A stretch of 62,179 nucleotides of DNA, from contig JAFQTX010000040.1 in the NCBI GenBank assembly GCA_017408825.1, positions 1 through 62,179 of the forward strand, written 5' to 3'. The DNA is from Alistipes sp. (GTDB taxonomy: Bacteria > Bacteroidota > Bacteroidia > Bacteroidales > Rikenellaceae). The notes beneath the pieces were generated by a model. It made no database searches, was not told the DNA's origin, and was given only the letters and a program-made list of their open reading frames with translations. Positions within the stretch are counted from its first letter, which is position 1. Each line of letters opens with the position of its first letter. This document shows, piece by piece, positions 1 through 62,179 of this stretch. A program made the position numbers and the translations under genes.

Positions 1-459
1 ATCAACGGTAATAGTTGAGAATGGAATATCCTTGCCTGCAAATGCTTCTATACCCAACAGCATAGAGTGATAGCCATTGCGAGTACTATACTGCTCGTTA
101 CGCTCGGCATCGGCAATCTTGGCTCTGACAGCTGCATTGACAGTAACCGTTGCACATCGTCCCAAACGAATACTGAGCAAGTCAAAACCAAACTCTCCTC
201 GTTCGGCAAGGGATTCCACTTGGCTCTTGATGATAGAAAAACTATTCTCCACACTTGAACGAATCTCCGATAATCTGCGGCTCTTGCTCTCGGCAAGGTT
301 CGCCCAATCCTCCTTGGAGAGTTCCTGCCCCGTAGAGTAGTATTTCTGCTTGCGGTTGTAGATGACCTGTATCTTGACAGGAAACAGACCGCTTTTCTTG
401 GCTCGACGGGCATCCAGCACCGAGAGTACCAAGATACCGTCCTTTGAATACTTGAACAT
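1..459 (-). CDS. Tyrosine-type site-specific recombinase, N-terminal part only
   Basis: The frame is open from an ATG at 457-459 to base 1 (153 codons) with no stop, so the gene continues to the left of the window. It starts MFKYSKDGILVLSVLDARR and continues with a basic, beta-rich stretch (KIQVIYNRKQKYYSTGQEL) and then helical sequence. That is the layout of the arm-binding and SAM-like N-terminal domains of Bacteroidetes integrases. The catalytic R-H-R-Y domain is outside the window, so it cannot be checked. These enzymes integrate or invert DNA elements. A good promoter lies upstream (524-556), and an inverted repeat lies between that promoter and the start. The integrase assignment is by recognised N-terminal pattern only. 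Confidence 0.75.
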   Translation of the reverse strand, partial: MFKYSKDGILVLSVLDARRAKKSGLFPVKIQVIYNRKQKYYSTGQELSKEDWANLAESKSRRLSEIRSSVENSFSIIKSQVESLAERGEFGFDLLSIRLGRCATVTVNAAVRAKIADAERNEQYSTRNGYHSMLLGIEAFAGKDIPFSTITVD

Positions 460-490
460 AATCTGCCGTTATTTAGGTTATTTACTTCTG

Positions 491-525
491 TGTATGCAAA
501 TCCTTGCACATACTATTTGCATACA
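491..525. repeat. Perfect 10-bp inverted repeat between integrase promoter and start codon
   Basis: TGTATGCAAA (491-500) and TTTGCATACA (516-525) are exact reverse complements separated by 15 bp. The right arm abuts the -7 box of the integrase promoter, so the repeat lies in the 5' leader or start region of that gene. It could be an autoregulatory operator or a recombinase arm site. A second inverted pair, TTTGCCAA (572-579) and TTGGCAAA (611-618), lies further upstream. Apart from these repeats and the promoters, I see no gene between 460 and 772. Confidence 0.6.
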
Positions 526-556
526 AAAGTAGATATTATCAGCAAATTCTGCAAAA
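524..556 (-). promoter_or_regulatory. Promoter for the integrase fragment
   Basis: On the minus strand there is TACTTTTG (524-531), matching the Bacteroidetes -7 consensus TAnnTTTG. It is preceded after exactly 19 bp by TTTTGC (551-556) as the -33 element. Confidence 0.65.
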
Positions 557-714
557 CACAAGAAAAGAAAATTTGCCAAAATACACTTAAACACAATGTT
601 TTGCATATAATTGGCAAACCTTAGAAAACAGGTAAAAATGCCCTATAATTTACTTTGAGTAAATGAGCATTTTGAGGGCGAGCATAACGACAAAATACAC
701 TTTTTATTCAGCCT

Positions 715-747
715 CTAAAAGAAAAGGCTACCCATATGGGCAGCCTA
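715..747 (-). terminator. Rho-independent terminator of rpmH
   Basis: AGGCT (725-729) pairs with AGCCT (742-746) around CCCATATGGG (731-740), giving one almost continuous stem with a single G-U pair in the minus-strand RNA. The stem is followed on the minus strand by a T-rich stretch (fwd AAAA 722-725 and AAAAG 717-721). It lies 27 bp after the rpmH stop. Confidence 0.75.
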
Positions 748-772
748 ACTCTCATGCGTCGTCGGCAGACGA

Positions 773-934
773 TTAGTTGTACTTGAATGTAGCCTCGTCT
801 GATACGGTAAGCTTCTTACGACCCTTAGCACGACGTGCAGCCAATACCTTGCGGCCATTAGCAGTAGCCATTCTCTGACGGAAACCATGCTTGTTGATTC
901 TCTTACGACGAGAAGGCTGGTAAGTTCTTTTCAT
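773..934 (-). CDS. rpmH: 50S ribosomal protein L34
   Basis: This encodes a 53-residue, very basic protein beginning [22 protein letters not shown] and ending in [13 protein letters not shown]. It is the full-length L34 pattern, with the family signature KRTxQPSxRKRxxKHGFxxRM. L34 is a small protein of the large ribosomal subunit. An ATG two codons upstream (938-940, adding MA) is in frame; the MKRT start is chosen because it is the universal L34 N-terminus. The gene has its own promoter (1008-1038) and its own terminator. The rnpA/dnaA neighbourhood usual in many bacteria is absent here. Confidence 0.97.
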
Positions 935-1007
935 TGCCATAGTTGTATCTGTTTTTTATTGTTTTTGTTCCGTAATTTTCCTCCAATAACGCTTCTTTTG
1001 CGAGGTG

Positions 1008-1038
1008 CAAAGGTACAATGATTTTTTTGAATTGCAAA
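1008..1038 (-). promoter_or_regulatory. rpmH promoter
   Basis: Minus strand: TACCTTTG (1008-1015) as the -7 box, 19 bp, then TTTGC (1034-1038) as the -33 element. This matches the Bacteroidetes housekeeping promoter and gives a leader of about 65 nt. Confidence 0.8.
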
Positions 1039-1083
1039 CAATTCGGCAAATAATTTTCGTTTTTCTCTCTATAAATCGCAAAA

Positions 1084-1644
1084 TCAATCGTCGAAAAGGT
1101 TGATCTCGCCACGCTCAACCTTGCCATACATAGCTGCTAACGAGCCTATTGCGGGCGAGATGACAGCAAGCGTATCGCTGATGACACTCTCGCCACCACC
1201 CTTGATGCGGTAGAGCAGCGTGGCATACAACGCCCTGAAGCATAGCTCCGTATCGCTAATATCACCCAACTCACTGTCGTCGAGGAGCATACGCAGGCGT
1301 GGTAGCTCCGCAGAGAGGGGCGCATATGTGGCTCGATAGTGCTCGCCAACGGGGAGTTTCATAAGCTGGAGATGGAGGTTGTGCATATCGGCGATAAGGT
1401 GCAACGTATGGTCTATATGGCCCTTGGCCTCCTTGCCCTCCTTGCGTAGCAGCTCAACAATCTGCATATACCAATTAAAGATGTTCTCCTTCTGCTGCTC
1501 GTCGAGACCCTCGACCTTGGCCACGAGCGTACTATAAATCGCCTCGGGGCTAAACTGCAAGGCACGAAGCAGGTCCTCTACCTGCCAGATGTAGAGGATA
1601 TACTCGGCGATATTCTCCTTGCGCTTTTGTAGTGCTATTAGCAT
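1084..1644 (-). CDS. DUF4924 family protein
   Basis: This 186-residue, all-helical, soluble-looking protein has no signal peptide. It starts MLIALQKRKENIAEYILYIWQVEDLLRAL and matches the Bacteroidetes DUF4924 family, whose function is unknown. It is rich in acidic residues and leucine, suggesting a helical bundle. It is the last gene of the cdd-rluA-dtd-nuclease run, 12 bp after the nuclease lipoprotein gene. The assignment is by recognised N-terminal pattern; no function is inferred. Confidence 0.8.
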   Translation of the reverse strand: MLIALQKRKENIAEYILYIWQVEDLLRALQFSPEAIYSTLVAKVEGLDEQQKENIFNWYMQIVELLRKEGKEAKGHIDHTLHLIADMHNLHLQLMKLPVGEHYRATYAPLSAELPRLRMLLDDSELGDISDTELCFRALYATLLYRIKGGGESVISDTLAVISPAIGSLAAMYGKVERGEINLFDD

Positions 1645-1656
1645 AATATATGTGGT

Positions 1657-2958
1657 TTATAGCCAATCGTTTGCGTTAAACGTACTCTTAGGAGCATTTG
1701 GCACATTCTCGAAATACTTGAAGCCAGTAAGACGCTCAAGCTCCTCGATAGAGATGATATCCTTGGCCTGTGGCTTGTGCCCCTTATCCTGCTCGTGGCA
1801 GATGACAAAGGCAGCACACTGAAGCTCCGAGGCAGAGCACTCCTTCACGCTCTTGCCCGATGAGCCACTCTTGGTGCGCAACAGAGCGTAGTAGAACATC
1901 GTAGGACGTGACACATCCGAGCGGCCACCAAACGAGATCTTCTGTGGCGAGCCGGTATTGCCATACTTATCGGTGTATTTATCGAAGTAACAGCCAATTA
2001 CGGTGTACAGCGTATCACGACACACAAGGCCGTCGATATGATCCTCAAGGTTGTTCCACGCACCACCGCCAGTATTGAACGTATCGGAATACTGAGGTGC
2101 AATGTTCGAGAAGTAGAATACCTGCCTATTAGTCTCCGTAGATGATGTTCGCTCTGCCGAGCCAAGCATATGGCCCTTATTACAGCCACCACCTGTCGAC
2201 TTACTATCATACTGAATGTTTGATGGTATCTGAGGGTCTTTGCCATAGGCATCAGTGCGGTTTGCTGAGCCACTATACATAGAGTGACGAGGTGCTGCTA
2301 CCCACACAGGGCAGTGATGCTCCGACGAGAAACATACGGTGTAGTTACGCGCACGGCCATTGCGCTGGGCATTCTGCTCCGAGCCACCGCAGAGGTGGTG
2401 AGCATAGTAGTAGGTAGAGTTATTGTCGTCACGACCATCGCTGTTTGCGTCAAACTCTAAAGGTAACTCAAACCATCCCGAACGATAGGTCTTTCCTCCC
2501 GTTGGGTCGGGAGTTGGCTCTGGTTCAGGATCAGGCTCTGGTTCAGGCTCTGGTTCAGGCTCTGGTTCGGGCTCTGGCTCGGGCTCTGGTTCGGGCTCTG
2601 GCTCTGGTTCGGGCTCTTCGCCCTCAGCGAGAGTTTTGAACTTTCCTCCCTCGATATTCCACACGTCGCCCACGGCATAGATCATCACACGATACTCGTA
2701 CGACGTGTTTGGCCTAAGACCCTCGATATCAACCGAGAAGACTCGACCTCGCTCAGCAGCATAAAACTCATCGCCGAGCATAAATCCCACACGTTCGACC
2801 TTGCTAAAGTCTGAGGCATTGATCGTGGCCTCGAGTCTAACAGTTGTCGTAGTGATATTCGTAGCCTCGCTATCGACAACCTTACAGGTAAAAGCCACCT
2901 CTTTCTCACACGCTACGCCGAAAAGCACTACGGCGATAATAGCAATCAATCTCTTCAT
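1657..2958 (-). CDS. DNA/RNA non-specific endonuclease, lipoprotein with long Glu-Pro linker
   Basis: Starting at ATG 2956-2958, the protein has a lipoprotein signal [17 protein letters not shown] with lipobox GVAC. A fibronectin-like domain follows (about residues 22-110), then a linker of about 40 residues made almost only of Glu-Pro dipeptides, then an ENDO_NonSpec nuclease domain (about residues 155-430). The nuclease shows a [13 protein letters not shown] motif, a variant of the DRGH active site with the catalytic His at about residue 261, and [12 protein letters not shown] supplying the metal-binding Asn. A longer frame starting at 2985 exists, but the signal peptide fixes the shorter start. 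The TAATG overlap with dtd suggests translational coupling. It probably acts at the cell surface or in the periplasm, degrading nucleic acid. Confidence 0.88.
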
Positions 2959-3410
2959 TATTCTCTGTTTTTTGAATCTATCCATATTGTCACAGGACCA
3001 TCGTTCGTAAGCTCAATCTGCATATCTGCACCAAAGCTTCCTGTGGCCACCTTACGACCTAAGAGTCGCTCTACCTCGGCGACAAACTCCTCATACAGAG
3101 GTCGTGACACCGCCTCGGGAGCAGCCTTGATCCACGATGGGCGATTACCCTTCTTGGTCATGGCGTGGAGCGTAAATTGGCTTACTATCATCACCTCGCC
3201 GCCAATATCCTGCACCGAGCGATTCATCACCCCCGCCTCATCATCAAAGATACGTAGCTGCACAAGTTTCTTGGCTAACCACTCTATATCCTCACGCTCC
3301 TCGTCGCAGCCTACGCCAACGAGCACAACAAGGCCCTGAGCAATGGAGCTAAACACCTCGCCATCAATACGACAACGCCCCTGAGTAACCCTCTGAATAA
3401 GAACTCTCAT
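2958..3410 (-). CDS. dtd: D-aminoacyl-tRNA deacylase
   Basis: This 150-residue protein matches DTD over its whole length. [10 protein letters not shown] opens the chain, the active-site strand [17 protein letters not shown] is present, and the [11 protein letters not shown] motif near the C-terminus carries the Gly-cisPro selectivity element of the family. The enzyme hydrolyses D-amino acids (and Gly mischarged on tRNA-Ala) from tRNAs. Its TAA overlaps the ATG of the downstream nuclease gene (TAATG), and the rluA-type gene ends 19 bp upstream. It is a middle gene of the cdd operon. Confidence 0.95.
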
Positions 3411-3429
3411 TACTAATCTCCAATCTATG

Positions 3430-4122
3430 TTAGTTGTTGGCCTCCTCGAAGAATGCCCATAGGCTATCGCCCTTAGGCACTGGTGCTGTCACCGAAATGG
3501 GCTTGCCGCCTACAGGGTGGGCAAACTCTACACGGCGTGAGTGTAGCGATATGCCACCATCCTTGTTAGAGCGCTTAGCACCATACTTCAAGTCGCCCTT
3601 TATGGGGCAACCTATGGCCGAGAGCTGTGCACGTATCTGGTGGTGACGACCCGTCTTAAGATCCACCTCGACGAGTGTATAGTTTGTCGAGGCTCCGAGC
3701 ACATTATAGCTCAACAGAGCCTCCTTACCATCGCTCTTGGGACGTAGATGGGCGTGTGAACGGTTGGTCTTTGCGTTGCGCACAATCCAGTGGCGTAGCT
3801 CTCCCGACTCCTCTGCGGGGCGGTTTTCGGTTATTGCCCAGTAGCTCTTATGTATCTCGCCACGACGGATCATCTCGTTGAGACGTGCTAAGGCCTTCGA
3901 GGTCTTGGCAAATATCACCGCACCACTTACGGGACGGTCGATGCGGTGTACCACGCCGAGAAACACAGCCCCTGGCTTATGGTCACGAATCTTTATCATC
4001 GCCTTGATCTGATCCTCGATAGCCTCAGTGCCATCGGGATCGCTCTGCACAAGGTCACCAGCATGCTTATTCACCACAAGCAGGTGGTTATCCTCGTAAA
4101 GGATATCATTGATTGTAAACAT
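3430..4122 (-). CDS. RluA-family 23S rRNA/tRNA pseudouridine synthase
   Basis: The catalytic motif HRIDRPVSG, with the nucleophilic Asp, sits in GVVHRIDRPVSGAVIFAKT. It is followed by the conserved KTGRHHQIRAQL segment and GDLKYGAKR. There is no S4 domain at the N-terminus, so this resembles the short RluA/RluC-like class. The start at 4120-4122 (MFTINDILYEDNHLLVVNK) is preferred over the longer in-frame ATG at 4191, because it begins where the family begins and lies one base after the cdd stop (TAAGATG). Which RNA it modifies cannot be told from the sequence. Confidence 0.92.
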   Translation of the reverse strand: MFTINDILYEDNHLLVVNKHAGDLVQSDPDGTEAIEDQIKAMIKIRDHKPGAVFLGVVHRIDRPVSGAVIFAKTSKALARLNEMIRRGEIHKSYWAITENRPAEESGELRHWIVRNAKTNRSHAHLRPKSDGKEALLSYNVLGASTNYTLVEVDLKTGRHHQIRAQLSAIGCPIKGDLKYGAKRSNKDGGISLHSRRVEFAHPVGGKPISVTAPVPKGDSLWAFFEEANN

Positions 4123-4123
4123 C

Positions 4124-4579
4124 TTACAGCTTAAAAGTGAAAGGTAGTAGTTTCTCGGCGCTATCCACGACAGTTGCTCGGCCTGCGCCACTCATAATAA
4201 CTCGTATGGGGCTACCCTGACGGCGCTCCACATCGACAATCACCTGACGGCACTGGCCGCAAGGATAACACTCTCGCTCCGAGGGGTTTGAGGCTATCGC
4301 TAACGCCTCTATAGGGTCGTGTGCATAGTTCGACTCGATGAAGAAGAGCAGCGAGCGCTCGGCACACAGGCCTGCGGGATATACCTCACTCTCGAAGTTT
4401 GAGGCGTGGAATGTACGACCGCTGTGAAGGCGCACCGCAGCTCCTACCGAGAAGTGTGAATATGGGGCGTGAGCCCTCTCTGTTGCAGACTCCGCCTCGC
4501 TCACCAATACCTGATCTACGACCTCGAGGTCGGCAATGTTGTCGTAGTGCTCATAGTTTAGTTCCAATGTTCGTTTCAT
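4124..4579 (-). CDS. cdd: Cytidine deaminase
   Basis: The zinc-binding and proton-shuttle motif AGLCAERSLLFF (CAE) and the second zinc motif PCGQCRQV are both present. APYSHFSVGAA is the usual substrate-binding strand. The enzyme converts cytidine and deoxycytidine to uridine and deoxyuridine in pyrimidine salvage. An in-frame ATG at 4630 coincides with the predicted transcription start, so the start at 4577-4579 (MKRTLELNYEHYDN) is used, giving 151 residues. This is the first gene of the operon, transcribed from the promoter at 4635-4665. Confidence 0.95.
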   Translation of the reverse strand: MKRTLELNYEHYDNIADLEVVDQVLVSEAESATERAHAPYSHFSVGAAVRLHSGRTFHASNFESEVYPAGLCAERSLLFFIESNYAHDPIEALAIASNPSERECYPCGQCRQVIVDVERRQGSPIRVIMSGAGRATVVDSAEKLLPFTFKL

Positions 4580-4634
4580 AGCATCAACGATTTTGGTTAT
4601 GGTGGCCACAAAAAATGGCACACCTTGCAATTTA

Positions 4635-4665
4635 CAAAGGTACGAATTATTTCCGATAATGCAAA
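4635..4665 (-). promoter_or_regulatory. cdd operon promoter
   Basis: Minus strand: TACCTTTG (4635-4642) as the -7 box, exactly 19 bp, then TTTTG (4662-4665) as the -33 element. The predicted transcription start near 4628 rules out the longer cdd start at 4630. Confidence 0.8.
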
Positions 4666-4720
4666 AAACGTACAGGAAAATGGGGTATTACTTTCCAAGA
4701 GGTCATTATATGGTCAAATA

Positions 4721-4985
<265 letters not shown>

Positions 4986-5020
4986 TTATAATGGAGCAGA
5001 TTTAGCCTATCGCAAAAAAC

Positions 5021-5062
5021 ACCACCGCAGGATAGTACTTTGCGTGTACAGCCTGCGGTGGT
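5021..5062 (-). terminator. sdaA terminator hairpin with conserved-loop sequence (hairpin A)
   Basis: ACCACCGCAGG (5021-5031) pairs perfectly with CCTGCGGTGGT (5052-5062). The loop contains TACTTTGCGT flanked by GTAC on both sides. On the minus strand the stem is followed by a T-run (fwd AAAAAAC 5014-5020). It lies 32 bp after the sdaA stop. The loop matches those of the hairpins at 12641, 12769 and 40478. Confidence 0.8.
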
Positions 5063-5093
5063 TTGCTTGTGGGGTGGGCCAAAAGTCCCTTTA

Positions 5094-6290
5094 TCACAAG
5101 AAATCCTTGGCGAGTCCGCCCTCGCCAGTCTCCTTATAGATGGATGGTAGGTCGTGGCCTGTCTGCTTCATCACGGCAACAACACGGTCGAAGGATACAC
5201 GGTGGTGACCATCGGTATACATCGAGTATAGGTTGGCATCGAGAGCACGTGCCGCAGCATAGGCATTACGCTCGATACAGGGGATTTGCACAAGACCACA
5301 TATAGGATCACAAGTCATACCAAGGTGATGCTCGAGACCCATCTCTGCAGCATACTCGATCTGTGCCGGCGTGCCACCAAAGAGCTGATTAGCAGCAGCT
5401 GCCGCCATAGCACAGGCAACGCCCACCTCACCCTGACAGCCCACCTCAGCACCCGATATTGAGGCGTTATGCTTGACGATATTGCCTATAAGTCCTGCCG
5501 TAGCCAGTGCACGACAGATGCGGGCCTCGGAGAACTCACGGGTCTTCCACAGATGATACAGCACTGCGGGCATAACACCCGACGAGCCACATGTTGGCGC
5601 TGTGACAATACGACCACCACAGGCATTCTCCTCACTTACGGCAAGAGCATATGAGAAGATCAAGCCTCGAGACTTTAGGCTCTGGCTATAACCCGATGCA
5701 CGCACATTATAGCGCATAGCACGACGGGCAAGATTGAGCGGACCAGGGATTACACCATCGGTCTCGATACCTCGCTCTACGGCCTCACGCATAACACGCC
5801 ACACCTTAGCAAGAAATATCCATATCTCCTTACCCTCATACATCTCGACATACTCCCAGAAGGTACGACCATTATCACGGCACCATATAAGTATATCGGT
5901 AAGATTTGTATCGGGATATATATCGGCACTCTCGACAGGCGCACTATTCTCCTCGGCCAAAGCGCCACCGCCCACGCTATATACCGTCCAATCGTCTACC
6001 ACACGGCCATCCTCAAGCGCCTCGAAACGCATACCGTTGGGGTGGAAAGGGAGGAACACTGATGGCTCCCAGATAAGCTCCACCTCGCCGTGAGGCTTCA
6101 GCGTGTCAAAAATAGCCACATCGGTCAAGTGGCCCTTGCCCGTAGCAGCAAGGCTGCCATAGAGCGTGACACGAAACGATTTACAGTCGAGATTACGGCG
6201 CTGAAACATCTCGGCAGCACGTCGTGGCGCCATAGTATGACTACTCGATGGGCCTGTGCCTATGCGATACAACTCTTTAATACTCTTCAT
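5094..6290 (-). CDS. sdaA: L-serine ammonia-lyase, iron-sulfur type, single chain
   Basis: This 398-residue protein begins [22 protein letters not shown], the serine-binding N-terminal motif of the beta domain. The alpha domain carries the substrate and cluster motifs [15 protein letters not shown] and [16 protein letters not shown], whose cysteines hold the 4Fe-4S cluster. The enzyme deaminates L-serine to pyruvate and ammonia. The start at 6288-6290 is preferred to an ATG 11 codons upstream because the family begins at MKSI and the -7 box lies at 6321-6328. It is transcribed divergently from hemW. Confidence 0.95.
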
Positions 6291-6320
6291 AATCCACTTC
6301 ATTAAGAAATTATACCAACG

Positions 6321-6377
6321 CAAAGGTACAAAAAATAGGTTTTATGGAGGTATTTCCCAGTAAAAATATTACCTTTG
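6321..6377. promoter_or_regulatory. Divergent promoters of sdaA (-) and hemW (+)
   Basis: TACCTTTG occurs on the minus strand at 6321-6328 for sdaA and on the plus strand at 6370-6377 for hemW, each at the right distance from its gene. The -33 elements are poor for both, so only the -7 boxes are clear. Confidence 0.55.
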
Positions 6378-6400
6378 GCGTTGAAATTTTAGCATTACCA

Positions 6401-7513
6401 ATGGCCATGCTCTATCTACATATCCCCTTCTGCAAGCAGATATGCTCCTACTGCGACTTCTATCGTGTGGGCGCTGTGGAGCTGCTACCCGCCGTTGTGG
6501 AGCAAATGCACACCGAAATGGAGCATAGAGCATCATATCTGAGCGAACGAAGACTCTCGTCAATATACTTTGGCGGTGGAACTCCATCTTTACTGCACCC
6601 CTCCGACATTGAAGCACTCATAAATCGTGCCCGTGAGCTCTTCGACTGCAGCGCTGTTGGCGAGATTACCATCGAGGCCAACCCCGACGACCTCAGCGAT
6701 GAGTATATCAAAGCGCTACACAAGACAAGCGTCAATCGTGTAAGCCTCGGTATACAATCATTTGATGATGAGGTACTTCGCTTTATGAATCGCCGACATA
6801 CGGGCACAGAGGCTGAGATTGTCGTAGAGAGGCTTCGCAAGGCGGGTATTGACAATATCTCTATAGATATAATATTTGGTGTTGGAGGCTTTGAGCAGGA
6901 CCACCTCGGCGAGTCGCTACGCCGCGCCATAGCTCTCGACGTGGAGCACATATCGGCCTATCACCTTACGGTTGAGGAGCGCACACGCCTCGGCATCATG
7001 GTGCGTAAGGGCGAGTATAAGCCCATCCCCGAGGAGCGCTCCGAAGAGGAGTTTTTGCGTGTGCACAAAGCTCTTACACTGGCAGGATATGACCATTACG
7101 AGGTATCAAACTTTGCCAAGCGTGGTCGCCGTGCCGAGCATAACTCGGCATACTGGCGAGGTGTGGAGTATCTTGGCATAGGTGCAGGGGCACACTCCTT
7201 CTCGGGTGACAACCGCACGTGGTGCACCTCGACAGCTAAGGAGTATGCCGAGGGGGTATTTAAGTATGATGGCGAGAAGTTGAGTACCACCGACCATCTC
7301 AACGAGTATGTGATGACAGGGCTGCGCACAAGCCAAGGTATCGACCTAAGCTATATCGCTGCACGCTTTGGAATATCAGAGCGTGAACACATCGAGCACT
7401 CGGCACACTGCTGGCTTGAGAGCGGATGTCTACAACTAATTAACAACCAGCTATTCATCCCCGCCGAACACTTTCTTGTTTCGGATGCGGTAATTGAATC
7501 ACTTTTTGTCTAA
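6401..7513 (+). CDS. hemW: Radical SAM heme chaperone HemW
   Basis: The protein begins MAMLYLHIPFCKQICSYCDFY, containing the CxxxCxxC 4Fe-4S/SAM motif with the HemW-type extra aromatic residues. The SAM-binding FGGGTPSLL, the IEANPDDLS and GIQSFDDEVLRFMNRRH strands and the C-terminal HemN-type domain follow. HemW delivers heme to target proteins and is often mislabelled as oxygen-independent coproporphyrinogen oxidase. The upstream in-frame start at 6344 lies over the promoter, so the ATG at 6401 is used (6407 is a further option). Confidence 0.93.
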   Translation: MAMLYLHIPFCKQICSYCDFYRVGAVELLPAVVEQMHTEMEHRASYLSERRLSSIYFGGGTPSLLHPSDIEALINRARELFDCSAVGEITIEANPDDLSDEYIKALHKTSVNRVSLGIQSFDDEVLRFMNRRHTGTEAEIVVERLRKAGIDNISIDIIFGVGGFEQDHLGESLRRAIALDVEHISAYHLTVEERTRLGIMVRKGEYKPIPEERSEEEFLRVHKALTLAGYDHYEVSNFAKRGRRAEHNSAYWRGVEYLGIGAGAHSFSGDNRTWCTSTAKEYAEGVFKYDGEKLSTTDHLNEYVMTGLRTSQGIDLSYIAARFGISEREHIEHSAHCWLESGCLQLINNQLFIPAEHFLVSDAVIESLFV

Positions 7514-7516
7514 ATG

Positions 7517-7579
7517 TTTGGATATTTGAAAAAAATATCCTAACTTTACTATCCAAATTATAACCCTTTATATCCAAAT
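7517..7579 (+). promoter_or_regulatory. Promoter and repeated TATCCAAA sites upstream of the glycogen operon
   Basis: TTTG (7517-7520), 20 bp, TAACTTTA (7541-7548) forms a near-consensus promoter. GGATATTT-GAAAA-AAATATCC (7520-7540) is a perfect inverted repeat filling the spacer. TATCCAAA occurs at 7550-7557 and 7572-7579, and its reverse complement TTTGGATA at 7517-7524. Three copies of one 8-mer around a promoter suggest operator sites. Confidence 0.6.
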
Positions 7580-7673
7580 TGACGACATAAGGAGCTATAT
7601 GTCTATGTATCAGCTCATTGTGTTGCGATATGTCGTATTAGAAGAGATAGATACTAACAAATACAGATTAACT

Positions 7674-9704
7674 ATGTCAGGACTTAAATTTGACAAACGT
7701 GAATTGGGCAACTTGGAGTACTCGCTCGACAGAGAGGTGCTTGCTACGGATCGCCGTGGTGGCTATATGAGTACTACGATAGTTGGCTGCAACACACGTA
7801 AATATCACGGTCTGATGGTCGCACCCATCGACCAGAGCGATCGCACATATGTGCTACTGTCGTCGCTCGACGAAACCATCATCCAACACGACCAGTCGTT
7901 CAACCTCGCTATACACCGTTTCAATGGTGTGTATGAGCCTCGAGGACACAAGTATATCACCGACTTCGAGTATACACCCACGCCAACTATCACCTATCGC
8001 ATAGGTGGTGTGGTGCTACGCAAAGAGTTACTATGGATTCATAAGCGCACACAGCTGATGATCCGCTACACGCTGCTCGATGCCCACTCAGAGACCACAC
8101 TGCGCCTACGTCCTCTGCTGGCCTTCCGTGATAAGCACTCGCTGTCGAAGGCTAACATGGAGGCTGACGGCCGAGCCTACCCTATCCCTTATGGCGTTAA
8201 GTGCCGCCTTTATGAGGGTTTCCCATGGTTGCATATGCAGCTCAACAAGGAGGATGCCGAGTTTATCGCTGCCCCCGACTGGTACTACAACTTTGAGTAT
8301 CAGAAGGAGATACGCCGTGGCTACGAGGGTCACGAGGACCTGCTCTCGACGGGCTATTTCGAGTTTAAGATTAACAAGGGCGAGAGCGTGATATTCTCGG
8401 CAGCTACTGACCTTATGGCATCGCCCGAGACAATATCGGCAGTATACGAGGCATCGCTTGCACGCCGCACACATAAGATCGACCTTATCAGCTGCCTCGA
8501 GCACTCGGCACGTCAGTTTGTCATCCGCCGTGGCGAGAACCGCACAGAGGTGGTTGCAGGCTACCCCTGGTTTGGTCCATTTATGGAGGATACATTTATG
8601 GCACTCCCAGGCCTTACGCTCACACAAGGCCATAAGGAGGACTGTATAGATGTTCTCGACACCGCTGTTCGTGACTTCGAGTCGAGCGGCCTACTTGAGG
8701 GACGATCACTCCCTGCCGCTGTCGATGCTCCACTATGGTTCTTCTTCACACTCCAGCAGCTCGAGGGTCACATCACCCAGAAGGAGCTGTGGGCAAAGTA
8801 TGGCACAACGATGAAACGCATCCTTGAGGCCTATCGAGGAGGCTTCGGCGAGGAGGTCAAGTTGCATCCAAACGGTCTTATATGGGCCTCGGCAGAGCGC
8901 CCACTAACCTGGATGGGCACTATCGTTGATGGCGAGCCTATCACACCACGTCGTGGCTACCCAGTAGAACTTCAGGCTCTGTGGTATAACGCCGTAGAGT
9001 ACACCTTGGCAGTGGCTAAGAAGCAGGGCGACAAGGCTTTTGTTGCCGAGTGGAAGGATGAGCCAAGTAAGACTAAGGCAGCCTTTATCTCTAAGTTCTG
9101 GCTTGAGGAGGAGGGCTACTTGGCAGACTACGTAAACTATGATGAGGTTAATAAGTTCATACGTTGTAACATGGCTGTGGCCTGCGGTCTTGACTACCGT
9201 ATGCTCAACGACGAGCAGCTTGTAGCCACACTGCAAACCATACATCAGCACCTACTCACCCCACGTGGTTTGCGCACCCTATCGCCACGTAATATGCTCT
9301 ACAAGTCGAACTACAACGAGGATCAGCGTTCGCAGGACCTTGCATCACGCAACGGCTCGGCATGGGTATGGCCTTTGATGTTCTACGTTAAGGCTTGCTT
9401 CGAGCTCAGCGGCGCAAACTACGTCTCAGAGGCCGCGCGCATTGTTGAGGCCTTCGACGAGGAGCTACAGACAAAGTGCGTAGGCTCACTCTCAGAGCGC
9501 TTCGAGGGTGACCCACCACACGGTCCACGTGGATCGGTGTCGCACGCAACATCTGTTGCAGGTCTACTCTTTATCAACGACCTCATCAACAAATACGCAC
9601 CCAAGAAGCCAGCACGCAAGAGCTGCAAGAAAGCAACACCAAAGGCTGAGTGCTCGGAGGAGAAGCCAAAGAGAAAGTGTGCACGCAAGAGTGTAAAAAA
9701 GTAA
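7674..9704 (+). CDS. Glycogen debranching enzyme (archaeal-type, GDE N + GDE C domains)
   Basis: An N-terminal GDE domain (RRGGYMSTTIVGCNTRKYHG) binds glucan, and a C-terminal (alpha/alpha)6 barrel of amylo-1,6-glucosidase type follows. Its FGPFMEDTFMALPGL, NGLIWASAERPLTWM and ASRNGSAWVWPL segments are active-site strands of that family. It removes alpha-1,6 branches from glycogen. The start at 7674 (MSGLKFDKRELGNLEYS) is preferred to 7599, since the extra 25 residues are unlike the family. A lysine- and cysteine-rich tail of about 35 residues (KKPARKSCKKATPK and similar) is unusual. First gene of a three-gene operon. Confidence 0.9.
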   Translation: MSGLKFDKRELGNLEYSLDREVLATDRRGGYMSTTIVGCNTRKYHGLMVAPIDQSDRTYVLLSSLDETIIQHDQSFNLAIHRFNGVYEPRGHKYITDFEYTPTPTITYRIGGVVLRKELLWIHKRTQLMIRYTLLDAHSETTLRLRPLLAFRDKHSLSKANMEADGRAYPIPYGVKCRLYEGFPWLHMQLNKEDAEFIAAPDWYYNFEYQKEIRRGYEGHEDLLSTGYFEFKINKGESVIFSAATDLMASPETISAVYEASLARRTHKIDLISCLEHSARQFVIRRGENRTEVVAGYPWFGPFMEDTFMALPGLTLTQGHKEDCIDVLDTAVRDFESSGLLEGRSLPAAVDAPLWFFFTLQQLEGHITQKELWAKYGTTMKRILEAYRGGFGEEVKLHPNGLIWASAERPLTWMGTIVDGEPITPRRGYPVELQALWYNAVEYTLAVAKKQGDKAFVAEWKDEPSKTKAAFISKFWLEEEGYLADYVNYDEVNKFIRCNMAVACGLDYRMLNDEQLVATLQTIHQHLLTPRGLRTLSPRNMLYKSNYNEDQRSQDLASRNGSAWVWPLMFYVKACFELSGANYVSEAARIVEAFDEELQTKCVGSLSERFEGDPPHGPRGSVSHATSVAGLLFINDLINKYAPKKPARKSCKKATPKAECSEEKPKRKCARKSVKK

Positions 9705-9723
9705 AACGTAAAATATATTGATT

Positions 9724-11040
9724 ATGAGAGTCTTAATGTTCGGATGGGAGTTTCCTCCCCATATCGCCGGAGGCCTTGGCACTGCCTGCTATGGTATGAC
9801 TCAGGGCTTGGCTCGCAACGACGTGGAGGTTATCTTCGTGATGCCCAAGGCATCGGGTGACGAGGATCAGAGCTTTGTCAAGGTTGTAAATGCCAGCGAC
9901 GTCGAGGCACACTACTGCGACTCAAGCATCGAGGGCGCCGACGACATAATGCGTAAGATATCGTTCATCCATATCGACTCAAATATGGTGCCCTACATCT
10001 CGCCTGAGGAGTGGGCTACCTATCGTGAGGGCTATGAGCGCACAGGCAAGAAGTTCTGGGAGCGCAAGGGTGATAGCTGGACTCAGCGCTACACCTTCTC
10101 GGGTAAGTATGGTGCAAATATTATGGAGGAGGTTGCTCGCTATGCAGTTGTTGCTGCCGAGGTGGCAAAACAGCTCGAGGGGCAGTTCGATGTTATCCAC
10201 GCCCACGACTGGCTGACATACTTTGCCGGTATTGCAGCTAAGAGAGTGTCGGGCAAACCTCTGGTAGTGCATATGCACGCTACGTCGTTCGACCGCTCGT
10301 CAAGCGACAATATCGATACTCGTGTATACGAGATTGAGCGTGCAGGTATGCAGGCTGCCGACATGGTTATTGCCGTGTCACACCTCACACGTAACATCGT
10401 TATCAACAAGTACGATATCGACCCTGATAAGGTTGTCGCTGTACACAATGCTGTTCAGTTTGCCGAGAACGACAATCCACTCCCTGAGCGTGGTGTCGAT
10501 GACAAGATCGTAACGTTCCTTGGCCGCATCACCTTCCAGAAGGGTCCCGACTACTTTATCGAGGCAGCAGCCAAGGTGCTTAAGCGAGTACCTAACGTGC
10601 GCTTTGTGATGGCAGGCTCGGGCGATATGATGAACCACTGTATTCGCCGTGCTGCGCAGCTCGGCATCTCGGATCGCTTCCACTTCACGGGCTTCCTCAA
10701 GGGCGACGATGTGCAGAAGATGTTCCAACTCTCGGACGTATATGTGATGCCTTCGGTATCGGAGCCATTCGGTATATCGCCACTCGAGGCTATGCGCTCT
10801 AACGTGCCCACGATCATCTCTAAGCAGAGCGGTGTTGCCGAGGTTTTGGACTACGCCGTGAAGGTCGATTACTGGGATGTTGATGCTATGGCCGACTCGA
10901 TATATGGCCTTATCACCTACCCAGCTCTTGCCAAGATGTTCTCGGAGAGGGGTATGGAGGAGGTTAATAACCTCAAATGGTTCAATGCCGCTGTGAAGAT
11001 CAAGAATGTATATCAGCAGGCTATCGACAAGTGTAAATAA
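9724..11040 (+). CDS. Glycogen synthase-like glycosyltransferase (GT4/GT5 type)
   Basis: This 438-residue GT-B fold enzyme begins MRVLMFGWEFPPHIAGGLG. The glycine-rich loop corresponds to the nucleotide-sugar loop of glycogen synthases, and DVIHAHDWLT is the second N-domain signature. The C-domain has VTFLGRITFQKGPDY and the E-x7-E motif SEPFGISPLEAM that grips the ribose of the donor. It probably extends alpha-1,4-glucan from ADP- or UDP-glucose. An in-frame TTG at 9718 is rejected in favour of the ATG at 9724. It sits 19 bp after the debranching enzyme gene and 18 bp before GH57. Confidence 0.9.
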   Translation: MRVLMFGWEFPPHIAGGLGTACYGMTQGLARNDVEVIFVMPKASGDEDQSFVKVVNASDVEAHYCDSSIEGADDIMRKISFIHIDSNMVPYISPEEWATYREGYERTGKKFWERKGDSWTQRYTFSGKYGANIMEEVARYAVVAAEVAKQLEGQFDVIHAHDWLTYFAGIAAKRVSGKPLVVHMHATSFDRSSSDNIDTRVYEIERAGMQAADMVIAVSHLTRNIVINKYDIDPDKVVAVHNAVQFAENDNPLPERGVDDKIVTFLGRITFQKGPDYFIEAAAKVLKRVPNVRFVMAGSGDMMNHCIRRAAQLGISDRFHFTGFLKGDDVQKMFQLSDVYVMPSVSEPFGISPLEAMRSNVPTIISKQSGVAEVLDYAVKVDYWDVDAMADSIYGLITYPALAKMFSERGMEEVNNLKWFNAAVKIKNVYQQAIDKCK

Positions 11041-11058
11041 TAATAAAGGTAACTATAT

Positions 11059-12237
11059 ATGAAGACAGTTTGTTTCTACTTTCAGGTACACCAGCCCTGG
11101 CGTTTGAAGACCTATCGTTTCTTCCAGATGGGCAAAGACCATAACTACTTGGACGATTTCAGCAATCGTGCTATTATGCAGAAGATTGCTCGTGAGTGCT
11201 ATCTACCGATGAATGCCCTGCTTCTCAGCCTTATCGAGAAGCATAATGGCGCTTTCAAGTGTACATTCTCAATCACAGGCTCTGCCGTAGAGCAGTTCAA
11301 GGCCTATGCTCCCGAGGTGCTCGAGTCGTTCAAGCAGCTCGCAGCCACAGGCCACGTAGAGTTCCTTGGCGAGACCTACTCACACTCTTTGGCATCGTTA
11401 TACTCTGTGGATGAGTTCAAGCAGGAGGTGAAGCTCCACTCTCAGATGCTTAAGGAGGAGTTCGGCGTTAAGCCTACGGCCTTCCGCAACACTGAGCTTA
11501 TCTACTCTGACGATATTGCCAAGGCTGTTCAGGGTATGGGCTTCAAGACTATGTTGGCTGAGGGTGCTAAGCATATCCTTGGCTGGAAGTCGCCAAACTT
11601 TGTATATACCGACGCTGTGGACAACAAGCTACGACTGTTGTTGCGCAACTATAAACTCTCGGACGATATTGCCTTCCGCTTCTCGAATGAGGGATGGCCC
11701 GAGTGGCCACTTACGGCCGATAAGTTTGCACAGTGGGCCGCTTCGGAGACAGGCGATGTTGTAAACCTCTTTATGGACTACGAGACCTTCGGTGAGCACC
11801 AGAAGGCTTCGACAGGCATCTTCGACTTTATGAAGAGCCTGCCCGATGCTATGTTGGCTACTGGCGAGCTGGAGTTTGCTACCGCCAGCGAGGCTGCAAA
11901 GAAGCTCCAGCCTGTTGCCGTTCTCCACTGCCCATATGCTATGTCGTGGGCCGATGAGGAGCGTGATGTCACCGCATGGCTGGGCAACGATATGCAGAAC
12001 GAGGCATTTAACAAGCTCTATGCTCTTGCGCCAAAGATTAAGAAGGCTAAGAGTAAGGACTTCGAGTTTGTATGGCACTTTATGCAGAACTCCGACCACT
12101 TCTACTATATGGCGACTAAGTGGTTCTCTGATGGCGACGTACACTCATATTTCAACCCTTATGGCTCTGCCTACGAGGCATTTATCAACTATATGAACGT
12201 GTTGGCCGACTTCGAAATCGAGCTTAATAAACTTTAG
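11059..12237 (+). CDS. GH57 family alpha-glucan hydrolase or transferase
   Basis: This 392-residue protein begins MKTVCFYFQVHQPWRLK, the His-Gln-Pro region 1 of GH57. The expected nucleophile Glu is in AFRNTELIYSDD (about residue 146), and the acid/base Asp in FMDYETFGEH (about residue 240). The family includes alpha-amylases, 4-alpha-glucanotransferases and branching enzymes, and sequence alone does not decide which. It has no signal peptide, so it acts in the cytoplasm on stored glycogen together with the two preceding genes. It is last in the operon, followed by a strong terminator. Confidence 0.9.
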   Translation: MKTVCFYFQVHQPWRLKTYRFFQMGKDHNYLDDFSNRAIMQKIARECYLPMNALLLSLIEKHNGAFKCTFSITGSAVEQFKAYAPEVLESFKQLAATGHVEFLGETYSHSLASLYSVDEFKQEVKLHSQMLKEEFGVKPTAFRNTELIYSDDIAKAVQGMGFKTMLAEGAKHILGWKSPNFVYTDAVDNKLRLLLRNYKLSDDIAFRFSNEGWPEWPLTADKFAQWAASETGDVVNLFMDYETFGEHQKASTGIFDFMKSLPDAMLATGELEFATASEAAKKLQPVAVLHCPYAMSWADEERDVTAWLGNDMQNEAFNKLYALAPKIKKAKSKDFEFVWHFMQNSDHFYYMATKWFSDGDVHSYFNPYGSAYEAFINYMNVLADFEIELNKL

Positions 12238-12255
12238 TCGTCATAGACTAAGATG

Positions 12256-12301
12256 ATGACCGCTGCCTCGAAAGGTGGCGGTCATTTTTTTTGGGGGGGG
12301 G
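12256..12301 (+). terminator. Terminator of the glycogen operon, followed by a G9 tract
   Basis: ATGACCGC (12256-12263) pairs with GCGGTCAT (12278-12285), followed by eight T (12285-12292) and then nine G (12293-12301). The stem and T-run are typical of intrinsic termination. The adjoining G9 homopolymer is unusual. Confidence 0.85.
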
Positions 12302-12321
12302 TCAAAGAGTCTTGATTACAA

Positions 12322-12450
12322 TAAGACAATTAAGATGGTTGCGGCCGAGAGCTCCAACGGCCGAGACCAACAACAGCCGAAACCAACAACGGCCGAGGCC
12401 ACAACGTGATACCCGACCTCGTAATGGTCTTAATGGTCCTAATGGTCTTA
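12322..12450 (+). repeat. Dispersed intergenic element, 9-mer arm type, copy 2
   Basis: The left arm TAAGACAATTAAGATGGTTGCGG runs into repeated CAACGGCCGA-type units. The shared core GATACCCGACCTCGTAATGG (12408-12427) follows, and then TAATGGTCC/TAATGGTCT 9-mers. It is directly followed by the GGGGAGACT array, so two element types are joined here. The whole interval 12302-12852 holds no gene. Confidence 0.9.
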
Positions 12451-12454
12451 AACT

Positions 12455-12595
12455 GGGGAGACTGGGGAGACTGGGGAGACTGGGGAGACTGGGGAGACTG
12501 GGGATGCTGGGGAATTTAAGGAGATTAGGGATAGTGATCCCCATTGTCCCCATCATCCCCATCTTCCCTGACATCGTCCCTGAAACCACTCCCCG
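12455..12595. repeat. GGGGAGACT 9-bp tandem array with inverted C-rich arm, copy 2
   Basis: There are five exact GGGGAGACT units (12455-12499), one GGGGATGCT and one GGGGAATTT. C-rich 9-mers such as ATCCCCATT, GTCCCCATC and ATCCCCATC (12537-12565) follow and are complementary to the G-rich arm. The 19-bp end TCCCTGAAACCACTCCCCG (12577-12595) is identical to copy 1. Confidence 0.9.
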
Positions 12596-12640
12596 ACCCA
12601 ATTTTTGATTAGAAGGCTGCAGATACAACGCTCGGCAAAA

Positions 12641-12685
12641 ATGCCACCGATGGGTAGTACTTGACGTACGTCCCATTGGTGGCAT
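12641..12685. terminator. Conserved-loop hairpin B between convergent operons
   Basis: ATGCCACCGATGGG (12641-12654) pairs with CCCATTGGTGGCAT (12672-12685) with one G-T position. The loop holds GTAC-TTGAC-GTAC (12657-12669). It is flanked by an A-run on the left and TCTTTT on the right, so it could terminate in either direction. The loop sequence matches hairpins A, C and D. Confidence 0.75.
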
Positions 12686-12768
12686 CTTTTGTTAGCGGCG
12701 GTAGATGCGGCCTTATGGTCGAAAATTATTTTTGATTAGAGGGTCGTAGATGTGGCCTCGATTAAGAG

Positions 12769-12815
12769 ATTGCCCCGGATGGGACATACTTGGCGTATTT
12801 CCCATTCGGGGCAAT
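12769..12815. terminator. Conserved-loop hairpin C downstream of gcvP
   Basis: ATTGCCCCGGATGGG (12769-12783) pairs with CCCATTCGGGGCAAT (12801-12815) with one G-T position. The loop is ATAC-TTGGC-GTAT (12786-12798). It lies 38 bp beyond the gcvP stop and probably serves as its terminator, although no long T-run follows on the minus strand. Confidence 0.65.
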
Positions 12816-12852
12816 GATTGAGAGGCCGCAGATGCGGCCCTATAATCGAAAA

Positions 12853-15684
12853 TTACATGCAGCGGCACACAAGATTACGATCACCATAACCATTATCAAT
12901 CTTGGTGACGTATGGGAAGAACTTACCCTCTACAATCCACTCGAGTGGGAATGCCGCCTCCTCACGAGAGTATGGGTGGTTCCACTCGCCAGCAAGCTCA
13001 CGTGCTGTGTGTGGAGCATTAACAACAACATTGTCGGCATTGCCCGAAGCTGCTGCTGCCTCACACTCACGCTTAATCTGGATGAGCGCCTCGATGAAGC
13101 GGTCCATCTCTGCCTTAGACTCACTCTCGGTAGGCTCAACCATCAAGGTCTCGTGTACAGGGAATGAGAGTGTAGGAGCGTGGTAGCCATAGTCCATAAG
13201 GCGGTGTGCGATATCGCCACAGTCGATGTTATAGTCGTGCTTGAAGCGTGTGAGGTCGAGGATCATCTCGTGACCTACACGACCAGTCTCGCCAGAGTAG
13301 TAGGTGCGGTACTCGTGCTTAAGTGCCGATGACATATAGTTAGCGTTCACGATAGCTATCTCTGTCGAACGACGCAAGCCCTCGTAGCCGAGCATACGGA
13401 TGTAGCCGTAGGTGATTGGGAGCAACATTGCCGAGCCCCAAGGTGATGATGATACGGCTGTGATACCCTCCTCGCCACCAGTCTCCATAAGTGAGTGGGT
13501 AGGCAAGAACTTAACAAGGTGCTCAGCAACGCATACAGGACCTACACCAGGACCGCCACCGCCGTGAGGCATTGCAAAGGTCTTGTGGAGGTTGAGGTGA
13601 CATACATCAGCACCGATATAGCCTGGATTTGTAAGACCTACCTGGGCATTCATATTAGCACCATCCATATATACCTGACCACCAGCATCGTGTACAGCAT
13701 CTACGATGTCACGAATACGGCTCTCAAATACACCATGAGTCGATGGATATGTCACCATCAAGCCATAGAGCTCCGAAGCGTGCTCTTCGGCCTTGCGCTT
13801 AAGATCCTCGACGTCGATATTACCATTCTCGTCGCAAGCAACGATAACGATCTTCATACCCGCCATAGCTGCCGATGCAGGGTTGGTACCGTGTGCCGAT
13901 GATGGAATGAGGATGATGTTACGATAGCCCTGACCACGGCTCTGGTGGTAAGCACGGATGATCATAAGACCGGTATACTCACCCGCAGCACCTGAGTTAG
14001 GCTGAAGTGTACAACCAGCGAAGCCTGTGATCGTTGCGAGGTAGCCCTCAAGGTTGGCGATAAGCTCACGATAGCCCTCTGCCTGGTCGGCAGGAGCAAA
14101 TGGGTGCATATTCTGGAAGCCTGCCAATGATAGTGGCTGCATAAGCTGTGCTGCGTTGAGCTTCATAGTGCAAGAGCCGAGCGAGATCATAGAGTTCATC
14201 AACGAGATATCGCGCAACTCAAGGCGCTTGATATAACGCATCATCTCGGTCTCTGTGCGGTATGAGTTGAAGATCTTCTCGGTGAAGAAGTCGCTCTGGC
14301 GCTTAACATCGTCGGCGATAGCTGCAGCCTCAACATGCTTTACGGCCTTAGCCTTCTTGCCACGTGCCTCAGCAAAGATCTCAACGATGGTCTGAAGCTC
14401 AGCATCGGTGGTCACCTCGTCGAACGACATACGCACGCAGTCGTCTGCAGGATAGTAGAAGTTAATCTCACGTGCAAGGGCGATATTCTGAATTACAGAA
14501 GCCTCAGCCTCCACCTCAATGGTATCAAACATAGCCTTGGTGCGTACAACGTAGCCCATAGCCTCCAAAGCGCCCTTTACAGTGAGTGCAGCGGTGTGTG
14601 CGTTGAGTGCTGCACGCTGCAAACCCTCCTTACCATTATATATACAGTAGAAACCTACCATCGAAGCCATAAGGGCCTGTGCGGTACAGATGTTCGATGT
14701 AGCCTTCTCACGCTTAATATGCTGCTCACGCATCTGAAGTGACATACGTAGAGCCTTATTGCCAAGACGGTCTACCGATACGCCGATGATACGGCCAGGC
14801 ATCTGACGCTTGTAGGCATCACGTGTAGCCATGTATCCTGCGCTTGGGCCACCAAAGCCCATAGGGCAACCAAGACGCTGAGTAGTACCTACGGCGATAT
14901 CTGCGCCCCACTCTGCTGGCGACTTGAGCAGTGCCAACGACAGTAGGTCGGCAACAGCGGTAACGGTGACGCCTGCCTCGTGAGCCTTAGCTGCGAAGTC
15001 GGCATAGTTGCATACCTCGCCATTAGCTGCTGGGTACTGCAAGATAGCACCGAACTCCTTGCCTGAGAACTCGTAAGAAGAGAAGTCGTCACGGATAATC
15101 TCGATGCCGAATGGCTCTGCACGAGTAATAAGAACGTCGAAGGTCTGTGGGAAGATATTCTCATCCACAAAGATCTGGTTGCGACCCTGCTTCTGAGCCT
15201 CACGTGAGCGCAAAGCATACATCATAAGCATAGCCTCAGCTGCTGCTGTAGCCTCGTCGAGCAACGAGCAGTTAGCCACCTCCATACCCGTAAGCGAGAG
15301 GATAGCTGTCTGGAAGTTGAGCAGAGCCTCAAGACGACCCTGCGAAATCTCGGCCTGGTAGGGAGTATATGAGGTGTACCACGCTGGGTTCTCGAATACG
15401 TTGCGTGACACTACGGCAGGCACTACGTTAGGATAGTAGCCCATACCGATAAACGAACGGAAAGTACGGTTCTTCGATGCAAGCTCTGCGATGTGTGCTG
15501 CATACTCGTACTCGCTCATTGCCTCAGGGAGGTCGAGAGCCTTCTTAAGGCGAATATTCTGTGGGATAACCTGCTGGAGAAGCTCCTCAACAGAAGCTAC
15601 ACCGATGGTTGCGAGCATCTGCTCCAGATCCTCTTTAGAGTTTAGACCTACGTGGCGGTCTACAAAGCTGTCAAAGGTTTTCAT
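12853..15684 (-). CDS. gcvP: Glycine dehydrogenase (decarboxylating), P protein, fused single chain
   Basis: This 943-residue protein carries both halves found as separate subunits in Gram-positives. The N-half starts MKTFDSFVDRHVGLNSKEDLEQML. The C-half contains the PLP-lysine motif HLNLHKTFAMPHGGGGPG and SSAHGTNPASA. The P protein decarboxylates glycine and passes the aminomethyl group to lipoylated GcvH; no gcvH or gcvT is in the window. It follows the nucleoside kinase gene by 29 bp on the same strand and is probably cotranscribed with it. No glycine riboswitch is seen in that short gap. The stop codon lies at the edge of a repeated segment (12831-12855). Confidence 0.97.
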   Translation of the reverse strand: MKTFDSFVDRHVGLNSKEDLEQMLATIGVASVEELLQQVIPQNIRLKKALDLPEAMSEYEYAAHIAELASKNRTFRSFIGMGYYPNVVPAVVSRNVFENPAWYTSYTPYQAEISQGRLEALLNFQTAILSLTGMEVANCSLLDEATAAAEAMLMMYALRSREAQKQGRNQIFVDENIFPQTFDVLITRAEPFGIEIIRDDFSSYEFSGKEFGAILQYPAANGEVCNYADFAAKAHEAGVTVTAVADLLSLALLKSPAEWGADIAVGTTQRLGCPMGFGGPSAGYMATRDAYKRQMPGRIIGVSVDRLGNKALRMSLQMREQHIKREKATSNICTAQALMASMVGFYCIYNGKEGLQRAALNAHTAALTVKGALEAMGYVVRTKAMFDTIEVEAEASVIQNIALAREINFYYPADDCVRMSFDEVTTDAELQTIVEIFAEARGKKAKAVKHVEAAAIADDVKRQSDFFTEKIFNSYRTETEMMRYIKRLELRDISLMNSMISLGSCTMKLNAAQLMQPLSLAGFQNMHPFAPADQAEGYRELIANLEGYLATITGFAGCTLQPNSGAAGEYTGLMIIRAYHQSRGQGYRNIILIPSSAHGTNPASAAMAGMKIVIVACDENGNIDVEDLKRKAEEHASELYGLMVTYPSTHGVFESRIRDIVDAVHDAGGQVYMDGANMNAQVGLTNPGYIGADVCHLNLHKTFAMPHGGGGPGVGPVCVAEHLVKFLPTHSLMETGGEEGITAVSSSPWGSAMLLPITYGYIRMLGYEGLRRSTEIAIVNANYMSSALKHEYRTYYSGETGRVGHEMILDLTRFKHDYNIDCGDIAHRLMDYGYHAPTLSFPVHETLMVEPTESESKAEMDRFIEALIQIKRECEAAAASGNADNVVVNAPHTARELAGEWNHPYSREEAAFPLEWIVEGKFFPYVTKIDNGYGDRNLVCRCM

Positions 15685-15713
15685 TAGCTTAATTGTTTTA
15701 TTGTTGTTTTTGG

Positions 15714-17393
15714 TTAATACTTAAATGAGCTGCCGCCGATAAACTCACGCAGCAGCGATGTTGGTGGTATCTCGTCGGGCGAGATTGGGACAAAGTTGTC
15801 CAAGAACTTAAGCATGCGCTTAGCCTCAGCATACTCCTCGGCCGTGTCAGGCACTTCGAGCAACACGGGCTCGGCCAAAGCACGGAGTACAGAGATCTCA
15901 TAGAAGAGCGACGAGTTAAACATCACATCGGCATTCTCCTGATAGGGGAAGATATGTTTCTCCTCGCCATGGCGCACCGAGGGCCACATACTGAGCGTGC
16001 GCAGAGCATTGTTGCCTCGTGTGGCATTATCACGTATTGTACGGCGCAACATACGGTTGTCAGAGGTTGGGATACGTGAGAAGTTATCCATAGCCACCGA
16101 CGTGAAACACGAGATATAGATCTTAAACTTCAGACCATCGGCCACACTTGGCGTAAGGCGTGGATTGAGAGCGTGAATACCCTCAAGGATAAGTATCGAG
16201 CGGTCGGTGAGCTTCAGAGGCTTATCGTGCCACTGTCGCTTGCCCGAGATAAAGTCGTAGCGTGGGATCTCCACACTCTCGCCCTCCGACAGACGACGCA
16301 GGTGGTCGTTAAGCGTTGCGAGGTCGATAGCCTCGAGTGCCTCAAAGTCGGGCTTGCCACTCTCGTCCAGCGGGGTCTTATCTCTCTCTACAAAGTAGTC
16401 ATCAAGGGCGATGAGCACAGGGTCATAGCCACGTACACGCAGCTGCACACCAAGACGCTTCGAGAATGTTGTCTTGCCGCTCGACGAAGGACCTGAGATA
16501 AGCGTCATACGCACACCACGTTCCCTATTAGCCTTAGCGATAGAGCTGGCGATGTTCGAGATCTTAATCTCGTGGAAGGCCTCGGCAATCTTGATAAGCT
16601 CCGAGCTATCCCCCTCGACAATACGACGATTAAGGTCGCCAACCGTAGGCACACCCATAATATCTATCCACTGCTGATACTCGTGAAAGATATCAAACAT
16701 CTTATCAAGCTTGATGTCGGCACTCACCCTCTCGGGATTTGTGCGCTCGGGGAGTGCTACATAGAGGCCATTGTAGTAGCGCACCACGTCGAACCTATCG
16801 ACATACGACGAGTCGGGAGCCAGCGGACCATAGAAATATCCTGGCATCGTACCGAGGTAGTTTATCGTGCTATACAACTGCGGACGTGTACGTAGCAGCT
16901 CTACACGGTCATCGAAATCGTATTTCTCGTACTCGGCAATAACCTCCTCGGTAGGTCGCTTTGTACGACGAATGGGCAGCGCTTGACTCACAATCTCATG
17001 CATCTTGCGCTTTAGAGCCTCGATCTCTACATCCGACAGAAGCTGCTTGCTATCGAACTCGGCATAGAAGCCGCTACCCAACGAGTGGCGTATGCGCAGT
17101 TTATCTTCGGGAAAGAGCTCCAGCGTGGCCATCTGCATCACGAACGAGAGTGTGCGCTGATAGACACGATAGCCCTCGAAGTGGCGCACATCGAAGAACT
17201 CAACGGTGATAGGTTTATATATCTTATAGCTTAGATCCTTATATGAATTATTTACACGAGCAGCGAGGATAGGATAGGCTCTCTCGAACTCCAAATCAGA
17301 CAACAGCTCGGCAAGCGAAGTGCCGAACTCAACACTTAGGCATTTGTCCACATTCAGACAACGCACCTCAACGAAATGCTCTCTTTTATCCAT
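15714..17393 (-). CDS. TGS-domain nucleoside (uridine-type) kinase
   Basis: This 559-residue fusion is typical of Bacteroidetes. A TGS domain (about 1-65) and a threonyl-tRNA-synthetase-like second domain (FEGYRVYQRTLSFVM, about 70-190) precede a P-loop kinase with Walker A GPSSSGKTTFSKRL (about residue 295). That kinase also has ALDDYFVERDKTP and an ILEGIHALNP strand like uridine kinases and phosphoribulokinases. It should phosphorylate a nucleoside, but the substrate cannot be read from sequence. It is transcribed divergently from the 5'-nucleotidase gene. Confidence 0.88.
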   Translation of the reverse strand: MDKREHFVEVRCLNVDKCLSVEFGTSLAELLSDLEFERAYPILAARVNNSYKDLSYKIYKPITVEFFDVRHFEGYRVYQRTLSFVMQMATLELFPEDKLRIRHSLGSGFYAEFDSKQLLSDVEIEALKRKMHEIVSQALPIRRTKRPTEEVIAEYEKYDFDDRVELLRTRPQLYSTINYLGTMPGYFYGPLAPDSSYVDRFDVVRYYNGLYVALPERTNPERVSADIKLDKMFDIFHEYQQWIDIMGVPTVGDLNRRIVEGDSSELIKIAEAFHEIKISNIASSIAKANRERGVRMTLISGPSSSGKTTFSKRLGVQLRVRGYDPVLIALDDYFVERDKTPLDESGKPDFEALEAIDLATLNDHLRRLSEGESVEIPRYDFISGKRQWHDKPLKLTDRSILILEGIHALNPRLTPSVADGLKFKIYISCFTSVAMDNFSRIPTSDNRMLRRTIRDNATRGNNALRTLSMWPSVRHGEEKHIFPYQENADVMFNSSLFYEISVLRALAEPVLLEVPDTAEEYAEAKRMLKFLDNFVPISPDEIPPTSLLREFIGGSSFKY

Positions 17394-17431
17394 ATTTCAT
17401 AAAATAGTTCGTAAAGATAATGATTTTTTTG

Positions 17432-17439
17432 TAATTTTG
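17432..17439 (+). promoter_or_regulatory. Candidate -7 box for the 5'-nucleotidase/rnhB unit
   Basis: TAATTTTG fits TAnnTTTG and lies 22 bp before the start codon at 17462. The -33 element is poor (TTCG at 17408-17411). Confidence 0.45.
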
Positions 17440-17461
17440 TTGCAATTAAAACGAATAAGTT

Positions 17462-18952
17462 ATGCGAAAATTTTTCTTTCTTGGTCTTTTTTCACTCCTT
17501 TTGCTCACCAGTTGTGGCTCAAAGGAGCAAGCCGCAGGTAGCTCGAACAACGCTGAGAGCACAATATACATCATATCGACGAACGATATGCACGCATCAA
17601 TAGATGCGTTTCCCGAGCTCGCCACGCTCATCAACGAGTATGAACGCCGTGGCGAGGTGGTTGTTGTAGACTCGGGCGACCGTGTAACAGGTAACGCCTA
17701 TGTCGATGACGCAGAGCCTACCGGCATGCCCATCATCGAACTTATGAATAGAGTTGGCTACGACGTCGTAACCTTAGGCAATCACGAGTTCGACAAGGGT
17801 CTTGACGCCCTCAAAACTATGGTCACAGGGTCTAAGTTTAAGTGGGTGTGCGCCAATGTCACAACGACAGAGGGCAAACAGCTCTTCGACCAATACGCCA
17901 CACTCGATATTGACGGCGTAAAACTCGGCTTTGCAGGCATTGTCGATACCGACAGCGATGGATATCCTCTCGGCAACAAATCTGTATATCAGGATCTTAA
18001 GTTTGAAAACGACATCGACTGCGCCAAACGTATCATCCAGAAGATAGCCGAGAACCACGACTTCGTAGTGCTGCTATCGCATATGGGTCTTACGATGGAT
18101 AGCCGCCTCGCAGAGCGTAGCAACAAGTGTGACTGGATAGCTGGCGGACATAGCCACGATCGCATATGCGAGAGACGTGGCACAATGCAGATATCGCAGA
18201 ATAATAAGGACCTGCGCTTTGTAACCGTAGCCAAGCTCGCCATCAACGACGGCGAGATTACTGCCGTAGAGTATGAGCAGGTTGATATGTCTAAGATTGA
18301 GGAGGATAGCGCCACTCGCAACCTTGTTGATAGCATTAAACTTGCCGACCCAAAGCTCAACGAGGTGATAGCAAGGGCTAATAAGGCCGCAACACGCGAT
18401 GGCGTAGCAAACCTCAGCGTCGAGTCGCTTATGGAGTACCCCTACGAGGGAGGGTTTAAGCCCGAGGTGTGTTTCTACCACTATGGCGGTGTGCGTCTTT
18501 CGTCACTGGCCGAGGGCGATGTGCGCCGTGTAGAGATTCTCAACAACGACCCATTCCTCTCGACAATATATATTGGAGCGATGACAGGTGCTGAGATACG
18601 CAAATTTATCCTCGACAAGTATAATAGCGGAACGGCCGAGAAGCCAGACAAAGAGTCGCACTACCCATACTTCCGCTCCAACATCCCCTACCAGCTCGTA
18701 CTCGACACCGAGCCTGCCGAAGCACCCGACGCCAAGGATATTCGCTGGGAGCTTGACGATGAGCGTAGCTACCGTGTTGCAATGTGCAACTATATTGCCG
18801 AGAGCTACATCGACAAAACATTGGTAGCCAACAAGCTACACGACACCAAAGTATTAGTTCGTGAGGCTATGCTGCGCCACATCACACAGTTTGGCGACAG
18901 GGGCTACACCCCTAACAACAACATCTTCCAGACCGAGATAAAGGGCGAGTAG
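17462..18952 (+). CDS. 5'-nucleotidase / UDP-sugar hydrolase family lipoprotein
   Basis: A lipoprotein signal MRKFFFLGLFSLLLLTSC is followed by a metallophosphatase domain. Its metal-binding motifs are STNDMHASID, GDRVTGNAY, LGNHEFDKG and GGHSHD. A 5_nucleotid_C domain supplies the substrate-specificity half (from about residue 285). Such enzymes hydrolyse extracytoplasmic nucleotides to nucleosides for uptake. The usual DxH motif appears here as NDMH, with Asp and His retained. rnhB follows after one base, so the two are cotranscribed. Confidence 0.9.
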   Translation: MRKFFFLGLFSLLLLTSCGSKEQAAGSSNNAESTIYIISTNDMHASIDAFPELATLINEYERRGEVVVVDSGDRVTGNAYVDDAEPTGMPIIELMNRVGYDVVTLGNHEFDKGLDALKTMVTGSKFKWVCANVTTTEGKQLFDQYATLDIDGVKLGFAGIVDTDSDGYPLGNKSVYQDLKFENDIDCAKRIIQKIAENHDFVVLLSHMGLTMDSRLAERSNKCDWIAGGHSHDRICERRGTMQISQNNKDLRFVTVAKLAINDGEITAVEYEQVDMSKIEEDSATRNLVDSIKLADPKLNEVIARANKAATRDGVANLSVESLMEYPYEGGFKPEVCFYHYGGVRLSSLAEGDVRRVEILNNDPFLSTIYIGAMTGAEIRKFILDKYNSGTAEKPDKESHYPYFRSNIPYQLVLDTEPAEAPDAKDIRWELDDERSYRVAMCNYIAESYIDKTLVANKLHDTKVLVREAMLRHITQFGDRGYTPNNNIFQTEIKGE

Positions 18953-18953
18953 T

Positions 18954-19550
18954 ATGCTACCAACAACCTTCCAACAGAGGCTCCTCGAGGCGGGCTGCGA
19001 CGAGGCGGGGCGTGGATGCCTCGCAGGCTCAGTGTTCGCTGCTGCGGTAATCCTGCCGCACGACTTTCACCACCCACTGCTCAACGACTCGAAGCAGATG
19101 ACCGAGCGTAGGCGCAACCTGCTACGTGACATCATCGAACGTGAGGCCCTGGCATGGAGCGTGCAGGAGGTGACGGCCGAGCGTATCGACCAGATAAACA
19201 TCCTTAACGCCTCGATCGAGGGTATGAACCTTGCACTCAAGGCCTTGAGCATACGCCCTGAGTATATCGTCGTCGATGGCAACCGCTTCAAAACAGAGCT
19301 CGACATACCCTACCGCACCATAGTTAAGGGTGACGGCAAGTATGCCAACATAGCTGCCGCCTCGGTGCTTGCCAAGACCCACCGTGACGAGTATATGCTA
19401 CGCCTCGCCGAGGAGTATCCAGCCTATGGCTGGGCAAAGAACAAGGGCTACCCTACACGTGAGCACCGCATAGCCATACGAGACTATGGCCTCACACCCT
19501 ATCACCGCCTTACGTTCAACGCCTCACCCGAGCAACTCGAGCTCTTTTAG
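18954..19550 (+). CDS. rnhB: Ribonuclease HII
   Basis: This 198-residue protein has the catalytic opening CDEAGRGCLAGSV (Asp-Glu pair at residues 16-17), the LNDSKQMTERRR strand, the EYIVVDGNRF strand and YANIAAASVLAKTHRDEYM. The enzyme nicks RNA in RNA-DNA hybrids, including single ribonucleotides. The ATG lies one base after the stop of the preceding lipoprotein gene, indicating coupled translation. Confidence 0.96.
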   Translation: MLPTTFQQRLLEAGCDEAGRGCLAGSVFAAAVILPHDFHHPLLNDSKQMTERRRNLLRDIIEREALAWSVQEVTAERIDQINILNASIEGMNLALKALSIRPEYIVVDGNRFKTELDIPYRTIVKGDGKYANIAAASVLAKTHRDEYMLRLAEEYPAYGWAKNKGYPTREHRIAIRDYGLTPYHRLTFNASPEQLELF

Positions 19551-19587
19551 CCGAGAGCAACGATTTGGCACACTTTATGCCATAAAA

Positions 19588-19619
19588 TTTTGCTATTTCA
19601 AAAAATTGGACTACCTTTG
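19588..19619 (+). promoter_or_regulatory. greA promoter
   Basis: TTTTG (19588-19592), 19 bp, TACCTTTG (19612-19619) is a textbook Bacteroidetes promoter. The predicted transcription start near 19626 leaves a leader of about 90 nt before greA. A TGGCAC-ACTTT-ATGC sequence (19566-19580) just upstream resembles a sigma-54 site with one mismatch. Confidence 0.85.
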
Positions 19620-19635
19620 TAGTGCTTTTTGAAAG

Positions 19636-19677
19636 GGGTTCTAATCTCACAAGGATTGGAATTCATTATTTTTTTAT
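19636..19677 (+). promoter_or_regulatory. Terminator-like hairpin in the greA leader
   Basis: GTTCTAATC (19638-19646) pairs with GATTGGAAT (19654-19662) through nine pairs, two of them G-U, and two more pairs extend the base. A T-rich run (19666-19675) follows directly. It lies inside the greA 5' leader, about 40 nt before the start codon, so it could end transcripts early and release a short leader RNA. Confidence 0.5.
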
Positions 19678-19714
19678 GCTTACCCGAAAATTAAGAGATT
19701 AAAAATATAGAACT

Positions 19715-20191
19715 ATGAGCAACGAAATTATCTATCTTACAGCCGAGGGAATGAATAAGCTCAAGGAGGAGCTTAACCATATGCTCTCTGTGGAGCGTCC
19801 AGCAGCTGCAGCAGCTATTGCCGAGGCTCGAGACAAGGGCGACCTCTCGGAGAACGCTGAGTACGACGCAGCACGTGAGGCACAGGGCCTTCTCGAGATG
19901 CGCATAGCACAGCTCGAGCATACACTATCTAAGGCACGCATCATCGACGAGACAAAGATCGACACCTCTAAGGTACAGATCCTCAGCCGTGTGAAACTTC
20001 TCAACCACAATGTTAAGCGAGAGGTGGAGTACACAATCGTGTCGGAGAATGAGGCAAACCTACGTGAGGGCAAGCTCGCCATCGGCACCCCTATTGCCAA
20101 GGCTCTACTTGGCAAGAAGGCAGGCGAGATTGTCGAGGTTCAGGTGCCAGCAGGCACTCTCAAGCTCGAGATTTTGGACATCTCGATCTAA
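19715..20191 (+). CDS. greA: Transcription elongation factor GreA
   Basis: This 158-residue, full-length protein has an N-terminal coiled-coil domain (MSNEIIYLTAEGMNKLKEELNHML, then RDKGDLSENAEYDAAREAQ with the acidic tip residues that reach the polymerase active site). The C-terminal FKBP-like domain includes IGTPIAKALLGKKAGE. It rescues backtracked RNA polymerase by stimulating transcript cleavage. It has its own promoter, a structured leader, and a very strong terminator. Confidence 0.97.
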   Translation: MSNEIIYLTAEGMNKLKEELNHMLSVERPAAAAAIAEARDKGDLSENAEYDAAREAQGLLEMRIAQLEHTLSKARIIDETKIDTSKVQILSRVKLLNHNVKREVEYTIVSENEANLREGKLAIGTPIAKALLGKKAGEIVEVQVPAGTLKLEILDISI

Positions 20192-20202
20192 GAGCCAAAC
20201 AC

Positions 20203-20243
20203 AATAATATGGGATGTCCACGTCGGACATCCCATATTATTAT
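20203..20243 (+). terminator. greA terminator
   Basis: A perfect 17-bp stem (20203-20219 with 20225-20241, AATAATATGGGATGTCC and its complement) closes a 5-nt loop and is followed by a T-rich tail. The stem is unusually long and fully symmetrical. Confidence 0.85.
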
Positions 20244-20261
20244 CTCCCCAAGGGCCTAAAA

Positions 20262-20438
20262 CCGAGGGAGGGTAAGGAGAGTAAGGGGACAAGGAGAACA
20301 AGGGGTGCAAGGAGAGGAGAGGACGTAGAGAGGGTGAGAGATTAGAGAGATTAGAGAAATTAGGGAAGTTAAGGAAATATAATCACTAAATTCCCTAAAT
20401 TCATTAAACTCATTAAACTCACTAAATTCCCTACCCCC
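20262..20438. repeat. Purine-rich arm and pyrimidine-rich arm in 9-bp units
   Basis: The left part (20262-20376) is almost pure A/G in roughly 9-bp steps, for example ATTAGAGAG, ATTAGAGAA and ATTAGGGAA at 20341-20367. The right part holds ACTAAATTC, CCTAAATTC, ATTAAACTC twice and ACTAAATTC (20385-20429), largely complementary to it. The architecture is the same as the other 9-mer elements, although the sequence differs. It lies between convergent greA and the gene at 20491; no gene is present in 20244-20490. Confidence 0.75.
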
Positions 20439-20490
20439 AAAAACCGCCCCATCTTACCACTCACACTTCGCATAACGGCAAAGCGGCCTG

Positions 20491-20880
20491 TTATGCAAGC
20501 TCTATGACGATGTTTTCGCCAGACCACTGGCTAATCATATGACGTCGATTATAGACAACCTCGTCACCATGGCTGATGGTCACGTGAAGCTCAAAGTCGG
20601 GAGTCTCGCTCATAATACGTGATTGAGGCAAGGTATTAGGCAGCACATAGATGATAAGGTGTAGCGCATCACCCTCCTCGCCACCAAGCTCGATATAGCG
20701 CTGAGGAACATACCCCTCGGGAGGAGCCGTGAGATTGCTACCCACAGGAGCCACCTCGTTATAGTGTTGAAGGTAGGAGCGACGCTCACCACGCAGCGTG
20801 ATCTCGCCCTGAATAGCGATATTATAGCGCCACAACTCCGCAAAATCGCACTCGATAAAGATGTTATAAGGTGCCATCAT
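20491..20880 (-). CDS. Hypothetical cytoplasmic protein
   Basis: This 129-residue protein without signal peptide or membrane segment begins MMAPYNIFIECDFAELWRYNIAIQGEITLRGERR. Strand-like alternation suggests a beta-rich fold. I do not recognise its family. It is divergent from the DUF177 gene and convergent with greA. Coding is supported by codon pattern and an open frame; the second Met (20875-20877) is an equally likely start. A weak -7 box (TATTTTTG, minus strand 20919-20926) precedes it. Confidence 0.7.
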   Translation of the reverse strand: MMAPYNIFIECDFAELWRYNIAIQGEITLRGERRSYLQHYNEVAPVGSNLTAPPEGYVPQRYIELGGEEGDALHLIIYVLPNTLPQSRIMSETPDFELHVTISHGDEVVYNRRHMISQWSGENIVIELA

Positions 20881-20933
20881 CTATGAAAATTATTGCTCAT
20901 AAACATAAAATTTCGATACAAAAATAATAATAA

Positions 20934-20965
20934 TTTGCAGATTTTAGTTTTTTGTCGTAAATTTG
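20934..20965 (+). promoter_or_regulatory. Promoter of the DUF177-rpmF-plsX unit
   Basis: TTTG (20934-20937), 20 bp, TAAATTTG (20958-20965). The -7 box overlaps an upstream in-frame start at 20963, which is therefore rejected for the DUF177 gene. Confidence 0.75.
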
Positions 20966-20983
20966 CAAGCTATTTATGCTGAA

Positions 20984-21550
20984 ATGGAGCAGATTAGACT
21001 ATACGAAATAGCCTACAAAGGGCTAAAAAATGGCAGCTACGACTTTGATTTTCAGGTAGATGACTCACTATTTGAGGCATACGACCGTGTGGAGATTAAG
21101 TCGGGCAACTGTCAGGCACACGTAAACCTGAAGCGTAGCGAGACAATGCTCGAGCTAAGCGTGACAATCGCTGGCGAGGTAATTTGCGAGTGCGACCGCT
21201 GTCTTGATGACTGCTCGATAGATGTAGACTATGCTGGCGAGCTTGTAGTTAAGTTCTCAGACGAGATCGACGACTACGACGGCGAGGTAATGTGGATATC
21301 TCCATCAGAGGATATGCTAAACCTCACACAGTATATCTACGAGAGCATCGTGCTCTCACTACCCTACCGCCGTGTACACGAGGAGGGTGACTGCAACCCC
21401 GAGATGCTCGCACAGTTTACCCAGCTGAGCGAGGAGGAGTTCGAACAGCTCGAAGCCCAAGCCGAGGAGGAGGAGACAGTAACACTCGACGACCACAACC
21501 GCAGCATCCTCGAGGCCCTAAAGCAGAGCATGACCGAGAGCAACAAATAA
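20984..21550 (+). CDS. DUF177 (YceD-type) protein
   Basis: This 188-residue protein begins MEQIRLYEIAYKGLKNGSYDFDF and contains the family motif VICECDRCLDD (CxRC), with a strongly acidic C-terminal tail. YceD/DUF177 proteins are linked to 23S rRNA accumulation and almost always precede rpmF, as here (83 bp upstream). The exact biochemical role is not settled. The start is set by the promoter, whose -7 box ends at 20965. Confidence 0.9.
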   Translation: MEQIRLYEIAYKGLKNGSYDFDFQVDDSLFEAYDRVEIKSGNCQAHVNLKRSETMLELSVTIAGEVICECDRCLDDCSIDVDYAGELVVKFSDEIDDYDGEVMWISPSEDMLNLTQYIYESIVLSLPYRRVHEEGDCNPEMLAQFTQLSEEEFEQLEAQAEEEETVTLDDHNRSILEALKQSMTESNK

Positions 21551-21633
21551 GAAATAGAGCAAGTGCGCAGTTTATCCGTCAAGCGGCGACACAAGCTAAC
21601 ACGAAACATAAAACTTAAAAATTATATTGTAAG

Positions 21634-21819
21634 ATGGCACATCCTAAACACAAAGTTTCGTCTACACGACGCGACAAGAGAAGAACTCACTACAAGGCAG
21701 TAGTTCCTACTGTAGTAACTTGCTCGAACTGTGGTTCAGCAGTACTTTACCACCGCGTATGCCCAGAGTGCGGCTTCTATCGCGGTAAGCTCGCAATCGA
21801 GAAGAAGGCTGCTGAGTAG
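21634..21819 (+). CDS. rpmF: 50S ribosomal protein L32
   Basis: This 61-residue protein begins MAHPKHKVSSTRRDKRRTHYK and carries a four-cysteine zinc knuckle (CSNCGSAVLYHRVCPECG). It is the zinc-binding form of L32 in the large ribosomal subunit. It is placed between the DUF177 gene and plsX in the widely conserved order. Confidence 0.97.
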   Translation: MAHPKHKVSSTRRDKRRTHYKAVVPTVVTCSNCGSAVLYHRVCPECGFYRGKLAIEKKAAE

Positions 21820-21898
21820 TCTTCAAAACTAACAAAGGGCACACCGCGAAAGTGGTAGTGCTCTTTTTGTTTTTTGTAAAACCCAACACCAAGATATT

Positions 21899-22942
21899 AT
21901 GATTAAGATAGGTATCGACGCCATGGGTGGTGACTTTGCCCCTGAAGTTGCAATCGAGGGCGCAATATTATCGCTAAAGCATATCGCCAAAGATAGCCGC
22001 ATAGTGCTCTTCGGCGACCAGAAGCGCATCACAGAGCTACTTGAGAAGCACGGATGCCCAGCATCGAACTTCGACATCGTACCTACAACCGAGATAATCG
22101 AGATGGGCGACCACCCAGCAAAGGCCTTCGTATCGAAGAAGGATTCGAGCATCACAGTAGGCTTCCGCCACCTCGCCGAGGGAAAGATCGACGGCTTCGC
22201 AAGTGCCGGATCAACAGGCGCTATGATGGTGGGCTCAATGCAGGTGATCAAACCGGTGGAGGGCGTAATACGTCCCGTACTCGCAACACTCATACCTACG
22301 GTATCTGCCGAGAAGGGAATTCAGCGTGCCATACTCATGGACGTGGGACTCAACGTAGATGCTAAACCCGAGGTCCTGGCTCAGTATGGTCTACTGGGAT
22401 CAATATATGCTAAGTCGGCACTCGGCATGGAGAACCCACGTGTGGCGCTGCTCAACATCGGCGAGGAGGAGGGCAAGGGTAATGCCCAGGCCAAGGCAAC
22501 ATTCGACCTTATGAAGGCAGATGGTCGCTACAACTTTGTGGGCAATGTCGAGTCATCATACATCTTCACAGGTAAGATTGGCGATGTCGTTGTTGCCGAT
22601 GCCTTTGTGGGCAACAGCCTACTCAAGATGGCCGAGGCTCTATACCGCATCAACTTCCGCCTAAGCGGTGGCAAGCCTCGCTTTAAGAACTTCCTACGAC
22701 CACTGCTCGGCCGCATCGTCCCTAAGCTCTACTTCCAGAACGACTTCTGGGACGCAATGAATGCCGAGAGCGTAGGCGGTCTTCAGGTTATGGGCGTGAA
22801 TGCGCCTGTGATGATTGGCCACGGCAGCTCTTCGTCACGAGCTATATGCAGTATGATCCTATCAATGGAGCGAGACATCAAGAGTAACTTCCCAGCCAAG
22901 CTGCGTGAGGCTCTTAAGGATTCAGCATCTGCCAATGCCTAA
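21899..22942 (+). CDS. plsX: Phosphate acyltransferase PlsX
   Basis: This 347-residue protein has MIKIGIDAMGGDFAPE at the start, SAGSTGAMMVGSM and a C-terminal GVNAPVMIGHGSSSSRAI. PlsX makes acyl-phosphate from acyl-ACP for phospholipid synthesis. In many bacteria fabH follows directly; here the unit ends at a strong terminator after plsX and no fabH is in the window. Confidence 0.96.
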   Translation: MIKIGIDAMGGDFAPEVAIEGAILSLKHIAKDSRIVLFGDQKRITELLEKHGCPASNFDIVPTTEIIEMGDHPAKAFVSKKDSSITVGFRHLAEGKIDGFASAGSTGAMMVGSMQVIKPVEGVIRPVLATLIPTVSAEKGIQRAILMDVGLNVDAKPEVLAQYGLLGSIYAKSALGMENPRVALLNIGEEEGKGNAQAKATFDLMKADGRYNFVGNVESSYIFTGKIGDVVVADAFVGNSLLKMAEALYRINFRLSGGKPRFKNFLRPLLGRIVPKLYFQNDFWDAMNAESVGGLQVMGVNAPVMIGHGSSSSRAICSMILSMERDIKSNFPAKLREALKDSASANA

Positions 22943-22980
22943 TCCGAGTGAGGGGCAAGAGCCTTAAGTTAAGATATCAA

Positions 22981-23018
22981 AAATGAGTGAGAAACAGTTT
23001 GTTTCTCACTCATTTTTT
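22981..23018. terminator. Bidirectional terminator between plsX and the lipoprotein block
   Basis: A perfect 15-bp stem (AAATGAGTGAGAAAC 22981-22995 with GTTTCTCACTCATTT 23001-23015) is flanked by A-run and T-run. It can serve plsX on the plus strand and the lipoprotein gene ending at 23036 on the minus strand. Confidence 0.88.
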
Positions 23019-23035
23019 CTAATTACAACGCCTTA

Positions 23036-24208
23036 TTACCACTCAACGCTACTCTCATCATACAATGGTCCAGAGATGCTGGCAGTAGTAGTTGTTGTTG
23101 ATGTGCCACCTGTCTTGAAAGACTCCGACATATAGACCGCAGTGGTAGGGCCATTCTCAAAGCCCCAGACTACCACCCTGTAGCTCTCCACGCCATTGAG
23201 GCTAATGCCAAGGTCGGCATTTGTGAGCACCTGGCGGCCCCTAAATGTGCGATCGCTAATCTGCTGCTCTGACTCAGGCAAGATAGCACGAATAAGCTCG
23301 TTGTGGGAGGTATAAGCATCCAGCAGGGTTGTAGTCTCCACGGTCACGTAGTATGGATCGTCGTTGGTGGGCTCTACGGTAAACTCCACTGATGTGCTGT
23401 TCATCTGTCCGAGGGTGATAGTGAATGTATTAGCCGAAGCCTCAGGTGCTACGGTGCGGAACTCAGCAGTAGCAAGCGAGGCTGTCTGCTCGCCCGCATC
23501 GTTCATACCGAAGCAGTAGGCAACATACTCGCTATCCCACGTAGCATCATATATATGGTCTTGCTTAAGGTTGTACGACCTCTCGCCTGAGCACTGCTCT
23601 TGCTGCATATAGTGCTGCCAAGTAGTGTTGGTCTGCGTATCCTGATCCTTCTCGGCTGTAGACTGCCAGCCCTTAACCATATCATCAACCAACAGATCGG
23701 CACCATTCTTATACTTCTCGTCGAACACGGCCTTAGGCATAATACCGAGGATATACTCTACATCTACCGAGGGCGTTACAACAATATCGGCATTGTTCCA
23801 CTCGATATTCTCAACCTTGAGGGTGATTGTTGCTAACTCAGGCTCTGGGTCATCACCCTCAGTTGCCGCCTGCCTAATGGCCACACTCCTCTCCAAATCG
23901 CCATAGGTCACCTTAATGGCGGTCTCTCGTGCCTCGCCCTCGTTATTAGTAACGGTGAAGGTGATAGTCTCGGCTACGGCAAGGTCTGTTACCCACGTAG
24001 CAGCACACGTAGCCTCAACCGAGCTACCCTCAACGGCATTCTCAAGAGTGTAGTTAATCACGCCCACGCCACCCTCGGCCTTAAAGTCAATGGTGGTCTG
24101 GGTCACACTCAACACAGGATCTTTAACCTCAGGCGTTGGAATGGTCTCAAGCTCGCACACAACAAACACAAAGCTACATAGTAGTGATAGTATAAAAAGC
24201 TTTTTCAT
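23036..24208 (-). CDS. BACON-domain surface lipoprotein
   Basis: A signal MKKLFILSLLCSFVFVVC gives a likely lipid-modified Cys, although the lipobox (FVVC) is atypical. A BACON-type domain follows (about residues 30-120; FKAEGGVGVINYT, CAATWVTDL, VTYGDLERSVAIRQAA). Two fibronectin-like repeats (LKVENIEWNNADIVVTPS and ITLGQMNSTSVEFTVEP) come next, and the C-terminus is Thr/Ser-rich. BACON domains are thought to bind glycans or mucin; no catalytic motif is seen. It has its own candidate -7 box (24308-24315), separate from the five genes upstream. Confidence 0.85.
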   Translation of the reverse strand: MKKLFILSLLCSFVFVVCELETIPTPEVKDPVLSVTQTTIDFKAEGGVGVINYTLENAVEGSSVEATCAATWVTDLAVAETITFTVTNNEGEARETAIKVTYGDLERSVAIRQAATEGDDPEPELATITLKVENIEWNNADIVVTPSVDVEYILGIMPKAVFDEKYKNGADLLVDDMVKGWQSTAEKDQDTQTNTTWQHYMQQEQCSGERSYNLKQDHIYDATWDSEYVAYCFGMNDAGEQTASLATAEFRTVAPEASANTFTITLGQMNSTSVEFTVEPTNDDPYYVTVETTTLLDAYTSHNELIRAILPESEQQISDRTFRGRQVLTNADLGISLNGVESYRVVVWGFENGPTTAVYMSESFKTGGTSTTTTTASISGPLYDESSVEW

Positions 24209-24307
24209 AGTAAACTGATAAACATATTAGGGGTTAATCTATCTATGGAGGACAAATGTAGTATTGTTTTGGCAAAAAACCTAATATTTTAGGGACAAAG
24301 CGCAACA

Positions 24308-24315
24308 CAAAGGTA
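24308..24315 (-). promoter_or_regulatory. -7 box of the lipoprotein gene ending at 23036
   Basis: TACCTTTG on the minus strand. No convincing -33 element is present, since the preceding terminator hairpin (24329-24365) occupies that region. The leader would be about 95 nt. Confidence 0.45.
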
Positions 24316-24317
24316 GT

Positions 24318-24365
24318 ATAAAACAGAAAAGAGCCCCTCGTATGAAATCACTCCGAGAGGCTCTT
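24318..24365 (-). terminator. Terminator after the lipoprotein gene 24384-25694
   Basis: AAGAGCC-C-CTC (24329-24339) pairs with GAG-A-GGCTCTT (24355-24365) around one mismatch. On the minus strand it is followed by a TTTTCTGTTTT stretch (fwd 24318-24328). Confidence 0.8.
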
Positions 24366-24383
24366 AGTGTATGTGAGTGCTTA

Positions 24384-25694
24384 TTACTTCATCGCAGCGA
24401 TGAACGAGGGCAAATCCTCCTCCTTGGTGAAGGTGTAGAACTTACCGCCGATATCGGCCATAAAGAACATCTGCGTGAACTTAGGATAGCCTGGCACATT
24501 AACGCCATAGCGCACAATGGCACGCTGACCACCATCCAAAATTCCTGCAATGGCTATGTAGTAGTCGCCATCCTTATTATCGTAGTAGTAGCCATCCTCA
24601 TCGCCTGCAAAGAGGTATATATCTACTTTGCCATACTCCTCGCCAAGGTCGTAGTCCTCAGCAACAAGCTGTGAGTAGAAGAACATTGCGTCAAGCTCGG
24701 CATTGTACTCCACCTCAACCTCAAGATCATTGAAGCCCTCCCAGCCTGTCATTACGAATGAGCGGTTGGCGTGCTTCCTAGCAATATTCACCGTAGAGAT
24801 AGCACCATTTTGACCCTCGATAGTCCAGTTACCCAGCCATGCGAGGTAGTTTGGAGTAGGCACCTGCTCCTCAACCTCAAACTCATCGCTCACCGAGAAT
24901 AGGCCACTCACCTCACCCTCGGGGGTGAAGCCCACAGCCAAGGCACGATACACACCTGGATCAAGGTCGAATGGGTCAGCGCCATTACCCGTATAGAGCA
25001 TATCTGCAAAGGTGAACGACGTAGCATTCTGCTCGTTATACTCCACAAGGTAGTTCTTAAGGTCTACAAGCATTGCATCGGCAAGATCCTTAAGCTGATA
25101 AGGGTCGTAGGCATCGGCATATACAAGCGTGATGGCATAAGGGTTATTATCTGTGCTGATGACACGCACCACGTGGTCGTACTCAACATCGTTGAGCCTA
25201 TCCTTGCCTACATACATCACCGTCCACGCATCGTTGCGGCGCATACCGTTGTACTCCTCCTCCTGGACGGTGGTCTGCTTTAGGGTCTTAAACTCCACGA
25301 TAGTAATCTCGCCATACTGCACGCCCTCGGCCGTAAGGCCTGTGGCGATATAGCGATACGAGGTCTCGGGAGTAAGCTCCTCGAGGATAGTGATATACTG
25401 CTTACTGCGGTGTAACTCCTCGGCCTCGACACCTTTGGCAACAGCCTCATTCAGAAGAGTCGCTGCATCGGTTGCAGTATCATCGGTCACAAAGCCATAC
25501 CACGTATTTTGGGCATCAAGCTCGTGCGATACTTTAATCTTCGCAGTGGTGGTGGTAATATCCTCCACCTCTACCATAAGCTGCAGATTAGGCAAACTAT
25601 TCACCTCGTCGCCACCCCTATCGCAAGAGATAGCAACGGCTATGGCCGCAAACACGACCATAACCCTTGTAAGAGATAATTTTAGAAGATTCAT
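24384..25694 (-). CDS. Surface lipoprotein with fibronectin-like repeats
   Basis: The lipoprotein signal MNLLKLSLTRVMVVFAAIAVAISC is followed by DRGGDE, an acidic stretch like the Bacteroidetes surface-export signal. Two fibronectin-like modules (VEVEDITTTTAKIKVSHELD and a DHVVRVISTDNNPYAITLVYAD segment) precede a lipocalin-like C-terminal domain beginning YLAWLGNWTIEGQNG. The start at 25694 is preferred to 25700. The stop of the fimbrillin-like gene lies 9 bp upstream. No enzyme motif is seen. Confidence 0.82.
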   Translation of the reverse strand: MNLLKLSLTRVMVVFAAIAVAISCDRGGDEVNSLPNLQLMVEVEDITTTTAKIKVSHELDAQNTWYGFVTDDTATDAATLLNEAVAKGVEAEELHRSKQYITILEELTPETSYRYIATGLTAEGVQYGEITIVEFKTLKQTTVQEEEYNGMRRNDAWTVMYVGKDRLNDVEYDHVVRVISTDNNPYAITLVYADAYDPYQLKDLADAMLVDLKNYLVEYNEQNATSFTFADMLYTGNGADPFDLDPGVYRALAVGFTPEGEVSGLFSVSDEFEVEEQVPTPNYLAWLGNWTIEGQNGAISTVNIARKHANRSFVMTGWEGFNDLEVEVEYNAELDAMFFYSQLVAEDYDLGEEYGKVDIYLFAGDEDGYYYDNKDGDYYIAIAGILDGGQRAIVRYGVNVPGYPKFTQMFFMADIGGKFYTFTKEEDLPSFIAAMK

Positions 25695-25703
25695 AACCAC
25701 CTA

Positions 25704-28532
25704 CTATTCAAAGTACTTGTATAGACATACAGCACCAAACGAGCCATCCGTACAGTAGAATGAAGGAGATGATGTAGTCTTGTTGTTGTACTGCATTACG
25801 TTACGAGTATTGGTTCCCTGTGCAATGATTGTTGCAGCACCTTCGCTGTCGATTTCAATAGTAAACTTACCATTGTCATCAAGCGTAGAGGTTACCTTCA
25901 TATAGTTGTATGAAGAGTTTGCTGCGTAGATATATTTACCAGCATCTGTTCCAAGCGTACCCTTGAATGAGTAAAGACCATTAGCATCAATCTCAAGGGC
26001 ATACTGCTGTACTGACGAGCTTACATTCTCAAGCGCACTACCATTTCGGGTGATAGGAGTAGATTTACGTTGATTTGTATTTGATGCAGTACTAATCGCA
26101 TAATCCAAACCTGTGGCTGCAATAATAATCATATCGCCAGCCTCGAGATCATTTACATCGGTAACCAACCACCAACCTGTCTTAAGGGCAGGATTAACAT
26201 CCTGCATTATTGAAATAGTGGTCGAAACAACCAATGGCGAGCCAGAAGAGAATGTCAAATCTACCTTACGTGATCCACCTGTAGTATTCTCTGAGAAGCT
26301 TGCAACGGCTGTTGCAGTGCCATCGCCATTATCGGTAAAGCTATAAGCAGAGAGTGGATTACCATCAGTTGCCACATTCGAGTTGTCGCTTATTGCGGTA
26401 GGAGCGACAATATGACCATAAGTCTTCACAGCAACGCTGATTGTAGCGTCACCACCCTCATAGCCTACTACATCATTTGTGGTAGCCTCAATAGTGAAGT
26501 GACCCTTATAGGTTGATGGGTATGCACTCTTGCCACAAGCATAAGTACCATTTGTACCAGTAACAATAGTAGTTACTGTCATAACATCACCAACCTTAAT
26601 ACCACATACATCCTTGGCATAACCACCAGCATCAGTCATTAGGTATGCTATCTTAGCCACGTTGCCATTCTCATCCACAATCTCCCAGTTACCAGTAGAA
26701 GTTGTTGACACTGTCTTAACCTGACCAGTAACTTTATATGTCGTAGACTCATCCTTAGTCTTAGTTCTTAGCTCTGCAATGGTAATCTCCTCTGGTGCAC
26801 CCTTCTGCTGTACTGTGAACGACCAAGTAAGTGACTCATGACCCTCCATAGATGCGGTGATAGTTACCGTAGTCTCACGCTTAGCTCCTGTGTTAGCCTC
26901 AGCAGTATATGTTAGGCAGTTGTTCGCTGCATCGTAAGCTACGCTCAACCACTCAGCCTCTGCCTCAACCGAGATTGCCCACTCGCCAACATAGTTAAAT
27001 GTCACCTGCTCAGTGCTGATAGCTGTAGGCTCCGTAGCACCCTCCTCAGCGATTACAACAGACTCATCTGAATCAGGAACGGTCACGTTAGCATCAATTG
27101 TAGGAATAGTACCCACAGCACCCTCAACACGGTAGATGCACACCTGATAGTTGCCTGTAGGCTCTGATGTTGTACAGTCAAACCTACGAGAGCCGGCCGA
27201 GGTGCTATGATAATATCTCCACCACTTATTTGACTTCTCAATCTCCGAAGCATAGAGCGTGGCTGCACCATCAGTAATAGTTACATCGAATAGAGTATTA
27301 ACATCGCAGAAAGCCTGAATCTTAGGTGCATAATTTGAGCCATTAGCATAAACAAAACCTACGGTAGTATCTCCCTCATAGTCAACACCATTGTAGAAAT
27401 CAAATGCCACACGATTTGCATCTCGCTGCATAAGGGTATAGCACTGCATTCTATTATCCACAGAGGTCTCTGCAGTAGCGATTGGGTGGTATAGATAATC
27501 GCCATACTTGACAACCTCAGTTTGAGAAGCCAAAGGATAGTTATTAGCCTGCTTACCAATCACATAGTTATAATTTTTCGCTGCGATGGTTACGATATCG
27601 CCCTGCTTAAGTGTAGAGGCATCACGAACAAGTGTCCACTTCTCGCTTGGCATAACACCCATCATATTCACACTGAAGCGGTTTACCATACCAGCCTCGA
27701 GAGTGAGAGTACTCTCTGCAGGAACACTACCCTGCTTAACGTAGAGCCTCTTATTAGTGATAACAATGACAGTATAGCTATCGCCAGCCTCAAGCACGGT
27801 AGGCAACACATTGAAGTAGATATAATCACGTGCAGTTGTAGCCACGCTTACACTGCTAACACCCTCAGCAACAGCGAACTCGTGAGGAGCATTAAGGTCT
27901 GCGGTGATAGTACCGGCAAGAGCCTTACCATCTGCCATAAACACAACCTTCTCAACCTCGTCGCCAGCCTCAAGGTTAAAGTTCTTAAGCGTCATCTTAA
28001 CAACAGCTGCCAGACGAGTGAACTCTACCTGCTGTGCCTCAGTAGGCTGAGTAGCTGCCGTAACAACCTTAGATACCATAAGGTCGGCATTAGGATCGTA
28101 TGACCCAGAGGCCATAGTCTGGTTAGCAGGTAGTGCAAGTGTCGCCGAGGCGATACTCTCGGCTGAAACAAAGCCACTTGCGGGGTAAACCGTAACATAC
28201 TCATATGCCTCCTTGCCCTCGTTCTTTGCAAATGTAGCTGTGATATTAGCCTTACCATCGACCTTCTCGAAGGTAACATTCGAGCCTACGGCCAAAGCAT
28301 CGGTCTGCTCAAGAACCGCGAAGCTCTCGTTATCGCTCCAGCTAAACACGGGAGCCTCATCGCTTGAGGTATCTACCGCAGTACGTGTTGCTGGTTCATC
28401 GGCTACAAACGTAACCACAACGCCATCAGCTACTGGCTGATTAACATTAGGCTCATCAAACTCATTCTGGCAAGCCACAAAGCCCATTGCTGCTACAGCA
28501 ACAAGCATCACTGATCTAAAAAACTTCTTCAT
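25704..28532 (-). CDS. Large fimbrillin-like lipoprotein with BACON and OB-fold domains
   Basis: From the ATG at 28530-28532 the protein has 942 residues. The signal MKKFFRSVMLVAVAAMGFVAC is followed by QNEFDE (surface-export type). A fimbrillin-like domain comes next (VVVTFVADEPATRTAVDTS...PVFSWSDNESFAVLEQ, about residues 35-300). A BACON domain (EAEWLSVAYDAANNCLTYTAEANTG) and an OB-fold-like segment (ITIAELRTKTKDESTTYKVTGQV) follow, and the C-terminal half repeats a VRDASTLKQGDIVTIAAKNYNYVIG-like unit (compare GWWLVTDVNDLEAGDMIIIAATGLDYAI). A longer frame to 28619 is rejected because it covers the small gene upstream. Confidence 0.85.
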   Translation of the reverse strand: MKKFFRSVMLVAVAAMGFVACQNEFDEPNVNQPVADGVVVTFVADEPATRTAVDTSSDEAPVFSWSDNESFAVLEQTDALAVGSNVTFEKVDGKANITATFAKNEGKEAYEYVTVYPASGFVSAESIASATLALPANQTMASGSYDPNADLMVSKVVTAATQPTEAQQVEFTRLAAVVKMTLKNFNLEAGDEVEKVVFMADGKALAGTITADLNAPHEFAVAEGVSSVSVATTARDYIYFNVLPTVLEAGDSYTVIVITNKRLYVKQGSVPAESTLTLEAGMVNRFSVNMMGVMPSEKWTLVRDASTLKQGDIVTIAAKNYNYVIGKQANNYPLASQTEVVKYGDYLYHPIATAETSVDNRMQCYTLMQRDANRVAFDFYNGVDYEGDTTVGFVYANGSNYAPKIQAFCDVNTLFDVTITDGAATLYASEIEKSNKWWRYYHSTSAGSRRFDCTTSEPTGNYQVCIYRVEGAVGTIPTIDANVTVPDSDESVVIAEEGATEPTAISTEQVTFNYVGEWAISVEAEAEWLSVAYDAANNCLTYTAEANTGAKRETTVTITASMEGHESLTWSFTVQQKGAPEEITIAELRTKTKDESTTYKVTGQVKTVSTTSTGNWEIVDENGNVAKIAYLMTDAGGYAKDVCGIKVGDVMTVTTIVTGTNGTYACGKSAYPSTYKGHFTIEATTNDVVGYEGGDATISVAVKTYGHIVAPTAISDNSNVATDGNPLSAYSFTDNGDGTATAVASFSENTTGGSRKVDLTFSSGSPLVVSTTISIMQDVNPALKTGWWLVTDVNDLEAGDMIIIAATGLDYAISTASNTNQRKSTPITRNGSALENVSSSVQQYALEIDANGLYSFKGTLGTDAGKYIYAANSSYNYMKVTSTLDDNGKFTIEIDSEGAATIIAQGTNTRNVMQYNNKTTSSPSFYCTDGSFGAVCLYKYFE

Positions 28533-28545
28533 AGCCAATCGAATT

Positions 28546-28683
28546 TTAGAGTTCCCAATCCGAATCATTATAACCAGAATCCTGGCCTGGTTCACCAAAG
28601 TCGCCATAGCTTGCATCAAAGCCCCTTTCCACCTCGATATACTCTACCAAGAGCTCGGGTGATGTGTAAGTTTTCGTGTCCAT
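28546..28683 (-). CDS. Small acidic peptide (45 aa) upstream of the fimbrillin-like gene
   Basis: The ATG at 28681-28683 opens a 45-codon frame ending TAA at 28546-28548, 13 bp before the next start. The product begins MDTKTYTSPELLVEYIEVERG and ends DASYGDFGEPGQDSGYNDSDWEL, with a strongly acidic Gly/Asp-rich C-half and a terminal Trp-Glu-Leu. There is no signal peptide. Short proteins of this shape (a KxYxxPxxxVxEIxVExGF-like N-half and a glycine-acid tail) occur beside fimbrillin and BACON lipoprotein genes in Bacteroidetes, to my knowledge without known function. It overlaps the 5' extension of the fimbrillin frame on the same strand. Confidence 0.7.
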   Translation of the reverse strand: MDTKTYTSPELLVEYIEVERGFDASYGDFGEPGQDSGYNDSDWEL

Positions 28684-28709
28684 AAATTTTTTGTATTATT
28701 CGTTTGTGT

Positions 28710-30344
28710 TTAGTCGTTTTTCTGCTCCTTCACGCAGCGTAGTGCAGCACCATAGGCACGAGCGCCATATGAGTACCACGAGCCGGCAACACTCTCATCG
28801 AGAAGTGGGTAGATGCCATAATAGACATCGTTATAGGCCACAAACAGCGTTGCCGCCTTGCCAAAGCCCGATGTGCCACCACCAAAGCTCTCGGCCGTCC
28901 AGTAGAGCATCTTCTCCGATGTCTCGCCAACAAGGCCCGAAACATCGAAGTTGCCCGTAGCGGGGAAGAAATCACCATTACCGCCCGACCAGCTCCAGCC
29001 ATACTCCTCCTTAGTCCACTCATCGCTAACATACGAACAGGCATACTCAGAAGGGATCTCGCCAAAGGCACCACGTGGTGGCACGCAGTAGCCTGGAGGG
29101 CAGGGGTCGAAGAGTGTCTTATACTCCGTACCCTGCTCAGCATCGCCCCAAAGTTGAGAGTCCGACTGCATCATCACGCCTGAGGTATTCATAAGATCCT
29201 GCTGCATATACCAATCAAAGAGATACTCACCAATGGGAATATCCGTGCGGCAAGCAAGGAATGTCGTGGGATGCTCCAGCGCATACTCGATATTGCCTGG
29301 GGCATTGAGTGCCACAGGAGCAGGATAGCCTACATACTTCCACTCATACTCACCATCGCCCGTCTGCGGGTTATTTACATTTACCATTATGCGGTTTGCC
29401 TCGATCGCCTCTTGGATAGCGGCATACTCCTCCTCTGTCTCGGTGAGGTCGTAGTTCTCATCGTAGCTATGTGTTGGCATTACCACATACTCAGCTGGCG
29501 AGGGCAAGAATGGCTCTTTGCGGCCCCACTGGTAGAGCATACCACGATTTGAGATATTGCCCATATCGGTAGTCAGTGCACCGAGGTTGCGATCCATCCA
29601 TTGTAGGCCATTAGCCTCGGATAGCGACATCTCTGCATCGCTAACCCATAGATGCCAACTCCACAGCAGCTTGCCACCACCATCGTATACCGCAACAAGG
29701 GCATTACCCTCAACATCACCCGTATGCAGATAGATATATCCATCGGCATATACAGGCTCCGAGTCGATGATTCGCACGCTGCGTGTCTTATCGCCATCGT
29801 ACGTAGCCTCCCACACCACATCGGCATACGAGGCGGCCTCGATCTTCACTCCATAGGTAGTCACATAGCGTGAATTATCCCTATTCTCGCCATTACCCTT
29901 CACGTCGGCCCTGAACTTTAGCATAGTCTGCGTTGGGGCGATATAGCAGTTCGCCGTAGCCTCTGTCGAGAGGTCCACAACCTCGTCGCCAAGCTGCAAA
30001 AGTTTGAAACGAGCCACAGCAGTATCGGGGTCACTACCCGCCACAACACTAATCACAGCGTTGCGGCTAAGATTAGTATCATTCTCTTGCACGAAGATAG
30101 TCAGCGAGTTTTCCTCAATACTAAACTCAACCCACTCGGCCTCGCACGCTACGCTCCACGACGCACGATTGGTCGATACGAACACCTCCTTTGAGCCCCC
30201 CTCAAGCCCAATCACTGCACTTGGCGAAGAGAGTTGCACCGTGGCATAGTCAGGCTCGGGATAGATAATCTCGGCGGGTTGTTTGCTACATCCCACAGCC
30301 ACAACAAGCAGTAGGACAGATATGTATGTAAGTATCTTATTCAT
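28710..30344 (-). CDS. BACON plus FISUMP-type lipoprotein
   Basis: The signal MNKILTYISVLLLVVAVGC is followed by a BACON domain (ASWSVACEAEWVEFSIEENSLTIF, about residues 35-125). The C-terminal half has FISUMP (Fibrobacter succinogenes major paralogous domain) marks: GLQWMDRNLGAL, MLYQWGRKEPF, LFDPCPPGYCVPPRG, YWTAES and a final GAALRCVKE. FISUMP proteins are surface or secreted proteins of unknown role. Its stop lies 26 bp before the small acidic peptide gene; its start is 9 bp after the BspA-like gene. Confidence 0.85.
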   Translation of the reverse strand: MNKILTYISVLLLVVAVGCSKQPAEIIYPEPDYATVQLSSPSAVIGLEGGSKEVFVSTNRASWSVACEAEWVEFSIEENSLTIFVQENDTNLSRNAVISVVAGSDPDTAVARFKLLQLGDEVVDLSTEATANCYIAPTQTMLKFRADVKGNGENRDNSRYVTTYGVKIEAASYADVVWEATYDGDKTRSVRIIDSEPVYADGYIYLHTGDVEGNALVAVYDGGGKLLWSWHLWVSDAEMSLSEANGLQWMDRNLGALTTDMGNISNRGMLYQWGRKEPFLPSPAEYVVMPTHSYDENYDLTETEEEYAAIQEAIEANRIMVNVNNPQTGDGEYEWKYVGYPAPVALNAPGNIEYALEHPTTFLACRTDIPIGEYLFDWYMQQDLMNTSGVMMQSDSQLWGDAEQGTEYKTLFDPCPPGYCVPPRGAFGEIPSEYACSYVSDEWTKEEYGWSWSGGNGDFFPATGNFDVSGLVGETSEKMLYWTAESFGGGTSGFGKAATLFVAYNDVYYGIYPLLDESVAGSWYSYGARAYGAALRCVKEQKND

Positions 30345-30353
30345 AACACTACT

Positions 30354-33300
30354 CTAATTTTTCCATGTATCAGGCATATTCTTATAGTCGCTAAGTTTGA
30401 TGCACCCCGCAAAACATCCCGCATGTGCCGAACTTGACGTTGGGGCATAAGGGAAGTCGGTACCCTTGGTACGCTCATAGAGGTGTACCTTGGTCTCTGT
30501 GCCATCCTCGGCAGTGATAATCGTATATGGCGACTCACCCTTGAGCGATATACAATTTTCAAAGCAACCATCGATATAGTTAATGCGACGCACAGTGTCG
30601 AACAACCCCACAGGGGTGCTCTCAAGCGATACGCACTCGGCGAAGCACTGCGAGAATGTCACCGCCGAGGTCTTTGTACCTATCGACGAGAATAAATCCT
30701 CAGGGATGCTCTTTAGCTTCACACACTCTGCAAAGGTCTTCTCAAACGATGTTATAGCCACATTGTTTGCAAACAACCCCTGAGGGATACTCTCGAGCGC
30801 TGTACAGCCGTGGAACATACCCTTGACAGTGGTGATATCAACACAAGCATCCAACAAGCCCTCGGGGATACTCTTTAGCGACACACAGTCGGCAAACGTC
30901 TCTGAGAACTGCTTAGCCTTGCTATTAGATGCGAATAGCTCGGCAGGAATCTCCTCAAGCGATGAACATCCCGCAAACACAGCTGTAAACTTGAGCTTAG
31001 CCTCGCCAAAGGGGACAAACAGATCCTCAGGGATACTCTTGAGCTTAGGACAGTTGCAGAAGAGGTAACCAATAGAGGAAACACCGCTATTCTCAGGGAA
31101 TATAGAGCCCTCGATGGTGTGTAGCTCAGGGCAGTTCTCAAAGAGACTCTCAAAGCCCGTAGATACGTTTACGCTCTTGGCGAAGAGCCCTGCGGGGATG
31201 GTCTCAACACCCGAACCATCGAATAGGTTACGATAGCCTGGCGAGGTCACCTTCGTAAAGGTATCGAACAGCCCCGCAGGCACGGTCTTGAGGTTTGCAC
31301 ACTCCGAGAACATATATGTAAAGTCGGCAGATGAGTAGTCACGAGCATCCTTGAATAGAGCCTGAGGCACCGACTCCAGAGCCGTATTGTGGAACATATA
31401 TGTAAACTCATAGGCCAAAGTCAAATCACGCAACAAGCCCTCGGGGATGGTGCGCAGCGCAGTACAGTCGGCAAAGCAGTAGCGGAACGACTTAGCTGCA
31501 GTAAGGCCATCGAATAGGCCCTCCTCGATGGTTGTGAGGCTCTTGCAGTCCTGGAACACAGCGCCAATGGTCTTAGCACCCGTAAGTCCCTCGAAGATAC
31601 CCTGCTGGAGAGTGCCTACGCCCGTCTTATAGAAGATGTACTCGAGGTTAGTAACCGCAGCATTGTTACGGAATACACCCGAGGGGATCTCCTCAAGCGA
31701 TGAGCAACCCGCAAACATATACTTTATATCTAAGGCCGCAGTAGCACTTGCCATAAGGTCGTAAGGGATCTCCTCTAAACATACACATGCCGAGAAAGCT
31801 CCTGTAAACTTAGTAGCCACACTTGCCTTAGAGAAGATGTCAGAAGGTATCGACTCGATAGCCGTAGCACCAAACACATAGTCGAGCTGCGTGATATTTG
31901 GGCAATTAGCAAACAGACCCTCAGGCAGACTCTTAAGCTTACCCGATCGCACCTGCTCGCTTACCGATGAGAAGTTTGTAAGCGTCTGATTTGTATCGAC
32001 AATACCAGTACCCGTAGCGTAGAAGGCATATGACAAATCCTCGGCTGCCACACAGTTCTTAAATAGGTCGGCAGGAATCTCGTCGATAGATGCCGAGTGC
32101 GAGAAGCAATCCTCAAACCTCTTAGCCGCAGTAGCATATCGGAACAAACCTGCAGGGATCTCACGCAGCGACTCGCAGCACGAGAAAGCACCATTGAAGG
32201 TCTTAACATCCGTAAACGAGCCAGCAACATCGTTAGGGATATACTCCAGGCGCATACATCCTAAGCACATATCTGTTGCCTGGGTGTATCCCAACTTTCC
32301 CCACGATATTACGTTACGCAGGTCGGTGGTCACCGTATCATCAGCGCCAAACCTCAGCGACTTAGCCTCGCCCGTGATGATGATAGTATATAGGCCTGGC
32401 AGGGCATAGTTGTGGTAGCCACGCACCTCGACAAACTCTTCAATCTCAGAGCCATCGCCCCAATCCACCACGATCTGACCTCCGCCACTGGGTGATAGCA
32501 CGGGGGCTGCTGTAATGCGCTGGTTAGGCTCGGTAGTCTCAATCTCATAGATAAGCTCCTCGGTATCAGGGCCAATCTGCAACACGTTGATGGTCGCCTT
32601 AGCCTGATTATCCTCGTCGCCCACGACGATATCAAACGAGCCACGACGCTCATTACCTCCCGTATTGGACTCTACTGTCACAGCAACACGACCCTCCAGC
32701 TTCTCGATCGCAAACCACTCTGCCGAGAGGTTCACAACACTCCACTCAAGCTCAGGGTTAGAGTTAATCGTCAGCTGTCGAGTGCCGCCATCATCGTCGG
32801 TAGCTACATTACGGCTACTCATAATGATAAATGCCGAGCCATCCTGCTTAACCGTAAGCGTCTCGAAATCGGCATCCTTGGCCTCCGATGCTCGCACAAC
32901 AATCTCTGTGGTACGCTGAGCATTGCATTTATTATCATCGGCCGTAAGTCGCAGACCCTCGGCCGTAGGCTCTATTAGCAACCAGCTACACGTAGCATCG
33001 AATGTCCAATCCTCGGTTGTCGCCTCAACACCTATGGTGTACTGCAACTCGGTGTGTGCCTTGAAGTTATGCTCCGACTTAACGAGCGACACCTCGGGAG
33101 TGCCAGTACCATTCTGACGCACTGTGATACGGCACTCCGCACCACGTCTACCATCATTAGCAACGATACTAATCACCGCCTCACGATTTACATCCGAAGA
33201 GTTTGCATCGGCCGAGACATATAGGAAGTAGTCATCCTTGGATGTAGTGAGCCAGTCGCACTCAACATCGTAGTTCCACTCCTCGACATTTGTCACCACA

Positions 33301-33500
33301 TCCAACGCAAGTTCGCCCCCACGACTCTTAAAGCCAATCGTAGGCACACCATCAATAGTGGCGAATAGCCCACTCTCGGAACTTACCTCAAGTTGCACAC
33401 GGCCCTCCGACTGTGGAGGAGTATTATCAATATCGGTCTGGCTACACGCCGTAAACAGCGCAACAAGTAGCCCAAAGGCTATATATCGAAAGTCTCTCAT
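30354..33500 (-). CDS. Giant BACON-BspA leucine-rich-repeat lipoprotein
   Basis: This 1048-residue protein has the lipoprotein signal MRDFRYIAFGLLVALFTAC and three BACON-type domains (markers VECDWLTTS, ATCSWLLIE, SAEWFAIE; about residues 35-320). A PKD-like segment follows (VVDWGDGSEIEEFVEVRGYHNYALPGLYTI, about 345-375), then roughly twenty BspA/TpLRR repeats of the form F-x2-C-x2-L-x-x-IP-x-x-LF-x (about 410-1000). BspA repeats mediate binding to host proteins and other bacteria in Tannerella and Treponema, so an adhesin is likely. Start 3 bp after the previous gene. Confidence 0.9.
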   Translation of the reverse strand: MRDFRYIAFGLLVALFTACSQTDIDNTPPQSEGRVQLEVSSESGLFATIDGVPTIGFKSRGGELALDVVTNVEEWNYDVECDWLTTSKDDYFLYVSADANSSDVNREAVISIVANDGRRGAECRITVRQNGTGTPEVSLVKSEHNFKAHTELQYTIGVEATTEDWTFDATCSWLLIEPTAEGLRLTADDNKCNAQRTTEIVVRASEAKDADFETLTVKQDGSAFIIMSSRNVATDDDGGTRQLTINSNPELEWSVVNLSAEWFAIEKLEGRVAVTVESNTGGNERRGSFDIVVGDEDNQAKATINVLQIGPDTEELIYEIETTEPNQRITAAPVLSPSGGGQIVVDWGDGSEIEEFVEVRGYHNYALPGLYTIIITGEAKSLRFGADDTVTTDLRNVISWGKLGYTQATDMCLGCMRLEYIPNDVAGSFTDVKTFNGAFSCCESLREIPAGLFRYATAAKRFEDCFSHSASIDEIPADLFKNCVAAEDLSYAFYATGTGIVDTNQTLTNFSSVSEQVRSGKLKSLPEGLFANCPNITQLDYVFGATAIESIPSDIFSKASVATKFTGAFSACVCLEEIPYDLMASATAALDIKYMFAGCSSLEEIPSGVFRNNAAVTNLEYIFYKTGVGTLQQGIFEGLTGAKTIGAVFQDCKSLTTIEEGLFDGLTAAKSFRYCFADCTALRTIPEGLLRDLTLAYEFTYMFHNTALESVPQALFKDARDYSSADFTYMFSECANLKTVPAGLFDTFTKVTSPGYRNLFDGSGVETIPAGLFAKSVNVSTGFESLFENCPELHTIEGSIFPENSGVSSIGYLFCNCPKLKSIPEDLFVPFGEAKLKFTAVFAGCSSLEEIPAELFASNSKAKQFSETFADCVSLKSIPEGLLDACVDITTVKGMFHGCTALESIPQGLFANNVAITSFEKTFAECVKLKSIPEDLFSSIGTKTSAVTFSQCFAECVSLESTPVGLFDTVRRINYIDGCFENCISLKGESPYTIITAEDGTETKVHLYERTKGTDFPYAPTSSSAHAGCFAGCIKLSDYKNMPDTWKN

Positions 33501-33502
33501 CG

Positions 33503-34639
33503 TTATTCGCTCTTTTTAACAAGTTGAACATTGCCCATAGGGAACATTGTGGGTCGGTAGTTCGAGCCCACAGCCACCTTATTGCCACTCTCGTCGTAGG
33601 TCCATAGGCCAAAGCCCACATAGTTAAAGCCATCTACCGTAGGTAGGTTGAGTGTGAGTGCCGTACACTCATCATTAGGCAGCGCCTCTACCTCCATCGA
33701 GGCATATGAGAACTGCGTAGAGCTAACGAGCGTGACGTAGCAGAATACGTCGTACGAGAGCACTGTCCAGCCAAATGGAATGACAATACCACCTGTCGTA
33801 GCGTCGTAGCGCACCTCAAGCTCAGTGCCTGGATATAGGAAGTCACGCATTATGAGGGTCTTGCCATACTCCACCTCATCGAGTTTGAACAGAAGGTAGT
33901 AGTCCGTGGGGTTTGGGGCATAGTCAAGGCTATTAAGCGAGCCGTTTGGTGAGTAGAACCACTTAGATGCTGTAATCTCCCAGTTGCCCAGTAGACGATA
34001 GTATGGATTATTGGCGTGTGTATCTTGCTTTATATCAATGATATATACTCTATCTCCCGCAGTAATGCGCACCTCTGCTTCTCGCTCCACCTCACCATCG
34101 TTAGCCTCGACAGCTATTGTGGCACGCTGAGCCTCATACTCAGCAGCCACCGTAAGCCATTCGGCATTATCCTCAATGGTCCACTCAACATTTGAGCGCA
34201 CGCCAAATGTATAGCTTGATGCCGCAGAGTCAAACAGATACTCCTCAGGGGCAACCACCTCTAAGGTTGCTGCTGTTGCCGCCTCCTGACTAAGCGTGAT
34301 CTTGACAGCCTCAAAAAGGTTTGTGGGGCTTACAACACTGAATGATGTAGTGCGTGATGAGCTCTCGGAATTAGGCTCGGCGGTCACATTGATAGCACCC
34401 TCCGTAACCTCAATCTCTACCCACTCTGCGGGGTTGGCGTTATCCACCCTCCACTCCGCAGTGTCGGGGTGTGGCGTAACCGCTATCTTGAGCGTTCCAC
34501 CCTCGGCATCGAAGCCCAGACCGTGTGTGGATAGCTGAAGCTGGTATGCCATCTCGGGCTCGGGCTCGGAGCATCCGACAAATAGCATAACGCTTAAAAG
34601 CGCAAAAAGAGCGCCGAGGCGCTTAAATCTAATGGTCAT
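33503..34639 (-). CDS. BACON-domain lipoprotein, first gene of the surface block
   Basis: MTIRFKRLGALFALLSVMLFVGC is a lipoprotein signal followed by SEPEPE, an acidic surface-export type sequence. Two BACON domains (VDNANPAEWVEIEVTEGAINVTAEPNS and IEDNAEWLTVAAEYEAQRATIAVEAND) occupy about residues 28-205. A lipocalin-like C-terminal domain begins YYRLLGNWEITASKWFYS. No catalytic motif is visible. It is first in a tightly spaced run of five large genes and one small gene ending at 24384. Confidence 0.85.
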   Translation of the reverse strand: MTIRFKRLGALFALLSVMLFVGCSEPEPEMAYQLQLSTHGLGFDAEGGTLKIAVTPHPDTAEWRVDNANPAEWVEIEVTEGAINVTAEPNSESSSRTTSFSVVSPTNLFEAVKITLSQEAATAATLEVVAPEEYLFDSAASSYTFGVRSNVEWTIEDNAEWLTVAAEYEAQRATIAVEANDGEVEREAEVRITAGDRVYIIDIKQDTHANNPYYRLLGNWEITASKWFYSPNGSLNSLDYAPNPTDYYLLFKLDEVEYGKTLIMRDFLYPGTELEVRYDATTGGIVIPFGWTVLSYDVFCYVTLVSSTQFSYASMEVEALPNDECTALTLNLPTVDGFNYVGFGLWTYDESGNKVAVGSNYRPTMFPMGNVQLVKKSE

Positions 34640-34985
34640 ATGTTAAGTTGTGTTTGTGTTCGGATTATACTTAGAGCCCCCATTTTCCCTCAGCTCAGCT
34701 TATCTCTCTCGTCCTCTCTCGTCTCCTCTCCGGTCCTCTTATCTCCTCTCATCCCCCACCACCAGGTTTTGGGGCTGACGTCATTTTCACTCCCACCGGT
34801 TTTCGGACCGATCCTTTTTCATCCCCCTCTCCGCTGGAATTTCGAGCTGATGTTAAATTGGGCCCTCAGCATATCAATACAAAATTAAATAAAAATTTTG
34901 ATAAAAACAAATATATAGAGCTGTATTTGTGTCGATTGATCGAAATTAGTTGAATATAACGTCACTCAACCATACATATATATAC
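34640..34985. other. Gene-free leader region with pyrimidine-rich tract
   Basis: 34670-34765 is almost pure C/T on the plus strand (A/G on the transcribed minus strand RNA), with CTCCTCTnnn steps of about 10 bp. GGTTTTCGGACCGATCC (34798-34814) recurs with one change at 53632-53648. A TATATTTG box on the minus strand (34908-34915) could be the promoter of the lipoprotein block, giving a leader of about 260 nt; its -33 element is poor. I see no gene here. Confidence 0.55.
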
Positions 34986-35028
34986 AAAAAAAAGTGAGAT
35001 CAACGTCTTGCTGACCTCACTCACTTTT
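34986..35028 (-). terminator. rpmE2 terminator
   Basis: AAAGTGAG (34991-34998) pairs with CTCACTTT (35020-35027). An inner GAGGTCA/TGATCTC alternative exists on the minus strand. The stem is followed on the minus strand by a run of eight T (fwd A-run 34985-34993). Confidence 0.75.
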
Positions 35029-35046
35029 GCGAGAAACAAGCATCTA

Positions 35047-35310
35047 CTACTTGTTCTTCTTATCGTAGCGCTTTGCGTAACGGCTCATAAACTTATCCAC
35101 ACGACCGGCGGTGTCTACCAACTTCATCTTACCTGTGTAGAATGGGTGAGATGTGTTAGAGATTTCCATCTTATACACGGGATAGGTTTCGCCGTTCACC
35201 TCGATGGTCTCCTTTGTCGAAACGGCGGACCTGCACAAAAACACGTGGTCATTCGACATGTCCTTGAATGCCACTAAACGATAATTCTCTGGATGAATAC
35301 CCTTTTTCAT
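35047..35310 (-). CDS. rpmE2: 50S ribosomal protein L31, type B
   Basis: This 87-residue protein begins MKKGIHPENYRLVAFKDMSNDHVFLCRSAV and contains ISNTSHPFYTGKMKLVDTAGRVDKFMSRY. The length, the insertion after the first strand and the lack of the CxxC zinc motif identify the type B (zinc-independent) form. It has its own perfect promoter (35357-35387) and terminator. No zinc-regulator site was recognised upstream. Confidence 0.96.
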   Translation of the reverse strand: MKKGIHPENYRLVAFKDMSNDHVFLCRSAVSTKETIEVNGETYPVYKMEISNTSHPFYTGKMKLVDTAGRVDKFMSRYAKRYDKKNK

Positions 35311-35356
35311 TTTCGTCTTTTTGTTATAATTAATATTGCAATAATTAATTCGGCCG

Positions 35357-35387
35357 CAAAGGTAATACTTTTTTTTTATCGTGCAAA
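35357..35387 (-). promoter_or_regulatory. rpmE2 promoter
   Basis: Minus strand: TACCTTTG (35357-35364), 19 bp, TTTG (35384-35387). Confidence 0.8.
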
Positions 35388-35407
35388 GCTTTCCACCAAT
35401 TATTTTG

Positions 35408-36697
35408 CTAAATCTCAGCTACTACGAAGTTGCTACCACCAATAAATATGGCGTCGTTCTCGAGGGCAAGGCAGCGTGCACGGGCGATTGCCTCACGCAC
35501 CGTGGGCTGGCACTCATACTTCAGTCCGAGCACCTCGGCTCTCTGCGCAATATCCTCAACATCACGTGCACGGTCGATCTGCGCACGGGTGAATATATAG
35601 TAGGCCTTAGCAGGCAGCAGAGGCATGATTTTGTCGAGATCCTTCTCACGGGCAAAACCTATTACGCAATACAACCTATCACACTCCAACGCCTCGAGCT
35701 GCTTAGCCACATAGCGCATACCATCGGCATTATGGCCTGTGTCGCAGACCATATATGGATCACGTGAGAGCACCTGCCAACGCCCCATGAGCCCTGTTGA
35801 AGCTGCTGCCGAAGCGAGGCCCTGACGATGGGCACGGCGTGAGATCGTAAGTGGCGTATGCTCAGCCAGATAGTCGGCAGCAGCACACACCGTAACGATG
35901 TTGTGGCACTGGTAGTCACCAAGAAGGTCAATGTCGAGCTCATAGCCACGACCGTCACGCTCACGCACAAGGCTAAAGTGCTGATTGTCATCATCAAAAT
36001 GTTCAACGCCGTGGAGTGTCCACTCCTTCTCGGCAAATATAAGTTGGGAGTTTAGCTCCGAGGCACGACGCTCAAACACAGCATCGTAATCTGTGTTGCG
36101 CTCACCAAGTACCACAGGAATACTCTTCTTAATTATCCCCGCCTTCTCGGTGGCAATCTCCTCAATGGTAGATCCGAGGAACTCTGTATGCTCAAGGCCA
36201 ATGTTAGTCACGATGCTGAGTATCGGCGTGATGATATTCGTAGCATCGAGTCTTCCGCCGAGGCCAGTCTCAATAACTGCCACCTCCACATCGCTCTGGT
36301 CGAAATAGTCGAAGGCCATGGCTGCTGTCATCTCGAAGAACGAGAGGTCGAGCTCCTGCATCTTCGCCTGATGCTTATCTACGAAGTTTACCACCTTCTG
36401 CTTAGGTATCATCTCGCCATCGACACGTATACGCTCACGGAAGTCCACCAAGTGGGGCGAGGTGAAGAGTCCTGTGCGATATCCCGCCTCACGGAGTATC
36501 GAGGCGAGCATATGCGACACCGAGCCCTTGCCATTAGTTCCCGCAACGTGGATTGTATAGTAGTTGCGCTGAGGATTTCCCAGGTGGTGACAGAAGGCTG
36601 CGATACGCTCTAAGCCTGGTTTGTAAGCCTCGCCACCAACACGCTGGAACGAGGGCATAGCTGTAAACAGAAAGTCGAGAGTCTCGTTATAGTTCAT
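35408..36697 (-). CDS. folC: Folylpolyglutamate synthase / dihydrofolate synthase
   Basis: This 429-residue Mur-ligase-fold protein has the P-loop HVAGTNGKGSVSHMLASIL, GLFTSPHLVDFRERIRVDG and VIETGLGGRLDATNII. These are the FolC signatures for ATP, folate and Mg binding. It adds glutamate to dihydropteroate and/or to reduced folates. It follows lnt by 27 bp and is the last gene of the mqnA-corA-lnt-folC run. Confidence 0.95.
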   Translation of the reverse strand: MNYNETLDFLFTAMPSFQRVGGEAYKPGLERIAAFCHHLGNPQRNYYTIHVAGTNGKGSVSHMLASILREAGYRTGLFTSPHLVDFRERIRVDGEMIPKQKVVNFVDKHQAKMQELDLSFFEMTAAMAFDYFDQSDVEVAVIETGLGGRLDATNIITPILSIVTNIGLEHTEFLGSTIEEIATEKAGIIKKSIPVVLGERNTDYDAVFERRASELNSQLIFAEKEWTLHGVEHFDDDNQHFSLVRERDGRGYELDIDLLGDYQCHNIVTVCAAADYLAEHTPLTISRRAHRQGLASAAASTGLMGRWQVLSRDPYMVCDTGHNADGMRYVAKQLEALECDRLYCVIGFAREKDLDKIMPLLPAKAYYIFTRAQIDRARDVEDIAQRAEVLGLKYECQPTVREAIARARCLALENDAIFIGGSNFVVAEI

Positions 36698-36724
36698 ATA
36701 TACGATTTTTATGTTAATGGGGTG

Positions 36725-38308
36725 TTAATCAACAAGATGGTTGCGCCTACGCACACGGTAGGCTACGTAGTACATCACACCAAGAATAGATACGTACGAT
36801 GCTATACGCGCAATCCAGTCGCCATAGCGGGTGTATATGGTCTGCTCGGAGCGTAGCTCTACCGCTGCTGTGAGCACACCACGCTCATCCCACCCAAGGC
36901 GTGGAGCAAGATCCTCGCCACGAGGTGATATAAAGCCCGAAATACCTGTATTTGCACTGCGTGCAATGCTACGACGACACTCTATGGCACGCAGACGGGC
37001 AAAGTCGTAGAGACGCTTATGTCCAGGGGTATTGCCCCACCAGCCATCGTTCGAGATTAGGGCCACAAAGTCGGCACCCTCACGGGCAAAGCCTGCAAAA
37101 TACTCGCCGTAGATACCCTCGTAGCATATCGATGGACCAACCTTGACACCATTGTTCTCGAATAACGTGTACTCCTTACCCCAGCCAAGCTGTCCCGAGA
37201 TACCACCAAGGTCGATCTCAAAGAGGCTAAAAAGCTCTCTGAAGGGGACCGCCTCAACACCGATAACAAGCTTTCCTTTGTGATATATATCTTCGATACG
37301 TCCCGACGCATCAATAGCAAGTGCCGAGTTATAGAGGTCGTAATACTCCCCCCTCGCTGTCTTGCGGGCCGTCTCGGTCACTGGCGTAGTGCCATAATAG
37401 CGCACGGTAGATGCTCCTGTTATCAGCTTGGCACTCTGCATATTATCAGCAAACATAGCTTTGAGCATATCAGCATAAGAGGCAGCACGCTGCTCGTCGA
37501 GCGTACCATAGCCCTCGATATACGATAGTGCCGATTCGGGCATAATCACAAACTGCGAGGTTGCAGGGACATCGTCATTTAGCTCACGCACCTCACGAAT
37601 GGTATTACGCACACCACGCGCCTCACGCTCATCATCATAGCAGGGGATGTTGGGCTGCACAACCGAGACCTCGCATACACGCTCCGAAGGCGTGTAGCTA
37701 AAATAGAGGGCGATAGATGCCAACATAGGCAATAGGACGATAAGCGCAGCACGCACCTTCGCACTCTTAGTCTTGGTGCGCAGGATTTCGAATATTGCAA
37801 CATTAGAGGCTAACACCCAGAGAGTTCCGCCGAATATACCGGTATGCTCATACCACTGCACCGCCCATATATCAGAGCTAAAACCGTGGCCGAGTAACAA
37901 CCACGGAAAGGTGAGCACCTCGGCCGAGTTATATAGGCTCTCTGTGGTTATCCACAACGCCACAAGAAGCGTGTAGGCCAGAGCACGATGTGCTCGCTTC
38001 GAGGTGTAGTGATAGGCCATCAGCGCCACGAGATTCCAGAACGTGCCAAACAAGGCAGCAGCTATGGGGCCTATGGGCGTAGCGTTCCACACCCACCACA
38101 CCGTAGCGGCGTGCCAGAGCACAAAGGTCAAGGCTCCCCAACCACACATACGCCAGAAGTCACGCGTCGAGTCGCTATAGTGCTCGCTGATTATGAGTAG
38201 CGGGATTAGCGCCACAAAAAGAGTGATGCCGCTTACGCCGAGCCACCCAAGCGAGAGCAGCACGACAGAAAGCAGCACGAGGATAATGCGTTTCTTGGTA
38301 GTCATCAC
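36725..38308 (-). CDS. lnt: Apolipoprotein N-acyltransferase
   Basis: The N-terminal half holds several hydrophobic membrane segments. The C-terminal nitrilase-like domain carries the catalytic triad: Glu in FVIMPESALSY, Lys in IYHKGKLVIGVEAVPF and Cys in VGPSICYEGIYGEYF. Lnt adds the third acyl chain to the N-terminal Cys of lipoproteins in the inner membrane. The start is ambiguous by one codon (38308 or 38305). It lies 6 bp after corA. The enzyme is relevant to the many lipoproteins encoded nearby. Confidence 0.95.
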   Translation of the reverse strand: MMTTKKRIILVLLSVVLLSLGWLGVSGITLFVALIPLLIISEHYSDSTRDFWRMCGWGALTFVLWHAATVWWVWNATPIGPIAAALFGTFWNLVALMAYHYTSKRAHRALAYTLLVALWITTESLYNSAEVLTFPWLLLGHGFSSDIWAVQWYEHTGIFGGTLWVLASNVAIFEILRTKTKSAKVRAALIVLLPMLASIALYFSYTPSERVCEVSVVQPNIPCYDDEREARGVRNTIREVRELNDDVPATSQFVIMPESALSYIEGYGTLDEQRAASYADMLKAMFADNMQSAKLITGASTVRYYGTTPVTETARKTARGEYYDLYNSALAIDASGRIEDIYHKGKLVIGVEAVPFRELFSLFEIDLGGISGQLGWGKEYTLFENNGVKVGPSICYEGIYGEYFAGFAREGADFVALISNDGWWGNTPGHKRLYDFARLRAIECRRSIARSANTGISGFISPRGEDLAPRLGWDERGVLTAAVELRSEQTIYTRYGDWIARIASYVSILGVMYYVAYRVRRRNHLVD

Positions 38309-38314
38309 ACTGAT

Positions 38315-39268
38315 TTATAGCCACTTCTTAAACTTAAAATACCAGAACGTAAGGCCCGATACGAGGAGCATCAGAGCAAGGGCCCACACATAGCCATACT
38401 CCCAATTTAGCTCAGGCATAAACTTGAAGTTCATACCATACATACTCGCCACAAGCGTCGCAGGCATAAATACCACAGCAGCCACTGAGAAGATCTTAAC
38501 AATCTCGTTCTGCTCGATATTGATAAGACCCAGTGCAGCATCCTGAATATAGTCAAGACGCTGGAAGCTAAAGTCGGCGTGGCTTATTAGTGAGCTTACG
38601 TCCTTAAGCATAAGCTGCAAGCGTGGGTAGATATCGTTAGGGAAGCGCTCCGAACGTAGTATCGACGAGAGCACACGCTGTCTATCGAAGATGTTCTCTC
38701 GTAGCAACATGGTGTTCTCCTGCAAAGCATTGATGCGATAGAGCACCTCCTTGTCAATCTTCGAACCTCCCGAGATCTCCTTACTCACGGCAGCAACCTG
38801 CTTAGCAACCATCTCCACAAGGTCGGCATCGTAGTCGATACGCACCTCGAGCAGCGATATTAGGATGTGATAACCCGTAGAGTATGAGCGGTAGTTCATC
38901 TGCAGGCGCTTCTCAGCCTCACGGAAGGTGCGAAACTCTGCATTACGCATCGACACAAGCACACCCTCATTCGAGATGATGAACGACACAGGCTCTACGG
39001 TAAATGTCTCACCCTGAGGCACAAAGAAGTTTGAGTTCGAGATAATAGCATTCTCGGTCTCTGAGTACTTTGACGTAGACTCGATCTCCTCGACCTGCTG
39101 TCGTGTCTGTAGGCTCAGCTCCATAAAGTTCTCCACGGCCTTCTGCTCCTTGATCGAGGGGTCAAGAAGGTCGATCCATAGAATATCGTCAAAGCCGAGC
39201 TCATCAAAGAGATCGGTGTCGGCATTTCGGATAATCTTGTTGTATTGCTTTAGATAGATCGTGATCAT
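38315..39268 (-). CDS. corA: CorA-type magnesium/cobalt transporter
   Basis: This 317-residue protein has a long soluble helical N-domain, followed by two C-terminal membrane helices. The YGMNF ion-selectivity signature ends the first helix (ATLVASMYGMNFKFMPELNWEYGYVWALALMLL). It forms a pentameric inner-membrane channel for Mg2+. Stop-to-start distance to lnt is 6 bp. Confidence 0.94.
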   Translation of the reverse strand: MITIYLKQYNKIIRNADTDLFDELGFDDILWIDLLDPSIKEQKAVENFMELSLQTRQQVEEIESTSKYSETENAIISNSNFFVPQGETFTVEPVSFIISNEGVLVSMRNAEFRTFREAEKRLQMNYRSYSTGYHILISLLEVRIDYDADLVEMVAKQVAAVSKEISGGSKIDKEVLYRINALQENTMLLRENIFDRQRVLSSILRSERFPNDIYPRLQLMLKDVSSLISHADFSFQRLDYIQDAALGLINIEQNEIVKIFSVAAVVFMPATLVASMYGMNFKFMPELNWEYGYVWALALMLLVSGLTFWYFKFKKWL

Positions 39269-39392
39269 ATCTCCTCCAAGTTTTATTCTTTATTATTCAA
39301 CTTTGCCCCATCGGGCTCTTCTTGGGGCTCAATACAATGCCCCTCAGGTCGGAGGTAAGAAGTCGTGCGGCGAGGATTGCCACTCGGCTTCT

Positions 39393-40163
39393 TTAATAGG
39401 ATCGTGGAACTATACGTATGCCCGCATCCCAGAACTTCTTCAGGGCACGATGTTTCTCATCATCGAGAATAAAGTCGATGTTGCGGGTGAGATATTCGTA
39501 TGCTGTAAGCCCATTGTCGGGGGCCATATATTTCGACTCGGTGATCGCCTCCCACGTATGCTCCACGCCAAATGTAAGTGCGTGTTGAAGCTCATCACAC
39601 ACCTCATAAGGCACACCCTTACGAGCTACCCACACCGCAAAGGCGAAGGGGAGCTTTGTAGCCTCACGCCACTCTATTGCAAGGTCGTAGGTATAGGCAA
39701 AACGGCCCTCGTAGCCAAATACCTTGTCGCCAATAAGTAGGAAGGCATCGCCTGGCTCGGGGTTATCAACACGTGAGTAGTCGGCCATATGTAGCCACTC
39801 GGGGCTTATACCCCACTTGTGCTTTGCCAAGTAGCCACACAACTGCACCGAGGTGCGTGAGTGGGCATCGAGCCATATGCGCTTAGTGCGATTTATTGGC
39901 TCGTTCGACACTACCACCACAGTACGCACAGCGCCCACAGCGCCTATACAGTAGTCGGTGATGATGTTTGTCTCCTTGAGTTCGGGTACTACAGCGGCGG
40001 GGAGCAAAGCTATATCGGCTCTACCCTCGATGTAGTTACGTGCACAGTCGGCAGGAGGTGCTAACGTCAAGTCGGCACGCAGGTTATCGGCGTGCTGAAG
40101 TCCATAGACGAAGGGTATCGTATTGAGATACGACACGGCAGTTATTTTTGGAATGAAAGCCAT
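39393..40163 (-). CDS. mqnA: Chorismate dehydratase MqnA (futalosine menaquinone route)
   Basis: This 256-residue periplasmic-binding-like protein begins MAFIPKITAVSYLNTIPFVYGL, the MqnA signature region. DLTLAPPADCARNYIEGRADIALLPAAV and WLDAHSRTSVQLCGYLA also match. It dehydrates chorismate to 3-enolpyruvyl-benzoate, the first step of the futalosine pathway. MqnD shares the fold, so misassignment is possible but less likely given the N-terminus. 124 bp without a gene (39269-39392) separate it from corA. Confidence 0.85.
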   Translation of the reverse strand: MAFIPKITAVSYLNTIPFVYGLQHADNLRADLTLAPPADCARNYIEGRADIALLPAAVVPELKETNIITDYCIGAVGAVRTVVVVSNEPINRTKRIWLDAHSRTSVQLCGYLAKHKWGISPEWLHMADYSRVDNPEPGDAFLLIGDKVFGYEGRFAYTYDLAIEWREATKLPFAFAVWVARKGVPYEVCDELQHALTFGVEHTWEAITESKYMAPDNGLTAYEYLTRNIDFILDDEKHRALKKFWDAGIRIVPRSY

Positions 40164-40229
40164 CGTCCATAGCTTGTTAGCAATTCGTAAGACACTATTG
40201 TGAGCTTTCCGTAGCCCACTATATCAGTG

Positions 40230-40260
40230 CAAAGGTAGCATAAAATTTCGAGCCAAACAA
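40230..40260 (-). promoter_or_regulatory. mqnA promoter
   Basis: Minus strand: TACCTTTG (40230-40237), 20 bp, TTG (40258-40260). Confidence 0.7.
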
Positions 40261-40360
40261 GAAAAATAGCAAAAAAGAGCAAGACAAAGAGGCGGAAAGG
40301 GTGCAGAAAGGGCAGGAAGATTGGAAATTGTGGGACAGAGGGACAATAGGAGAATGACCT

Positions 40361-40477
40361 TTAAGACCATTAAGATAATTTAGACAGTTGCAGACAATGG
40401 CGATACCCGACCTCGTAATGGTCCTAATGGTCTCATTGGTCCTAATCGTCTTATTGGTCCTAATCGTCTCAAAAAAA
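40361..40477 (+). repeat. Dispersed intergenic element, 9-mer arm type, copy 3
   Basis: Left arm TTAAGACCATTAAGATAATT, then GACAATGGC, then the shared core GATACCCGACCTCGTAATGG (40402-40421), then degenerate 9-mers (TCCTAATGG, TCTCATTGG, TCCTAATCG, TCTTATTGG) ending in an A-run. It abuts hairpin D. A G/A-rich stretch (40261-40350) precedes it; no gene is present in 40261-40559. Confidence 0.85.
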
Positions 40478-40520
40478 TACCCCAGACGGAACATACTTAG
40501 CGTATTTCCCATCCGGGGCA
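40478..40520 (-). terminator. groEL terminator hairpin with conserved loop (hairpin D)
   Basis: TACCCCAGACGGA (40478-40490) pairs imperfectly with TCCCATCCGGGGCA (40507-40520). The loop is ATAC-TTAGC-GTAT. The A-run at 40471-40477 supplies the minus-strand T-tract. It lies 40 bp after the groL stop. Confidence 0.75.
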
Positions 40521-40559
40521 ATGTTTGAGAGGACTCAATCGCCCCCTTATCTTAATAGA

Positions 40560-42203
<1,644 letters not shown>

Positions 42204-42220
42204 CTAATTGAATTGATTGT

Positions 42221-42493
42221 TTACTCGATAACTGCAATAATATCCGACTGCTTCATCACGAGGTAGTCCTCACCCTCGTAGTTGAGCTCTGCGCCTGCAT
42301 ACTTGCCATACATCACTGTGTCGCCAACCTTAACCTCCATCTTCACCTCTGCGGTGCCTGGGCCTGCGGCTACGACCTTACCCATAAGGGGCTTCTCCTT
42401 TGCTGTGTCGGGGATGAAGAGGCCGCCTGCGGTCTTCTCCTCTGCCGGATTTGGTTTTACCAATACACGGTCTGAAAGTGGTTTTACTGCCAT
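42221..42493 (-). CDS. groS: Co-chaperonin GroES
   Basis: This 90-residue protein from the ATG at 42491-42493 ([14 protein letters not shown]) contains the mobile loop [18 protein letters not shown] and [14 protein letters not shown]. The frame extends upstream to 42553, but those residues do not belong to the family and overlap the putative promoter. No CIRCE inverted repeat was seen upstream; a sigma-54-like site was (see 42549-42565). Confidence 0.97.
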
Positions 42494-42548
42494 AGTTCTA
42501 TTCTGTTTTACGTTTAATAATATTATTTTCTGTTTTGGGAAAAGACGT

Positions 42549-42565
42549 GGCAATCTCTATGCCAA
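42549..42565 (-). promoter_or_regulatory. Sigma-54-like promoter of groES-groEL
   Basis: Minus strand TTGGCATAGAGATTGCC contains TGGCAT-N5-TTGC with GG and GC exactly 10 bp apart, as in the -24/-12 consensus TGGCAC-N5-TTGC. The implied start near 42538 gives a leader of about 45 nt. No TAnnTTTG box was found in the interval. The same bases form TGGCA-N7-TGCCA, so a palindromic operator is an alternative. Confidence 0.5.
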
Positions 42566-42607
42566 AGGGCTCGTGACAACCTTATCGAAGGGCTTTTTGT
42601 CCCACGA

Positions 42608-42622
42608 CTGACATTTTGTCAG
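42608..42622. promoter_or_regulatory. Palindrome upstream of groES, candidate activator site
   Basis: CTGACATTTTGTCAG is a 6-3-6 perfect palindrome centred about 77 bp upstream of the predicted groES transcription start. That position is typical for sigma-54 enhancer binding. It directly adjoins the rarA stop codon. Confidence 0.4.
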
Positions 42623-42624
42623 CA

Positions 42625-43905
42625 TCACTTAGCATACTTGTCACCCCAGAGAGCACGCATACGCTCAGCAATCTTTGCCTCTTGAGCATTCTGCTCATTA
42701 GGGGTATAGAAGCGTGTGCCGCTAAGGGTATCGGGGAGGAACTCCTGCTGAACGAAATTACCAGCATAGTCGTGAGCATACTTATAATCAGCACCATAGC
42801 CCAGCTTATCCATAAGTTTGGTAGGGGCATTGCGCAGGTGGAGAGGCACAGGACGGTTGGTGGTGTCGTGCTCAACGAGTTGAAGAGCCTTGTTAATAGC
42901 CGCATATGCCGAGTTACTCTTTGGACTTGTGGCAAGATATATCGTAGTCTCAGCCAGCGTGATACGTGCCTCGGGCATACCTATCTTATGCACCGTATCG
43001 AAACAAGCATTAGCCAGTAGCAGCGCATTAGGATTTGCCAAACCCACATCCTCCGAGGCGAGAATAACCAACCTACGAGCAATGAAGCGTGGCTCCTCGC
43101 CACCAGCCAACATACGGGCGAGGTAGTAGATAGCTGCATTAGGGTCGCTACCACGCACCGACTTGATAAATGCCGAGATAACGTCGTAGTGCTGCTCGCC
43201 CGTCTTGTCGTAGAGGGCTATGTTTTGTTGCAGAGACTCCGTAACATGGTCGTCGTCAATCACAATGTCGCCATCCGACGCACCTACTATAATATCGAGG
43301 ATGTTGAGTAGCTTACGTGCATCTCCCCCCGAGAAGCGGAAAAGCGCCTCGGTCTCACGCACCTCAATATTTCGTTTTTTCAGCTCCTCGTCGCTCTTTA
43401 ACGCACGGTCGAGAAGTGTTTGTAGTTCGCTATCATCCATAGGCTTAAGCACATAGACCTGACAGCGACTGAGTAGTGGCGAGATAACCTCGAACGAGGG
43501 GTTCTCCGTAGTTGCACCAATGAGTGTGACAATACCCTGCTCCACAGCACCAAGCAACGAGTCCTGTTGCGACTTGTTGAAACGGTGGATCTCGTCGATA
43601 AATAGGAATGCCGAGCGTGCGCTGAACAGGTGCTGGTTCTTAGCCTTCTCGATAACCTCACGCACATCCTTGACTCCCGACGTCACGGCCGAGAGGGTGT
43701 AGAATGGACGATCGAGGGTGTTGGCAACGATCTTAGCCAACGTAGTCTTTCCCACACCAGGAGGGCCCCACAGGATGAACGAGGGGACACTTCCCGTAGC
43801 GATAAACTTACGGAACACGCCATTATCACCCACAAGGTGCTTCTGTCCTATGTAGTCATCGAGACTCTGCGGACGTAGTCTCTCGGCCAAGGGTTGCTGT
43901 GCCAC
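42625..43905 (-). CDS. rarA: Replication-associated recombination protein A (RarA/MgsA AAA+ ATPase)
   Basis: This 426-residue protein begins MAQQPLAERLRPQSLDDYIGQKHLVG. It has Walker A WGPPGVGKTTLAKI, Walker B FLFIDEIHRFNKSQQD, sensor 1 IGATTENPSFEV and the C-terminal MgsA-type tetramerisation domain (ARMLAGGEEPRFIARRLVILASEDVG). It acts at stalled replication forks. It lies 29 bp downstream of the MFS gene and may share its transcript. Confidence 0.95.
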   Translation of the reverse strand: MAQQPLAERLRPQSLDDYIGQKHLVGDNGVFRKFIATGSVPSFILWGPPGVGKTTLAKIVANTLDRPFYTLSAVTSGVKDVREVIEKAKNQHLFSARSAFLFIDEIHRFNKSQQDSLLGAVEQGIVTLIGATTENPSFEVISPLLSRCQVYVLKPMDDSELQTLLDRALKSDEELKKRNIEVRETEALFRFSGGDARKLLNILDIIVGASDGDIVIDDDHVTESLQQNIALYDKTGEQHYDVISAFIKSVRGSDPNAAIYYLARMLAGGEEPRFIARRLVILASEDVGLANPNALLLANACFDTVHKIGMPEARITLAETTIYLATSPKSNSAYAAINKALQLVEHDTTNRPVPLHLRNAPTKLMDKLGYGADYKYAHDYAGNFVQQEFLPDTLSGTRFYTPNEQNAQEAKIAERMRALWGDKYAK

Positions 43906-43934
43906 AACAATAAATAGATGAGAAATTTACGCTA

Positions 43935-45278
43935 TTAGTGAGTCATATTTGCCATCTTCGAGCGGTCGTGCTTGTAGCGGAACAGGATCATAAACAACAG
44001 TGCCACAACCAAGGCATAACCTGCAAAGACAAGCCATGTAGACTGCCAGCCATTGGCAAACTCGGGGCGTGATACAAGATTGCCAGCATCCCACATACAG
44101 AAGTGATCGACAACCTTACCAGCAATATATGTACCCACCGAAGCTCCAATACCATTGGTCATCAACATAAACAGACCCTGAGCACTACCCTGCATACTCT
44201 GTGGCGCCTCCTGCTGCACAAACATTGCTCCCGACACGTTGAAGAAGTCGAATGCAACGCCATATACTATGCACGAGAGGATAAGTGCCGCAATACCCCA
44301 TACTGTCTCAGTGTCACCTACGCCAAATAGGCCAAAGCGCAATACCCACGCAAACATTGCGATAAGCATAACCTTCTTAATACCAAAGCGAATTAAGAAG
44401 AACGATGTGAGAAGGATGCACAACGCCTCCGAAATCTGTGATAGTGACACAAGCATCGTTGGATTGTTCGCAAACCAGCTATCCGATATCACCGAGAAAC
44501 TCTTGATATATGGAGTTGCAAAGCCATTGGTGATCTGCAATGAGACACCAAGCAACATCGAGAAGATGAAGAACATCGCCATAGTCTTCGACTTAAACAG
44601 CACAAAGGCATCGAGGCCCAAACGCTGCGCCAAGCTCTTCTTCTCGGTACTCTGGCTTAGTGGGCACTGTGGCAGGGTGAACGAGTAGATGCCAAGCACA
44701 AGGCCCAATACACCACATACAACAAGCTGCATATATGTCTGCTGTGCCGAAGCCTCAAGACCGAATGACACACTATTTACGAGCCACATTGAGGCGATAA
44801 AACCTACCGTACCGAGCGTACGAATTGGAGGGAAGGCCTTCACAAAGTCCAATCCCGAGCGCGTAAGGGTGCCAAAGGCCACGGTATTAGAGAGCGCAAT
44901 GGTAGGCATATAGAAAGCCACACTCAGCACGTAAGGGATAAACACAGGCCAGATGTTACCAACGAAACCCTCCACACCTGCGTTTGCAGCCGCTATATTT
45001 GTAGCCTCATAGCCGAAGTAGGCGGCAACGAGCATAAAGCCTGCTGCTAATAGATGCGACAGGCCCAACAGGCGCTGTGGCTGCATATACTTATCAGCGA
45101 TGATACCCATAATTGCGGGCATAAAGATCGAGACAATACCCTGTGCGATATAGAACCACGAGATATAGTTACCCAATCCCACATTGCCTAAAAACTGTCC
45201 TACACACGTAAGATATGAACCCCACACTGCAAACTGTAGGAAGTTCATTACGATCAATCGTGACTTAATACCCTTCAT
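43935..45278 (-). CDS. MFS nucleoside permease-type transporter (NHS family)
   Basis: This is a 447-residue membrane protein with about twelve hydrophobic segments. The N-terminus MKGIKSRLIVMNFLQFAVWGSYLTCVGQFL and IMGIIADKYMQPQRLLGLSHLL match the nucleoside:H+ symporter (NupG/XapB-like) family in Bacteroidetes. The substrate is inferred from the family only. A TTG codon at 45284 is rejected in favour of the ATG at 45278. A TATCTTTG -7 box (minus strand 45328-45335) precedes it. Confidence 0.85.
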   Translation of the reverse strand: MKGIKSRLIVMNFLQFAVWGSYLTCVGQFLGNVGLGNYISWFYIAQGIVSIFMPAIMGIIADKYMQPQRLLGLSHLLAAGFMLVAAYFGYEATNIAAANAGVEGFVGNIWPVFIPYVLSVAFYMPTIALSNTVAFGTLTRSGLDFVKAFPPIRTLGTVGFIASMWLVNSVSFGLEASAQQTYMQLVVCGVLGLVLGIYSFTLPQCPLSQSTEKKSLAQRLGLDAFVLFKSKTMAMFFIFSMLLGVSLQITNGFATPYIKSFSVISDSWFANNPTMLVSLSQISEALCILLTSFFLIRFGIKKVMLIAMFAWVLRFGLFGVGDTETVWGIAALILSCIVYGVAFDFFNVSGAMFVQQEAPQSMQGSAQGLFMLMTNGIGASVGTYIAGKVVDHFCMWDAGNLVSRPEFANGWQSTWLVFAGYALVVALLFMILFRYKHDRSKMANMTH

Positions 45279-45356
45279 AATCAATGAGTTTTATACCTGT
45301 TTTTACATTATATCAATAAAAGATTAACAAAGATATAAATTTTTTTTCACATTTTC

Positions 45357-45387
45357 TTTGCAAATCAAAAATATTGTTCTACTTTTG
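45357..45387 (+). promoter_or_regulatory. tRNA-Gln promoter
   Basis: TTTG (45357-45360), 19 bp, TACTTTTG (45380-45387), 18 bp before the mature tRNA 5' end. Confidence 0.8.
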
Positions 45388-45405
45388 CACCGTCAAACAG
45401 AGCAT

Positions 45406-45476
45406 TGGGCTATGGTGTAATGGTAACACTACAGATTCTGGTCCTGTCATTCTTGGTTCGAATCCAGGTAGCCCAA
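45406..45476 (+). tRNA. tRNA-Gln, anticodon CTG
   Basis: The acceptor stem TGGGCTA/TAGCCCA is perfect, the D-arm is GGTG...CAC, and the TpsiC loop is GGTTCGAATCC. The anticodon loop TTCTGGT gives CTG. The top anticodon-stem pair (A-C) is mismatched. CCA is not encoded. It has its own promoter and terminator and no tRNA neighbours. Confidence 0.93.
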
Positions 45477-45479
45477 CTA

Positions 45480-45509
45480 AAGCGGTCGAGTTTCTCGATC
45501 GCTTTTTTT
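45480..45509 (+). terminator. tRNA-Gln terminator
   Basis: AAGCGGTCGAG (45480-45490) pairs with CTCGATCGCTT (45494-45504) with one G-U, loop TTT, then a T7 run. Confidence 0.88.
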
Positions 45510-45558
45510 GTTAGTTATTGCAAGAGCCGTAGCCTGCGGCAACCACTGAGAGTAATTC

Positions 45559-45710
45559 TTTTAGGACCGTTAGGACCATTAGGACCATAAGACCATTACG
45601 AGGTCGTGTATCACGCTGTTGTTTCGGCCGTTGGCTGTTTGCGCTGCTGTCCGCAACCATCTTAATTGTCCTAATTGTCCCAATGGTCCTAATGGTCCTA
45701 AAAAAATAGA
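45559..45710 (-). repeat. Dispersed intergenic element, 9-mer arm type, copy 4 (most complete)
   Basis: Read on the minus strand, the left arm has four 9-mers (TAGGACCAT twice, TGGGACAAT, TAGGACAAT). TAAGATGGTTGCGG and CAGCGCAAACAGCCAACGG, CGAAACAACAGCGTGATAC and CGACCTCG follow. The right arm has TAATGGTCT, TATGGTCC, TAATGGTCC and TAACGGTCC. The two arms are reverse complements of each other, so the RNA could fold into one long hairpin with a core loop of about 85 nt. It lies between the tRNA-Gln terminator and the queA stop. Confidence 0.9.
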
Positions 45711-45770
45711 TACTTTAGGACAACTGCGCAGTCGTGGCCGACAAGGGCCACCAATAAGTCGGAATTGCCT

Positions 45771-47006
45771 CTACTCTTCACCCAGCGTGTCCACCTTCAA
45801 CAACGACGAGTCACCATAGCTCAAGAATCTAAAGTCGTTGGCCAGAGCATAATCGTATATACGATGCCAATCGTCACCCACATAGGCACTCACCAAGAGT
45901 AGCAACGTAGACTTAGGCTGGTGGAAATTTGTGATGATATACTTTACGATACGGAAGTGATAGCCAAGTGGCGTAATCATAATCTGCGTCGAGGCCTTCA
46001 TCTGCTCTATATCATTAGCCAGCATATACTCCTCGAGCATACGTAGCGCCTGCTCGCCCGAAAACTCAACGGGAATGTCATACAACTCCCACTGCCCCAC
46101 TGTGCGCTCAACATTTGGCTGACCGCAGCTCTTAATTCTCCAGGCAAGGGCCGAGAGCGACTCCAACGTGCGCACCGACGTAGTACCCACCGAGACAATA
46201 CGACCATAAGAGGCTCTAAGGCGCTGAATGGTGCTACGCTGAATGACAAAGTGCTCGGTATGCATAGGGTGATGTGCGGCATTCTCCTCCTTAACAGGCA
46301 GGAATGTACCTGCTCCCACGTGCAGCGTAACCTCCTCGAAATCAATACCTCGCTCACACATCGAAGCGATAAGCTCGGGGGTAAAGTGCAGACCTGCCGT
46401 GGGTGCTGCCACCGAGCCTTCATACTTAGCATATACGGTCTGGTAGCGGGAGTTATCAATCTCCTCGCTATCACGGTTAAGGTATGGCGGAATAGGAATA
46501 CGGCCGAGAAGCTCGAGAAGCTCGCCAAAGCTGAGGTCTACGCTCCACCTGAAGCGCACGATATGCTCACGTGTACCACGCTCAACAATCTCGGCACTAA
46601 GGCGCTGCTGCACACCCTCATACTCAAAGTTGATGGCCACCTCACCCTCTTTCCACTTCTTGAGATTGCCCACAACGCAACTCCACTCCGACTCGCCACG
46701 CATAGCAAAGGCACGTTCATAGTCGGCGGGGCGGTGAGGTTCAAGACAGAAGACCTCGATACGTGCGCCCGATGGCTTATGCATGACTATGCGCGCACGC
46801 ACGACGCGCGTATTATTAAATACGAGCATAGCACCTGCGGGCAGGTGGTCGGCGACATTGCGGAAGCGGCTCTCCGATATCGACCCGTTATCATAGACCA
46901 AGAGTTTCGACCCTGAACGCTCAGCAAGCGGAAACTTAGCTATTCGCTCGTTAGGCAGGTCGTAGTCAAAGTCATTGATATCTATATGACGCTCGGCGTT
47001 TTGCAT
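45771..47006 (-). CDS. queA: tRNA preQ1(34) S-adenosylmethionine ribosyltransferase-isomerase
   Basis: The protein has the QueA opening DFDYDLPNERIAKFPLAERSGSKLLV. MLVFNNTRVVRARI, PTAGLHFTPELIASM, EVTLHVGAGTFLPVK and NFHQPKSTLLLLVSAYVG are all family signatures. It transfers the ribosyl part of SAM to preQ1-tRNA on the way to queuosine. It is the last gene of the murA operon, 4 bp after the thioesterase. Confidence 0.96.
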   Translation of the reverse strand: MQNAERHIDINDFDYDLPNERIAKFPLAERSGSKLLVYDNGSISESRFRNVADHLPAGAMLVFNNTRVVRARIVMHKPSGARIEVFCLEPHRPADYERAFAMRGESEWSCVVGNLKKWKEGEVAINFEYEGVQQRLSAEIVERGTREHIVRFRWSVDLSFGELLELLGRIPIPPYLNRDSEEIDNSRYQTVYAKYEGSVAAPTAGLHFTPELIASMCERGIDFEEVTLHVGAGTFLPVKEENAAHHPMHTEHFVIQRSTIQRLRASYGRIVSVGTTSVRTLESLSALAWRIKSCGQPNVERTVGQWELYDIPVEFSGEQALRMLEEYMLANDIEQMKASTQIMITPLGYHFRIVKYIITNFHQPKSTLLLLVSAYVGDDWHRIYDYALANDFRFLSYGDSSLLKVDTLGEE

Positions 47007-47010
47007 TGTG

Positions 47011-47415
47011 TTATTCGGTTAGATACTCTGATAGTTTCACACGCCACTCTTCAGGCATAGGTACAGTCTCTTGGGTCTCAAAGTCGAAGGCCACCATCAC
47101 GGATGAACTCTCGGTAAGAACCTTCTCGCCAAGCATAATGCACTGGTGCAGCGTCATACTCTTATTGCCAATACGTGACACGTCGGTGCGCACCACAATA
47201 TCATCCATAAGGTGCACCTGACCACGATAGTCGGTATGTGTCGAGGCTGTGATTATACGCAGCTTATCGAAGACTCCGGTGATGCCCAAGACCTTGGTAT
47301 AGAAGTCGGTCTTACCCATATCGAAGTAGCTCTGCTGCCAGATGTTGTTCACGTGCATAAACGAGTCAACGTCCGAGAAACGCTTCTGCACAGGAGTTAT
47401 CAAATATTTCGACAT
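47011..47415 (-). CDS. Acyl-CoA thioesterase, 4HBT hotdog family
   Basis: This 134-residue hotdog-fold protein begins MSKYLITPVQKRFSDVDSFMHVNNIWQQSYFDMGKTDFY. The DVDSFMHVNN segment is the 4-hydroxybenzoyl-CoA thioesterase active-site region (Asp before the helix). The substrate is unknown. It is placed between tsaC and queA in the murA operon. Confidence 0.85.
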   Translation of the reverse strand: MSKYLITPVQKRFSDVDSFMHVNNIWQQSYFDMGKTDFYTKVLGITGVFDKLRIITASTHTDYRGQVHLMDDIVVRTDVSRIGNKSMTLHQCIMLGEKVLTESSSVMVAFDFETQETVPMPEEWRVKLSEYLTE

Positions 47416-47463
47416 ACCTACTCCTATTACTAATTTCTAACTACTAATTGCTAATTAAAAGGC

Positions 47464-48027
47464 TTAGTCCCTAACGATTTTAACCTCACCACCCTCGCCA
47501 AAAGCGATTATCGAGCTGGGCTTAAGCGTTGGCTTACCCTCGAAACGGGGGTGCACAACATAATCGACACCTGCGACGATCTCCTCGGCTACATCCTTAA
47601 GACGCTTTGCCGCAGGCTCACCCGAGATATTTGCCGACGTAGAGACTATCGGACGGCCAAACTTACGAAGTAGTGCCTGGCAAAAATCGTGCTGAGGAAT
47701 ACGCACACCCAAGGTCTTAGCCTCAGGAATAAGGCTTGGTGCAACACCCACAGCACCTGGGAGGATTGCCGTGAGTGGCTTATCCGAGAGCTCCATAACC
47801 TCAAAGGCGATACCTGGCGCACGATTGACATAACGCACAACCATATCGCCATTCTGCATCAAACACAACATCGAGTGTTTATCCTCGCTACGCTTCAGCG
47901 CATACACTTTGCGCACAGCCTCCTCGTTTGTAGCGTCGCAGCCTATGCCCCACACCGTATCCGTAGGATAGAGTATTAGGCCTCCGTCACGCAACACCTC
48001 AACACACTTTTCTACAGTTTTGAGCAT
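47464..48027 (-). CDS. tsaC: L-threonylcarbamoyladenylate synthase (YrdC/Sua5 type)
   Basis: This 187-residue protein has the YrdC fold signatures GGLILYPTDTVWGIGCDA and LKRSEDKHSMLCLM, plus VSTSANISGEPAAKRL. It makes threonylcarbamoyl-AMP for t6A37 modification of tRNAs. It lacks the C-terminal Sua5 domain. It starts 2 bp after tdk. Confidence 0.94.
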   Translation of the reverse strand: MLKTVEKCVEVLRDGGLILYPTDTVWGIGCDATNEEAVRKVYALKRSEDKHSMLCLMQNGDMVVRYVNRAPGIAFEVMELSDKPLTAILPGAVGVAPSLIPEAKTLGVRIPQHDFCQALLRKFGRPIVSTSANISGEPAAKRLKDVAEEIVAGVDYVVHPRFEGKPTLKPSSIIAFGEGGEVKIVRD

Positions 48028-48029
48028 CG

Positions 48030-48599
48030 TTATTTCGAGTTTTTAAGTTCGTTGAAGCAGTGACGGCAGATAGGCTGATAGGTATCGTGAGCGCCAAGCA
48101 ACACCTGCTTATCGTCGGCTGTAAGGCGGTGCGAGTGGTTGGCAAGGTCGCCACAACGTACACATATGGCGTGTACCTTGGTGACATACTCTGCCGTAGC
48201 CATCAACGCAGGCATAGGACCGAAGGGGACACCCATATAGTCCATATCGAGGCCCGCAACGATAACACGAATACCGCTATTTGCCAACTGACGGCATACA
48301 TCCACGATGCCATCGTCGAAGAACTGAGCCTCGTCGATACCAACAACATCGACATCCGAGGTCATAAGCAGAATGTTCTGCGCCGACTCTACGGGGGTAG
48401 ATTGTATGGCGTTAGCATCGTGCGACACGACCTCCTCCTCAGAGTAGCGCACGTCGATAGATGGCTTAAAAATCTCGACCTTAAGATTTGCAAATTGAGC
48501 ACGTTTCATTCTGCGAATAAGCTCCTCGGTCTTTCCCGAGAACATCGAGCCGCAGATAACCTCAATCCAACCCTTATGTTTGTTATTCTCTAAAAACAT
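48030..48599 (-). CDS. tdk: Thymidine kinase
   Basis: This 189-residue type II thymidine kinase has P-loop [14 protein letters not shown], catalytic Glu in [12 protein letters not shown], and four zinc cysteines (CVRCG and CRHC). It phosphorylates thymidine in salvage. It lies 14 bp after murA. Confidence 0.96.
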
Positions 48600-48613
48600 T
48601 ATATCTCAATAGT

Positions 48614-49924
48614 TTATTCGTCAATACGTGTGATGCGTGCGCCAAGAGCATTCAGGCGGTTCTCTATATCACGATAGCCACGATCAATCTGCTCGATATT
48701 CTGGATGGTACTTACACCCTCGGCACTCATAGCAGCGATAAGCAGAGCCACACCAGCACGAATATCTGGCGAGGTCATATTTGCCGCACGCAGAGGCATC
48801 TGGTGGTCGTGACCAATGACCGTAGCACGGTGTGGATCGCAAAGGATAATCTGTGCACCCATATCGATAAGTTTATCTACGAAGAATAGGCGGCTCTCAA
48901 ACATCTTCTGGTGGATAAGTACCGAGCCCTTAGCCTGTGTCGCCACAACCAAGAAGATTGACAACAGATCGGGAGTAAGGCCCGGCCATGGGGCATCGGC
49001 GATAGTCATAATTGAGCCGTCGATAAAGCTCTCGATGCTATAATGATCCTGCTGTGGAATGTAGATATCGTCGCCACGCTGCTCAAATCTAATACCCATA
49101 CGTGCAAACTGAGCAGGTATGATACCGAGATTCTCGTACGACACATCCTTGATTGTCAGCTCCGAGCGGTTCATTGCCGCCATACCGATGAAGCTACCAA
49201 TCTCGATCATATCGGGGAGCATGGTATGCTCTGTGCCACCGAGCGACTCTACACCGTCGATAGTGAGGAGGTTCGAGGCGATACCCGAGATCTTAGCACC
49301 CATACGATTAAGCATCTTACACAACTGCTGCAAGTATGGCTCGCAGGCTGCGTTGTAGATCGTTGTGCGACCCTCGGCCAACACTGCCGCCATAACGATA
49401 TTTGCAGTACCCGTTACCGAGGCCTCATCGAGGAGCATATATGTACCCTTAAGACGCTTAGCCTCAACGGTATAAAACTCATCGCTTACATCGAAGTTAA
49501 ACTCTGCGCCGAGCTTCTGGAAACCGAGGAAGTGGGTGTCGAGCCTACGACGACCAATCTTGTCACCACCTGGCTTAGGCATAAATCCTCGGCCAAAGCG
49601 TGTGAGCAGCGGACCAATCATCATCACCGAGCCACGCAGACGGCGACAACGCTTGTGATAGTCGCTCGAGCGCAGATAGTCGAGGTTGATGTCGTCGGCC
49701 TGGAACGAGAAACTATCCTCCGAGAGACGCTCTACCTTTACGCCCATAGCCTCCATAAGTTCGATAAGCTGCATCACGTCGGCGATGATAGGAACATTCT
49801 TAAGAACCACTCGCTCCGAGGTGAGCAGTGTTGCGCATATGATTTGAAGTGCCTCATTCTTAGCACCTTGTGGAACAATCTCGCCACTAAGACGATGACC
49901 ACCCTCAACTCTAAACTTTGCCAT
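48614..49924 (-). CDS. murA: UDP-N-acetylglucosamine 1-carboxyvinyltransferase with Asp in place of the fosfomycin-target Cys
   Basis: This 436-residue enolpyruvyl transferase begins MAKFRVEGGHRLSGEIVPQGAKNEALQ (substrate Lys-Asn). The active-site loop, usually PGGCxIGxRPxDLH, reads KPGGDKIGRRRLDTHF here. The codon at 49562-49564 is GAC, so Asp replaces the Cys (E. coli Cys115) that fosfomycin alkylates. The same Cys-to-Asp change keeps activity and gives fosfomycin resistance in Mycobacterium and Chlamydia. It catalyses the first step of peptidoglycan precursor synthesis. The ATG at 49924 is preferred to 49930. First gene of the operon. Confidence 0.96.
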   Translation of the reverse strand: MAKFRVEGGHRLSGEIVPQGAKNEALQIICATLLTSERVVLKNVPIIADVMQLIELMEAMGVKVERLSEDSFSFQADDINLDYLRSSDYHKRCRRLRGSVMMIGPLLTRFGRGFMPKPGGDKIGRRRLDTHFLGFQKLGAEFNFDVSDEFYTVEAKRLKGTYMLLDEASVTGTANIVMAAVLAEGRTTIYNAACEPYLQQLCKMLNRMGAKISGIASNLLTIDGVESLGGTEHTMLPDMIEIGSFIGMAAMNRSELTIKDVSYENLGIIPAQFARMGIRFEQRGDDIYIPQQDHYSIESFIDGSIMTIADAPWPGLTPDLLSIFLVVATQAKGSVLIHQKMFESRLFFVDKLIDMGAQIILCDPHRATVIGHDHQMPLRAANMTSPDIRAGVALLIAAMSAEGVSTIQNIEQIDRGYRDIENRLNALGARITRIDE

Positions 49925-49940
49925 ACTCAAAAATTTTTAC

Positions 49941-49948
49941 CAAAGGTA
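49941..49948 (-). promoter_or_regulatory. -7 box of the murA operon
   Basis: Minus strand TACCTTTG. The predicted start leaves a leader of only about 11 nt. A TTTG (49970-49973) lies 21 bp upstream as a possible -33 element. Confidence 0.6.
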
Positions 49949-50068
49949 CAAAAAAATGTGCGACAACCACAAATTTTCGAACGGTAAGTTATTAACAATC
50001 GCTCGATATTCCCCTTTTCAACCAAACACGTTTTAGTTTAATATTTTGTTCGGTTGGTTGATTATTTA

Positions 50069-50143
50069 GTAAAAATAAGTAATTTTTACCACATATAGTG
50101 GTCTATACTTCGCAATTAAGTTGCGTATTACAAATTAAGTTTG
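50069..50143 (+). promoter_or_regulatory. Operator-like repeats and promoter of the AraC gene
   Basis: GTAAAAAT-AAGTA-ATTTTTAC (50069-50089) is a perfect inverted repeat. AATTAAGTT occurs at 50114-50122 and 50133-50141, 19 bp apart (about two helical turns), as AraC-type direct-repeat operators often do. The second copy overlaps the -7 box TAAGTTTG (50136-50143). Confidence 0.5.
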
Positions 50144-50187
50144 TTACTTTGTACCACAATTAAACCGAAAACTAAACCGTCAAAAAT

Positions 50188-51069
50188 ATGAGCAATAGCC
50201 TTAAAGAGTTTTTCAAAAATCTCGACATTGATATCACTCAACTCCCCGACGACACGATTATCATCGGTAACGACCTCGCAATGGTATCGTTCAACGGCAG
50301 AGAGCATAAGCATCACGAGCCCCAGAAGTCTGAGCACGCATCTATAATGATATGTACTAAGGGAGTGTTGCGCCTAAAGATAAACCTTGAGGAGTACACC
50401 GTGACAGCCCCCACGCTCATCACGCTTATGCCGGGACAGATCACCGAGTTTGTCGAATCGGACAGCGACCTGCAACTCTATGCCATAGCCCTCTCTAAAC
50501 GATTTATCGACATGATCAACATCCCCGGCTGGCAACAGCAATATATGGAGATGTACAACAACCCGCTACACCCACTCGATGAGCAGGCCCTGCGTGCCAT
50601 ACACATCTTCTACACCATACTCTACCACGCCGCAGCCAACACCGACAATCCATTCCGATTGCAGGTTATCGAGAACCTTATACGTGTGTTCTACTACGGT
50701 GGTGTGAGCAACCTACGCCCTACGGACGAGAGCATGCCCATAGCCAAGAACAGCATCGTGCGACGTTTTATGGAGCTTGTTCAGGAGCACTACCGCGAGG
50801 AGCGCCTCATAGGCTTCTACGCCGACAAACTATGCATCACGCCCAAATACCTCTCTAAATTAGTAAAGGAGAATACAGGTCGCTCGGCTGGCGATTGGAT
50901 AGAAAATCATGTGATACTCGAGGCTCGTGCCATGCTCCAATCCTCGGATATGACCATACAGCAGATTGCCGCCTCGCTAAACTTCCCCAACCAGTCGTTC
51001 TTCGGCAAGTACTTCAAGCGAGCAACGGGACTTTCACCCAAACAGTATCGCAACAATCGCTCACGCTAA
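50188..51069 (+). CDS. AraC family transcriptional regulator
   Basis: This 293-residue protein has an N-terminal cupin-like sensor domain (VTAPTLITLMPGQITEFVES) and a C-terminal double helix-turn-helix. GFYADKLCITPKYLSKLVKENTGRSAGDWI is the first HTH, and MTIQQIAASLNFPNQSFFGKYFKRATGLSPKQYR the second, with the AraC signature. The ligand and targets are unknown. It is divergent from murA and shows direct repeats at its own promoter, suggesting autoregulation. Confidence 0.92.
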   Translation: MSNSLKEFFKNLDIDITQLPDDTIIIGNDLAMVSFNGREHKHHEPQKSEHASIMICTKGVLRLKINLEEYTVTAPTLITLMPGQITEFVESDSDLQLYAIALSKRFIDMINIPGWQQQYMEMYNNPLHPLDEQALRAIHIFYTILYHAAANTDNPFRLQVIENLIRVFYYGGVSNLRPTDESMPIAKNSIVRRFMELVQEHYREERLIGFYADKLCITPKYLSKLVKENTGRSAGDWIENHVILEARAMLQSSDMTIQQIAASLNFPNQSFFGKYFKRATGLSPKQYRNNRSR

Positions 51070-51183
51070 CACCACAAAAACAGCTCAACAAGAGGAAGAT
51101 TTTATACATGAAAAGTCCGAGAATCCACAGCATACTAAAGGATATGTGAGGATTACTCGGGCCTCTTGTTATAAGGCTTAAAT

Positions 51184-51876
51184 TTACCTCTTTAGAGACT
51201 CGATAAGCTCGGGGAACTCGCTCCACAGAGGCTCAGTAAGCAACCACCACTCACGTGCCTCGGCACGCTGCGAGGGTCGCTCCGACGATATATCTCGACG
51301 AAAGGCCTCATCATCGGGATGCTCCTCGGCAGTAAGCTCCTCGTAGTAGGCCTTGTGGCGCGAAACAAGTAGCTTAACCAGCGACGCATCGAGTCTCCCG
51401 TCCCGACGTAAGCCCGCCCACAATCGAGCGACAACAGCCTCGGCAGACTTGTCCGTAAGGTCGATAACGAGATCATCATAGACATCCCACTCATCGGTAG
51501 CGATATAGCACAAAGCCAAGAGATTAACACCCTCAAAGTGGTCCTCAGGATCACAATCCATAAGCAATTCAAGCTGCGCCATAGCCATCTCCAAATCTCC
51601 TATTCGGAAGTGATCCACGGCCGAGCCATAGAGGACCGTGATAGCAGCACGGCTATTGGCATGACCCCAACGTAGTGGCATAGGCTCATCCTCGGGCAGA
51701 GCCTCAGCAAGGATCATAAAGGCCTCGTAGCGGGCCTCGCAAGCCTCAGCATAGCGACCCTCCGCAACAAGCCTATCGGTGCGCTCCTTGTGGCGCACAA
51801 AATTATACTTAGCACCACCCTCAAGTTCAAACTCTTGATCCTGTGTAGGGTTAAATCGCAGCTCCACGTTTGACAT
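51184..51876 (-). CDS. TPR-like hypothetical protein
   Basis: This 230-residue, strongly acidic, all-helical protein has no signal. Helix pairs such as YAEACEARYEAFMILAEALP and HFRIGDLEMAMAQLELLMDCDPEDHFEGVNLLALCYIATDEW look like tetratricopeptide repeats. I do not recognise a specific family. It overlaps the 3' end of cstA by 26 bp on the same strand, so it is very likely translated from the cstA message. It converges with the araC-type gene; a 9-bp inverted repeat (51087-51095 with 51162-51170) lies in that gap. Confidence 0.75.
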   Translation of the reverse strand: MSNVELRFNPTQDQEFELEGGAKYNFVRHKERTDRLVAEGRYAEACEARYEAFMILAEALPEDEPMPLRWGHANSRAAITVLYGSAVDHFRIGDLEMAMAQLELLMDCDPEDHFEGVNLLALCYIATDEWDVYDDLVIDLTDKSAEAVVARLWAGLRRDGRLDASLVKLLVSRHKAYYEELTAEEHPDDEAFRRDISSERPSQRAEAREWWLLTEPLWSEFPELIESLKR

Positions 51877-53284
51877 CTTTGCGTATTTTAAGCATTAACA
51901 ATCCCGAGATAACAGCCGTCACTGCAGCACCATAGAGATATGCAAGATCGGTAGCACCCATACCTACAAACTGGTTAGACACAAATACAAACGACGAGCA
52001 TACGTAGGTCATTATGATTGCAGGTATAAGCGACAAGAACACAACCCGACTATGCTTGCGCATAAGCCACGCCGTGATCATCCATAGTGTGATGACCGAG
52101 AGCGCCTGGTTCGACCATGCAAAGTAGCGCCAGATGATATCAAAATCTACAGAGGCGATGAGCACACCAATGGCGAAGAGCGGAAGACTCACCACAAGGC
52201 GCTTATATATAGGTCTCTGGTCGAACTTAAGCATATCGGCGATGATAAGACGTGCCGAGCGGAAGGCCGTATCTCCCGATGTGATTGGGGCGATGACAAC
52301 ACCAAGTACAGCAAGGATGCTACCCACACGACCGAGCGTCGTATCACAGATAAGCGATACGGCAACACCCGCATTGCTACCATTAGCCTGCATATAGTCG
52401 TTCAGGCTCTCAACACCACCAAAGAACGCCATGGCCATAGCTGCCCAGATAAGTGCTATCACAGACTCCGAGATCATCGCACCGAAGAAGATTGGGCGCG
52501 ACTGCCTCTCCGAAGTCATACAGCGTGCCATAAGAGGCGACTGCGTAGCGTGGAAACCCGAGATAGCACCACACGCAATACTTATAAATAGTGTAGGCAC
52601 TATAGGCAACTTATCGGCATTAAAGTGCATATTATCTACCGACGTAAGCTCAGGGATGCGATAATCGCCAAAGAGCAACACACCAAGCAGCGCCACAGCC
52701 ATAAATATCAGCGCAGCACCAAACACAGGATATATCTTACCGATAATCTTGTCGATAGGCAACACCGTAGCCACAAAGTAGTAGACGATGATTACCGCTA
52801 CCCAAACAAGGTATGGGATGTCGGTCTTGTCGGCGAGTATCTGCGAGGGGGTGACAATAAACACCGCACCCACCAGAATCATAAGTACAGGAATGACCAC
52901 AAGAGTAAACTTATGCATACCTCCACCCAGATACTTACCTATAATCTCGGGCAGGGATTGTCCTCCGTTACGTAACGAAATAACCCCCGCCATAAAATCG
53001 TGCATAGCGCCCATAAAAATGCCACCGAGTGTAATCCACAGAAAGGCTACCGGGCCGTAGCAAGCACCCAATATAGCACCAAAGATTGGGCCTGTACCAG
53101 CAATGTTAAGTAGCTGAATAAGAAATATTCGCCAGCGTGGCAAGGGCATAAAATCCACCCCATCATACTTAGTTTTCGAAGGCACATCAGCCTTAGGGTT
53201 GATATTTACCACACGCTCCAAAAATCCACCATATAGGAAATAGGCGGCAATAAGCACTGCAAGACAGACTAAAAATGTGATCAT
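51851..53284 (-). CDS. cstA: Carbon starvation protein CstA, peptide transporter
   Basis: This 477-residue membrane protein with many hydrophobic segments begins MITFLVCLAVLIAAYFLYGGFLERV. The CstA signatures NIAGTGPIFGAILGACYG, GGIFMGAMHDFMAG and ISGFHATQSPLMARC are present. CstA imports peptides or pyruvate during carbon limitation. A TTG at 53290 is rejected for the ATG at 53284. It is the short form of the family, lacking the long C-terminal extension of E. coli CstA. Confidence 0.94.
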   Translation of the reverse strand: MITFLVCLAVLIAAYFLYGGFLERVVNINPKADVPSKTKYDGVDFMPLPRWRIFLIQLLNIAGTGPIFGAILGACYGPVAFLWITLGGIFMGAMHDFMAGVISLRNGGQSLPEIIGKYLGGGMHKFTLVVIPVLMILVGAVFIVTPSQILADKTDIPYLVWVAVIIVYYFVATVLPIDKIIGKIYPVFGAALIFMAVALLGVLLFGDYRIPELTSVDNMHFNADKLPIVPTLFISIACGAISGFHATQSPLMARCMTSERQSRPIFFGAMISESVIALIWAAMAMAFFGGVESLNDYMQANGSNAGVAVSLICDTTLGRVGSILAVLGVVIAPITSGDTAFRSARLIIADMLKFDQRPIYKRLVVSLPLFAIGVLIASVDFDIIWRYFAWSNQALSVITLWMITAWLMRKHSRVVFLSLIPAIIMTYVCSSFVFVSNQFVGMGATDLAYLYGAAVTAVISGLLMLKIRKDVKRGAAI

Positions 53285-53369
53285 AGTCAAAAAATTTTCG
53301 TTTATAGTGCGAAATTAATAAATTTTTACGATATTTGCACCGCCGAACGAAAAGTTTGGCCATTAGGAT

Positions 53370-53442
53370 GCCTTAATAGCTCAGCCGGTAGAGCACTTCA
53401 TTCGTAATGAAGGGGTCGGGGGTTCGAGTCCCCCTTAAGGCT
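53370..53442 (+). tRNA. tRNA-Thr, anticodon CGT
   Basis: The acceptor stem GCCTTAA/TTAAGGC is perfect. The anticodon stem CTTCA/TGAAG encloses TTCGTAA (anticodon CGT), and the T-arm is GGGGGTTCGAGTCCCCC. CCA is not encoded. The -7-like box GATATTTG just upstream has one mismatch. Confidence 0.95.
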
Positions 53443-53448
53443 CGGTAG

Positions 53449-53476
53449 GGTCGCAGGTGTTGCTGCGACCTTTTTT
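53449..53476 (+). terminator. tRNA-Thr terminator
   Basis: GGTCGCAG (53449-53456) pairs with CTGCGACC (53463-53470), loop GTGTTG, followed by T6. Confidence 0.9.
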
Positions 53477-53490
53477 ATCTTGATGGGCAA

Positions 53491-53618
53491 TGAGACCGTA
53501 AGACAATTAAGATGGTTGCGGCAGGCAGCGCAAACAGCCAACGCCCGAAACAACAGCAGATACCCGACCTCGTAATGGTCTTATGGTCCTAATGGTCTTA
53601 ATGGTCCTAAAAAAAATT
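53491..53618 (+). repeat. Dispersed intergenic element, 9-mer arm type, copy 5
   Basis: Left arm TGAGACCGTAAGACAATTAAGATGGTTGCGG, then CAGCGCAAACAGCCAACG and CGAAACAACAG, the shared core GATACCCGACCTCGTAATGG (53559-53578), then TTATGGTCC, TAATGGTCT and TAATGGTCC 9-mers and an A-run. GGTTTTCAGACCGATCC follows at 53632-53648, matching 34798-34814. No gene is present in 53477-53776. Confidence 0.9.
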
Positions 53619-53729
53619 GAGCTCCCCACTGGGTTTTCAGACCGATCCCAATATGATAGCTACGCCCTCGGAACCTATCACCCCTCCTCAAACTTTTGCA
53701 TGAGGCTTTCATAATTGAGATTTTTTTCG

Positions 53730-53737
53730 TACCTTTG
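53730..53737 (+). promoter_or_regulatory. -7 box of the metallopeptidase-like gene
   Basis: TACCTTTG, 40 bp before the start codon at 53777. It excludes the longer in-frame start at 53696. The -33 element is poor. Confidence 0.6.
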
Positions 53738-53776
53738 GACGCTATTTGTATACACACGCAACACGCACACGTACGC

Positions 53777-56758
53777 ATGAGGAGATGGATAATATGTATA
53801 TTATTGATAATCTGTGGATTAGTCACCACGGAAAACTCTTCTGCACAATTTTACAGCTGGGGCGCTGACCCCACATCGTTTAGCTGGCGACAGATGAAAG
53901 CTGAAAAATATCGTGTGATATACCCAGACACAGCAAAGAGTATTGCTAAGGAGATGATGTACTACCTCGACGCCGTATCGCAAGATATTTCATATGGTTA
54001 TCGCTATCCACAGATGTCGATACCCTTCGTCGTGCACCCCTCTAATATGCAATCCAACGGTCTGGTAATGTGGCTACCAAAGCGTGTGGAGTTTCTATCA
54101 ACACCTGCTGTAAACGGCTACTCGATGCCCTGGATAAAGCAACTTGTGGCCCACGAATATCGCCACGCAGTGCAGTACAACAACCTAAATCGTGGACTGG
54201 TCAAGGGTTTAAGCTACATCATCGGACAGCAGAGTTCGACCATAGGACTGCTCTTCATGCCGCTTTGGATGATGGAGGGCGATGCTGTGATGACCGAGAC
54301 CGAGATGTCTACGTTTGGTCGTGGCATACAACCGTCGTTCTCGCTGGCATATCGCGCCTATGGCGATATCACCACCTACTTTACCAATTACGACAAGTGG
54401 TTCTGCGGCTCGTATAAGGATTACATCCCCGACCACTATCAGCTTGGCTACCAGATGTGTCGCTACGGATATAATCGCTACAACACAATACTGGGTAACG
54501 ACGTGGCCGAGATAACAGTACGCCGCCCATATATGGTGGTATCTATATCGTGGGTGCTCAAGAAGCTATACGGCACAACAGAGTCACAACTCTTCAATGA
54601 CACCTTCACCACGCTACACCATCACTGGAAGGATCTGGACGATGTAGAGCAGACCACCGAGTATATCACTCTACCAGAGCCCAAGTGCTACACCACATAC
54701 TCCTACCCTATCACACGTGACGACGGCTCGATAATCTATCTCAAGGAGGATATGAGCACCACATCATCGTTTATGATAGTAGATCCTGAGCTTAAGAGCG
54801 AACGTCGCATAGCTCGCACAGGAGCAATATCATCACGACCAGCGCTAAGCACCACGGGCAAACTATGGTGGACAGAGTATCGTCGTAGCACACTCTTCGA
54901 GCAGAAGGTTACATCACGCCTATACTACCTCGACACGAAGAGCAATAAGGTGGGAAAGATACGTCGAAAGAGTAGCGTTCTCTACCCTACACCTACCACG
55001 GAACACAACATAGCTTGGGTGGAGTATAGCATAGATGGCACATATCACGTAGCGATCAACGATGGCACAACACATAGTAGCTATATCGATATTGAGCGAG
55101 GTAAGGAGGTGCACGGTATGGCGTGGGACAACAGCTCCGAGGCGCTTTATCTGCTCATCACCGACGACGACGGTATGCACATCGCACGCCTCGAGGAGAG
55201 AGGCCTCACACCCGTGACACGTCCAGCATACACCACCTTAAGCGACCTGCGTGCTAAGGATGGTAAGCTCTACTACGGCTCTATAGCCTCGGGACGCGAC
55301 GAGATGCACTACTTCGACCTTGCCTCGGGCAAAGAGTATCAGCTATCCACCTCGGCATATGGGTCATTTGGCCCAGCACCCTACGACAAGGAGTACGTCG
55401 TAGGAACGAGCTATGATACCCGTGGCTACCTACCCGTAAAGCAGGCTATTGCCGAGGCCACCGAGATAGAGTATAAGCCCCATCCCGACCAGATATTTCT
55501 CCCCGAGAGTAAGCCTTGGGGTGTGATAAACCTCGACACCGTACGTATCGACCATAGTGCCACAGAGAAGATCGAGGAGCGTTATCCGCAACGTCGCTTC
55601 AGCCGCATTGGTCACGCCTTCAACATACACAGCTGGGCTCCAGCATCGTACAACCCATATGAGATTGTCGAGGAGTCCAAGATAGCATTCAACCTTGGCG
55701 CTACGATAATGTCGCAAAACATACTATCGACCACCGAGGGCTTCCTCACCTGGGGCTGGAACCACGACGAGGGCTCGATATTCAAGGGCACGTTGCGCTA
55801 TTATGGCCTGGGAGTGAACTTCTGGGCGAGTGGCACGTATGGTGGCACGCAACGAATTCACAATGTAGCCATATACAACCCCGACACGGGTAAAACAGAG
55901 TATCCCGAAGAGCCAAAGCTTGATCGCTACTACTCGGTGGCAGCAGGAGCCAGCCTACCACTACTCTTCCAGCGTGGCTACCACACCACGCAGCTCACCG
56001 TGGCAACATCGTGGAACTTCTCAAATGGCCTCACTGCCAAGGTAGATAGAATAAAGTTCGATGGCGGTAAGATATCTAACTTCGAGACAATAGGTTACAG
56101 CGAGGGCGTACATCAGCTTAGCGTAGGAGTATCGTTTAGCGATCAGGTGCGTATGGCACATCGTGACTTCCTGCCACCATGGGGCATAGTCCTCTCGGGA
56201 AGCTATACGCTGAACCCCGCCAACGACAATTTTGGCCATCTGGCGGTGGCTTATGGTAAGCTCTATACTCCTGGCTTTGCCAAGCACCACTCACTCTCTA
56301 TTGCAGCCTCGTACCAGACATCGATTGGTGGATTTCACTCAGACAAGGTGCTCTCGGGACTGGCGTTTAAGTCTACGCGACTGCTACCTCGAGGCTTCTC
56401 GTCGTACGATATCGAGAACAAGGACTATGTTGCCACATCACTCAACTACCAACTCCCCGTATGGTATCCCGATGGAGGATGGAGCGGTGTGATATACTTT
56501 AAGCGCCTGAGGCTCAACTTTGGTGGCGATTACGCATCGTTCAGCCGCTCAAAGTTTGACAATGCAGGAAATATCATAGAGCCCCGCAAACATATTTGGG
56601 CCTATGGTGGCGACATAATCATTGACTTCAACATATTTAGTATGCCTAAGTCAGCAACAATAACAGCTACCCTCTCGTTATATGGCAAGGGGTCAAACAT
56701 AGCTCTAAACAACCGAAATAAGTTTCATATAGGCTTTGGATTGGGACTACCATTCTAA
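53777..56758 (+). CDS. Secreted outer-membrane protein with gluzincin-type HExxH domain and TolB-like propeller
   Basis: From the ATG at 53777 the protein has 993 residues. The signal peptide MRRWIICILLIICGLVTTENSSAQ ends at a likely signal peptidase I site. An N-terminal domain has LVAHEYRHAVQYN (HExxH at about 126-130) and PLWMMEGDAV (third ligand Glu at about 167), the peptidase-MA pattern. A middle part of repeated beta-blade segments (YYLDTKSNKVGKIRRKSS, MHYFDLASGKEYQLSTS) resembles TolB propellers. The C-terminal part alternates strand-like segments and ends GFGLGLPF with a terminal Phe, as outer-membrane barrels do. The function is unknown. It lies 57 bp upstream of the PBP1A gene. Confidence 0.8.
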   Translation: MRRWIICILLIICGLVTTENSSAQFYSWGADPTSFSWRQMKAEKYRVIYPDTAKSIAKEMMYYLDAVSQDISYGYRYPQMSIPFVVHPSNMQSNGLVMWLPKRVEFLSTPAVNGYSMPWIKQLVAHEYRHAVQYNNLNRGLVKGLSYIIGQQSSTIGLLFMPLWMMEGDAVMTETEMSTFGRGIQPSFSLAYRAYGDITTYFTNYDKWFCGSYKDYIPDHYQLGYQMCRYGYNRYNTILGNDVAEITVRRPYMVVSISWVLKKLYGTTESQLFNDTFTTLHHHWKDLDDVEQTTEYITLPEPKCYTTYSYPITRDDGSIIYLKEDMSTTSSFMIVDPELKSERRIARTGAISSRPALSTTGKLWWTEYRRSTLFEQKVTSRLYYLDTKSNKVGKIRRKSSVLYPTPTTEHNIAWVEYSIDGTYHVAINDGTTHSSYIDIERGKEVHGMAWDNSSEALYLLITDDDGMHIARLEERGLTPVTRPAYTTLSDLRAKDGKLYYGSIASGRDEMHYFDLASGKEYQLSTSAYGSFGPAPYDKEYVVGTSYDTRGYLPVKQAIAEATEIEYKPHPDQIFLPESKPWGVINLDTVRIDHSATEKIEERYPQRRFSRIGHAFNIHSWAPASYNPYEIVEESKIAFNLGATIMSQNILSTTEGFLTWGWNHDEGSIFKGTLRYYGLGVNFWASGTYGGTQRIHNVAIYNPDTGKTEYPEEPKLDRYYSVAAGASLPLLFQRGYHTTQLTVATSWNFSNGLTAKVDRIKFDGGKISNFETIGYSEGVHQLSVGVSFSDQVRMAHRDFLPPWGIVLSGSYTLNPANDNFGHLAVAYGKLYTPGFAKHHSLSIAASYQTSIGGFHSDKVLSGLAFKSTRLLPRGFSSYDIENKDYVATSLNYQLPVWYPDGGWSGVIYFKRLRLNFGGDYASFSRSKFDNAGNIIEPRKHIWAYGGDIIIDFNIFSMPKSATITATLSLYGKGSNIALNNRNKFHIGFGLGLPF

Positions 56759-56815
56759 GCATAATTGGCTAACATAAAGAGTTTTAATGAGAATAAAATA
56801 TAAAACCAAACAGAT

Positions 56816-59305
56816 ATGAGTAAGAAGGAACAACCTAAGAAGAGAAGACGAGGATTTAGATTTTGGATCGTCGCCGCAATGTGGACAGTCACGCTCACAG
56901 GTGTACTTAGCCTGGTAACTCTCTTTGCGTTAGCACGCTTCGAGGTACTGGGCCCTATGCCAACATTTGACGAGTTGGAAAATCCACAGACAAACCTTGC
57001 TACCGAGATATACTCGGCCGATGGAGTGTTGCTGGGAACATACTTTGTCGAGAACCGTACTCACCTCACGTTCGAGGACCTATTCCCCCTCAACCGTGAT
57101 AAGTGGCTGACGATCGACGGCCATGAGTTGCCACCTATCGTCGCAGCACTCATTGCCACAGAGGACCTACGATTCTTCGAGCACTCGGGTATCGACTTTC
57201 AGGCCACGGCACGTGCTGTGACCAAGACAATCATCCTCGGTCAAAAAGAGCAGGGAGGTGGTAGTACCATTACGCAGCAGCTTGCCAAAAACCTCTACAA
57301 GACACGTCGTCGTGACAAGGGTCTTGAGGGTAAGGCGGGAACAATCTCGGCTAAGGCTCAGGAGTATGTGATCGCAACACAGCTCGAGCACAACTACACC
57401 AAGGAGGAGATTGTGACGATGTATCTGAACACCGTAGAGTTCTCAAGCTCGAACTTTGGTATTCGCTCGGCAGCCAACAACCTCTTCGGCAAGGAGCCTA
57501 ACGAGCTCTCGATAGATGAGGCTGCGGTGATCGCCGGTCAGGTTAAGGCACCAGGAACTTATGCCCCTATGCGTGCTGGCAAGCCTAACCCTAAGGCTAA
57601 GGAGCGTCGTAACCTCGTGCTTGAGCGTATGGTTGTGGCGGGAGCTATCACACGCTCTACGGCCGACTCACTGATGCAGCTTCCTATCGACCTTTCTCGC
57701 TTCCACCGCTCGGCAGATGCCCACAACGAGGGTATCGCCACCTACTTCCGTGAGATGGTGCGTCGTAACCTCACAGCCTCGGAGCCAAAGCGCAACGAGT
57801 ATCTCACCGACTGGGACTACGAGCAGGCTATGAAGCAGTATGAGGAGGATCCTGTTATCGGCTGGTGTAACAAGAACTTTAAGAGCAACGGCGAGCCTTA
57901 TGACATCTACCGTGATGGTCTACGCATCTACACTACGCTCGACGTAGGTATGCAGACACTCGCTGAGGAGGCTGCTCAGGAGCATATGAGCGACGTGGTA
58001 CAGCCTAAGATGAATGCTCAGATTAAGGCTACGGGTCAGCTCTACTACCGCGTGGGCAAGGCAAAGACCGAACAGAAGATCCTTGCGGCAATACGCCAAA
58101 CCGACCGCTGGTATAATATGACCAAGGATGGCTACAGCGAGGAGCAGATCCTCGAGAAGTTTAACACCAAGGTGCGTATGGAGGTATTTACCTACGATGG
58201 CATCCGCGATACGATGATGACACCACGTGACTCGGTGATCCACCATAAGTCCATTATGCGCCCTGCAATGGTTGCTGTCGATCCATCGAATGGCCACGTA
58301 CGTGCCTATGTCGGAGGCCCTAACTACCGCTTCTTCAAGTATGATGCTGCCACACAGACCAAGCGACAGATTGGTTCTACGGCAAAGCCCTTCATCTACT
58401 CATACGCAGTACATATGCTTGGATTGAAGCCTTGTCACCCTGTCTGCAACGAGCGTGTTACGATCAAGTACCACGGCTCAAAGTGGTCGCCAAAGGAGGC
58501 AGGTGGCGGTGGTTACGATGGTACTTATCACCCGCTATATTGGGGATTGATGAAGAGCCGTAACAACTACTCAGCATACATTATGAAGGCAGCGAAGAAT
58601 CCCGAGAAGGTCGCCGACTACATCCATAAGATCGGTATTCGTAGCTGGATTGAGCCAGTGCCATCACTCTGCTTGGGTTCGTACGATAGTAACCCATTCG
58701 AGATGGCGGGAGCATATAGCACCTTCGTGAACCAGGGCGTGCGTATCGACCCAATGTACGTCACTCGCATCGAGGACCGCCAGGGAAATGTGCTTGCCAC
58801 ATTCACACCTAAGGCCAACGACGTGCTCCCTGAGCGTGTGGCACACACCATCATCGAGATGATGAAGCGAGTTATCACCGGCGGTACTGGTCGTCGTATG
58901 ATGACAATCTACGGCATCGGCGGTAAGGGTATGGATATTGCCGCAAAGACAGGTACTACCAACAAGAATGTCGATGCTTGGTTTATGTGCGCTGTGCCAA
59001 ACCTCGTTGTTGCAACGTGGGTTGGTGGCGAGGAGAATACTATTCGCTTTGCTCGAGGTGCCGATGGTGCACGTATCGCACTGCCTATCACGGGTAAGTT
59101 TATGCAGAAGGTATACAAGGATGGCACGCTCGGCGTAAATCGTGATGATAAGTTTAAGTTCACGACAAAGGCGCCTAAGTTCAACAACTGTAAGATGCCT
59201 GCTGCCAAGGCTGTCTCAACAACCGAGAAGGTCAAGATTGAGAGCTTCAAAAATTCGGATGTAGAGCCCGATGAATTTACAGAACAGGAGGAGGACTTCT
59301 TCTAA
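56816..59305 (+). CDS. Penicillin-binding protein 1A (bifunctional transglycosylase/transpeptidase)
   Basis: This 829-residue protein has a basic cytoplasmic tail and one membrane helix (about residues 14-40). The GT51 domain has catalytic Glu in ALIATEDLRFFEHSG (about residue 116) and QGGGSTITQQLAKNL. The transpeptidase domain has nucleophile Ser in QIGSTAKPF (residue 521), an SRN motif in KSRNNYS, and KTGTT near the C-terminus. It polymerises and cross-links peptidoglycan. The C-terminal tail is acidic (EFTEQEEDFF). It fits with murA in the same region, though in a separate operon. Confidence 0.95.
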   Translation: MSKKEQPKKRRRGFRFWIVAAMWTVTLTGVLSLVTLFALARFEVLGPMPTFDELENPQTNLATEIYSADGVLLGTYFVENRTHLTFEDLFPLNRDKWLTIDGHELPPIVAALIATEDLRFFEHSGIDFQATARAVTKTIILGQKEQGGGSTITQQLAKNLYKTRRRDKGLEGKAGTISAKAQEYVIATQLEHNYTKEEIVTMYLNTVEFSSSNFGIRSAANNLFGKEPNELSIDEAAVIAGQVKAPGTYAPMRAGKPNPKAKERRNLVLERMVVAGAITRSTADSLMQLPIDLSRFHRSADAHNEGIATYFREMVRRNLTASEPKRNEYLTDWDYEQAMKQYEEDPVIGWCNKNFKSNGEPYDIYRDGLRIYTTLDVGMQTLAEEAAQEHMSDVVQPKMNAQIKATGQLYYRVGKAKTEQKILAAIRQTDRWYNMTKDGYSEEQILEKFNTKVRMEVFTYDGIRDTMMTPRDSVIHHKSIMRPAMVAVDPSNGHVRAYVGGPNYRFFKYDAATQTKRQIGSTAKPFIYSYAVHMLGLKPCHPVCNERVTIKYHGSKWSPKEAGGGGYDGTYHPLYWGLMKSRNNYSAYIMKAAKNPEKVADYIHKIGIRSWIEPVPSLCLGSYDSNPFEMAGAYSTFVNQGVRIDPMYVTRIEDRQGNVLATFTPKANDVLPERVAHTIIEMMKRVITGGTGRRMMTIYGIGGKGMDIAAKTGTTNKNVDAWFMCAVPNLVVATWVGGEENTIRFARGADGARIALPITGKFMQKVYKDGTLGVNRDDKFKFTTKAPKFNNCKMPAAKAVSTTEKVKIESFKNSDVEPDEFTEQEEDFF

Positions 59306-59412
59306 CAGTAGAGGGAGTGCTCCACAAGAGATATGACCACCGCAGGGGTTCGATGCTACGGCATAACCCCTCGCTGACATATACTATTTATTAACTTTAG
59401 ACTTTTACGACT

Positions 59413-60414
59413 ATGAAGATTGCAATCGTTGGCGCAAGTGGCGCCGTAGGTCAGGAGTTCCTCGCAATATTGGAGAACCATCCTATTGAGATTGAGGAAC
59501 TGCGTTTGTTTGGCTCGAAGCGTAGTGCTGGTAGTAGCTACCGCTTTCGTGGCGAAGACATCGTAGTGCGTGAACTTCAACATAACGACGACTTTAAGGA
59601 TATAGACGTGGCACTCTGCTCGGCAGGCGGCTCAACATCTATCGAGTTTGCCGAAACCATCACTAAGCATGGTGCGTTTATGATCGACAACTCGAGCGCC
59701 TTCCGTATGGAGGAGGATGTACCTCTTGTTGTTCCCGAGGTAAATGGCGAGGATGCCTTCAATGCCCCACGTCGCATCATTGCAAACCCTAACTGCACGA
59801 CAATACAGATGGTTGTGGCTCTGGGCGCTATCGAGCGTCTGTCACACATCCGCCGTGTACACGTGGCTACCTACCAGTCGGCAAGTGGCGCAGGAGCAAC
59901 AGGTATGCAGGAGCTCGGCGAGCAGCAGAAGGCTATCGCCCAGGGAGAAGATCCTAAGATCGAGAAGTTCGCCTACCAGCTCGCCTATAACCTCATCCCT
60001 CATATCGACGTATTCCAGGATAACGACTACACCAAGGAGGAGATGAAGATGTTCCACGAGACACGCAAGATTATGCACTCCGACATCCGCACCTCGGCAA
60101 CCTGTGTGCGTGTTCCTGTTATGCGTGCCCACTCGGAGGCTATATGGGTGGAGACCGAGGAGGAGCTTTCGGTAGAGCAGGTTCGCGAGGCCTTTGCTTC
60201 GTCACCTGGCCTTGTGCTTATCGACGAGCCAGGCCAGAAACGCTACCCTATGCCTCTATTTGCGCAAAATAGCGACCCTGTATACGTTGGTCGTGTGCGT
60301 AAGGATTTGTGCAACGAGAATGGTATCACGTTCTGGTGCGTAGCCGACCAAATACGCAAGGGCGCAGCACTTAACGCCATTCAGATCCTTGAGCTTCTTG
60401 TTGCGAATAAATAA
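59413..60414 (+). CDS. asd: Aspartate-semialdehyde dehydrogenase
   Basis: This 333-residue protein begins [20 protein letters not shown] (NADP-binding). The nucleophile Cys is in [11 protein letters not shown] (about residue 128), and [16 protein letters not shown] follows. It reduces aspartyl phosphate to the semialdehyde for lysine/diaminopimelate, threonine and methionine synthesis. It is 107 bp after the PBP1A gene. An AGGGGTT/AACCCCT hairpin without T-run lies between them. Confidence 0.96.
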
Positions 60415-60475
60415 GGATATGGTTTTTTGGATCAAAGGGTGCGATATAAATAGATAAAATTATTTTTGCGTAGTA

Positions 60476-60506
60476 TTGCAAATGACTATATTTTTGTCTA
60501 CCTTTG
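60476..60506 (+). promoter_or_regulatory. tnaA promoter
   Basis: TTG (60476-60478), 20 bp, TACCTTTG (60499-60506). The leader of about 100 nt is very A/T-rich; no tnaC-like leader peptide with Trp codons was found. Confidence 0.75.
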
Positions 60507-60613
60507 TCGAGCAATTTGTATAAATAGGCATAAAATAGCTAATTATATAAATTAATAGCAACAGAAAAAGAATATATTATTAAACTAATAATAACCTAAA
60601 AAACTACACTATT

Positions 60614-61987
60614 ATGGAAATTCCATTTGCAGAAGCGTATCGAATTAAGATGGTTGAGCCTTTGAAGAAGAGCACACGTGAGGATCGTGAGCAGTGGCTC
60701 AAGGAGGCACACTACAACCTCTTCGGTCTTAAGTCAGAGCAGGTTTACATCGACTGCTTGACCGACTCAGGTACTGGCGCTATGAGCGACCGCCAGTGGG
60801 CTGCTATGATGACTGGTGACGAGGCTTACGCTGGTTCTAAGTCATTCTTCCAGCTTAAGGAGACTATCTTCAACATCACAGGCTTCGAGTATGTTATCCC
60901 TACTCACCAGGGCCGTGCTGCTGAGAACGTACTCTTCTCTCACCTTGTAAAGGCTGGCGACATCATCCCAGGTAACTCACACTTCGACACCACTAAGGGT
61001 CACATCGAGTTCCGTAAGGCTACAGCTTTGGACTGCACTATCGACGCTGCTAAGGATACTCAGCTCGAGATCCCATTCAAGGGCGAGGTAGACTGCGCTA
61101 AGCTTGAGAAGGCTTTGGCTGAGAACGCTGAGAAGATTCCTTTCATCATCGTTACTATTACCAACAACACAGCTGGTGGTCAGCCTGTATCTATGAAGAA
61201 CCTTCGTGACGTACGTGCTATCGCTGACAAGTATGGCAAGCGTGTAGTATTCGACTCAGCACGTTTCGTTGAGAATGCTTACTTCATCAAGACTCGTGAG
61301 GAGGGCTACGCTGATAAGAGTATCAAGGAGATCTGCAAGGAGATGTTCTCATATGCTGATGGTATGACAATGTCATCAAAGAAGGACGGTCTTGTAAATA
61401 TGGGTGGTTTCATCGCTACACGTCACGAGGATTGGTTCGAGGGTGCTAAGCGTTTCTGCATCCCATTCGAGGGCTTCTTGACATATGGTGGTATGAACGG
61501 TCGTGATATGGCTGCTTTGGCAGTAGGTCTCGACGAGAACACCGAGCTTGAGACTATCGAGACTCGTATCAAGCAGGTTCAGTACCTTGCTGCTAAGCTC
61601 GATGAGTACGGCATTCCTTACCAGCGCCCAGTAGGTGGTCACGCATTGTTCGTTGATGCTGACAAGGTTCTCTCTAACATCCCTAAGGAGGAGTTCCCAG
61701 CGCAGACTCTTGCTATCGAGCTCTACTTGGAGGCAGGTGTTCGTGGTTGCGAGATCGGTTACATCCTTGCTGACCGTGATCCTGTAACTCGTGAGAACCG
61801 CTTTGGTGGTCTTGACCTCCTTCGTTTGTGCATCGCTCGTCGTTCTTACACTAACAACCACATGGATGTTATCGCTGCTGCGTTGAAGAACGTTTACGAC
61901 CGTCGTCACGAGATCACACGTGGTGTTAAGATCGTATGGGAGACCGAGCTTATGCGTCACTTTACTGTTAAGCTCGAGCGCTTGTAA
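60614..61987 (+). CDS. tnaA: Tryptophanase
   Basis: This 457-residue PLP enzyme has YADGMTMSSKKDGLV with the PLP Lys (residue 257 by alignment). Tryptophanase and tyrosine phenol-lyase are close relatives. Here HFDTTKGH has Asp at residue 125 and RGCEIGYIL has Ile at residue 381, the tryptophanase residues. Tyrosine phenol-lyase has Thr and Arg at these places. It splits tryptophan to indole, pyruvate and ammonia. Codon use differs from its neighbours: GCT, CGT, GGT and AAG dominate, as expected for a very highly expressed gene. Confidence 0.9.
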   Translation: MEIPFAEAYRIKMVEPLKKSTREDREQWLKEAHYNLFGLKSEQVYIDCLTDSGTGAMSDRQWAAMMTGDEAYAGSKSFFQLKETIFNITGFEYVIPTHQGRAAENVLFSHLVKAGDIIPGNSHFDTTKGHIEFRKATALDCTIDAAKDTQLEIPFKGEVDCAKLEKALAENAEKIPFIIVTITNNTAGGQPVSMKNLRDVRAIADKYGKRVVFDSARFVENAYFIKTREEGYADKSIKEICKEMFSYADGMTMSSKKDGLVNMGGFIATRHEDWFEGAKRFCIPFEGFLTYGGMNGRDMAALAVGLDENTELETIETRIKQVQYLAAKLDEYGIPYQRPVGGHALFVDADKVLSNIPKEEFPAQTLAIELYLEAGVRGCEIGYILADRDPVTRENRFGGLDLLRLCIARRSYTNNHMDVIAAALKNVYDRRHEITRGVKIVWETELMRHFTVKLERL

Positions 61988-62025
61988 TTTAATGTAATAG
62001 CGGCGCTACTGCGACGCTTCAGTCT

Positions 62026-62064
62026 AACGGAGGTGACTAAAAGTTAATTAGCCACCTCCGTTTT
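62026..62064 (+). terminator. tnaA terminator
   Basis: AACGGAGGTG (62026-62035) pairs with CACCTCCGTT (62053-62062), with an inner CTAA/TTAG pairing. Only four T follow (62061-62064) because the IS end begins there. Confidence 0.85.
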
Positions 62065-62179
62065 GTACTGACCCCAAAAAGTTGGACAGATTATTAAATA
62101 GATTTATTGGTAAAGAGTTCGGTATTGCACCGGACTCTTTCCGTTTAATTTTAGTTTAATACGGTCGTTATTATAGTAG
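62064..62179. mobile_element. IS3-family insertion sequence, one end (cut by window edge)
   Basis: TGTACTGACCCC followed by AAAAAGTTGGACAG (62064-62089) is the terminal inverted repeat type of IS3/IS150-group elements. The transposase reading frame ends 15 bp inside it. Orientation of the transposase makes this the right (downstream) end. The other end is outside the window. Confidence 0.88.
62104..62179 (-). CDS. IS3-family transposase (orfB), C-terminal end only
   Basis: Minus-strand frame with stop TAA at 62104-62106 reads YYNNDRIKLKLNGKSPVQYR and TLYQ, the typical end of the IS3-family DDE integrase. The YYNNxRIxxKLxGxSPxxYR motif is diagnostic. The catalytic DDE residues lie outside the window. 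Confidence 0.88.
   Translation of the reverse strand, partial: YYNNDRIKLKLNGKSPVQYRTLYQ

Follow-up and report, generated by a model that had tools for sequence, protein, structure and literature searches.

The 62,179-nucleotide stretch of Alistipes DNA analyzed here (the window) carries, between its genes, several copies of a short palindrome with arms of repeated 8/9-mers, and the question that it raises is what kind of element this is. The initial annotation had offered two possibilities, a functional RNA or a small non-autonomous element. The evidence below makes it probable that we are dealing with a non-autonomous, non-coding palindromic DNA element, similar to MITEs and BIMEs, that spreads into intergenic gaps, often inside other palindromic repeats.

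The five window copies on which the initial annotation rested are real. The core GATACCCGACCTCGTAATGG, referred to here as core A, lies at 4757 to 4776 (+), 12408 to 12427 (+), 40402 to 40421 (+), 45593 to 45612 (-), and 53559 to 53578 (+), and was found 0 times in 100 dinucleotide shuffles. Four copies are exact, and the minus-strand copy, which begins GATACACG, is inverted and differs at one base, as had been stated. Read along the core strand, this reported copy consists of a T-tract, AGGACCATT AGGACCATT GGGACAATT AGGACAATT, AAGATGGTTGCGG, a spacer, the core, and GTCTTATG GTCCTAATG GTCCTAACG GTCCTAAAAG. Its parts, followed by the other four copies, are as follows.

45560 to 45592, minus strand: right arm of 8/9-mers (GTCTTATG, GTCCTAATG and so on in the core-strand reading), outer limit set by eye
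45593 to 45612, minus strand: core A of the reported copy (GATACACGACCTCGTAATGG), found by pattern search with one mismatch
45613 to 45650, minus strand: CAACGGCCGAAACAACAGC-type spacer separating B' from core A, its length in one of the stepped classes
45651 to 45666, minus strand: inner motif B' (ATTAAGATGGTTGCGG), which pairs with core A as an imperfect inverted repeat
45667 to 45706, minus strand: left arm of 9-mers (AGGACCATT AGGACCATT GGGACAATT AGGACAATT) with an outer T-tract on the core strand, outer limit set by eye
4757 to 4803, plus strand: copy with core A at 4757 to 4776 and a right arm, without a left arm; then a B'-like motif at 4824 to 4839 and ACTGGGGAY repeats from 4849
12323 to 12450, plus strand: copy with left arm, B' at 12329 to 12344, long spacer, core A at 12408 to 12427, and right arm; ACTGGGGAG repeats from 12452
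40363 to 40478, plus strand: copy with short left arm, degenerate B' at 40378 to 40393, core A at 40402 to 40421, and right arm; it lies 3' of the minus-strand open reading frame (ORF) at 40560 to 42194
53492 to 53607, plus strand: copy with left arm, B' at 53506 to 53521, core A at 53559 to 53578, and right arm; downstream of tRNA-Thr

Arms, AAGATGGTTGCGG module, and CGAAACAACAG-type spacer match the initial description with two exceptions: neither a left arm nor a module precedes the core at 4757, and the copy at 40402 has a degenerate module.

The general anatomy was drawn from 97 de-duplicated copies in stretches fetched from the window's genome (G000; 1.89 Mb, 83% complete). Left 9-mers lead into B', the inner motif; a spacer whose length varies in steps separates B' from core A, after which come mostly four right 9-mers. 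Together they form an imperfect palindrome that spans 80 to 221 bp (median, 122 bp) in the 62 two-armed copies. Unit number, which had been said to differ between copies in both arms, does so on the left (0 to 8 units); the right arm is not freely variable, with four units in 61 of 97 copies. The spacing of left-arm units is 9 bp in 167, 8 bp in 37, and 10 bp in 1 of 205 intervals. A 9-bp period preserves the reading frame, but the common 8-mers shift it, and a coding peptide was rejected on this ground.

Copies were also collected through B' (up to three mismatches), without selecting on the core. Core A, with 0 to 3 mismatches, lay downstream of 83 of the 103 B'-like places in the fetched G000 DNA, and shuffled controls were never better than seven mismatches. 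The remaining 20 places had at least seven mismatches; by eye, they include chance places in genes and B' running into GGGGATACT repeats. The core is nearly but not strictly fixed, as had been claimed: its mean column diversity is 0.07, compared with 0.30 and 0.47 for the two 9-mers that follow (a contrast overstated by 8/9 register shifts), and the exact core occurs in 36 of the 83 copies reached in this way. The distance from B' to A is stepped, falling at 8 to 10, 14 to 15, 29 to 31, 36 to 38, 43 to 47, 60 to 63, or 73 to 76 bp, plus four longer values. When core A was aligned with B, the reverse complement of B' plus its flank, the score was reached by 11 of 5,000 shuffles. Because the two align better than shuffled sequences, a single imperfect inverted repeat appears to have A and B' as its inner ends; the AAGATGGTTGCGG module is the core's imperfect inverted partner. 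The inverted repeat is not strictly terminal, since the ends vary between copies. Inverted 8/9-mer arms with an inner A/B' pair fit a short non-coding inverted repeat of the MITE type. Some copies stand in tandem arrays with a period of about 75 to 145 bp.

The neighbors of core A copies in G000 are other repeats. Around 47 copies in a related genome, G038, a TTAG array lay within 160 bp on the left in 38 cases and its complement on the right in 19, with both in 14 and neither in 4; the opposite order was seen on the left in one case and on the right in none. Beside or around many G038 copies there are also TTAGTTGTTAGTTATTAG / CTAACAACTAA palindromes, often with a GCGCTC...GAGCGC hairpin (stretches L031 to L043 and L159 to L164). 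Another dispersed repeat, of about 190 bp (L159:8127-8320 in G038), occurs many times in the related genome G107, including four sites at which G038 has core A. Often directly after the core A element come 9-bp ACTGGGGAT-type arrays and then inverted ATCCCCAT arrays, which make up another palindrome with 9-bp arm units (window 4849 to 4893 and 12452 to 12505; L013, L019, L051, L055, L056, and L057). A repeat around TTTTCAGACTGATCC / GGATCAGTCTGAAAACCCGGTGGGCAGCTCAATTCTTTTAGGACC is an outer arm flanking some core A copies (window 53607 to 53648; L014, L018, L073, L086, and L136). A second dispersed hairpin family, TAATTT(N5-7)ATAAGG..., is found on the minus strand of the window at 12838 to 12855, 12711 to 12728, and 40545 to 40562 (two by a looser pattern) and in G000 stretches L012, L013, L017, L019, L021, L024, L025, L051, L053 to L055, L057 to L060, L062, and L083. 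In 22 of 31 fetched G000 copies, it opens with the TAA codon that terminates, in frame, an open stretch of at least 80 codons (in 3 of 31, another frame is concerned); several other copies directly follow a first hairpin. Within the long stem of this hairpin, the inner stems are interchangeable, and the apex is of the GTACTTNGGCGTAC type. In the more distant genome G102, there is an apparent tandem duplication of the tRNA-Thr 3' end plus a downstream block (L144, C5).

The expectation that further copies would exist genome-wide was borne out: G000 holds 136 core copies at up to three mismatches, against one match for the reversed control, and the core also occurs in relatives. At up to two mismatches, core A was found in 10 of 268 genomes of the family (G000, 129; G038, 96; G022, 14; G107, 8; G057 and G083, 2 each; G069, G077, G102, and G248, 1 each). 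The reversed control matched once in each of 3 of the 268 genomes, and lone core A matches are near this noise and possibly due to chance unless arms are visible, as in G102. Core B occurred in 11 of 180 genomes of the genus (G000, 75; G099, 30; G022, 20; G118, 10; G031, 2; six others with 1 each, four of them with two mismatches), with one control match. The arm pattern alone also marked 11 of the 180. No core B was found in G038 and no core A in G099 or G118; the centers are thus A without B in G038, B without A in G099 and G118, and both in G000 and G022. Arm spacing differs by species as well, with 52 eight-mers and 2 nine-mers in G022, 5 and 27 in G118, 18 and 50 in G099, and 131 and 81 in G038, each from part of that genome's copies.

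A 19-mer of the core (C/T at one place) matched 32 stretches in the GTDB collection, which may leave out records near the window's own genome. Twenty-eight of them were in three metagenome-assembled genomes (MAGs), namely SIG165 and SIG185 (both Rikenellaceae bacterium) and RGIG8749 (Alistipes sp.). A wide distribution was rejected; the remaining 4 of 32 were in unrelated genomes, about as many as expected by chance (estimate, about 4). A phage or plasmid origin was likewise dropped, given no exact 19-mer in IMG/VR and no blastn match of 45540 to 45720 in plasmid and phage collections with the low-complexity filter on.

Gene context was determined in 57 merged stretches (359,576 bases) containing 120 core matches, a set that is larger than the 97 copies above, is not de-duplicated, and was chosen for holding copies; genes were called by a simple codon-score script, and gaps of at least 100 bp were considered. 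None of the 120 core matches lay inside a called gene. Of the convergent gaps, 32 of 39 held a copy, compared with 31 of 59 tandem gaps and 5 of 21 divergent ones (Fisher's exact test, convergent versus divergent, P = 1.6e-5). Copy-bearing gaps are longer (medians, 563 to 640 versus 193 to 257 bp), partly due to the element itself. A first pass over the 97 copies had placed 36 in convergent, 43 in tandem (25 and 18 by core strand), and 8 in divergent gaps, with 10 incomplete; with respect to tandem genes, neither strand is strongly preferred. That all copies lie at 3' ends of genes thus describes a strong preference and not a rule: divergent gaps are occupied too, and the copy at 53559 has tRNA-Thr on one side and the beginning of the following plus-strand ORF on the other.

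Orthologous sites were compared in G038 and G107, a pair about 90% identical (mostly 86 to 94% in the tested blocks, which are syntenic). Three 20-kb stretches of G038, together with the locus upstream of the gene at 39393 to 40163, where G038 has a copy as G000 does, contained 17 core A places at up to four mismatches, with 0 for the reversed control in the larger stretches. Two places whose G107 flanks are on different contigs (L159:8035 and L160:15471) were left out, as was site 8, a further aligned gap that lacks core A. The 15 sites with both flanks in G107 (14 direct site pairs and L159:12010) had been selected for carrying core A in G038; G107 has it at none of them, nor was it found at up to four mismatches in the fetched G107 stretches L165 to L168. 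In its place, G107 has a bare TTAG/CTAA palindrome at sites 2, 3, and 9; arms around a run of A, without the core, at sites 4 and 5 (and 7, by eye only); a copy of another dispersed G107 repeat at sites 1, 10, 11, and L159:12010; other repeat-like sequence by eye at sites 12, 14, and 15; and neither palindrome nor other repeat at sites 6 and 13.

The direction of change is suggested at some of these sites. In G102, only about 130, 62, and 57 bp separate the flanking matches at sites 3, 4, and 6. Because so little lies between these flanks and the single core A of G102 is elsewhere, gain in G038 is the simpler reading there. Part of the difference between G038 and G107 could nonetheless be loss in G107. 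Among the 14 site pairs inspected by eye, one plausible target-site duplication was seen, a 7-bp GTATGGC repeat flanking the inserted block at site 13; none was clear at the others. No defined transposition unit emerges, since the boundaries are not the same from copy to copy and several of the gains are compound, including a GCGCTC hairpin. At the window's tRNA-Thr gene, stretches fetched from five relatives contained no core A. Not every position differs, since G022 also has a copy at the place of the window's tRNA-Gln gene, about 170 bp past a tRNA-Gln-like end; given many copies, some positional coincidence is expected. High copy number, bursts in few genomes, absence from called genes, and the difference at every comparable orthologous site together support the small non-autonomous element that had been proposed as one of two possibilities.

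The G107 sites also bear on an explanation without transposition, in which ectopic gene conversion or template switching between palindromes that share arms would swap the center like a cassette. At some orthologous sites, one and the same outer TTAG palindrome encloses core A in G038 and, in G107, either a short bare sequence (sites 2, 3, and 9) or another hairpin (site 15), as such swapping would produce, and the modular centers and a core less diverse than the arms agree with it. However, swapping alone would not seed new places, and sites 6 and 13 have no TTAG palindrome in G107. Long palindromes may also be tolerated in these genomes. In Escherichia coli, SbcD limits long palindromes, and an SbcD match (TIGR00619) above the cutoff was found in 0 of 32 family genomes, with the control over the cutoff in 8 of 14. 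There were 17 weak matches, and the one ORF inspected is by eye a membrane metallophosphoesterase. The lack of a recognizable SbcD may permit these long palindromes, but it is common to element-rich and element-poor genomes, and it was rejected as the cause of the bursts. On balance, we regard exchange without any transposition as unlikely.

The other possibility raised by the initial annotation was a functional RNA. On this reading, the palindrome, as a structured RNA or an element of 3' untranslated regions, would be transcribed, would act as a terminator, RNA stabilizer, or small RNA, and would be kept for that function. The preference for gene 3' ends suits it, as do the strong hairpins on both strands: in the 62 two-armed copies, the fold z averaged -3.9 for the core strand and -4.2 for the opposite one. 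The two strands do not differ, however (paired Wilcoxon test, P = 0.55). Raw energies favored the strand opposite the core (44 of 62 copies; mean, 4.0 kcal/mol; P = 4e-6), but the effect vanished after shuffling (P = 0.55), and a strand-specific RNA was rejected. In favor of an RNA, by our own reading, the common B variants CGCAACC, CGTGACC, CGCGACC, and CGTAACC keep U-U-G/Y-R-A pairing on one strand. We compared left with right arms in 35 of 46 copies, taking one per 3-kb bin and at least three units in each arm. The match of a left arm to the right arm of the same copy (16.77) was no better than that to the right arms of other copies (16.67; reached in 749 of 2,000 permutations), which argues against each copy being a selected hairpin. 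Rfam gave no match at gathering score at the element, and only two tRNAs in the window; the two permissive matches were to microRNA families far under their cutoffs (best, 22.1 bits versus 87). The sole terminator-like site in 45300 to 45800, at 45479 to 45505, comes just after tRNA-Gln and is not the element, and complete palindromes have, by eye, a T-tract on the left and an A-tract on the right, the reverse of the order expected for an intrinsic terminator. The functional RNA is thus not supported, and we hold this reading to be improbable. A putative protein-binding array, in which each 8/9-bp arm unit would be a site for a nucleoid protein or gyrase as proposed for REP/BIME, would explain RRGAC regularly spaced, direct on one side and inverted on the other, and the convergent-gap preference, but patchy presence (10 of 268 genomes) and species-specific spacing are so unlike a conserved housekeeping site that we give it very little credence.

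The remaining reading, a mobile palindromic DNA element, can be set against known repeats. The open-license PMC literature yielded no account of such an element in Alistipes, Rikenellaceae, or Bacteroidales, and the sections of PMC5771137 that treat Porphyromonas gingivalis repeats hold nothing on the present element. The statement that no named family has this design is fair for the sequence; the design itself is close to that of BIME, BOX, and BrickBuilt-type repeats. P. gingivalis belongs to the Bacteroidales, the same order as the window's host. Its MITE BrickBuilt, according to PMC4596501, has 23-bp repeats in mid-element between a distinct leader and tail, measures 84 to 991 nucleotides, and occurs in 19 copies in ATCC 33277. 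Like the present element, it is intergenic, non-coding, dispersed, and MITE-like, with tandem minisatellite units of variable number (PMC4596501). Unlike BrickBuilt, the present element has 8/9-bp units in both arms, a nearly fixed center, a median length of 122 bp, and more than 100 copies. PMC4596501 relates the BrickBuilt ends to IS5-family elements; their terminal motif GAGACCTTTGCA resembles present arm units such as GAGACCTTT.

The other two comparisons concern more distant bacteria. Palindromic structure, extragenic location, high copy number, a mosaic with other repeats, and enrichment between convergent genes are shared with the BIME/REP of enterobacteria and with the GTAG- and CGTC-tagged REPs (PMC3733652 and PMC1525189). 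According to these papers, REPs are 20 to 40 bp long and have a GTAG or CGTC tag, the GTAG kind being linked with RAYT transposases; unlike REPs, the present element has minisatellite arms and occurs in genomes with Y1_Tnp in 0 of 10. A GTAG or CGTC end tag was not noticed by eye in the element ends inspected, which vary. BOX of Streptococcus pneumoniae (PMC3049150) is likewise modular and dispersed, with fixed modules plus variable tandem units, a predicted stem-loop, and overrepresentation between convergent genes. In BOX, the variable unit boxB sits between boxA and boxC (PMC3049150), whereas the present repeated units flank a nearly fixed center. We regard the element as a new family of a known kind, with a nearly fixed center, minisatellite arms, exchangeable centers, and nesting in other palindromes.

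Two families of transposase were looked for. Y1_Tnp (PF01797; RAYT) was found in 0 of 10 genomes, including 7 that carry core A, and its control was positive in 5 of 14; these are draft MAGs, in which absence is not absolute. A RAYT/REP system is accordingly not supported. DDE_Tnp_1 (PF01609), which we take to be the usual transposase family of the IS5-type group, was found in 0 of 6 draft MAGs (control positive in 9 of 14). An IS5-type terminal repeat, suggested by the resemblance of the GAGACCTTT-like units to ISPg/BrickBuilt ends, is in view of this a weak candidate.

For the non-autonomous palindromic element that we favor, the following course of events can be proposed. Core A and B' would be the inner ends of an imperfect inverted repeat recognized by a recombinase, host or foreign, and arm units would grow and shrink through replication slippage. 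A copy would be moved to a new place, or swapped into the center of an existing palindrome, by recombination or a putative transposase. Selection against insertions near promoters would leave most surviving copies between convergent gene ends, and any effect on neighboring transcripts would be a by-product. A more tentative idea, which we think possible although doubtful, goes further: the nested palindromes of this genus might be recurring docking places whose centers are repeatedly replaced (core A, core B, A plus B, GCGCTC, and other hairpins), layering hairpins in gaps through hairpin-targeted recombination in a lineage without recognizable SbcD, and not through a classical transposase.

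For the family, one practical consequence is that intergenic hairpins in Rikenellaceae MAGs are not to be taken for conserved RNAs without covariation tests. The element also offers a natural series: from species to species, the center of one palindromic repeat, the length of its arm units, and its outer context change independently of one another. With two genomes that disagree wherever they can be compared, one can ask how palindromic repeats spread when no transposase is evident, and the element lets one ask how bacteria without recognizable SbcD handle long palindromes.
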